Source: Nitrososphaeria archaeon (GTDB lineage: Archaea; Thermoproteota; Nitrososphaeria; Nitrososphaerales; Nitrosopumilaceae). Taken from it: 33,240 nt of DNA. The DNA is taken from positions 1 to 33,240 of the forward strand of contig RHCX01000008.1 in assembly GCA_010028495.1 (NCBI GenBank). The letters run 5' to 3'. This document shows positions 1 to 33,240 of this stretch, piece by piece; position 1 is the stretch's first letter; the number at the start of each line of letters is the position of its first letter. Position numbers and translations under genes: made by a program. The notes under the pieces were generated by a model. That model worked only from the letters and a program-made list of their open reading frames with translations, did no database searches and had not been told where the DNA came from.

Positions 1-242
1 GACAATACGAAAAGCTGACACAAGACATGCACGTAGTTGATGAGGTCGCAATAATCAAAGTAATTCCAAGGACAATCAAAGGAAAATACAAGATAGGCCA
101 GCACATGGACAAAGAATCACGGATTAATCTAGCAAGGAAGATTCTGCAAAAAAATAGCCCCACTGCAAGGAAGACTATTCAGGTCATGGGCTTTGACATT
201 ATACAAAATGATGTCAGAATGGTTGATGAGCCATCCTGGTAG
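1..242 (+). CDS. C-terminal fragment of an ORF entering from the left edge; tail resembles PaiB-like/FMN-binding split-barrel regulator (KYKIGQHMDKESRINLARKI)
   Basis: Frame is open through the left edge (QYEKLTQDMHVVDE...), stop at 240-242; family guess rests only on the K-x-K-x-x-Q-x-x-x-x-x-x-R tail pattern. Confidence 0.5.
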   Translation, partial: QYEKLTQDMHVVDEVAIIKVIPRTIKGKYKIGQHMDKESRINLARKILQKNSPTARKTIQVMGFDIIQNDVRMVDEPSW

Positions 243-243
243 G

Positions 244-900
244 CTAGTGCTGTAGAGTTCCAGTCAGGTCCACTTTGTACGGCATGCTTTTGTTCATAAG
301 ATAAAAGTCCTGATCCTGTAGAACCGCTTTTTGCTTGTTGTTTTTATCGTCCAGAATTTTTTCATCTAGGGTTATGGTTATTGTGAATTTTTCCGTCTTG
401 TCTGCTGCAAAGTCTACGGTCAAGGTTTTGTCATCTAGTTTTGCACCAATTCCTGAAACGGGTGCGCTAGAGCCATCGATTAACAGTCTTGATTCTACTA
501 TACTGAACTCCTTTAGGTTTGTGCCCTTGATTGGAGTCATCTTTAGACTCAGGCTCGCCTTTTTTGCCATGTTTGAGAGCCCCGGGCGTGCATCGCCGCT
601 CAAATTAAGCACAAACTGCTTGCTTTCCAGATCATCAAGATGAGATTTTTGCGGAAGCGTCTTTTGAGGTATGGGTTTTGTGTGCTCTGCCTCTGGCATG
701 GTTTTTGCTGTTTCATGTTTTGGTTCCGGATCATGAATTACGGTTTGATTTGGCGTTTCGGTGTAATCGATATTTGCAGAATACTGGCTTGCAGTTGAGG
801 GGGAAAACTTGTCGTCAAGATCAAAAAGCAAAAATGCGGCAACTACAACAAATGAGATGCTACATATTGCGATCAAATGGATGTTAAATGAGCCTTGCAA
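244..900 (-). CDS. Hypothetical membrane-anchored protein (one N-terminal TM helix, extracytoplasmic domain)
   Basis: 218 aa ORF with N-terminal hydrophobic stretch LIAICSISFVVVAAFLLF followed by a Pro/Thr/Glu-rich linker; compact spacing to neighbours. Confidence 0.7.
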   Translation of the reverse strand: MQGSFNIHLIAICSISFVVVAAFLLFDLDDKFSPSTASQYSANIDYTETPNQTVIHDPEPKHETAKTMPEAEHTKPIPQKTLPQKSHLDDLESKQFVLNLSGDARPGLSNMAKKASLSLKMTPIKGTNLKEFSIVESRLLIDGSSAPVSGIGAKLDDKTLTVDFAADKTEKFTITITLDEKILDDKNNKQKAVLQDQDFYLMNKSMPYKVDLTGTLQH

Positions 901-969
901 TCAAGCACAATTTTTGAAATTTAGCTTAAAAGCCAGACGTAGAAATCATCAGTGCACTAGCCTTTAAAT

Positions 970-2864
970 TTGAAATTACCATTCCAGCACCTATTGCAAG
1001 TCCAGACAAAATACGAGTTATCATCAGAGTTCGAGCCAACCGGAGATCAGCCACAGGCAATTGACAAGATGGTAGCGGGTGTTCAAAAAAACAAGGTCCA
1101 GACTTTGCTTGGAGTTACAGGGTCTGGCAAGACATTTGCAGTTGCAAATGTCATAGCTAGAACTGGCAAGAACACGCTGGTGATATCTCACAACAAAACC
1201 CTGGCGGCTCAATTGTATTCAGAGTTGAAACAGTTTTTCCCAAAAAATAATGTCGGCTATTTTGTATCATATTATGACTATTACCAGCCGGAAAGCTATA
1301 TCGTGCAGACGGACACCTATATCGAGAAGGACACTGAAATCAATGAGAAAATTGAAAAGCTTCGACTAGAGGCAACTGCGATGCTTCTGTCTGGTGAGCC
1401 AACAATTATTGTAGCCACTGTATCGTGCATCTATTCATTGGGCAACCCAAAGGACTGGGAGGAAATGTCGACCAGTCTTGAGACGGGTTCGAATATCAGC
1501 CGTAGTGATCTGATAAAACGCCTCATAAACGCAAGATACGAGCGTAATGATACTGCGCTTGCGGCTGGAAACTTTCGTGTCAAAGGCGACACAATAGATG
1601 TGATTCCTGCGTACTCTCAAGACATAATCAGAATATCGATGTTTGGTGATGAGATTGAAAAGATTGCCATTTTAGACAATGTTTCGTTAAAGGAAAAGCG
1701 CAGGGCAAACTCTATCAAGATATTTCCTGCAAAACACTATCTAGTTGCAAACGATGTTCGGATAAAGGCAGTAAAATCAATTCGAGACGAGTTAAAGACA
1801 AGACTGCCCCAGCTAAAAGAACTCGAAAGGCAGAGACTTGAGATGCGGGCATTTTGATGGAAGAAAGCCAGGTGAGCAGGCGTTTTGTCTTTTGGATTTT
1901 TTTGGTGACGACTATCTTTTGGTAATTGATGAATCACATGTCACCATTCCGCAGCTCCACGGAATGTATGGTGGAGATTATACCAGAAAAAAATCCCTAA
2001 TCGAATATGGATTTAGATTGCCAAGCGCATTTGATAATCGCCCTTTAAAATTTGAGGAATTTGAAAAATACATCAAAAATGCTGTATTTGTTTCTGCCAC
2101 ACCATCAGAATATGAGAAAAAACTCTCTTATCAAATAGTAGAACAACTAGTTAGACCCACAGGCCTTGTAGACCCGCAGGTAGAAATTCACCCTACAAAA
2201 AACCAGATGGATGATCTAATATCAGAGATAAAAAAACGCACTGACAAAAACCAGCGAGTTCTGGTTACCACATTAACAAAAAGAATGGCAGAAGACCTAG
2301 CAGAGTATCTGGCAAAAAAAGAGATTCGCGTCAGATACCTCCATTCAGAAATAGAAGGATTACAAAGAACGGAGCTGATTCGACAGCTCAGGCTTGGAGA
2401 CTTTGATGTTCTGGTTGGAATCAACTTGCTCCGAGAGGGCTTGGACATTCCCGAAGTAGCTTGATGCAGACAGGGAGGGATTTTTGCGAAATTATACTAG
2501 TTTAATTCAGACTTTTGGCAGAGCGGCAAGAAATGTGGATGGTTCTGTGATAATGTATGCTGACAACATCACAAAATCAATGAAGCAGGCAATTGAAGAA
2601 ACAGACAGAAGAAGAACAAAGCAGTTAGAGTACAATAAAAATCATGGAATCACTCCCAGGACAATCATAAAATCAATTCCAGAGCAGGTTGCAACACTTG
2701 ATGATCTAAAAAACAAAACCCAGCATGACTTGAGCCGGGAAATAATAGAAATAGAAATGCAGATGAAAAAATACGCCGAAGAGCTAGACTTTGAGAATGC
2801 GATATCTTGCAGAGACAGACTCAGACGAATTCAAATAGAATTGGAAAAAAAGAACTCGAAATAA
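970..2864 (+). pseudogene. uvrB: UvrB excinuclease subunit split over three frames by two apparent internal deletions
   Basis: Three consecutive ORFs (970-1857, 1838-2464, 2484-2864) read as one UvrB: GVTGSGKT Walker [95 protein letters not shown]-terminal UVR motif. Frame changes at ~1852-1856 and ~2459-2463. Confidence 0.9.
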
Positions 2865-2866
2865 CA

Positions 2867-3541
2867 CTAGCCCATGTCGGTGTATTTTTCGGTTAATGGT
2901 GGCACAAGTCTTGAGAACTTGACAGGTGCTCCAGAATCAAGAATAAGCTCTGCATGGATTTGCTGCGATGCTACTGGTCTATCGGATTGCGTATACACAA
3001 TCACAATGTTTGCTTGCTCGCCTGCTTCCAGTATTTCGTTGGTGTTCTTTTGCGTAGTCCAATATACTACTGCTTGTGTTGCAGATGGTGCTGTACCCGG
3101 AGAACCAATCGGACTGGAGTTGATGCATCCAGACGTCACAGCTGCAGACATTGCAGTTGCTAAATTGTTGTATGTAGTGCTAGTCAGAACGCATGATCTT
3201 TTGAGCAAATTATCATATTGAGTAGTACCTGTGTTAAACCTAAGTGTAGCTAATGTTGCGTTAAGGTTGACACCATGTCCACCAGCAACAACCTTGATTG
3301 GGAACTGGGTTGCGTTTACCTGGGATTTCGGAACGTCGGCTGCACTCATTACCTTGCCTGCTATTTGAATTGCCTGACTTGCCTCTTCAATTCCCTTTGT
3401 GACTGTTTCCTTTGCCTTTTGAGTAGATGAGAAACCCATGTTTAATACGACAAACGACAAGGCAGCTGCCACAATAACAAACGCAATCAACACTAGTGCA
3501 GCTTCTATACCCATGACGCCACGTCTAGAGTTGGTTTTCAT
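2867..3541 (-). CDS. Archaellin / type IV pilin-like protein with class III signal peptide
   Basis: N-terminus MKTNSRRGVMGIEAALVLIAFVIVAAALSFVVLNMGFSSTQKAKETVTKGIEEAS is a typical archaellin leader and hydrophobic helix. Confidence 0.82.
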   Translation of the reverse strand: MKTNSRRGVMGIEAALVLIAFVIVAAALSFVVLNMGFSSTQKAKETVTKGIEEASQAIQIAGKVMSAADVPKSQVNATQFPIKVVAGGHGVNLNATLATLRFNTGTTQYDNLLKRSCVLTSTTYNNLATAMSAAVTSGCINSSPIGSPGTAPSATQAVVYWTTQKNTNEILEAGEQANIVIVYTQSDRPVASQQIHAELILDSGAPVKFSRLVPPLTEKYTDMG

Positions 3542-3545
3542 TATA

Positions 3546-3555
3546 CCAAATTTGG
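3546..3555. promoter_or_regulatory. CCAAATTTGG palindrome immediately upstream of the archaellin start codon
   Basis: Perfect 10-bp palindrome read directly. Confidence 0.35.
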
Positions 3556-3678
3556 CACCACTATAACTTAGAGGTCTGTGTGTGTAAATTGAATGAACAG
3601 TATTTGACTATTCGTTCACGTCTAGTATATGCCAAAAGCATTGTTCAGATAATAAGAGGCCAAAGACGATGAAAAATT

Positions 3679-6492
3679 ATGCATGACCAGTTAAAGATCA
3701 GAGGTGCGCGCCATCACAATCTGAAGAATCTCAATTTGGACATTCCAAAGAACAAGCTTGTCGTGATATCTGGACTATCAGGTTCCGGAAAATCCACATT
3801 GGCATTTGACACAATATACGCAGAAGGCCAAAGGCGATACGTAGAGTCGCTATCTGCATATGCGCGACAGTTCCTAGAAATGATGGACAAGCCAGATGTT
3901 GACTCTATAGAAGGTCTCTCACCTGCAATATCTATACAACAAAAGACGACATCAAAAAATCCTCGCTCTACGGTAGGCACCACTACTGAAATCTATGATT
4001 ATCTGAGATTGTTATTTGCAAGAATCGGCATTCCCCACTGTGTAAAATGCGGCAGAAAAATATCAAACCAGTCAGTAGAGTCCATTTGCGAATCTATCTT
4101 CAAGGATTTTGATCAAAAACAAGTCCTGGTTTTAGCACCACTTATCCAGAGAAAAAAAGGAACGTACGAAAAATTGTTCGAACAGATGAAAAAGGATGGA
4201 TATTCTCGGGCTCGCGTAGATGGCCAAATCATAACACTAGAAGACGAAATTCCAACACTAGACAGGCAAAAATGGCATAATATCGAAATCATTGTAGACA
4301 GGCTAAAGGCATCCAAGGAAGAAAAAAGCAGGCTCTTTGAGGCAATCCAAACCGCACTAAAAGCTGCCAAGGGCTCGGTTTTGATATCGTCTGACAAAGA
4401 CGAAAAAATATTTTCTCAAAACAATGCATGCCCGTACTGCGGTCTTACAGTTGGAGAAATAGAGCCAAGAACATTTTCCTTCAACTCTCCGTTTGGCTCC
4501 TGCAAGGCATGCCATGGTCTTGGAGTCAAGATGGAATTTGATGAGGATTTAGTTATTCCTGATAAAACAAAATCGATTCTTGATGGGGCAATAGTTCCAT
4601 GGAGTGGAAGGTTTTCCGCATTCAGAAGACAGGAGCTGCGAGCAGTCGGCAAAAAGTTTGGCTTTGATCTGATGACTCCGATGAACAAGCTAAAGCCAGA
4701 ACACCTTCGAGTGATATTGCACGGAACAGAACAAATGATTCACTACCAGTATGAATCTCAGACTACAGACTCGCACTGGGCCTATACGAATTCGTTTGAA
4801 GGTGTATTGAACAATTTGCAGCGGGTTTTCATGGGAACCGAATCTGAGTCAAAAAGAGACTGGCTCAAACAATTCATGCGAGACATTCCATGTAACATAT
4901 GCAACGGCAAAAAGCTAAAACCAGAGGCTTTGGCAGTCAAGGTAAACGACGTTGGAATCTACGAAGTCTGCGATTTGTCCATTGACGACTGTTATGATTT
5001 TTTCAAAACAATCAAGCTTACTGATACTGAAAAATACATTGCAAAAGATGTCCTCAAAGAGATAATAGAAAGACTAGAGTTCCTAAGAAACGTCGGCCTA
5101 AACTATCTCACATTAAACAGACAAAGCTCAACTTTATCCGGCGGAGAATCACAAAGGATTCGACTAGCTACGCAAATCGGCTCTAATCTTACAGGTGTAC
5201 TATACGTGCTTGATGAGCCAACCATAGGCCTGCACCAGCGCGACAATGCTAGGCTCATAAAGACACTAGTCAAGCTTCGAGATTTGGACAATACTGTAAT
5301 TGTAGTCGAACACGACGAAGAGGTAATCAAAAATGCCGACTGGATTGTAGATTTGGGCCCAGGTGCTGGAATCCATGGTGGGCAGATTGTCTTTGAAGGG
5401 ACTGTACCGCAAATAATGAACAACCACAAGTCAGTTACTGGAGACTATCTCAAAAACAAGAATCTCATCAAATTAACAGACAAAAAAAGAAAGCAGGAAG
5501 GAAAAATAATAATCAAAGGAGCTGCAGAAAACAATCTCAAGGATATCACAGTAGAGATTCCGCTCGGATACCTAGTTACAGTAACGGGAGTATCTGGTTC
5601 TGGCAAGTCCACATTGGTCAATGAAATATTGCTCAAGGCTTTATCAGCACATTTTTACAAATCAAATGAAAGACCTGGAAAACACGAGTCCGTTGAAGGT
5701 TCAGAGTTAATTGACAAAGTAATCGCAATAGACCAATCTCCAATTGGCAGAACCCCGAGATCAAACCCTGCTACATACATTGGCGCATTTACCCCAATTC
5801 GAGAATTGTTTGCAAGAACAGAGACGTCAAAGGAGCGAGGCTACACTCCAGGACAGTTCTCATTTAATGTCGCAGACGGCAGATGTTTTGCATGTGAGGG
5901 GGACGGTGTCAAAAAAATAGAGATGCAGTTTTTATCAGATGTTTATGTCAGATGCGACGAATGTAAAGGAAAACGATACAATTCCGAGACGCTAGCGGTA
6001 CTGTACAAGGGCAAAAACATTGCAGATGTCTTGGATATGACAGTCGAAGAGGCGTTGGAATTTTTTGAAAACATTCCAAAAATCAAAAGAATTTTACAAA
6101 CAATATTTGATGTCGGTCTTGGATACATCAAGTTGGGCCAATCATCCACCACTCTGTCTGGCGGCGAGGCTCAAAGAGTAAAACTAGCCTCGGAATTATC
6201 AAAGCGAGACACAGGAAAGACGCTATACATTTTGGATGAGCCCACTACAGGACTGCATTTTGCTGATGTTCAAAAGCTGCTTGATGTTTTGAATAGGCTG
6301 GTAAATCTTGGAAACACCATTGTAGTAATAGAGCACAACATGGATGTAATCAAAAATTCTGACTGGTTAATTGATCTTGGACCAGAAGGTGGAGACAGAG
6401 GTGGAAAGATAATTGCAGTCGGCACGCCGTCTCAGATTGCAGCAAACTCTAAAAGTTATACGGGACAATACCTCAAAAAGATTCTAAATTGA
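3679..6492 (+). CDS. uvrA: Excinuclease ABC subunit A
   Basis: 937 aa; GLSGSGKSTLAF and GVSGSGKSTLVN Walker A, two LSGGE signature motifs, CxxC zinc motifs, full-length architecture. Confidence 0.97.
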   Translation: MHDQLKIRGARHHNLKNLNLDIPKNKLVVISGLSGSGKSTLAFDTIYAEGQRRYVESLSAYARQFLEMMDKPDVDSIEGLSPAISIQQKTTSKNPRSTVGTTTEIYDYLRLLFARIGIPHCVKCGRKISNQSVESICESIFKDFDQKQVLVLAPLIQRKKGTYEKLFEQMKKDGYSRARVDGQIITLEDEIPTLDRQKWHNIEIIVDRLKASKEEKSRLFEAIQTALKAAKGSVLISSDKDEKIFSQNNACPYCGLTVGEIEPRTFSFNSPFGSCKACHGLGVKMEFDEDLVIPDKTKSILDGAIVPWSGRFSAFRRQELRAVGKKFGFDLMTPMNKLKPEHLRVILHGTEQMIHYQYESQTTDSHWAYTNSFEGVLNNLQRVFMGTESESKRDWLKQFMRDIPCNICNGKKLKPEALAVKVNDVGIYEVCDLSIDDCYDFFKTIKLTDTEKYIAKDVLKEIIERLEFLRNVGLNYLTLNRQSSTLSGGESQRIRLATQIGSNLTGVLYVLDEPTIGLHQRDNARLIKTLVKLRDLDNTVIVVEHDEEVIKNADWIVDLGPGAGIHGGQIVFEGTVPQIMNNHKSVTGDYLKNKNLIKLTDKKRKQEGKIIIKGAAENNLKDITVEIPLGYLVTVTGVSGSGKSTLVNEILLKALSAHFYKSNERPGKHESVEGSELIDKVIAIDQSPIGRTPRSNPATYIGAFTPIRELFARTETSKERGYTPGQFSFNVADGRCFACEGDGVKKIEMQFLSDVYVRCDECKGKRYNSETLAVLYKGKNIADVLDMTVEEALEFFENIPKIKRILQTIFDVGLGYIKLGQSSTTLSGGEAQRVKLASELSKRDTGKTLYILDEPTTGLHFADVQKLLDVLNRLVNLGNTIVVIEHNMDVIKNSDWLIDLGPEGGDRGGKIIAVGTPSQIAANSKSYTGQYLKKILN

Positions 6493-8078
6493 CACTGGAT
6501 ATTAAAAAAATCAGCATCCCGACACACCCCGGAATCTATCTGATGAAGGATAGTGACTCCAAAATAATCTATATTGGTAAAGCAAAAAATCTCAAAAACC
6601 GCGTCAGATCATATTTTGCCAGAAACCAAAACTACAAAACCCAAAAGCTCGTTGAGAAAATTGCAGATATTGAATTTGTCCTAACAGATAATGAATCTGA
6701 AGCATTTTTGCTTGAATCAAACATGATAAAGCAATACAGGCCTATATTCAACATCGAGCTCAAAGACCAACAAAGATACACATACCTCAGAATTACAAAT
6801 GAAAAATATCCAAGATTATTGGTTGCGAGAAGAACTCGGAGTGGAAAATTCCTAGGAGACGGCAAAGTCTATGGACCATTTACTTCCGGTAGCTCAAAGT
6901 TGCTGAGTATTGGTTCTCTTAGAAAGTCATTTAAAATTAGAATCTGTAAGACTCTGCCAAAAAAGGCCTGCCTTGAATATCACCTTGGAAACTGCGAAGC
7001 GCCATGCGAGTTTGCCCAAGCCAAGACGGACTATCAAAAGCATGTCTTGGATCTTGAATCAATCCTCAAGGGCAAAAATCTGGACATGTTTACAAAAAAC
7101 CTGGAACTGGAGATGAAGCAGGCATCAGATAGCCTCCAATTTGAGCGTGCCAGGGAAATCAAAGATACTTTGCAAAGGCTAGGTAGCCTCAAAACCAGAC
7201 AAAAAATGGAAAGCACTACCGGGTCTGATGAGGAATATTTTGGAGTTGTTTTACAAGACCAAACTGCACAGATAATGACGTTTAAAAAGATAAACGGAGT
7301 TATCCGCGACAGCAACAAGTATTCCTTTGATCTGGTTGGTGACAATTCTTTTTCCAATTTCTTGTATCAGTATTATACCACAAACCAGATTCCGCCGTTT
7401 ATTCTAGTAAATGAGATGCCAGAAAACCACACATTATTGGAGAAAATGTTCTCAAAGACTGCTGGCTTTGCGGTAAGCATAATCACACCAAAATCTGGCA
7501 AGAGAAAAGAAATGCTTGATCTCATACTAAAAAACATTGAAATGATTCAGGCAAGCGGAACAGAGCCCGGATTAATGGAGCTCAAAGAAAAGCTGGAACT
7601 AAAGACAATTCCGAAAATAATAGAATGCTTTGACATATCAAATCACGGAACTGCGTATGCGGTTGGCTCTATGTCACGATTTGTCAATGGCAGACCCGAC
7701 AAATCAGGCTATCGCAAATTCAAGATAAAGACGATACGCGGCCAAGATGATTTTGCAATGATAAATGAGATAGTAAAAAGACGATACTTCAGATTAGATA
7801 ATGAAAATGCCCAGATGCCAGACCTGGTTCTAATCGATGGCGGAAAGGGCCAGCTTGGAGCTGCAGTATCTGCACTAGAAAGCATGGCAATCAGGATTCC
7901 CTGTGCATCGCTTGCCAAACAAAATGAAGAGGTGTATCTGCCAGACAAAAAAGAGCCAGTCATAATACCAAGGCAGAACCAGTCGCTCAAAATACTCCAG
8001 TTTGCCCGAGATGAAGCGCACAGGTTTGGTGTTGCGTACAATAGATCGCTACGTATGACAAAGGGTAAATCTTCTTAA
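6489..8078 (+). CDS. uvrC: Excinuclease ABC subunit C (short form, lacks C-terminal tandem HhH region)
   Basis: GIY-YIG N-terminus PGIYLMKDSDSKIIYIGKAKNLKNRVRSYF, UVR motif, RNase H-like IIECFDISNHGT...LVLIDGGKGQL; TTG start overlaps the uvrA stop by 4 nt. Confidence 0.95.
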   Translation: MTLDIKKISIPTHPGIYLMKDSDSKIIYIGKAKNLKNRVRSYFARNQNYKTQKLVEKIADIEFVLTDNESEAFLLESNMIKQYRPIFNIELKDQQRYTYLRITNEKYPRLLVARRTRSGKFLGDGKVYGPFTSGSSKLLSIGSLRKSFKIRICKTLPKKACLEYHLGNCEAPCEFAQAKTDYQKHVLDLESILKGKNLDMFTKNLELEMKQASDSLQFERAREIKDTLQRLGSLKTRQKMESTTGSDEEYFGVVLQDQTAQIMTFKKINGVIRDSNKYSFDLVGDNSFSNFLYQYYTTNQIPPFILVNEMPENHTLLEKMFSKTAGFAVSIITPKSGKRKEMLDLILKNIEMIQASGTEPGLMELKEKLELKTIPKIIECFDISNHGTAYAVGSMSRFVNGRPDKSGYRKFKIKTIRGQDDFAMINEIVKRRYFRLDNENAQMPDLVLIDGGKGQLGAAVSALESMAIRIPCASLAKQNEEVYLPDKKEPVIIPRQNQSLKILQFARDEAHRFGVAYNRSLRMTKGKSS

Positions 8079-8179
8079 AATTTGTTTGATTTTATCATCA
8101 TACAATATACAAATTATTAGTTTTTTTACAAACCACAATAAATACGTCAGGTCGCACTATATTCCATGAAACACGGAGG

Positions 8180-8428
8180 ATGCAAATGAGCGCAACTGCC
8201 TATGTGCTCATCAACTGTGATCTTGGATCTGAGCAAAAAGTAATTGATCAGATAAAGCCGTTGGACGGAGTAAAGGAAATCAAAGGAGTGTTTGGTGCCT
8301 ATGACATTTTGGCAAAAATAGAAACACCCAATGCCGAATCCCTGCGAGACACCATAACATGGAAGATTCGTAAAATAGATAGAATCCGCTCCACACTTAC
8401 TCTGATGGGAATAGAAGGCCAAGAATAA
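8180..8428 (+). CDS. Lrp/AsnC family stand-alone ligand-binding (RAM) domain protein
   Basis: 82 aa, AYVLINCDLGSEQKVIDQIKPLDGVKEIKGVFGAYDILAKIE pattern with no HTH. Confidence 0.88.
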   Translation: MQMSATAYVLINCDLGSEQKVIDQIKPLDGVKEIKGVFGAYDILAKIETPNAESLRDTITWKIRKIDRIRSTLTLMGIEGQE

Positions 8429-8610
8429 TCCTTCTCAACTTTTTATAAAATCATAAAATCTGTTAAATCACAGGCTAAAACAATGGACGTTTGTTAAGAT
8501 TATTCCCAAGCAGACTTAACTTGCTGTAAATGATAGTACTGTAGACGTCAGCATCAAGCATTTACAAGTCAATTTTTGGAGCAAACCTAGACGCAAGGCT
8601 GGAAGAGCTT

Positions 8611-8880
8611 TTGGTCAATTTGTTAAGATACAACTCTTCTGCCGGGGTGCAAGAGCCAATACGGATTTTTTTGTACAACTATCAGATAATGTCAGATAAT
8701 TTCTGGCAAATGTATAAACATGCAAAATCATACGAGGATGTTTTGGAATGCTATTACCAGTTCTCAAAAAATCAGTGCACCATAATTGAGACATTGCTTG
8801 AAAACCTCAGAATAACCATGAATGATGACCACCTAAAGGACGAGCTCCAAGTAATGCTAAAAGAGGCATTCACTTTTTAG
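8611..8880 (+). CDS. Hypothetical protein
   Basis: 89 aa ORF, coding-like composition, adjacent to the next ORF; TTG start uncertain, frame is open back to ~8540. Confidence 0.6.
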   Translation: MVNLLRYNSSAGVQEPIRIFLYNYQIMSDNFWQMYKHAKSYEDVLECYYQFSKNQCTIIETLLENLRITMNDDHLKDELQVMLKEAFTF

Positions 8881-8886
8881 GAATTA

Positions 8887-9423
8887 TTGGATGAGCTGGA
8901 ATTCAAGATAAAAACAGCTGCAAAGTTTCTTGCAAAGATACCAGATTTTGTCCCTGCCAGGCAAGAGCAAGAACTAGAAGAAAATACGCAGGGATTCTTG
9001 TTTTTTGCCTCAGGGGGAATAGAGATAGTAAAAAGGAGCATAAACGACAAATTTGGGATTTTTGATAGAAAAAACGTCTTCTACATTCATGGGCTAAGAA
9101 AGAACCTATCCGATAAAGGGGCACAGAAAAGGGCAAAAACTATCATATCGAATTATTTTTCCACGCCAAGACAGCTCAAATCCAGAATAGATGTCAGCAA
9201 AAGCAGTTTGTGGAGGCTACAGTCGCTACGAAACCAGGCAATGCATGGAAACATGATCAATATTCATGGAAAGACCATGACGTTCTCATATACAATTCAC
9301 CAAGGCCAAAACACATACTACTTTGTGCAAAAAACCCAAAATCCACACAGATACTTTACTCATATGTTGGATAATCTTGAGAAATTTACAACCCAGATTG
9401 ATGCAATCCTCCAGTCCACTTAG
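8887..9423 (+). CDS. Hypothetical protein
   Basis: 178 aa ORF directly downstream of the previous one; no recognised family. Confidence 0.7.
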   Translation: MDELEFKIKTAAKFLAKIPDFVPARQEQELEENTQGFLFFASGGIEIVKRSINDKFGIFDRKNVFYIHGLRKNLSDKGAQKRAKTIISNYFSTPRQLKSRIDVSKSSLWRLQSLRNQAMHGNMINIHGKTMTFSYTIHQGQNTYYFVQKTQNPHRYFTHMLDNLEKFTTQIDAILQST

Positions 9424-9438
9424 CTTTATTTACTGTGG

Positions 9439-10050
9439 ATGACAAGTCCGGCTATGACAGCCGCAGATAAATTCGGCATTGCTTTTTCAGTAGGATTTAC
9501 TGTTGCAATACTTGCATTTGCGATGATATCAGCATCGACTCACAATGCGACTTCTGCACCAGTAGTTCCAGCACCAGCTCCAGTACCGGCTCCAGCACCA
9601 GAACCAACTCCGGCCCCTCCAGCACCAGCTGAAGAGACTCCGGAGGGAACTCCAGCAGAGACTCCTGAAGAAACACCGGAAGAGACTCCTGAAGAAACTC
9701 CAGAGCCAACGCCGGAAGAGACTCCTGAAGAGACCACAGATGGATATCCAACATCTGCTGATGTTTCAATTTCAGAAGGAGCTTCCAGTCCAGGATGTGA
9801 GTCCGACGGTACATGCTATGTTGAATCCGACATTACAGTTGCTGCAGGTGCGATAGTCACATGGACAAATGATGACACTGCATCACACACAGTGACCAGC
9901 GGATCACCAAGCGATGGACAAACAGACGCCTTTGACAGCGGACTAATCAAATCAGGCGACACGTTCGAGCAGACATTTGATGAAGCAGGCGAATTCGACT
10001 ACTTTTGCGTCGTCCACCCATGGATGACAGGCAAAGTAACAGTGGAATAA
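9439..10050 (+). CDS. Plastocyanin-like cupredoxin, membrane-anchored by an N-terminal TM with a PAP/ETPE repeat linker
   Basis: Copper site pattern H (ASHTVTSG) ... C-x3-H-x2-M (YFCVVHPWMTG); N-terminal TM; low-complexity linker. Confidence 0.93.
   Translation: MTSPAMTAADKFGIAFSVGFTVAILAFAMISASTHNATSAPVVPAPAPVPAPAPEPTPAPPAPAEETPEGTPAETPEETPEETPEETPEPTPEETPEETTDGYPTSADVSISEGASSPGCESDGTCYVESDITVAAGAIVTWTNDDTASHTVTSGSPSDGQTDAFDSGLIKSGDTFEQTFDEAGEFDYFCVVHPWMTGKVTVE
9562..9738 (+). repeat. Low-complexity PAP and ETPEETPE coding repeats in the cupredoxin linker
   Basis: Tandem ccagcaccagct and gaagagactcctgaagaaac units read directly. Confidence 0.85.
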
Positions 10051-10068
10051 ATCCACACTTCTTTTCTT

Positions 10069-10623
10069 TTAATTTATTTTTGATATTTCCGAATGGATGT
10101 TTTGTACTATATTTTCATAGTCTTGACGGGACTTGCCAAGCTGTTCCAGCTTTTTCTTTTCAACGGAATCAAGGTATGCATTCATCTTATCCGATACGCC
10201 TGAGAGTCGCATCTCTGCCATCATGAACAGCTTGTTGTTTTCCTTCCAGAGATGCTCACTCATGTGCTGGACATACTGGGCTATATCAGAAATTAGTGCG
10301 TCTGCCGAGCCGGATTTTAGGTATTCCTTGGCAGAGGTCTCCATTTGAATGGCTATTTTACGGGTGATTTCGTGTTCCATCAGCATTACTGCAATTGGAC
10401 CCATGTTGGTTGGAAATCCAGCTTGCCCCAATGCTGGAAAAAATGATTCTTCTTCTTTTCCATGATGACATACATCGGTAAAGTTTTTTGTGAAATCTAT
10501 AGTCGGCATTAGAATCGATTCAGGGATTTTTTTTCCGGATTTTAGCATCTGCAAAGTTACTTCCATCGCCTTGACTACTTTTTCTATTAGGTCATGGTCT
10601 TTTCTTAACGACTCTGTTGCCAT
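10069..10623 (-). CDS. Hemerythrin HHE cation-binding domain protein
   Basis: LRKDHDLIEKVV ... CHHGKEEESFFPAL ... MLMEHEITRKI ... HMSEHLWKENNKLF His/Glu spacing of HHE proteins. Confidence 0.92.
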   Translation of the reverse strand: MATESLRKDHDLIEKVVKAMEVTLQMLKSGKKIPESILMPTIDFTKNFTDVCHHGKEEESFFPALGQAGFPTNMGPIAVMLMEHEITRKIAIQMETSAKEYLKSGSADALISDIAQYVQHMSEHLWKENNKLFMMAEMRLSGVSDKMNAYLDSVEKKKLEQLGKSRQDYENIVQNIHSEISKIN

Positions 10624-10799
10624 GAAAATTTTGCAAAATTATTTCCATTTAAAGCTAATTCATTCTGAAAAAAGAGAGTTATTTGGAGCGCTATAAGGCG
10701 TCCCATTTGTACATATGGAGAGTTATGAGTCCAGAAACTAGAATCATAGATTTGTACAAACTTGGCTGCATCATCATGCGTTGTCTCAAATACTGCCAT
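10605..10799 (-). pseudogene. Possible truncated remnant of a small alpha/beta-barrel-type protein (DUF3303/YCII-like flavour)
   Basis: Reads NNIIVYPSKTRWAFDNDAGGMAVFETTHDDAAKFVQIYDSSFWTHNS; the frame is open upstream of its only ATG but closes quickly, and it overlaps the hemerythrin start. Confidence 0.3.
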
Positions 10800-10866
10800 T
10801 CCTCCAGCATCATTGTCAAAAGGCCCATCTTGTTTTAGATGGATATACTATGATATTATTTCAAAT

Positions 10867-11853
10867 TCAGAAAAACTCATCCAACGAGTTTTCCTTCAAA
10901 GCCTGTGCATCATAACCCATTTTGACGAGATCCGCTGCAAACTCGTCCACAAATCCATGGATTGTGTAGATTTTTTGCGCCCCACTTTTTCTAACTAGAT
11001 CTAATAGTTCTGGATAATCACAGTGATCCGACAACGGAATGGAATAATCGGACTTTCTTCCAAATGGGACGTTTGATTTTGCCCATCCTGTAAAGCCAAT
11101 TGTTATTGCTCCATATTTTGACTTCATTTGCTTGATGAATGGATTAGTCTCCGACATTAGCGGGCAGACCATTACCCATGGCTTTTTGTAGAGTAATCCT
11201 TTTGATTCTGCTTCGGTATGACCAATTGCCTCTTTTAGTGGAATTCCTAGATTGTTGTGTAATTGGTTCATCTCTTTTACGGAATCATGATAATACAGTG
11301 GTTCCCAGTGACCAAAGAGATTCGATATTGTCTGGGCCTTTCCAAGCTGGTATCCCATCAGAATTACCGGCTTACCCTTGTGGTATAATTCTGAGATAGT
11401 CTCGTTTACCTTTTTTATTGTGTCATCTATTTTTGGAAAAATAAATTCCGGCTTGCCAAAGGTGCATTCCATTATCAGAGTATGGCATTTCGGTATTGTA
11501 GCACCCTTTAGGAATCCCCTGTCTCTAGTGCAGATATCGCCAGTGTAGAAAATGTCATGGAATAATGCGCCTCTAGCGCCCAAAATATGCCCAGAATCAT
11601 AGAGTTTGAAATCATCCAGATGTTCCACATGGTTGGATAGTGTTTTTCCTCTTAGAGATGCTATTTCTTTGGTTTCCCTTGTTGTCAGAATCAGGCCGTT
11701 GTCGCCATTTGGAAGATGATCAGAGTGAGCATGAGATACAAAATTTACGCAGTTTGGCATTGCAGTTTTGGGATCCAGATTGACTATTTTGCCATCTATA
11801 TTGCAAACAATGCCTGTCTTGGTCATCTTGATTTTGCTCAAACAACCAAGCAA
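10867..11853 (-). CDS. Metallo-beta-lactamase-fold exonuclease / mRNA 3'-end-processing-factor-like protein
   Basis: VSHAHSDH motif, YDSGHILGARGALF, FYTGDICTRD, LIMECTFG, GWAKS, PLSDHCDYPELLDLV; start may be ATG at 11826. Confidence 0.88.
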   Translation of the reverse strand: MLGCLSKIKMTKTGIVCNIDGKIVNLDPKTAMPNCVNFVSHAHSDHLPNGDNGLILTTRETKEIASLRGKTLSNHVEHLDDFKLYDSGHILGARGALFHDIFYTGDICTRDRGFLKGATIPKCHTLIMECTFGKPEFIFPKIDDTIKKVNETISELYHKGKPVILMGYQLGKAQTISNLFGHWEPLYYHDSVKEMNQLHNNLGIPLKEAIGHTEAESKGLLYKKPWVMVCPLMSETNPFIKQMKSKYGAITIGFTGWAKSNVPFGRKSDYSIPLSDHCDYPELLDLVRKSGAQKIYTIHGFVDEFAADLVKMGYDAQALKENSLDEFF

Positions 11854-11940
11854 AATCTACATCCGATTTAAGTCTCGGCTTTGATAAAACATTGACAAAC
11901 GGTGTTGCTAAAAACCAAAAAAATAGGAAAAAACGAGTGC

Positions 11941-12073
11941 CCAATTCACTTGGCTAGAATTCGAATCGGTACCACTGTACCGGCGCAAGAGAGCAAAATC
12001 AAGTAGCACTTGACGACTAGCTCAATTGTGCAATTGGACACTGAGTTCCCTTACATTTTCGAATCAAGGTAAC
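11941..12073. ncRNA. Candidate structured non-coding element (series of perfect small hairpins plus a closing helix)
   Basis: CCAA-N5-TTGG, CGGTAC-CACT-GTACCG, TCAAGT-AGC-ACTTGA, CAATTG-TG-CAATTG, GTTCCCTT...AAGGTAAC, enclosing GCTAG(11953-11957)/CTAGC(12017-12021). Confidence 0.4.
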
Positions 12074-12203
12074 TATCGTGAATAAATTATTTAATTCGGA
12101 TCATTACAAAAGCAAAAATTTGTTTATTATTACCATCATGAATTAAACAAAAATTAAAAATGAATTAAACTAGAAAACCCAATATAGTCAGATGTGAAGT
12201 GGA

Positions 12204-12833
12204 TTATGCTTGTGTGCACACTGTCAAAATAGTACTTTCTTTGATGTCTTCTTTTGCCAGTCTCAATGAAACTGTGATCTTGTTTTTGATAATGTCGATT
12301 TTGATATTATCAAATACCGAGCGGTATTTTGAGACCTTTTTTCCATCACTTGTTGTGATGTAACCAGCAGTTACTAGTAGTCCATCGTCGATTAACGAGT
12401 TTACTTTTCTATAACCTGAAGTCTGCGCAATATCACAGATTGTGATTATTTGAGATACAATCAAAGAATCTCCGTTTAGTGTAGATAGAATCTTTTTCTT
12501 GTCGTCATCGCCAAACGAACCTAAAATTACTCCAGTCAGTACTGGGTTGTCAATTACAATCCAGTCTTCGCCGTTAACTGATTCTATTGTACAAACGCTT
12601 TTGAGGAACTTTTTTTCCAGACCATCCACTGCAACTCCAAAGAATTCGCGTAATACGCCATCAACTTTTTGGAATTCCTCTAGGGATTCTGTCAGTGAAA
12701 TGCCAAACTTTTCCTGCAGCCTGGTCTCTACTTTTTGCACGGTTCTGCTGCCCAAGTTATCACGAATGATAGCATCTAGAGATCTTGCAAAAAGCCTGTC
12801 TATACCAGTCACACCATAATACCGTGCATCCAA
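12204..12833 (-). CDS. Conserved hypothetical protein with C-terminal winged-helix-like region; possible transcriptional regulator
   Basis: SLIVSQIITICDIAQTSGYRKVNSLIDDGLLVTAGYITTSDGKKVSKYRSVF resembles an ArsR-type wHTH; divergent from the receiver gene. Confidence 0.75.
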   Translation of the reverse strand: MDARYYGVTGIDRLFARSLDAIIRDNLGSRTVQKVETRLQEKFGISLTESLEEFQKVDGVLREFFGVAVDGLEKKFLKSVCTIESVNGEDWIVIDNPVLTGVILGSFGDDDKKKILSTLNGDSLIVSQIITICDIAQTSGYRKVNSLIDDGLLVTAGYITTSDGKKVSKYRSVFDNIKIDIIKNKITVSLRLAKEDIKESTILTVCTQA

Positions 12834-12842
12834 GTATATTAC

Positions 12843-12862
12843 TATTTCCAGTCATGGACATA
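12843..12862. promoter_or_regulatory. Dyad motif copy A: TATTTCCA-GTCA-TGGACATA
   Basis: Inverted half-sites separated by 4 nt, upstream of 12204-12833. Confidence 0.55.
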
Positions 12863-12882
12863 ACAGTTTAATATTATTTTCA

Positions 12883-12902
12883 CATTTCCAAATATGGAAA
12901 TG
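12883..12902. promoter_or_regulatory. Dyad motif copy B: CATTTCCA-AATA-TGGAAATG (perfect 8-bp arms)
   Basis: Perfect inverted repeat between divergent regulator and receiver genes. Confidence 0.7.
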
Positions 12903-12957
12903 AGTCCTCCATTAGCGGATAGTAATAAGATGGCCAATTCTTACAAGGCGTGCCTTA

Positions 12958-13368
12958 ATGTGGGTGCCTGAAAGTGTTATGCTCTCAAGTGTCGAGACTT
13001 TGGAATCAAAGATGGTCACATCAATAGTCATAGACGACGATACAGACATTGTCGAAGTATTTTGCGAGTATCTAGAGATAAAAAACATCCAAGTTGTCGG
13101 TAGGGGACATAACGGTCAAGAGGCAGTTGAGCTGTATCAAAAACACACTCCAGATGTTGTTTTTTTGGATGTTATGATGCCCGGTTTTGATGGGATCTAC
13201 GCCTTGGAAAACATCAGAAAGATAAATCCTGATGCCAAAGTCATTGTAATCACTGCGGATTTGAGAGAGGAAACCGCCTTGAGACTAAACGAGCTAAAAC
13301 CAAATAGAATTTTTGTCAAGCCATGTGATTTGGAAAAGATTAGCCAGGCAGTATCAAGTTTTAGCTGA
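12958..13368 (+). CDS. CheY-like response regulator receiver-domain protein
   Basis: SIVIDDDTDIVEVF, DVVFLDVMMPGFDG, VIVITAD, FVKP; true start may be ATG at 13012 (MVTSIVIDDD). Confidence 0.93.
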   Translation: MWVPESVMLSSVETLESKMVTSIVIDDDTDIVEVFCEYLEIKNIQVVGRGHNGQEAVELYQKHTPDVVFLDVMMPGFDGIYALENIRKINPDAKVIVITADLREETALRLNELKPNRIFVKPCDLEKISQAVSSFS

Positions 13369-13522
13369 TTATTTGTTGAATTTTCTCAAGCGCCTTTTCC
13401 ATTCTTTTTACTTCCGACTGGACGGTCTTGTCATCGGTCTGATGCTTGATTATCTCTAGTGATGTATTGATTACAAAGAGTGGGTCACGTATCTCAGTCA
13501 GTGGGTTATTCACCATTTCCAC
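13361..13522 (-). CDS. Unlisted small ORF: 51-53 aa stand-alone HisKA/DHp-like domain lacking the phosphoacceptor His
   Basis: GTG(13522)GAA-ATG(13516)...; MVNNPLTEIRDPLFVINTSLEIIKHQTDDKTVQSEVKRMEKALEKIQQIIS*; TATA-like TTTTATAC about 26 nt upstream of GTG; aligns by eye to HDLQNPLTIIRNTMEILK of the kinase at 17750. Confidence 0.6.
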   Translation of the reverse strand: MEMVNNPLTEIRDPLFVINTSLEIIKHQTDDKTVQSEVKRMEKALEKIQQIIS

Positions 13523-13556
13523 TTAGTATGATATTCGTACTCAGTATAAAAGATAA

Positions 13557-13576
13557 TCCTTCCAAACTTGGAAATA
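13557..13576. promoter_or_regulatory. Dyad motif copy C: TCCTTCCA-AACT-TGGAAATA
   Basis: Inner arms TTCCA/TGGAA with the same N4 spacing; just upstream of the TATA-like box of the 13361-13522 ORF. Confidence 0.5.
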
Positions 13577-13582
13577 AACCCA

Positions 13583-14539
13583 TTATGCAGCTAATTTGTA
13601 TCTCAAGCGGTACAAGCCAAAGGCTACTACAATGATAGATGACACAGTAAACGGATTGATTGCCTCTAAAAGATATGCTCCGGAATATACGATTCCAAAA
13701 GCAGTGCTTGATGAGTAGACAAGTATTGTGCGTACTGCTCCAATCATCCTGACCGCAAGAACAAAGAACAAAACACTCCCGCCTATCCCAGACACGCCCA
13801 CTACAGAGAGTAATGACATATCAGATAACGACATGTTGAATTTGGTGCCAGTAAACAACATTGCAACAAGGCACATTCCTGCTCCAGACAATGACATTAC
13901 TTGAACTACTTTAGTGGTGTTTACGTTTCCTGCGTGTTTTGCAATGAATGTACATAGACAATAAATGAATCCAGAAATCAACACCATTACATCGCCAAAC
14001 ACGAATTTGGTGAATTCTAGCTTGTGCTCATATGCATCGGATGCTATTGGTAGAAAAATTGCACCTGCTGCAATCAATACAAATGGAAAGATCTCTCTTT
14101 TTGCAAGATATTCCTTGTATATGATCATTCCAATCAGCACGGTGAACACTATCTCGCTGTTGGCCAGAACTGACGCATTGGATGCACTTGTTTCTTTTAG
14201 TCCGTACGAAAACGCCAAAGTAGAACATGCCGAAGCAGCGCCATAAATCATCAGAACGAGATAGGACGATTTTTTGACGGGATTCTTTGGCTTTTGCAGT
14301 TTTGTTATTGGTGTAAAAACTGCTCCAGTTACCATATACATTATGAAAACAACAAACAGAGGATCCGCTGGATTCACACCTGAAACTTTTGGATCCACAA
14401 TTGGTTTTGATATAACATCAGGCAAAGAAGAAAGAGCAGCTGCAATGATTGCCGTGATAAATCCGATTGTTCCGGCAGATTTTATCTTGTAGAATTTTGA
14501 AAAGGTGCCGCTTGTCCGCGCGCTAGTTATAATTGACAA
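13583..14539 (-). CDS. EamA/DMT superfamily permease
   Basis: 318 aa, about 10 hydrophobic helices, duplicated EamA-like halves (SYGLKETSASNASVLANSEIVFTVLIGMIIYKE). Confidence 0.88.
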   Translation of the reverse strand: MSIITSARTSGTFSKFYKIKSAGTIGFITAIIAAALSSLPDVISKPIVDPKVSGVNPADPLFVVFIMYMVTGAVFTPITKLQKPKNPVKKSSYLVLMIYGAASACSTLAFSYGLKETSASNASVLANSEIVFTVLIGMIIYKEYLAKREIFPFVLIAAGAIFLPIASDAYEHKLEFTKFVFGDVMVLISGFIYCLCTFIAKHAGNVNTTKVVQVMSLSGAGMCLVAMLFTGTKFNMSLSDMSLLSVVGVSGIGGSVLFFVLAVRMIGAVRTILVYSSSTAFGIVYSGAYLLEAINPFTVSSIIVVAFGLYRLRYKLAA

Positions 14540-14551
14540 TCATCATCCCAC

Positions 14552-14571
14552 CATTACCACAGTTGGAAATG
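14552..14571. promoter_or_regulatory. Dyad motif copy D: CATTACCA-CAGT-TGGAAATG
   Basis: 7 of 8 arm pairs, same N4 spacing, between divergent genes 13583-14539 and 14626-15453. Confidence 0.55.
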
Positions 14572-14572
14572 A

Positions 14573-14595
14573 GATCCCTAGATTTAAGGGGGATC
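14573..14595. promoter_or_regulatory. Inverted repeat GATCCC-N11-GGGATC with TATA-like ATTTAAG in its spacer
   Basis: Read directly; immediately follows motif copy D, upstream of the ORF at 14626. Confidence 0.4.
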
Positions 14596-14625
14596 ATTTT
14601 TTGACAGACGGCATCTTGTGGAGGC

Positions 14626-15453
14626 ATGAAAAACACGCAGAAATTTTTATGCGGCAAAAAACACCAAAATTCGTTGACTGAGAAACAATCCACAGATAGC
14701 CTTGGTGCAAAGATAGACTACAAGATAATCCTAATCATAATCGGCTTGACTGTCGTATATCAGATCATAAATTATTCAATCAAGGATTTCACGGATCAGG
14801 AATTCAACATCATCGATGTAATAGAGTTGTCACTCCAGGCGGCAGCAACTATAACTGCATTTTACATATCAAAGTTGTATTGGCCTGGCAAGATCTTTGG
14901 TAAGGCGTACTTTGCACTAGGATTGGCTTTTGCGATGTGGTTTATCGCAGAATTAATTTGGCAAGTCTATGAAAATATTTTGTTTATATCTCCATACCCC
15001 TCGATTGCAGATATTTTTTATTTTGCATTTTATCCATTTGCAATATACCACATGATAACAAACGTAAGAGGATTTGAGGTAAAAATTACAAAAAAAACTA
15101 TTGCATGGATGGCCGCAATCCCAGTTAGCATTCTTGTTGCTTATTCCTATATTGCAATTTCAGAGCATGGTGGAACAAGCTTTGATTATTATTATTCTCT
15201 AATATTTGTCGGCATAGCTTCAATATCCGTATCCTTTACTATACTTGGAGCACTAACATTTAGAAAAAGCGCATTTACGATTGTTTGGTCACTACTAACA
15301 ATAGGCCTATTTTTACACGTATTAGGAGATGTCTGGTATTACTATCTAGAGATATTTAGTGCATATACAGATACGCACATAGTAAATGCACTGTGGCAAG
15401 CAGGGTGGATGGTAATTATCTATTCTTTGTATAAACATCAAAAAGTTCTATGA
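14626..15453 (+). CDS. Polytopic membrane protein with PYPSIADIFYFAFYP motif (paralogue of 16540-17337)
   Basis: 275 aa; WFIAELIWQVYENILFISPYPSIADIFY shared with the minus-strand gene at 16540-17337. Confidence 0.85.
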   Translation: MKNTQKFLCGKKHQNSLTEKQSTDSLGAKIDYKIILIIIGLTVVYQIINYSIKDFTDQEFNIIDVIELSLQAAATITAFYISKLYWPGKIFGKAYFALGLAFAMWFIAELIWQVYENILFISPYPSIADIFYFAFYPFAIYHMITNVRGFEVKITKKTIAWMAAIPVSILVAYSYIAISEHGGTSFDYYYSLIFVGIASISVSFTILGALTFRKSAFTIVWSLLTIGLFLHVLGDVWYYYLEIFSAYTDTHIVNALWQAGWMVIIYSLYKHQKVL

Positions 15454-16433
15454 TATTGGTTTGTTACTTTGAGAACAGAGCGTTCCGATAAATCCACTAT
15501 GTTCATGTAGGTTTCAAGGTGTGAGCTCACATCAGGAATAAAAATCTCATCCTGTGAGTCAATGGAATCGCTCAGAATCACACCTTCAGTGTCCAGTGTT
15601 TTTCTAGTCTTTTTGTCAATTGAAAAGATCCTCTGGTGTGTAAGACCATCATAAAAGCTGAGATTTTTACATTCTCGTTGCCCTAGTTTTTTGTCAACTT
15701 GTGTAGGATTCAACATAGGTATTTTATTATCCGATGCCATAGCAAATGCCCATTCCTGTCCAAACAAAGGAGTGTATGCCACGTATGGGACTACAAATTT
15801 GAAGACAGAGCCAAGTGTTTTGACTATTGATGCAAAGCGTGTAGAATACCTATAATCGGCGGAATTTGCAGCAGTTGCAAATATCCCATCTGAAGTCATT
15901 TTACCTTTGGCAAGATCAAAGAATTCTTTTCGGTATAGAGGAGCTGCGATATCATCATGATGAGGCATCGTAGTATCCAAAAACACACAGTCATATCCAC
16001 CATCGGCCTGAGTGAGGAATCTTCTTGCATCGTCATGGTATAAACTAGTTCGCGGATCTGAAAACGATTCTGCGGCATAATTGTAAAGGTTTTTGCAAAT
16101 ATCCACCACCTCTTTGTCGATATCAACAATGTCAACTTGATCAACGGTCTTGTGGCGCAACACTTCGCGCAGTGTTAATCCCGTGCCGCCACCACCAATG
16201 AAGATCTTTTTTGGTTTAGAATGGCCAATCATGGATGGATGTACCAAACTTTCATTGAAGACGTGCTCTTCGGCTTCGGACGACTGCGGATCTCCATCCA
16301 AAAACAAAACATTGCCAAAATCCCTAGTCTTCATTATTTCCAATAGTTGGTATTTGGTCTTTTTTGAGAAAATGCACTCATCAATCTTGTGAAATATCTT
16401 TTCTCCCTCACCAACATCGACGTATTTCCACAT
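15438..16433 (-). CDS. Spermidine-synthase-like (polyamine aminopropyltransferase family) protein with variant active-site motifs
   Basis: KIFIGGGGTGLTLREVLRHKTVDQVDIVDIDKEVVDICK, DPRTSLYHDDARRFL, YDCVFLDTTMPHHDDIAAPLYRKEFF; TATA-like TTTAATAG about 26 nt before ATG. Confidence 0.87.
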   Translation of the reverse strand: MWKYVDVGEGEKIFHKIDECIFSKKTKYQLLEIMKTRDFGNVLFLDGDPQSSEAEEHVFNESLVHPSMIGHSKPKKIFIGGGGTGLTLREVLRHKTVDQVDIVDIDKEVVDICKNLYNYAAESFSDPRTSLYHDDARRFLTQADGGYDCVFLDTTMPHHDDIAAPLYRKEFFDLAKGKMTSDGIFATAANSADYRYSTRFASIVKTLGSVFKFVVPYVAYTPLFGQEWAFAMASDNKIPMLNPTQVDKKLGQRECKNLSFYDGLTHQRIFSIDKKTRKTLDTEGVILSDSIDSQDEIFIPDVSSHLETYMNIVDLSERSVLKVTNQYHRTF

Positions 16434-16442
16434 TTGAAAATG
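16423..16442. promoter_or_regulatory. Dyad motif copy E: TATTTCCA-CATT-TGAAAATG, overlapping the start codon of 15438-16433
   Basis: Same arms and N4 spacing with one or two mismatches. Confidence 0.5.
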
Positions 16443-16539
16443 AGGGGTATGTCTGACTATTAAAGATCGCGCTAGTTTGCGTACTCATCATGAAGCATAT
16501 TAGAAAACAAGTAATGTGATAAACTGCTACTTTACGCAC

Positions 16540-17337
16540 TTAGGGGGTGTTCATTTGATGTGAGTTTTTCTCTTTTTTGAACAATACCAGATTGCTATAC
16601 ACACCGAATGACAAAAACACATAGTTCAGATGGAACAGCATCTCAACTGGGCTGCCAGTATAGTACGAGTCGTCAAGCTGACCTATTAGAAATATCGTGT
16701 CTGCTGCAAAAAGGCAGATTATACCAATGCAGACCAAAGTCCACATCAGGTTTACTTGCCCCTTGAAGAACAAAACCACACCAATTAGTGCCGGAATTAT
16801 GACCAACGAATCAAATGCCGGATAGACTGCCCCAAGAACCGTTGCCAGTGTTCCCTGGTCACTTGGGTTGCCAAGAGCAAAGTAAAGACTCGGCATCAGC
16901 ACACCTATTGATATAGTACATGAAATTGCTATTGCTTTTTTTGTTATGGCGGCCCGAACAGGCTGCAAATATGCAATAAAAAACATAAGCAAAAACGGAT
17001 AGCCCATCACATAAAATATATCGGCAATAGACGGATACGGGTCTTCATGCAGCACGAGTTCCTCATTAATCCAAAGCATTTCTGCAATAAACCAAGATAT
17101 CGCATAGCCGGCAAATGAAACCCAGGCAAGGCCGTGCGTTCCGCCAAGACCGAACCTAAATGCCAACAAAATCGATAAAACCAAAAACAAGCCGGCAAGC
17201 GGAATGTATGATAAATTCCCAGTTAGTATAGCCAAGTCTTTTGAAATGGTGTTTGTGATTAGATTGATGGCTATTATTCCAATTACGGTTGCGATGAGAT
17301 ATTTTTTTGTCAGTACAGAGTCAAGTGTGGTTTGCAT
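16540..17337 (-). CDS. Polytopic membrane protein with PYPSIADIFYVMGYP motif (paralogue of 14626-15453)
   Basis: 265 aa; YAISWFIAEMLWINEELVLHEDPYPSIADIFYVMGYP. Confidence 0.85.
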   Translation of the reverse strand: MQTTLDSVLTKKYLIATVIGIIAINLITNTISKDLAILTGNLSYIPLAGLFLVLSILLAFRFGLGGTHGLAWVSFAGYAISWFIAEMLWINEELVLHEDPYPSIADIFYVMGYPFLLMFFIAYLQPVRAAITKKAIAISCTISIGVLMPSLYFALGNPSDQGTLATVLGAVYPAFDSLVIIPALIGVVLFFKGQVNLMWTLVCIGIICLFAADTIFLIGQLDDSYYTGSPVEMLFHLNYVFLSFGVYSNLVLFKKEKNSHQMNTP

Positions 17338-17622
17338 TTAGCGTAATGCCAGAACAAACTGCTGCACTGGGCCTTGTGATGAGAACTCTTGTAGATCTGA
17401 TTTGATAGCGCCAACTATTGCCAGATGAGCATTACCAAAGAGATCCGCAAGTACGCGGTTAAGATATTCCGGGTTTTCATAGCAATCAGGAATAAAGCAG
17501 TTGTAGTCATCTTTTAGTACCTTGGCCACCTTTTGATACACCGGCTCGCCCATATTGAGTAGTGCCTTTTCGATTGCAAAGGCAACTAGTGCCTTTTTTA
17601 TCTGTGCGTCGGTAGCATCCAT
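17338..17622 (-). CDS. Conserved hypothetical protein, apparently co-directional with 16540-17337
   Basis: 94 aa ORF ending directly at the start of the downstream membrane-protein gene. Confidence 0.75.
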   Translation of the reverse strand: MDATDAQIKKALVAFAIEKALLNMGEPVYQKVAKVLKDDYNCFIPDCYENPEYLNRVLADLFGNAHLAIVGAIKSDLQEFSSQGPVQQFVLALR

Positions 17623-17749
17623 AAATATAATCCAAAATTCAAATATAAAAATACAACCAAGGATTCTATCGTATTATTATATAATTTGTGCACGGATCGT
17701 TTACAAAAAACAGACTAAATCAAATATTCAGAGCCCAGACTAATAGGGT

Positions 17750-18598
17750 ATGCATTCCAAGGACATCGATAGGATACTAAAGATTGCTCAGGAGGACGCC
17801 GAGCGAATTCTAAGACATGCAAAAGAAGATGCCGAAAGACTGCTTAAACATGCACAAGAGGATGCAGAGCGTGTCCTAAGACATGCAAAAGAAGATGCCG
17901 AAAGACTAGAGCCAAAAGAAGTCCCCGCTCAGACACCGAATGTGGTCAAGCGAGACAAAATGTACACCATAGGCGAAATGTCATCAAGGCTGGCCCATGA
18001 TCTGCAAAACCCATTAACAATAATTAGAAACACGATGGAAATTCTCAAGCTCAAAAATCAGGATGTCGATAAAAAAACCAAGGAAAACTATGACAGAATA
18101 GAGCGAGCTGCCTCAAAAATGTCGCAGCAAATCCGAGACGTTCTCAATTTTGTCAGGACCAGCGAGCCAATAATGGAAAAGACATCTATTTTGGAAATTC
18201 TAAAAAACACAATTTCCGGCCTGGACATTCCATCTGATGCCAAAATAATTCTTCCAGAGCAAGACACCGAAGTATATGGGGATGTAAAACAGCTCGAAGT
18301 TGTATTTTCCAATTTGATACTCAATGCAATTCAAGCTAGTGAAAATGGTGGCAAAGTCATGATACAAACAACAGAAACAGACGGCAACACCATAATCGAT
18401 GTCGTCGATAACGGCAAAGGAATAGAAAAGCAAAACCTGCCAAAAATATTTGAGCCGTTATTTACCACAAAGCAGCAAGGAACCGGACTAGGTCTGCCAA
18501 GCTGCAAATCCATACTAGAAAGCCATGGCGGTACAATTGAATGTGCAAGCATTCCAAGCAAAGGAACGGTCTTTACAATACGCCTCCCACGATACTAA
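17750..18598 (+). CDS. Soluble sensor histidine kinase with N-terminal 11-residue repeats
   Basis: HisKA RLAHDLQNPLTIIRNTMEIL; HATPase N box NLILNAIQAS, DVVDNGKGI, TKQQGTGLGLPSCKSI. Confidence 0.95.
   Translation: MHSKDIDRILKIAQEDAERILRHAKEDAERLLKHAQEDAERVLRHAKEDAERLEPKEVPAQTPNVVKRDKMYTIGEMSSRLAHDLQNPLTIIRNTMEILKLKNQDVDKKTKENYDRIERAASKMSQQIRDVLNFVRTSEPIMEKTSILEILKNTISGLDIPSDAKIILPEQDTEVYGDVKQLEVVFSNLILNAIQASENGGKVMIQTTETDGNTIIDVVDNGKGIEKQNLPKIFEPLFTTKQQGTGLGLPSCKSILESHGGTIECASIPSKGTVFTIRLPRY
17774..17905 (+). repeat. Four tandem 33-bp/11-aa units (ILKIAQEDAER-ILRHAKEDAER-LLKHAQEDAER-VLRHAKEDAER)
   Basis: 32-nt identical segment ctaagacatgcaaaagaagatgccgaaagact at 17810-17841 and 17876-17907. 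Confidence 0.95.
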
Positions 18599-18631
18599 AA
18601 GCCTAAAATCACTGGGCTGCACAGTCAAATT

Positions 18632-19249
18632 GTGAATCTTGGAATTTTGATCTCCGGTCGCGGAAGCAACATGGAGTCCATTCTAAAAGCGATAAAAAAA
18701 CAGAAAATCCCAATTGCTCCAAAAATAGTAATTTCTAACAATCCAGACGCGAAGGGGCTCAAAATAGCCCAAAAGCTAGGAGTTGCGACCAAGGTAATTC
18801 AGAGCAAGGGTTTTACCGGCACCAGGTGGGAATATGATCAAAAAATAATCCAAGTATTAGAAGAAAATGGTGTTACCCCAAAAAACGGCCTAGTCTGCCT
18901 TGCAGGCTTTATGAGAATAATCAGTTCCGAGTTTAGCGCCAAGTACAAAAACAGAATAATCAACATCCATCCGGCATTGTTGCCGGCATTTCCAGGACTG
19001 CACGCCCAAAAGCAAGCGTTGGATCATGGAGTGAAATATTCTGGTTGCACCGTCCACTATGTAGATTCTGGAGTCGATACAGGCCCCATTATTTTACAAG
19101 AAATAGTACCAGTCAAGGACGGCGATACAGAGGAGACCCTATCCAAAAGAATTCTTGCCAAAGAACACATTGCCTATGTCAAGGCAGTCAAGCTGATTGC
19201 CCAAGGCAAAGTCAAGATTGCAGGCAGAACTACGAGTCGGGCCCGCTAA
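18632..19249 (+). CDS. purN: Phosphoribosylglycinamide formyltransferase
   Basis: LGILISGRGSNMESIL, VISNNPDAKGL, LAGFMRIIS, NIHPALLPAFPGLHAQKQAL, GCTVHYVDSGVDTGPII. Confidence 0.96.
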   Translation: MNLGILISGRGSNMESILKAIKKQKIPIAPKIVISNNPDAKGLKIAQKLGVATKVIQSKGFTGTRWEYDQKIIQVLEENGVTPKNGLVCLAGFMRIISSEFSAKYKNRIINIHPALLPAFPGLHAQKQALDHGVKYSGCTVHYVDSGVDTGPIILQEIVPVKDGDTEETLSKRILAKEHIAYVKAVKLIAQGKVKIAGRTTSRAR

Positions 19250-19550
19250 AAAAGTACAAGACTATAAGCTGTTTTTTGTTCCCATGGAATTTGTGAGGAA
19301 CGCCCTTTTGCACGTAATATGCCAGCCCATCAGATATTGAATAGTCCTTGTTGTTTATTTGTAAAAACCCATCACCTTTGATTACATAATACAGCTCATC
19401 CGCATTATGTGGTGTTTGCGTATCCTCTTCGCCAGGCTCTAAAACCAAGACTCCCGCTGCGATATTATCTCGGTTGATAAATGTGTGAAAATATTCGTCC
19501 GAGTTTTTTATCTCTTCAATGTATTTTTTTACGTCAAATTCTATTTTCAT
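19230..19550 (-). CDS. Cupin-domain protein
   Basis: GVLVLEPGEEDTQTPHNADELYYVIKGDGFLQI ... GVPHKFHG cupin motifs. Confidence 0.9.
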   Translation of the reverse strand: MKIEFDVKKYIEEIKNSDEYFHTFINRDNIAAGVLVLEPGEEDTQTPHNADELYYVIKGDGFLQINNKDYSISDGLAYYVQKGVPHKFHGNKKQLIVLYFFSGPDS

Positions 19551-20482
19551 TTTTTCCTCTTGACCTTTTTCTTTTTCTGGAGCCTTTTGATCATTAACGA
19601 AAACAACGCACCTGCCGGAATTCCAATTATTGTTCCCATGCTGACATATGGTGCCAAAAAGAAATCCCCCAACCAGACCCCACCATCGGTTGTAAACTCC
19701 ATGAATGTCCTTGGTCTGAGCAATACCGGGACGGTTTTTGATGTGGTTTTTTGCTCCCCTGAATCATCAGTATACGACACTTGGACCTCAAATGGGAGCT
19801 TGTGCTCAAGGGTCACATTAGTCGGGGCGGTGATTACTTGGGTCTTGATCAAAACAGGCGTGTTTTTCTCTATTATGGAATAAGTGTAATAGGTCTGGCC
19901 CCGAATTGTAACGTCTGATGGCGGGATAATCTGTACTGCAACATCACGTAATACGATATCATCAGATACCAGTTCGATATCAAATGGAAACTCGGCGTTT
20001 TCAAAGATGCTAGTTGGTGTTGTCGTTTTTAGCTGGATCTCCGGCTCGCCTTTTATTACAACTGGAATTGCAATGTTTTTTTGTAGTTTTGGCTGCGGGG
20101 TTTCATTGTTGCTCAAAAGAACATGTGAGTAAATGGCATTAAGATAATGGTTGCCGATTTCCGCATTTTTTTCGGTACTAAACTCTAATGTCCCACCAAA
20201 TGAGCCACCCTTGGACAGGCGCTGTGCGTGCATGGTCTGGTTTTTTGCCACAATATCCTGATTTTGTGATTCCACAAAGAATGTCACATCCTGCTTGTCC
20301 TCCCAGCCGTTGTTTTGCACAAATATCGATACTGCAAAGTCGTGCCCGGCAATGACTGAATCCGGATATTCCACGATTAGGTCCATCGCACCATCCATTG
20401 TTTGTTTTATTGTAGCCGCATCAGCAGAAGATATTCCAGATATGACTAGAATTCCAAATAGAACCAGAACATATTGAATCAA
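19547..20482 (-). CDS. Secreted, C-terminally anchored CARDB/COG1361-like S-layer domain protein
   Basis: Signal peptide, NNGWEDKQDVTFFVE beta-sandwich style, C-terminal TM and K-rich tail. Confidence 0.7.
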   Translation of the reverse strand: MIQYVLVLFGILVISGISSADAATIKQTMDGAMDLIVEYPDSVIAGHDFAVSIFVQNNGWEDKQDVTFFVESQNQDIVAKNQTMHAQRLSKGGSFGGTLEFSTEKNAEIGNHYLNAIYSHVLLSNNETPQPKLQKNIAIPVVIKGEPEIQLKTTTPTSIFENAEFPFDIELVSDDIVLRDVAVQIIPPSDVTIRGQTYYTYSIIEKNTPVLIKTQVITAPTNVTLEHKLPFEVQVSYTDDSGEQKTTSKTVPVLLRPRTFMEFTTDGGVWLGDFFLAPYVSMGTIIGIPAGALFSLMIKRLQKKKKVKRKK

Positions 20483-20629
20483 TTATTTCAGGTCAGCCTG
20501 GCCGTGCTTTTGCTTTAGTTGTTTTTGTCTGTCTGCAAATTCCGAAACCTTGTCGTGTTCTTTTTCCAGCTCCTCAAAGAACTTGTTTGAAAATCCGTTT
20601 TTATCAATAGGCAGAATATCCTTTTTCAT
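20483..20629 (-). CDS. Small hypothetical protein (48 aa), below the ORF-track cutoff
   Basis: MKKDILPIDKNGFSNKFFEELEKEHDKVSEFADRQKQLKQKHGQADLK*; stop TAA directly abuts the TTG start of 19547-20482. Confidence 0.65.
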   Translation of the reverse strand: MKKDILPIDKNGFSNKFFEELEKEHDKVSEFADRQKQLKQKHGQADLK

Positions 20630-20659
20630 ATTACAAAAAGGTACGGTGCGGAATTTAAA

Positions 20660-21874
20660 TTATTTTGATGGTCTTGCGCCAAGCTCGGCAGAGACATCTA
20701 TAGTCTTGCCGTCACGGTTTATCTTTAGAGTTACGTGATCACCTACTGACTTGTTTTGCGCCAAGTACAATATCAGATCATCAATGTCGCGAATCTCTTT
20801 GCCGTCCAATTGTATTATAACGTCTGCTCCGCGCAATTCCTTATCTGCATTGTATACTGCCTCTTTGATTCCCGCCTTTTGTGCAGGACCGTCTTTTACC
20901 ACTGTAGTCACGATAACTCCGTGATAGTTCTTTGGCAGTCCAAGCTGCTTTGAAATGTCGGGTGTTAGGCTAGTTCCAGAAACTCCAAGCCATGGATTGT
21001 CATAGTGTCCTTTTTCTATCAAATCAGGTACCACTCTTTTGATTGTATTAGACGGCACTGCAAAGCCTATTCCTGAGAATTCTCCAGTTGTGGACTGGAT
21101 TGCTGTGTTTATTCCAATTACTTGGCCGTTAAGATTCAACATTGGCCCGCCAGAATTACCTGGGTTGATTGCAGTGTCGGTCTGAATTACGCCTGAAATT
21201 GAAAATCCTGCCTCTCTGTTTGGCAGTAAACGCCCTACCTGGCTGATTATTCCGGTAGTCATGGTGTCTGATAATCCAAATGGATTTCCAATTGCGACTA
21301 TTTGCTGGCCTACTTCCAGATCATCAGAATTTGCAAGTGGGAGAGGAGTAAGGGTTTCATCGGTAAAATCATCAGTTATTTGCAATACCGCAATATCATT
21401 GAACGGGTCGGTTCCGACCACCTTGGCAGAATAAATATTGCCATCAACAAATCTCACGTCTACTATTTGGGCGCCTTCAACTACATGATTGTTTGTGACG
21501 ATTCTGCCATTGGAATCATAGACAAAACCCGAGCCCAATCGTGATGATTCACTTTCCATCGGAGAGCCATTGATTATGATGTTGTTATTTACTGTAGAGA
21601 CCTTGCTTGTTATTTGTACTACAGAATTTTCAACGTTTTTGAACAGTATGGTTAATGGGCTTTTCTGATTTGGATTGTCCGAGATTGCGGCATACTGCAG
21701 CTTTGGCTGCGGTGTGGGAGTAAGCTCGTCAGCAAGTTTAGTTTGGGGTGTATCGGTTGTTTTTGTCTGCGTTGTTATTTTGTTTGTAAATCCAAAGTTT
21801 GTTGCAAATCCAGCAGCTGCCACCAACACAAGGGCTGCAATAATTCCAACCAAAACTTTTTCGCGAGAATTCAT
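20660..21874 (-). CDS. HtrA/DegP-like trypsin-fold serine protease with PDZ domain
   Basis: Catalytic triad contexts NNHVVEGA, FNDIAVLQI, GNSGGPMLN; PDZ region GVIVTTVVKDGPAQKAGI; N-terminal TM. Confidence 0.95.
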   Translation of the reverse strand: MNSREKVLVGIIAALVLVAAAGFATNFGFTNKITTQTKTTDTPQTKLADELTPTPQPKLQYAAISDNPNQKSPLTILFKNVENSVVQITSKVSTVNNNIIINGSPMESESSRLGSGFVYDSNGRIVTNNHVVEGAQIVDVRFVDGNIYSAKVVGTDPFNDIAVLQITDDFTDETLTPLPLANSDDLEVGQQIVAIGNPFGLSDTMTTGIISQVGRLLPNREAGFSISGVIQTDTAINPGNSGGPMLNLNGQVIGINTAIQSTTGEFSGIGFAVPSNTIKRVVPDLIEKGHYDNPWLGVSGTSLTPDISKQLGLPKNYHGVIVTTVVKDGPAQKAGIKEAVYNADKELRGADVIIQLDGKEIRDIDDLILYLAQNKSVGDHVTLKINRDGKTIDVSAELGARPSK

Positions 21875-21944
21875 CGTATCACTGTTTGATCTGATTTTTG
21901 AGCGATATTGCCTATAACCATTACGCAGGATTTGTCAATATCAC

Positions 21945-22003
21945 AAATCATGATTTTGTAGTTTGCAATCATTGCTAATAATTCTGGATTAACATTGTTA
22001 ATC
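21945..22003. promoter_or_regulatory. Three palindromes: AAATCATGATTT (21945-21956), GCAAT-C-ATTGC (21965-21975), GATTAAC-ATT-GTTAATC (21987-22003)
   Basis: Perfect dyads read directly in the divergent intergenic region. Confidence 0.5.
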
Positions 22004-22035
22004 TTTGCATAAATATTTGAGAACACATTAGACCT

Positions 22036-22095
22036 TGACGAGAACGAAGCCGTAATTCCGATAACCCTGTACCTTCAATTCAATCGTTCTCGTCA
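22036..22095 (+). ncRNA. Candidate small structured RNA or large operator: perfect 12-bp stem TGACGAGAACGA / TCGTTCTCGTCA with 36-nt loop
   Basis: Perfect inverted repeat; TATA-like CATAAATATT at ~22009-22018 lies about 26 nt upstream of the 5' arm. Confidence 0.4.
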
Positions 22096-22136
22096 TTTTA
22101 TTGATTAAATTAAATTAGAATCGGCCCAATAGCATT

Positions 22137-23003
22137 TTGTTGTCAGGCACAAAAATCGATGGTTTAACAGTTTCTAGTCTAGTACGAGAGCGAGTCAAAA
22201 AGGCAACCGAGGAACTAAAATCACAAGGAATCCAGCCGTGCCTTGCAACTGTTCTAATTGGCGACAACCCGGCATCCGCCACATATGTAAAAAACAAGCA
22301 AAAGGCGTGCGCCGAAGTAGGAATCAAAACCAAAGATCACAAGCTGCCATCCACAACAACCCAAGCCGAGATGAACTCGCTAATTGATACTCTAAACCAG
22401 GACAAAGAGGTCCACGGTATTTTGGTGCAGCTGCCATTACCACCGCAATGCAGCGAGTTTGAGACAACGTCTAGGATTTCCCCGCTAAAGGACGTTGACG
22501 GTCTGACTCCACATAATACAGGATTATTATCCATGAAAAAAGCGATGCTCAAGGCATGCACTCCATCGGGAATAATGGAATTATTTGAACATTATTCAAT
22601 ACCATTAGAAGGAAAAAATGTCACAGTCATTAATCGCAGCAATCTTGTTGGTAAGCCATTAATCCACATGTTGCTGGAAAAAAATGCTACAGTTACAATT
22701 GCACATTCCAAGACCAAGAATTTAGCAAATGTCTGCAAAAATGCAGACATTATAATCACCGGCGTTGGAGATAGGACAAAATTCACACTTACTCCAGAAA
22801 TGATTTCAGACGGCACAGTGGTGATTGATGTTGCAACAAGCAGGCTTGATGGTAAGCTGATAGGTGATTGCGATTTTGAAAAAATAATTCAAAAGGCCTC
22901 TTTTGCATCCCCGGTTCCCGGAGGTGTTGGCCCCATGACAATTGCAATGCTTTTAAAAAACACCGTTACTGCAGCATCAATGAGCAAACTTGGCAGAAAC
23001 TAA
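22137..23003 (+). CDS. folD: Methylenetetrahydrofolate dehydrogenase/cyclohydrolase
   Basis: NPASATYVKNKQKACAEVGI, GILVQLPLPPQ, PLKDVDGLTPHNTG, NRSNLVGKPL, PVPGGVGPMT. Confidence 0.97.
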   Translation: MLSGTKIDGLTVSSLVRERVKKATEELKSQGIQPCLATVLIGDNPASATYVKNKQKACAEVGIKTKDHKLPSTTTQAEMNSLIDTLNQDKEVHGILVQLPLPPQCSEFETTSRISPLKDVDGLTPHNTGLLSMKKAMLKACTPSGIMELFEHYSIPLEGKNVTVINRSNLVGKPLIHMLLEKNATVTIAHSKTKNLANVCKNADIIITGVGDRTKFTLTPEMISDGTVVIDVATSRLDGKLIGDCDFEKIIQKASFASPVPGGVGPMTIAMLLKNTVTAASMSKLGRN

Positions 23004-23550
23004 GGACAACGTCCGAAAGCAATTTCTGGAAAAACGCGACTGGCTTTCCGCTGATCTAATAGAGATATCAAGCAAGCAGATTAGAAAAAATCTGGGCAAA
23101 ATAGAGCAATACAAAAAAGCCCAGACCATTGCATGCTATCATTCCACAGGTAGCGAGGTCCGCACGCATGAAATAATGCAAGAAATTCTCAGCCATGGTA
23201 AGGTCCTTGCATTGCCACGAGTCGAAGGGGAAAACTTGGTGTTTTGCGAGGTCAAAAAATTCGAGGACCTTGAAAAGGGCGAATTTGGAATAATGGAGCC
23301 AAAGCAGTACTGCAAAATCATAAACAGATTCGATTTGATCATAGTTCCGGCAGTCGCCATGGCAAAAAACGGCCAAAGGTTAGGATACGGAATGGGTTTC
23401 TATGACAAATTTCTAGCAGACAAGAAAATCCCGACAATAGCACTGGCATATTCACAGTCAATTGCAAAAAACATACCACATGAAAAAAATGATGTCAAAA
23501 TTTCCATCACAATAACAGAAGACGAAACTATACGCTCAGACGTATCGTAG
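22990..23550 (+). CDS. 5-formyltetrahydrofolate cyclo-ligase family protein
   Basis: IACYHSTGSEVRTHEIM, VPAVAMAKNGQRLGYGMGFYDKFL; overlaps the folD end. Confidence 0.93.
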   Translation: MAETKDNVRKQFLEKRDWLSADLIEISSKQIRKNLGKIEQYKKAQTIACYHSTGSEVRTHEIMQEILSHGKVLALPRVEGENLVFCEVKKFEDLEKGEFGIMEPKQYCKIINRFDLIIVPAVAMAKNGQRLGYGMGFYDKFLADKKIPTIALAYSQSIAKNIPHEKNDVKISITITEDETIRSDVS

Positions 23551-24810
23551 TCCTTTCTTTCCGATATCCATTCGACAGTATTTGCTGGACCAATTGATCT
23601 TTTGTGCAGCGGAATATGCATTTGATATAGCATTGGATAATGTATCTCCTAGTGCAGTCACCCCAAGAACTCGTCCGCCATTAGACAACACCACACCATT
23701 TTCAAGCTTGGTTCCCGCATGAAACACCATGGCATCATTGCCAACGGCATTATCAATCCCAGAGATTGGTTCGTTTTTTGGATAAGATTCCGGATAACCC
23801 TTTGACGCCAATACAATACATACCGCAGTTTTGTTTTTCCAAGATATTTGGCCCAAAGAACTTAGTGTTCCCTTTGATGAGGCATACAAATACTCGTACA
23901 AGTCCGAATCCATTCTCATCAGAATAGGTTGACATTCTGGGTCTCCCATTCTTGTATTAAACTCTAAAACGTACGGTTTGCCGTCCTGTATCATTATGCC
24001 GGCGTACAAAAATCCGGAAAACTCTATTCCTTCTTTTTTCATAGAAGAGACGGTTTTTTCTATGACATCTTTTTGAATTTGTCTTGCAAGATCATCAGTA
24101 ATTATCCCGGTTGGAGAATACGCGCCCATTCCGCCGGTGTTTGGACCTAAGTCATCATCAAATACCCGCTTGTGGTCCTGGCTTGTAGCCATGGGAACTG
24201 CGGTTGTGCCATCGCACAATGCAATGTATGATGCCTCTATTCCATCGATTCTTTTTTCAATTACTATTTTTGCACCTGCCGAACCAAATGAATTTTTGAC
24301 CATCATTTCATCAATTGCGGATAATGCCTCTTTAGAGTCGGTGCAAACAATTACGCCTTTTCCGGCAGCTAGTCCGTCGGCTTTAATCACAACTGGATAG
24401 TTCAAAGAATTTACGTAATTTTTTGCATCGGTGTAATTATCAAAGATTCCAAATGGTGCGGTCGGGATGTCATTTCTTTGCATAAACTGCTTTGCCCAGA
24501 TTTTGCTGGACTCCAGTTGTGCTGCCTTTTTTGTCGGCCCAAATATCGGCAGGCCTTTTTGCACAAACGCATCCACTATTCCTTTGGACAGTGGTGCTTC
24601 AGGGCCTACAATTGTAAAGCAGTGATTTGTTTTTGCAAACTCTGCCAGTGCGTCAATGTCTTCTGCTTGTATTGGTATGTTATTTTCAGTTCCTCCGTTT
24701 CCAGGTGCAAAAAACACCTTGTCCACGTGCTTTGATTGAGAAAGCTTCCACCCAATGGCATGCTCGCGTCCGCCAGAACCGACAACTAAAACATTGACCA
24801 ACAAATCCAA
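23536..24810 (-). CDS. purD: Phosphoribosylamine-glycine ligase
   Basis: VLVVGSGGREHAIGWKL, GPEAPLSKGIVD, FGPTKKAAQLESSKIWAKQFM, KADGLAAGKGVIV, GGMGAYSP, NTRMGDPECQP. Confidence 0.97.
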   Translation of the reverse strand: MDLLVNVLVVGSGGREHAIGWKLSQSKHVDKVFFAPGNGGTENNIPIQAEDIDALAEFAKTNHCFTIVGPEAPLSKGIVDAFVQKGLPIFGPTKKAAQLESSKIWAKQFMQRNDIPTAPFGIFDNYTDAKNYVNSLNYPVVIKADGLAAGKGVIVCTDSKEALSAIDEMMVKNSFGSAGAKIVIEKRIDGIEASYIALCDGTTAVPMATSQDHKRVFDDDLGPNTGGMGAYSPTGIITDDLARQIQKDVIEKTVSSMKKEGIEFSGFLYAGIMIQDGKPYVLEFNTRMGDPECQPILMRMDSDLYEYLYASSKGTLSSLGQISWKNKTAVCIVLASKGYPESYPKNEPISGIDNAVGNDAMVFHAGTKLENGVVLSNGGRVLGVTALGDTLSNAISNAYSAAQKINWSSKYCRMDIGKKGLRYV

Positions 24811-24880
24811 GCTCGCGCCCTCGTATATAATCGAAATATTCTAGCTTGCTTTATAAAATCAGATCACGGATTTCACAGCG

Positions 24881-27800
24881 TTGCAACTGGAAAAAGAATT
24901 CAATTCTAAAAAAATCGAAGAACAGATTCGCACCCATTTATCCAATATAGATTTGCAGAAAATGATTTCAGATTCAAAAAATGGCAAGCCGATTGTATTC
25001 ATCGAAGGACCGCCAACAATGAACGGAATTCCTCATGCTGGACACCTTCGTGGCAGAATAATCAAGGATCTTTGGTATCGATACAACACACTAAAAGGCC
25101 ATAAAATCACATTCAACGCAGGCTGGGACACACAGGGGCTCCCAGTGGAATTGCAGGCGGAAAAGGAGCTTGGAATTACTGGAGGAAAAACAGAGATTCT
25201 CAAGTCGTTTGGCATAGAAAAAATTGTAGCCGAGTGCAAAAGACTAGTCCACAAGTACAATGAGAAATGGGTTGAAGTGGACAAGCTGCTTGGCATGTCA
25301 TTTAACCAAAAGGACGCATACTGGACATACAAAGATGAGTTCATCGAGCGAGAATGGCAGTTTCTAAGAAAAGCACATGAGACCGGAATTCTGACTGAGG
25401 GGTACAGAGTGGTAGCGTATTGTCCAAGCTGCCAAACATCACTGTCTCATGCAGAGGTAAACCAAGGATATGACATGGTGCAGGATCCGTCATTGTACTA
25501 TAAAGTAAAGCTGGAATCAGAGAATGCATTTTTGATTGTCTGGACAACAATGCCATTTACTTTAGTAACCGATGCAATGGTCGGCCTCAACCCAGAGGAA
25601 AACTATCATTACGTGCAAGTGGAAAACGAGACTTGGATCATAGGAGAAAAAAGACTAGAAGAATTTGCCAAAGAAGTCAAGCTGGAAAATTACACCATAA
25701 CAAAAACAGTCAAAGGGGCGACCTTTGAGGGCAAAAAATACATTCACCCGTTGTTATCAGAAATTCCAAAGTTAGCAGAGCTTGCAAAAAATCCCCTATA
25801 TCATATTGCAGTGTCTGAAGACTTTGTCGATCCAAGCACCGGAAGCGGTCTTGTGCATTTGGCACCTGCAAATGGTGAAGAAGATTACAATATTGCACAA
25901 AAAAGAAAGACGCCGATTTTTTCGCCAATCGATGATGAGGTGAAATTCACAGGTGATGCCGGAAAATACGCAGGCTTGTTTGTGCGCGACGCCGACAGGT
26001 CCGTAACAGAAGATGTCAAGGCCAAAGGCGCCCTGGTCAAAATAGGCAGAATCAAGCACAAGTATCCACTTTGCTGGCGATCCCACCACCCAATCGTGTG
26101 GCTTGCAAGACGGGAATTTTTCTACATGCTGGATAAGTTGGACAACAAAGCAATCGAGGCGGCAGAATCAGTAGAATACTTTTTTGATCAGCCAAAAAAC
26201 AGATTTCTTGGAATCATCAAAGAAAAGCATCCTTGGTGCATCTCTCGTGAAAGATTCTGGGGCTGTCCTTTGCCCATTTGGAACTGCAAGTGCGGTCATG
26301 TTGAGCGATTATTCTCAAGAAAAGAAATTCTAGAGGTGGCAACGGATTTGCCGGATGGTCCGAATTTTGAATTACACAGGCCATGGATTGACAGAATTGG
26401 AATCAAATGCAAAAAATGTGGCGCCCAGATGGAGCGGGAAAAATTCGTTCTTGACACGTGGCACAATAGCGGCTCTGCACCATATTCTTCGCTGACAGAC
26501 CAGCAATATTCAGAGGGAATTCCGGCGGCATTTCTGACAGAGGGAATCGACCAAACCAGAGGATGGGCCTATACTTTATTGATTGAGAACGTAATTCTAA
26601 ACAACAAGCCGGTTTCGCCATATTCAGCGTTCTTGTTCCAAGGACATGTGCTGGATAAAAACGGCAACAAGATGAGCAAAAGCCTCGGGAACGTAATGGA
26701 CGGAAAAGAAATGCTTACACAATACCCAGTGGATTTGATTCGATTCTATTTCATCTGGAAGTCCAGCCCTATTGAGCCGATTAATTTCAGCACTGATGAG
26801 ATGATGTCAAGACCATATCAGATCATCAATACACTGTATCACATACATCTGTATTACAAACAAAACAGTGAATACGACAAGTTTGACCAAAACACGAACA
26901 CTGTCCAGCAAGCAAAGCAGAAAAACCAGCTAGGCTCGCCAGACATTTGGATTTTATCAAAACTGCAAAAACTCATCAAGGACGTACAACAAAACAACGA
27001 CTCTTGCAAGTTCCATGAATCAGCTCGTGCGTTAGAAGATTTTATCATAAATTCTCTCAGCCAGGTCTACATTCCAATTACAAAGGCAGAGCTCTGGGAT
27101 GAGGACAATTCCAAAACAGATAGGCGTTTTGCAATTTACTCTATTTTGCACAAGATTCTCAAAACTTTGGACATTCTGATTCATCCATTATGTCCATACA
27201 CCAGTGAATATCTGTATTTGACAACATTTGGCAAAGACAGCATATTATTGCAGAAATGGCCAGCACCAGAATCGGATCTCATCAATGATACCATTGAAGA
27301 GTCATTTGATCTTATGAAAGAATCCGTTTCAGTTTCATCAGCTGCAAGAATGAAAGCGAAGCTGAAACGACGATGGCCGTTAACTGATGCAGTAGTTTGC
27401 GTTGCCCCAGGACAAAAGCAAAAGCTGGAATCATTATCAGAGTTGCTGTTATCTCAAATGAATGTAGAGACTTTCAAGGGAATAGAGCTGCAAAACAGGG
27501 CAGGCCTTGAGTTAATCTCTGAAATGCAGCAAAAGAAAATCCCGATAAAGCCGCTAGTAGAGATGGACCGCAAAAAAATTGGTCCAAAAGCAAAACAGCA
27601 CATGGCGGCATTACTGACAGCATTTTCCAATACAAAACCAGAAGACATAGTAAATAATCTGCTCAAGCAAAAATCCCATACATTTGATGTAGGTGCGGAA
27701 AAGATTATTCTTGATTTGGAGGACTTCATCATATCGTTTGACGCCCAGGACGGCTATGCGTATTCACAAAGAGATTCCCTGATTGTCTTTATTTCGACTG

Positions 27801-28069
27801 CAAGAAACCGCGAAATGATGGCTCGCGGTCTTGTAAAAGACCTGGCCCGCAGGCTCCAGACTCTAAGAAAAGAACGAGGCTACAATCCAACAGACATTCT
27901 CAATTGCGCCCATATTTTAGATCTAGATGCAGAATCTCTGGAAATGGCAAAAGAGAAATCAAAAGACTTGGCTTTCCTAGTCCGCGTAAAATCAGTCGAC
28001 TTTGATTCTGCTCCGCAAACCAAGGACGATGATATTGACGGTCAAAAGATCAGAATCTGGATAGAGTAG
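24881..28069 (+). CDS. ileS: Isoleucyl-tRNA synthetase
   Basis: GPPTMNGIPHAGHLRGR (HIGH-class), GWDTQGLPVE, editing domain WTTMPFTL, DQTRGWAYTLL, KMSKSLGNV. Confidence 0.96.
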   Translation: MQLEKEFNSKKIEEQIRTHLSNIDLQKMISDSKNGKPIVFIEGPPTMNGIPHAGHLRGRIIKDLWYRYNTLKGHKITFNAGWDTQGLPVELQAEKELGITGGKTEILKSFGIEKIVAECKRLVHKYNEKWVEVDKLLGMSFNQKDAYWTYKDEFIEREWQFLRKAHETGILTEGYRVVAYCPSCQTSLSHAEVNQGYDMVQDPSLYYKVKLESENAFLIVWTTMPFTLVTDAMVGLNPEENYHYVQVENETWIIGEKRLEEFAKEVKLENYTITKTVKGATFEGKKYIHPLLSEIPKLAELAKNPLYHIAVSEDFVDPSTGSGLVHLAPANGEEDYNIAQKRKTPIFSPIDDEVKFTGDAGKYAGLFVRDADRSVTEDVKAKGALVKIGRIKHKYPLCWRSHHPIVWLARREFFYMLDKLDNKAIEAAESVEYFFDQPKNRFLGIIKEKHPWCISRERFWGCPLPIWNCKCGHVERLFSRKEILEVATDLPDGPNFELHRPWIDRIGIKCKKCGAQMEREKFVLDTWHNSGSAPYSSLTDQQYSEGIPAAFLTEGIDQTRGWAYTLLIENVILNNKPVSPYSAFLFQGHVLDKNGNKMSKSLGNVMDGKEMLTQYPVDLIRFYFIWKSSPIEPINFSTDEMMSRPYQIINTLYHIHLYYKQNSEYDKFDQNTNTVQQAKQKNQLGSPDIWILSKLQKLIKDVQQNNDSCKFHESARALEDFIINSLSQVYIPITKAELWDEDNSKTDRRFAIYSILHKILKTLDILIHPLCPYTSEYLYLTTFGKDSILLQKWPAPESDLINDTIEESFDLMKESVSVSSAARMKAKLKRRWPLTDAVVCVAPGQKQKLESLSELLLSQMNVETFKGIELQNRAGLELISEMQQKKIPIKPLVEMDRKKIGPKAKQHMAALLTAFSNTKPEDIVNNLLKQKSHTFDVGAEKIILDLEDFIISFDAQDGYAYSQRDSLIVFISTARNREMMARGLVKDLARRLQTLRKERGYNPTDILNCAHILDLDAESLEMAKEKSKDLAFLVRVKSVDFDSAPQTKDDDIDGQKIRIWIE

Positions 28070-28125
28070 TAAGCTAGCTTTTGACAAATGTCTGGGGTTA
28101 AATATCAAAATCACCATACTATACC

Positions 28126-28455
28126 ATGGTAAAGCAGATCAGCCTAGATGCGTGGCAGACACAACACCTAGAGGAGCTGCTAAAAAAAGGAGCCAACATC
28201 GTAACAAAGACAGGCACTCCGATTATTTTGTACAGACAAACATTAGAAGAGGAAGAAGACTCCTATGAGGAGATTGTCTGCTCTTTGACTGACAGACATG
28301 TTGTAGAACAAGTCGTTATTTCTGGAGGAGGAATTCCACCGACATTTAGACAGCAAATGATCTATTCCTTAGAAGAATTCCCGCAAAGATTGATCCGAAA
28401 AAGCAAGGATCTGTTTTTGCAAACAATAGAATTGTTAGAAGAACAAATGAACTAA
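28126..28455 (+). CDS. Conserved hypothetical protein
   Basis: 109 aa ORF in compact spacing before sucC. Confidence 0.75.
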   Translation: MVKQISLDAWQTQHLEELLKKGANIVTKTGTPIILYRQTLEEEEDSYEEIVCSLTDRHVVEQVVISGGGIPPTFRQQMIYSLEEFPQRLIRKSKDLFLQTIELLEEQMN

Positions 28456-28487
28456 CTATTATAAAGACCCGCAAAAAAACGACCTGC

Positions 28488-29600
28488 ATGCGACTCCTCG
28501 AATTTCAAGCAAAGGAGCTCTTTGGTCAATACGGTATCAAAACCCCAAAGGGTAGATACTCTAAGAACATCGAGGAAGCCAGAGAGCATGCAAAAGAGTT
28601 AGGTTTTCCATTTGTAATAAAATTCCAAGCTCCAGTAGGCGGTAGAGGAAAGGCAGGCGGAATTCAAATAGTCAAAAACCAGGACGAGTTTGAGCTCAAA
28701 TATCCACAGGTCGCAGGCATGACAATCAAGGGCGAAAAAGCCAGAGCCATTCTATTAGAGAAAATGGCCGAATACCAAAAAGAAATCTACCTATCACTGT
28801 TTTTGAACCGCTCCAAGCGATGCTATACCATTATTGCGTCTGGTGAGGGCGGAGTCGAAATAGAGTCAGTCAAAAACCAGACCATCCGTGAAGTTGGCCT
28901 AGGCGATGTCACACCACAAGTTGCAGAAGAAGTAGCAAAAGCAATAGGATTATCAGGAAATTCAATTACAGATTTTGTCGACATGTTGCAAAGATTATCA
29001 AAATTAACAGTTGAAAAAGAGGCAGAGCTTGCAGAGATAAATCCAGTGGCACTGCAAAAAGACGGATCACTCTTAGCATTGGATGGAAAAATAGTCACTG
29101 ATGACAATTCCAATTTCAGACACACTGAAATGGAAAAATACCAGGAAAAAACCGAGCTGGAAGAGCGCGCAGAAAAATCAGGATTCACATTAGTCGAATT
29201 AGAAGGAAATGTTGCAGTTGTTGGAAACGGTGCAGGCCTTGTCATGTCTACATTGGATATGCTAATTGACAATGGCGGCAAAGCTGCTTGCTTTTTGGAT
29301 GTAGGTGGCGGAGCAACAACAGAATCCGTATACGAAGCATTAACACTAATATCAAAAATGAAAAAAGTAAAAGCAATTCTAGTAAATCTGTATGGCGGAA
29401 TCGTAAAGACAACAACCGTAGCATCCGCATTTATCAAAGCATATGATGACAAGCTAATCGATCTGCCAGTATATGCAAGACTGATGGGTTCCGAATCTGA
29501 AAAATCTAAAGAAATGCTAAAACCGACCAAGACAAAAATGTATGATTCAGTTGAAGAGGCAATCTCTGGCGCAGTTCTAGGAGTATCAAAAAATGGCTAA
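28488..29600 (+). CDS. sucC: Succinyl-CoA synthetase beta subunit
   Basis: RLLEFQAKELFGQYGIKTPKG, ATP-grasp, CFLDVGGGAT, LVNLYGGIVKT. Confidence 0.95.
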   Translation: MRLLEFQAKELFGQYGIKTPKGRYSKNIEEAREHAKELGFPFVIKFQAPVGGRGKAGGIQIVKNQDEFELKYPQVAGMTIKGEKARAILLEKMAEYQKEIYLSLFLNRSKRCYTIIASGEGGVEIESVKNQTIREVGLGDVTPQVAEEVAKAIGLSGNSITDFVDMLQRLSKLTVEKEAELAEINPVALQKDGSLLALDGKIVTDDNSNFRHTEMEKYQEKTELEERAEKSGFTLVELEGNVAVVGNGAGLVMSTLDMLIDNGGKAACFLDVGGGATTESVYEALTLISKMKKVKAILVNLYGGIVKTTTVASAFIKAYDDKLIDLPVYARLMGSESEKSKEMLKPTKTKMYDSVEEAISGAVLGVSKNG

Positions 29601-30522
29601 CATTTACGAGCTGCTCCGAGGAACCAAGGATTCCTCTGGTAATTATCAGAAAATGCCAGTTATAGTACAAGGAATTACAGGCACGTTTGGCTCGTTGCAC
29701 GCAAAAATGATGATGGAATACGGCACGAACATTGCTGCAGGCGTAACTCCAGGAAAAGGAGGCCAGAAATTCGAGGACAAGGTTCCAATTTTCAACACAG
29801 TGAAAGAAGCAGTTGATGCGACTGGCGCAAAAATATCAATTGTCTTTGTTCCAGCCAAGTTCTTCCTAGGAGCAGCAAAAGAGGCATTAGAGGCATTAGA
29901 TGCAGGAATCAAGCTTCTAGTTGCAATACCAGAACATGTACCAATCAGAGACACAATGCAGGTACTAGATTTGGCAAAGCAAAAAGACGCAATCATCATT
30001 GGTCCAAACACTCCTGGCGTCATGATACCATCTTTGATCAAAATTGGTATAATGCCGGCCAGTCCATTCAAGCACGGCAATATAGCAGTATTATCAAAAA
30101 GCGGCACTCTACTATATGAAATCTCTAATGCGTTGACCAAGGCAGGCTACGGCCAATCAATCACAATTGGAATCGGCGGAGATCCAGTAAACGGAACAAG
30201 ACTAATCGATGCATTTGAAATGGTCAAAGACGATCCAGACCTAAAGGGAATGGTAGTAGTAGGAGAGATCGGCGGAGACTCTGAAGAAATACTTGCACAG
30301 CATATTATCGATACTAATTTCAAAAAGCCAATTGTAGCATATATCGCAGGACGCAACGCCCCAAAGGAAAAGAGAATGGGTCATGCAGGCGCTATTGTAA
30401 TGGGAACATATGGTTCTGCAGAATCCAAGGTTTCCATGTTTAACAAGGCAAACATTCCAGTAGGCAAGCGACCAAATGAGGTTGCCATGCTTTTGGCAGG
30501 TAAGCTGGAATCCAAAGACTAA
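29593..30522 (+). CDS. sucD: Succinyl-CoA synthetase alpha subunit
   Basis: VQGITGTFGSLHAKMMMEYGTNIAAGVTPGKGG, SKSGTLLYEI, GIGGDPVNGT, phospho-His MGHAGAIV. Confidence 0.96.
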   Translation: MANIYELLRGTKDSSGNYQKMPVIVQGITGTFGSLHAKMMMEYGTNIAAGVTPGKGGQKFEDKVPIFNTVKEAVDATGAKISIVFVPAKFFLGAAKEALEALDAGIKLLVAIPEHVPIRDTMQVLDLAKQKDAIIIGPNTPGVMIPSLIKIGIMPASPFKHGNIAVLSKSGTLLYEISNALTKAGYGQSITIGIGGDPVNGTRLIDAFEMVKDDPDLKGMVVVGEIGGDSEEILAQHIIDTNFKKPIVAYIAGRNAPKEKRMGHAGAIVMGTYGSAESKVSMFNKANIPVGKRPNEVAMLLAGKLESKD

Positions 30523-30549
30523 AAAGGACACAAAAGAGGATTTTATCAA

Positions 30550-30717
30550 ATGCCAATCACAGACCCGGAAAAGAAACGAATCGCTCAGGCAGCAAGACTA
30601 CACATGAAGATCTGCCTCAATTGCGGCGTTAGAAATTCAATGGCAGCCTCTAGATGCAGAAAATGCAGAGGTCAGTTCCTAAGACTAAAGAACAGAACTC
30701 TGGGCGCAAAGAAATAG
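30550..30717 (+). CDS. rpl40e: Ribosomal protein L40e (55 aa, below the ORF-track cutoff)
   Basis: MPITDPEKKRIAQAARLHMKICLNCGVRNSMAASRCRKCRGQFLRLKNRTLGAKK* with CxxC...CxxC zinc motif. Confidence 0.95.
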   Translation: MPITDPEKKRIAQAARLHMKICLNCGVRNSMAASRCRKCRGQFLRLKNRTLGAKK

Positions 30718-30727
30718 GCTTTTCAGA

Positions 30728-31669
30728 TTATTCTGGATGCTTTTTGGCGTGCAAAAACGACGCAAGTATTGCAATTCCCAAAATTCCCATCACTACACCT
30801 AATGACACTACGGTTGGAATATCGACGATTTTGGATATCATCATCTTTACTCCAATGAACATCAAAATAGCAATCAACCCCGGTTTTAGATAATGGAATT
30901 TTTCCATCACGCCAGCTAGCAGAAAATACAAGCTTCTAAGGCCAAGTATAGCAAAGACGTTTGATGTTATTACAATGAACGGATCGGTTGTGATTGCCAA
31001 AACCGCAGGTATAGAATCCAGTGCAAACAATAGATCGGTGAACTCGATTATCACCAGTGCGACTAGTAACGGGGTTGCGTATTTTATTCCGTCTTTGATG
31101 AGAAAGAATTTTGGGTCCTGAATGTTCAGCTCGACTGGCATTATTTTTTTGAGTGCGCGGACTGCAATGTTTTTCTCTACTTCTATTTTCTTTTCCTCTC
31201 TTTGGATGAGCATTCGAAGGGCAGTAAATATCAAAAATGCACCAAACAAGTAGATCATCCAATCAAATTCCTCCAAAAGGTGCGCACCGCCCATTATTAG
31301 CGGAACCCTCATCGCAATTGCGCCCAAAATTCCCATTGATAGCACCCTGTGCTGGAACTTGTGTGGAATGTTCAGCGATGTAAATATCAGCAAAAAGACA
31401 AACATGTTATCAACTGATAGTGATTTTTCCAGGGCATAGCCCGTGACAAACTCCGTCAGCTTTTGCTGCCCCATATCGACATAGATTATTCCTGCAAATA
31501 TCCCTGCCAGAGAAATCCAGACGATGGTCCACCGTAAGGCTGCCTTGAATGGAGGAACTTCTTTGTGTGAGTCTTTTTTGCGAAGCTTTGAAAATACCCC
31601 TAGATCAATTGCCAGAGATACTCCAACAAATATTGAAAATATTGTCCAAAGAGCAAAAACGTCGTTCAT
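30728..31669 (-). CDS. TerC family integral membrane protein
   Basis: GYALEKSLSVDNMFVFLLIF, FTDLLFALDSIPAVLAIT TerC motifs. Confidence 0.95.
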   Translation of the reverse strand: MNDVFALWTIFSIFVGVSLAIDLGVFSKLRKKDSHKEVPPFKAALRWTIVWISLAGIFAGIIYVDMGQQKLTEFVTGYALEKSLSVDNMFVFLLIFTSLNIPHKFQHRVLSMGILGAIAMRVPLIMGGAHLLEEFDWMIYLFGAFLIFTALRMLIQREEKKIEVEKNIAVRALKKIMPVELNIQDPKFFLIKDGIKYATPLLVALVIIEFTDLLFALDSIPAVLAITTDPFIVITSNVFAILGLRSLYFLLAGVMEKFHYLKPGLIAILMFIGVKMMISKIVDIPTVVSLGVVMGILGIAILASFLHAKKHPE

Positions 31670-31706
31670 TTATCATTCATGGCAGATATTACACGCATAA
31701 TATACT

Positions 31707-31838
31707 TTAGAGTGCTTTCATTGATTTTTGGAAAAGCATTGATGTTTTGAAATGAGACTCTAATTCATCTTGTTTTTTTGAAGACTCCATCTGAATTCGT
31801 CCCCGTCTGTATGGGTCGTTTAGGTCTCTAACGCACAT
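31707..31838 (-). CDS. Possible 43 aa microprotein
   Basis: MCVRDLNDPYRRGRIQMESSKKQDELESHFKTSMLFQKSMKAL*; TATA-like CTTATAG about 26 nt upstream of ATG. Confidence 0.4.
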   Translation of the reverse strand: MCVRDLNDPYRRGRIQMESSKKQDELESHFKTSMLFQKSMKAL

Positions 31839-31869
31839 AATACTATCTGGTTGATACACTATAAGAATC

Positions 31870-33240
31870 CTAGATCCTGGGCAGGCTCATAGTAAATGTC
31901 GTAGGCTTGTTTTTGGCAGATATTGTTCCACCGTGCTGTTCAATGATGTTTTTGCAGCTTGGTAGGCCGAGGCCTGTTCCTTGCTGCTTTGTTGTAAATA
32001 ACGGCTCAAAGATGTTATCGAGTAAGTTGTCAGGTATGCCTGGCCCGCTGTCAATTACTTCTATAACGACGTGTTTTGTATAGCCAGTGATTTTTACAGA
32101 CACTGTTCCTTCCCCTTCCATTGCTTGAATTGCGTTCAGTATGAGATTTGAAAATACCGTTCTTAGTTTGACATCATCGCAGTCGATTTTTTCATCGTTT
32201 TGCGGTAATTCTATCTTGATTCCCTTGGGGATTTCCATATCAGATATTGATGAGGTTATGATTTCTTTAAGCGAGAATATGCGTTTTTCAAGGGGGGTTG
32301 TGCGCACAAAGTCTAGAACATCGTCTATTTGGTGCGAGATGCGCTGAATGGAAGTGTCCATTTTTGCAAAGTGATCCTTTAGTTTTTGGTCGCTTGTAGG
32401 ATACTGCAGTTTTATCAGATCAGAGACATTTTTTATTACAGATAACGGGTTTCTCAAGTCATGCGCAATTCTTGCAGACAACTCTCCGATTGCGCGGAGT
32501 TTTTCTGCCTTGAGTTTTTCTTGAGCAACTATAAGGTCGCGCTCTATCTGGAGAGAGTTCTTGAATGAGATCACCATTGCCTGGAGTTTTTGCCCGAGCT
32601 GGCCAATTTCGTCATTAGTTTTTGTCTGAAACTGCACGTCATAATCGCCTTTTGAGACACGATCTGCTGCTTTGTTTAGCGCATCAATAGGCCTCGATAT
32701 TGAGCGAGATATGAAATAGCCCAGCGCCACCCCGATTACAAGCAAGACTAGAATTCCAATGTAGAGTAGAACCTGCGTCTCTGACAACAAGGTTTTGATT
32801 TCGTCCAGCAGTTGATTGATTTCTCCGGTAGACATATCATCTGCGCGATCAAAGTCTTGCTCACTTTGTTTTGAATACTGCATTAGTGTTTCAGAATATG
32901 CGTTTTTTGCATTTTGATAATCTGTAGAATCCAGTAATGCGATTGCTTCACTTGGTTTTCCTTGTTTTGTCAACTCTAACGACTTGGCTTCCAGATTTTC
33001 AAGTGTGGTGTTTATCTCGGCAATTTTATCAAAGAGAATCTTTTCATTTTTTGGACTAGATGAGCATGCCTCGCTTATTATGGTATGCAGTTTTGGTTGG
33101 GTTTGAGAATAGACATCTAGCCATTTTTGATCAGATGTAAAGGCATAGTTACGAGCAGCCTGAGTTAGCACTTCATCATAATATCGCATCAGAGTGACAG
33201 AGTTGTCAAGGCGCGACATCATTTTGACATCCTCGATGCT
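31870..33240 (-). CDS. Membrane sensor histidine kinase with HAMP (N-terminal part beyond the window edge)
   Basis: TM segment, HAMP RSISRPIDALNKAADRVSKGDYDV, HisKA RIAHDLRNPLSVIKN, HATPase NLILNAIQAM/GTGLGLPSCKNI; frame open through the right edge. Confidence 0.95.
   Translation of the reverse strand, partial: SIEDVKMMSRLDNSVTLMRYYDEVLTQAARNYAFTSDQKWLDVYSQTQPKLHTIISEACSSSPKNEKILFDKIAEINTTLENLEAKSLELTKQGKPSEAIALLDSTDYQNAKNAYSETLMQYSKQSEQDFDRADDMSTGEINQLLDEIKTLLSETQVLLYIGILVLLVIGVALGYFISRSISRPIDALNKAADRVSKGDYDVQFQTKTNDEIGQLGQKLQAMVISFKNSLQIERDLIVAQEKLKAEKLRAIGELSARIAHDLRNPLSVIKNVSDLIKLQYPTSDQKLKDHFAKMDTSIQRISHQIDDVLDFVRTTPLEKRIFSLKEIITSSISDMEIPKGIKIELPQNDEKIDCDDVKLRTVFSNLILNAIQAMEGEGTVSVKITGYTKHVVIEVIDSGPGIPDNLLDNIFEPLFTTKQQGTGLGLPSCKNIIEQHGGTISAKNKPTTFTMSLPRI

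Follow-up and report, generated by a model that had tools for sequence, protein, structure and literature searches.

The TrmBL1/Tgr regulons with their TGM operator, which belong to the Thermococcales, are reviewed in PMC4158304, together with the general rule that archaeal regulators bound downstream of TATA block the polymerase, while those bound upstream of BRE/TATA can activate. The locus described here resembles these regulons in its inverted-repeat putative operator at many archaeal promoters, in its winged-helix regulator, and in having candidate repressor sites over the start downstream of TATA with others upstream of BRE/TATA. However, the operator sequence is different, the regulator has no confident Pfam match, its winged helix is placed towards the C-terminal half rather than at the N-terminus, and the targets are an exporter and unknown proteins as opposed to sugar metabolism. 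The ArsR/SmtB repressors are alike in the predicted winged-helix fold, the dyad over the start and autoregulation beside an exporter gene (here predicted), although our regulator has a long additional N-terminal helical domain and the structural similarity is weak (E about 0.003). Finally, Ca. Nitrosocosmicus agrestis excretes polyamines when ammonia is high, and DME-family transporters are upregulated along with this (PMC8573960). As here, a DMT-superfamily exporter is involved, and there it rises together with polyamine synthesis genes; unlike the present case, that study describes no regulator or operator, found no spermidine synthase gene, and places the DMEs of other genera of ammonia-oxidizing archaea (AOA) in a separate group (PMC8573960).

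The window, by which we mean the whole 33,240-nucleotide stretch analysed, is contig C171 of a 1.63 Mb draft genome. Its host is a Nitrosotenuis-like ammonia-oxidizing archaeon; among named organisms, Candidatus Nitrosotenuis strains are the closest to it. Archaea that oxidize ammonia are abundant nitrifiers. In the open-access literature we found neither a published description of the motif or regulator presented below nor an AOA transcription regulator for which operator and targets have been defined. Read from the sequence, the locus points to an undescribed gene switch that would act on itself, on an exporter and, in some species, on a polyamine-type enzyme. What the analysis offers is a regulator and a candidate operator to go with it, a list of conserved targets, and a correlation between residue and site, all open to in vitro study without genetics.

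The dyad TTTCCA-N4-TGGAAA occurs in five copies within 3.6 kb of the window, in the promoters of neighbouring genes, and the five sites with a 4-nt spacer reported in the first-pass annotation (A to E below) were all found where it had placed them. Relative to CATTTCCA-N4-TGGAAATG, B has no mismatch, D one, E two and A three; these four are the window's sole matches at ≤3 mismatches. Dinucleotide shuffles give a mean of 0.53 such matches, and none of 100 attains four. Site C has 4 mismatches, all in outer bases, and its core TTCCA-N4-TGGAA is exact. Genome-wide counts were obtained by mismatch-tolerant pattern searches. At ≤1 mismatch to ATTTCCA-N4-TGGAAAT there are five matches in the genome, four of them in the block and the fifth within a threonine-synthase-like reading frame; at ≤2 mismatches there are 32, of which five fall in the 3.6-kb block where 0.06 are expected (P ~6e-9, with the 27 remaining sites taken as background). 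The reversed pattern, used as a genome-wide control, has 4 matches. Outside the block, the motif is near chance level for this genome, and the clustering, together with the conserved dyad at several orthologous promoters, supports the regulon that had been proposed.

When a matrix was derived from 106 sites in relatives, leaving aside both the window and its closest relative, the five sites took ranks 1 to 5 in the window (28.9, 22.4, 22.0, 15.4 and 12.8; the next match scores 8.4). This is a consistency test only, because the training sites were found via a consensus derived from the window; the conservation tests are stronger. Exact-dyad discovery in 58 upstream regions gave a weak signal (best counts 6-7 versus 4 in shuffles), and the result for upstream regions became decisive once mismatches to the consensus were allowed: the dyad lies upstream of 41 of 79 homologs of the wHTH regulator, from many genera, as against 0.28 in dinucleotide shuffles (≤2 mismatches). 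The sites themselves, how they are conserved and placed, and the link with the regulator and exporter were all computed directly from sequence.

Three of the sites lie 23-29 bp downstream of a TATA element, over the predicted transcription start. Dyad B (12883-12902) is perfect and lies 23 bp downstream of the plus-strand TATA-like GTTTAATA (12866-12873), as the putative operator of the divergent transcript. Dyad D (14552-14571) lies between the divergent genes for an EamA transporter and a membrane protein, 23.5 bp downstream of a conserved minus-strand TATA (14582-14588), and dyad E (16423-16442) covers the start codon of an aminopropyltransferase gene, 29 bp downstream of its TATA (16458-16465, minus strand). 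The other two abut a TATA on its upstream side, A (12843-12862) that predicted for the wHTH regulator gene and C (13557-13576) that of a DHp-like peptide (13544-13551, minus strand). Both C and D had been placed just upstream of TATA-like boxes; this holds for C, but D is downstream, since upstream of it lies the TATA that is conserved and suits the promoter of the transporter. Among the target promoters, the dyad centre falls 17-26 bp downstream of the TATA centre, and the start codon is often in or just past the right arm. By analogy with the systems reviewed in PMC4158304, the placement of B, D and E would be that of a repressor, and A and C would represent a second type, upstream of BRE/TATA, where bound regulators can activate.

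Loss of the sites from orthologous promoters, which the first-pass annotation had named as grounds for abandoning its proposal, is not what the relatives display. Within the genus, site D is kept in 7 of 7 orthologous transporter promoters and site C is aligned in 9 orthologous promoters of the DHp peptide; site E is present in all 7 aminopropyltransferase promoters with a core identical in the 7 genomes, although its partial overlap with coding sequence adds a constraint of its own. In the alignments of the C, D and E promoters, the invariant columns are mostly on the dyad and the TATA element. Upstream of the regulator homologs, the offset of the dyad is near-constant in most cases. A and B start 40 bp apart in five genomes and 41-42 bp apart in one further genus, and the second site 40 bp from B is retained in G034, G017, G062 and G050.

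Across 81 neighbourhoods, with genes called by a simple longest-ORF rule, there are 163 dyads (135 outside genes) versus none for the reversed control. The genes downstream of them are most commonly the regulator itself and the EamA transporter, followed by a HEAT-repeat protein, a TrmB regulator, an RHH-like protein and the receiver. The conserved core consists of the regulator and the EamA transporter (13583-14539, minus strand; PF00892), often with the HEAT-repeat protein and the receiver, and the transporter is the most consistent target besides the regulator. The regulon had been described as local, which fits this genome; it does not fit the relatives, where distant transporter genes belong to it as well and the dyad is kept at transporter genes far from the regulator (for example G050:C6, G088:C47, G082:C21, G100:C121 and G062:C17). 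Transporter paralogs of 31-39% identity carry the dyad in 6 or 7 of 8 cases (the one in G017 adjoins the regulator), and those of 24-30% identity in 0 of 8. It should also be noted that in G005, of another genus (L086-L089), dyads that are perfect or nearly so precede genes whose products appear to be secreted; these possibly reflect a wider regulon or the sites of a paralog.

The first-pass annotation had singled out the product of 12204-12833 (minus strand; 209 aa) as the obvious candidate binder, and it is indeed the best candidate, its own promoter carrying the dyad across genera. The start, given there as TTG 12833, is probably GTG 12812, because the homologs begin at that point. In an AlphaFold model of the protein (pLDDT 80.5), the N-terminal part is long and helical and leads into an ArsR/SmtB-like winged helix, and a fold search against the PDB returned largely ArsR/SmtB regulators as top matches (best E about 0.003, none below 0.001); as modelled, the regulator thus has an ArsR-like winged-helix fold. 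None of the Pfam/NCBIfam ArsR families (HTH_5, HTH_20) matches the window regulator, its homologs have only sub-threshold matches to HTH_20, TrmB and MarR, and for the TrmB model PF01978 the regulator is below cut-off (4 of 11 members, best member E 0.011). A sequence search of the PDB gave chance matches only. The NitrOD5 Pfam model, tried for the N-terminal domain, had 0 matches in the genomes, the controls and the regulator homologs, and the genome search with it is uninformative because even the controls went unmatched.

Genomes without the regulator family have background dyad counts, with a mean of 1.85 sites at ≤1 mismatch per genome versus 6.2 in genomes with it, base composition being uncontrolled in this comparison. 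Furthermore, a Gln precedes T-S-G-Y-R in the presumed recognition helix of 64 homologs, 54 of which have nearby dyads and 10 of which do not, while only one of the 13 homologs with a non-Gln residue has a dyad; since three independent changes underlie this correlation, it is only suggestive. An apparent match between a Gln-to-Arg switch and a change of the arms from TTCCA to TCCCA was set aside as a mere hint, as Gln-type regulators also tolerate TCCCA. In G094, a deletion has left a truncated regulator fused to a neighbour gene, with loss of the receiver, transporter and enzyme and of every dyad nearby. At the junction (L085 5518-6236; the same place as L046), the g94 gene runs from its codon 59 into codon 22 of the regulator.

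The most serious alternative, which we nonetheless regard as unlikely, is that the dyad is a true operator bound by a regulator encoded elsewhere (TrmB, Lrs14 or another wHTH paralog), with the local wHTH gene merely a target. TrmB genes do carry the dyad in other genera, and paralogs of the regulator's own family are common, with five in this genome. However, the Nitrosotenuis TrmB homologs lack the dyad even though the regulon is intact in that genus, so TrmB is disfavoured as a general binder; the background counts in genomes without the family, the co-variation of the recognition-helix residue with dyad presence, and the joint loss of nearby dyads and targets with the truncated regulator of G094 all argue against the wider alternative as well.

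It is very improbable that the dyad acts in RNA, folding the 5′ end of leaderless messages into a hairpin that masks the start codon. Many sites do overlap start codons, and a 7-8 bp stem with a 4-nt loop could form, but among 146 distinct sites 184 cells are broken as against 12 two-sided changes to a new Watson-Crick pair, and A and C lie upstream of TATA and are therefore untranscribed from those promoters. Changes in the sites, being mostly one-sided and pair-breaking, fit DNA recognition, and the hairpin was rejected on these grounds. Slighter still is the prospect that the sites are origin recognition boxes (ORB) bound by Orc1/Cdc6, which the similar arms TTCCA and GGAAA would suggest, archaeal ORB motifs having a TCCA...GAAAC core in common (PMC4164010). 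ORB arms are 1-2 nt apart while those of the dyad are 4 nt apart, the window has ORB-like matches only as often as chance predicts, with none at the five sites, and in G034, G017 and G076 the Orc1/Cdc6 genes are remote from the block, while in this genome they are on a different contig; wrong spacing and distant orc1/cdc6 thus led us to reject it. Chance recurrence of common words, in favour of which one can cite the roughly 27 scattered matches at ≤2 mismatches in the remaining genome, is the least credible reading of all and was rejected on the clustering, the matrix ranking, and the conservation of the dyad in orthologous promoters and at its near-constant position upstream of regulator homologs.

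We therefore consider it likely that the wHTH regulator has the dyad as its operator and would repress the exporter genes and itself until released by a ligand. What we infer here is the regulator's binding, whether it represses or activates, its ligand, and what the exporter transports. The ArsR-fold regulator would bind TTTCCA-N4-TGGAAA as a dimer. At B, D and E, the operator would lie downstream of TATA, over the transcription start or the start codon, so that RNA polymerase should be blocked by the bound regulator; the targets repressed would be the EamA exporter, the aminopropyltransferase and the divergent transcript on the receiver side. At A and C, abutting TATA on the upstream side, the regulator should modulate its own promoter and that of the DHp peptide, by BRE blocking or by activation. 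The N-terminal helical domain would sense a small molecule or partner, whereupon repression would be relieved and the exporter made. EamA/DMT proteins include amino acid and amine exporters (PMC8573960), and an exporter as the main target bears on the compounds that AOA release to their neighbours.

The block had been suggested to be a polyamine, transport and signalling regulon. The polyamine part depends on one gene, that of the spermidine-synthase-type aminopropyltransferase (15438-16433, minus strand; PF01564), whose matches to the NCBIfam polyamine aminopropyltransferase models are below the curated cut-offs. Site E accompanies this gene in all 7 genomes that have it, and the gene is absent from 10 of the 17 genomes of the genus; because of this limited distribution, we treat the polyamine label as a hypothesis. 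Hypothetically, an aminopropyltransferase under site E would suit a role in amine export in Nitrosotenuis. A broader and quite tentative picture is a family-wide AOA efflux regulon, in which the wHTH regulator senses a polyamine or other nitrogen-overflow metabolite and derepresses the EamA exporter, with local aminopropyl transfer and a phospho-dead DHp peptide that tunes the receiver in Nitrosotenuis.

The receiver (13012-13368, plus strand; PF00072) is a stand-alone domain protein and a conserved neighbour, without a DNA-binding domain. The 53-aa DHp-like peptide (13361-13522, minus strand) has no confident family and no phospho-accepting histidine. Its DHp-only ORF is conserved in 9 Nitrosotenuis loci, with the histidine absent in all, and at its stop it overlaps with the end of the receiver gene (13361-13368); the peptide may act on a kinase-receiver pair as a decoy or antagonist. 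In several relatives, a gene for a HEAT-repeat protein (~167 aa) starts at site B, between the regulator and the receiver; it is missing here (12903-13011) and in G034, with site B retained. The orphan polytopic membrane protein at 14626-15453 (plus strand) has 8 predicted helices and no Pfam match, and a fold search with its model gave no significant PDB match. A second orphan membrane protein, at 16540-17337, is related to it. Members of this family are often found close to the regulator, and also next to homologs in Nitrososphaerales, in which no dyad was seen. Finally, a histidine kinase (17750-18598, plus strand) has an N-terminal EDAER(I/L/V)L(R/K)HA(K/Q) repeat, whose copy number seems variable among relatives.

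Follow-up and report, generated by a model that had tools for sequence, protein, structure and literature searches.

A stand-alone HisKA/DHp-like microprotein without its phospho-His, encoded beside a single-domain receiver in Nitrosotenuis

The window (the whole stretch of DNA that was analysed, 33,240 nucleotides) is a complete contig (C171) of a Ca. Nitrosotenuis relative and encodes, next to a single-domain receiver, a microprotein of 53 residues that resembles the HisKA/DHp domain of histidine kinases and has lost its catalytic residues. We consider it probable that this catalytically dead, stand-alone DHp docks on the adjoining receiver. Docking is favoured because the two genes co-occur perfectly in 17 genomes, are linked in three orientations and share an apparent operator. 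Two copies of the microprotein would pair into a four-helix bundle in which the kinase surface for holding a response regulator is retained and re-specialized, and the dimer would dock on the receiver encoded next door. Lacking the phospho-His and the Asn/Thr at the fourth position after it (H+4), the microprotein would neither donate nor remove phosphate; it could sequester the receiver, protect one of its phosphorylation states or act as its effector, with the ratio of receiver to microprotein perhaps set by a single switch through the shared operator.

The minus-strand ORF, with the translation (V/M)EMVNNPLTEIRDPLFVINTSLEIIKHQTDDKTVQSEVKRMEKALEKIQQIIS, is as the sequence-only reading had described it, and the tail-to-tail overlap with the receiver ORF is exactly the 8 nt claimed (13361–13368), with the 3' ends converging; an inner ATG at 13516 is a second possible start. 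That reading had also suggested looking for small ORFs next to CheY-like genes in related genomes, and a search of 60 relatives duly gave orthologues in ten of the 16 other Nitrosotenuis genomes (E values of 7.5e-10 to 9e-16), every one a small open frame and all within the genus. Residues R12, P14, L15, F16, V17, I18, I24, I25, K26, D31, A44, L45 and I51 are invariant in the 11 Nitrosotenuis microproteins. The median dN/dS is ∼0.1 (12 unsaturated orthologue pairs) and the codon differences fall on positions 1, 2 and 3 in proportions of 28, 15 and 57%. The conservation of the orthologues and the dN/dS rule out a chance ORF, and these data mark the ORF as a genuine conserved gene under purifying selection. 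A phage origin was rejected, as phage records gave zero matches to the microprotein. The features discussed here are collected in Table 1.

Table 1. Positions of the features described; coordinates are those of the window unless a locus or contig is named.
Feature	Position	Strand	Details
His-less stand-alone HisKA/DHp-like microprotein, 53 aa	13361–13522	−	GTG start at 13522
Single-domain CheY-like receiver	12958–13368	+	Partner gene; homology conserved from ATG 13012
Putative microprotein promoter	13545–13574	−	Operator TTTCCAAGTTTGG (13562–13574) and TATA box TTTTATA (13545–13551)
Putative receiver operon promoter	12845–12873	+	Same operator TTTCCAGTCATGG and TTTAATA
Second operator copy	12885–12897	+	Lies 40 bp beyond the first copy, close to the inferred start of transcription
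Regulator-like protein, ∼200 aa	12204–12833	−	Divergent neighbour; no Pfam match
HEAT_2 gene	L040:7251–7769, L043:3300–3797, L044:8119–8622, L042:9066–9725		Equivalent to ∼12900–13011 of the window
Second stand-alone His-less DHp-like protein, same genome	G000:C68:16451–16639 (L197:4314–4649)		Overlaps the end of a TrmB-type gene
Conserved 91–93 aa protein with operator–TATA element	L259:1198–1479 (G000:C112), L255, L257, L258		

The similarity to HisKA had been noticed by eye, and profile comparison confirms it. Pfam HisKA is the top match for the window microprotein and for several of its diverged relatives, each time below threshold (18.7 bits against a cut-off of 26.9 for the window microprotein), and genes of this kind thus easily escape notice. 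The best four NCBIfam matches are kinases, over their HisKA region. Aligning the microproteins with the HisKA domains of 15 kinases using hhalign gave 97.7%, an E value of 2.3e-12 and a score of 61, compared with scores of no more than 21 for 60 column shuffles and 11 for a reversed profile; these controls rule out generic coiled-coil similarity at the sequence level. When small members are set aside, most matches of the microprotein profile in 250 genomes of the family fall in open frames as long as a kinase; those whose motif was read have the 'AHD[LI]RNPLSVI' of kinases. The profile evidence indicates that the microprotein descends from the HisKA/DHp hairpin of the histidine kinases of the same archaea. 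It has in common with the HisKA/DHp domain (PF00512) the motif R-x-P-L-x-V-I...E-I-I-K and the two-helix hairpin, but the phospho-His and the catalytic Asp at H+1 are missing, H+4 is Asp in place of Asn/Thr, its helices are shorter and it has neither an ATPase nor a sensor domain. The protein ends at 53 residues with no HATPase domain 3' of the HisKA-like part, so it is stand-alone as claimed: a kinase domain cut down to a 50-residue module.

The AlphaFold2 monomer is a two-helix hairpin (helices 7–28 and 32–52; pLDDT of 86.9), a fold that is too simple for a decisive structure search. Foldseek gave a best E value of 0.8 with this model. The top match in VIA was the GacS DHp from the RetS–GacS complex (Z of 7.0, r.m.s.d. 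of 1.8), with designed bundles scoring alike; several kinase DHp domains are among the best rows. A sequence search of the PDB with the microprotein found no kinase. Derivation from kinase DHp sequence is also what a decaying, functionless kinase fragment would display; purifying selection, 11 orthologues with a fixed promoter and the repeated linkage described below in practice refute this, and we give it almost no weight.

The residues of phosphotransfer have been replaced while much of the surrounding motif has been kept. The phospho-His is present in 15 of 15 kinases, and the microproteins have Thr (ten) or Gln (one) in its place. Asp at H+1 is found in all 15 kinases and is variable in the microproteins; Asn at H+4, likewise found in all 15, is Asp (ten) or Glu (one). 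At H+7, which contributes to partner specificity in kinase–regulator pairs, the kinases have Ser, Thr, Ala or Asn and the 11 microproteins have an invariant Phe. The R, P, L, V and I at H+3, H+5, H+6, H+8 and H+9 are retained. The Thr at the phospho-His position to which the sequence-only reading had drawn attention thus holds for ten of the 11 orthologues, but it is not an essential feature: T, Q, E, D or N occurs there in the wider microprotein set, in which what stays constant is that the His is lost and that H+4 is in most cases acidic. Because the His and the H+4 Asn are gone, neither phosphotransfer nor phosphatase activity is likely, which leaves binding. A receiver phosphatase acting in trans, as the isolated EnvZ DHp does, would draw on an activity that HisKA domains do carry, and Galperin et al. 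proposed a phosphatase role for archaeal HisKA-only proteins (PMC5847659). We regard it as very unlikely for the microprotein, in which the required Asn/Thr at H+4 is Asp (Glu in one); the same N-to-D exchange at H+4 of the HisKA kinase CrdS abolished its kinase and phosphatase activities (PMC3510030).

The receiver has the conserved active-site residues D-D, D, T and K. In 11 of 11 Nitrosotenuis genomes the microprotein gene is convergent with this same receiver, even where the outer flanks differ. Among the 17 Nitrosotenuis genomes compared, a receiver orthologue (at least 64% identity) is present in exactly the 11 that bear the microprotein, and the six that do not bear it have no receiver above 56% identity (Fisher p of 8e-5, phylogeny ignored); three of these six appear to be without related receivers and kinases altogether. 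In one microprotein-bearing genome (G008; L037:8363–8656) a stop breaks the receiver frame and the adjoining microprotein is intact, which is either an assembly error or real decay. Four genomes of a Nitrosopumilus-like genus (g12) have a diverged microprotein, with Glu at the His position and the Asp-Pro kept, whose gene diverges from that of a same-type receiver. A still more diverged microprotein is found in nine Nitrosarchaeum genomes, where its gene lies upstream of a receiver, co-directional with it, and diverges from the gene of a regulator that belongs to the family of the regulator-like neighbour in the window. Three relative orientations in three genera argue for functional coupling rather than the passive retention of one arrangement. 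It is not the case that every receiver has such a partner, as most paralogous receivers in the genomes examined have no microprotein nearby, and no small-ORF member of the family was found outside Nitrosopumilaceae in 400 genomes of the class. In four Nitrosotenuis genomes a HEAT-repeat gene (Pfam HEAT_2) stands between the regulator and the receiver; it is missing from the window, and some other Nitrosotenuis genomes have it in decayed form.

The dyad TTTCCAAGTTTGGAA precedes the microprotein gene, and the TTTTATA that follows it ends 23 nt before the GTG, a distance compatible with a start that is leaderless or has a short leader. Both elements, as well as the leaderless reading, had been put forward from the window; the TATA spacing fits that reading, and the elements stand up in the comparison: in 11 of 11 genomes the promoter consists of TTNCCA-N4-TGG followed ∼10 nt on by TTTTATA, with the same spacing, and the operator and TATA columns hold 1.5–1.7 bits compared with 0.25–0.5 in the flanks. 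The window has seven copies of the operator, against 0.5 expected (none of 100 shuffles matched this). The receiver operon has the element as well, together with a second operator copy, and the 40 bp spacing of the two is kept in eight of the eight other genomes in which both copies were found. The full operator–TATA element occurs two to three times per genome in six genomes (the reversed-pattern control gave none), before the microprotein gene, before the receiver operon and, in four of the six, before the gene for a protein of 91–93 residues. A similar element precedes the Nitrosarchaeum microprotein genes. From the symmetry of the dyad and its conservation we infer that it functions as an operator, through which the receiver and the microprotein appear to be co-regulated. 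It is possible that the 91–93-residue protein regulates this small operator regulon; its identification as a ribbon-helix-helix repressor, suspected by eye, was rejected, with no Pfam support and an all-helical model of low confidence (pLDDT of 64). A further TTTCCA-N4-TGG copy (14557–14569, minus strand) lies at the start of an EamA-type transporter gene whose other end adjoins the promoter of the microprotein; this copy has no TATA at the usual spacing.

The sequence-only reading had left two roles side by side, a receiver-docking decoy and a dominant-negative or heterodimerizing partner for histidine kinases, and the genomics favours docking. As a partner of kinases, the pseudo-DHp would block trans-autophosphorylation as RetS does to GacS. 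The dimerization-type residues are kept, the similarity is to kinases of the same genome, the top VIA match comes from just such a complex and pseudokinase heterodimers are documented: in RetS–GacS and ChrS–HrrS (PDB 7n0e; PMC9491836) a kinase changes its output on pairing with a kinase core that does not signal. Those proteins are full-length kinases. The microprotein genes of three genera adjoin receivers and not kinases; G001 and G007, both of which lack the microprotein, encode an orthologue of the window kinase 17750–18598, and this orthologue was not found in two microprotein-bearing genomes, both incomplete. Since the distribution of the gene follows that of the receiver rather than that of the window's own kinase, we consider a dominant-negative role to be less favoured and unlikely.

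Several known systems bear on docking by the microprotein. Spo0B and ChpT are DHp-type bundles that act on receivers without kinase activity, but their action depends on an active His that is absent from the microprotein. In DivL of Caulobacter the His is replaced, the essential functions need no phosphorylated DHp and the protein co-evolves with the single-domain receiver DivK, which it docks on a kinase-type interface (PMC4211667). The replaced His and the single-domain receiver as partner are both shared by the microprotein, whose partnership is known from genomics only; DivL differs in that it is large, has a PAS-DHp-CA architecture and exerts control over the kinase CckA, whereas the microprotein is a DHp alone, without PAS and CA. 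The DivL precedent shows that a pseudo-DHp can be functional without phosphorylation. Archaeal proteins with HisKA and no HATPase are already known (PMC5847659); they have this in common with the microproteins but keep the His, carry PAS/GAF sensors and occur mainly in Archaeoglobi and Methanomicrobia, whereas the microproteins are bare, with 50–70 residues and neither His nor sensor domains, and occur in Nitrosopumilaceae. Bare His-less DHp proteins appear to be new, as we found no earlier report of them in the open-access literature. The thaumarchaeal output domains NitrOD1/2/5 and TackOD1 also stand alone and, like the microprotein, are small, restricted to a lineage and linked as partners to REC-only regulators; identity with these was rejected, the microprotein having no match to PF11537, PF18549, PF18550 or PF18551 at E values up to 1, and NitrOD3/4 have no Pfam model (PMC5847659). 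Some three in four thaumarchaeal response regulators consist of a receiver domain alone with no visible output, and for most of them a function could not be inferred, and REC-only genes beside ArsR-type genes have been described (Galperin et al., 2018; PMC5847659). The microprotein–receiver pair is a candidate for the means by which ammonia-oxidizing archaea, a globally important group, read out or restrain REC-only receivers.

The family has a second branch. Its paralogue is present in 12 Nitrosotenuis genomes, this one included, and in two of the genus g42, and it follows a TrmB-type regulator gene wherever the neighbours were read. These TrmB-linked members have no receiver alongside, and g42 has a further family member without an adjoining receiver; for this reason, and with the receiver of G008 broken, receiver docking is probably not the sole role of the wider family. 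A transcription adaptor that joins receivers to TrmB-type proteins, TFB or the regulator-like neighbour would suit the Nitrosotenuis paralogues, which overlap or directly follow the TrmB-type gene, and the regulator that adjoins the pairs in two genera. This is linkage only, however, and the window microprotein is separately promoted and convergent with its receiver, which makes an adaptor quite unlikely. We put forward more tentatively, as a possibility, that in Nitrosopumilaceae the kinase DHp has been turned into a free-standing, non-enzymatic family of receiver-binding microproteins, the missing output partners of REC-only response regulators, with one paralogous branch wired to a TrmB-type transcription regulator. 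The direct similarity of the Nitrosarchaeum class to HisKA is weak (hhalign 37%, E value of 3.5e-4), but a profile built from the small TrmB-linked proteins matches most of its members (E values of 1e-7 to 1e-4). In two Nitrosarchaeum loci (L240 and L241) the microprotein profile match spans one TAA, which probably lies just 5' of the start codon. In a Nitrosopumilus-like genome (G182; L254) a 60-residue protein (1528–1710, plus strand), encoded divergently from a receiver-like gene (896–1276, minus strand), weakly matches the Nitrosarchaeum class and is possibly part of another diverged microprotein–receiver pair.
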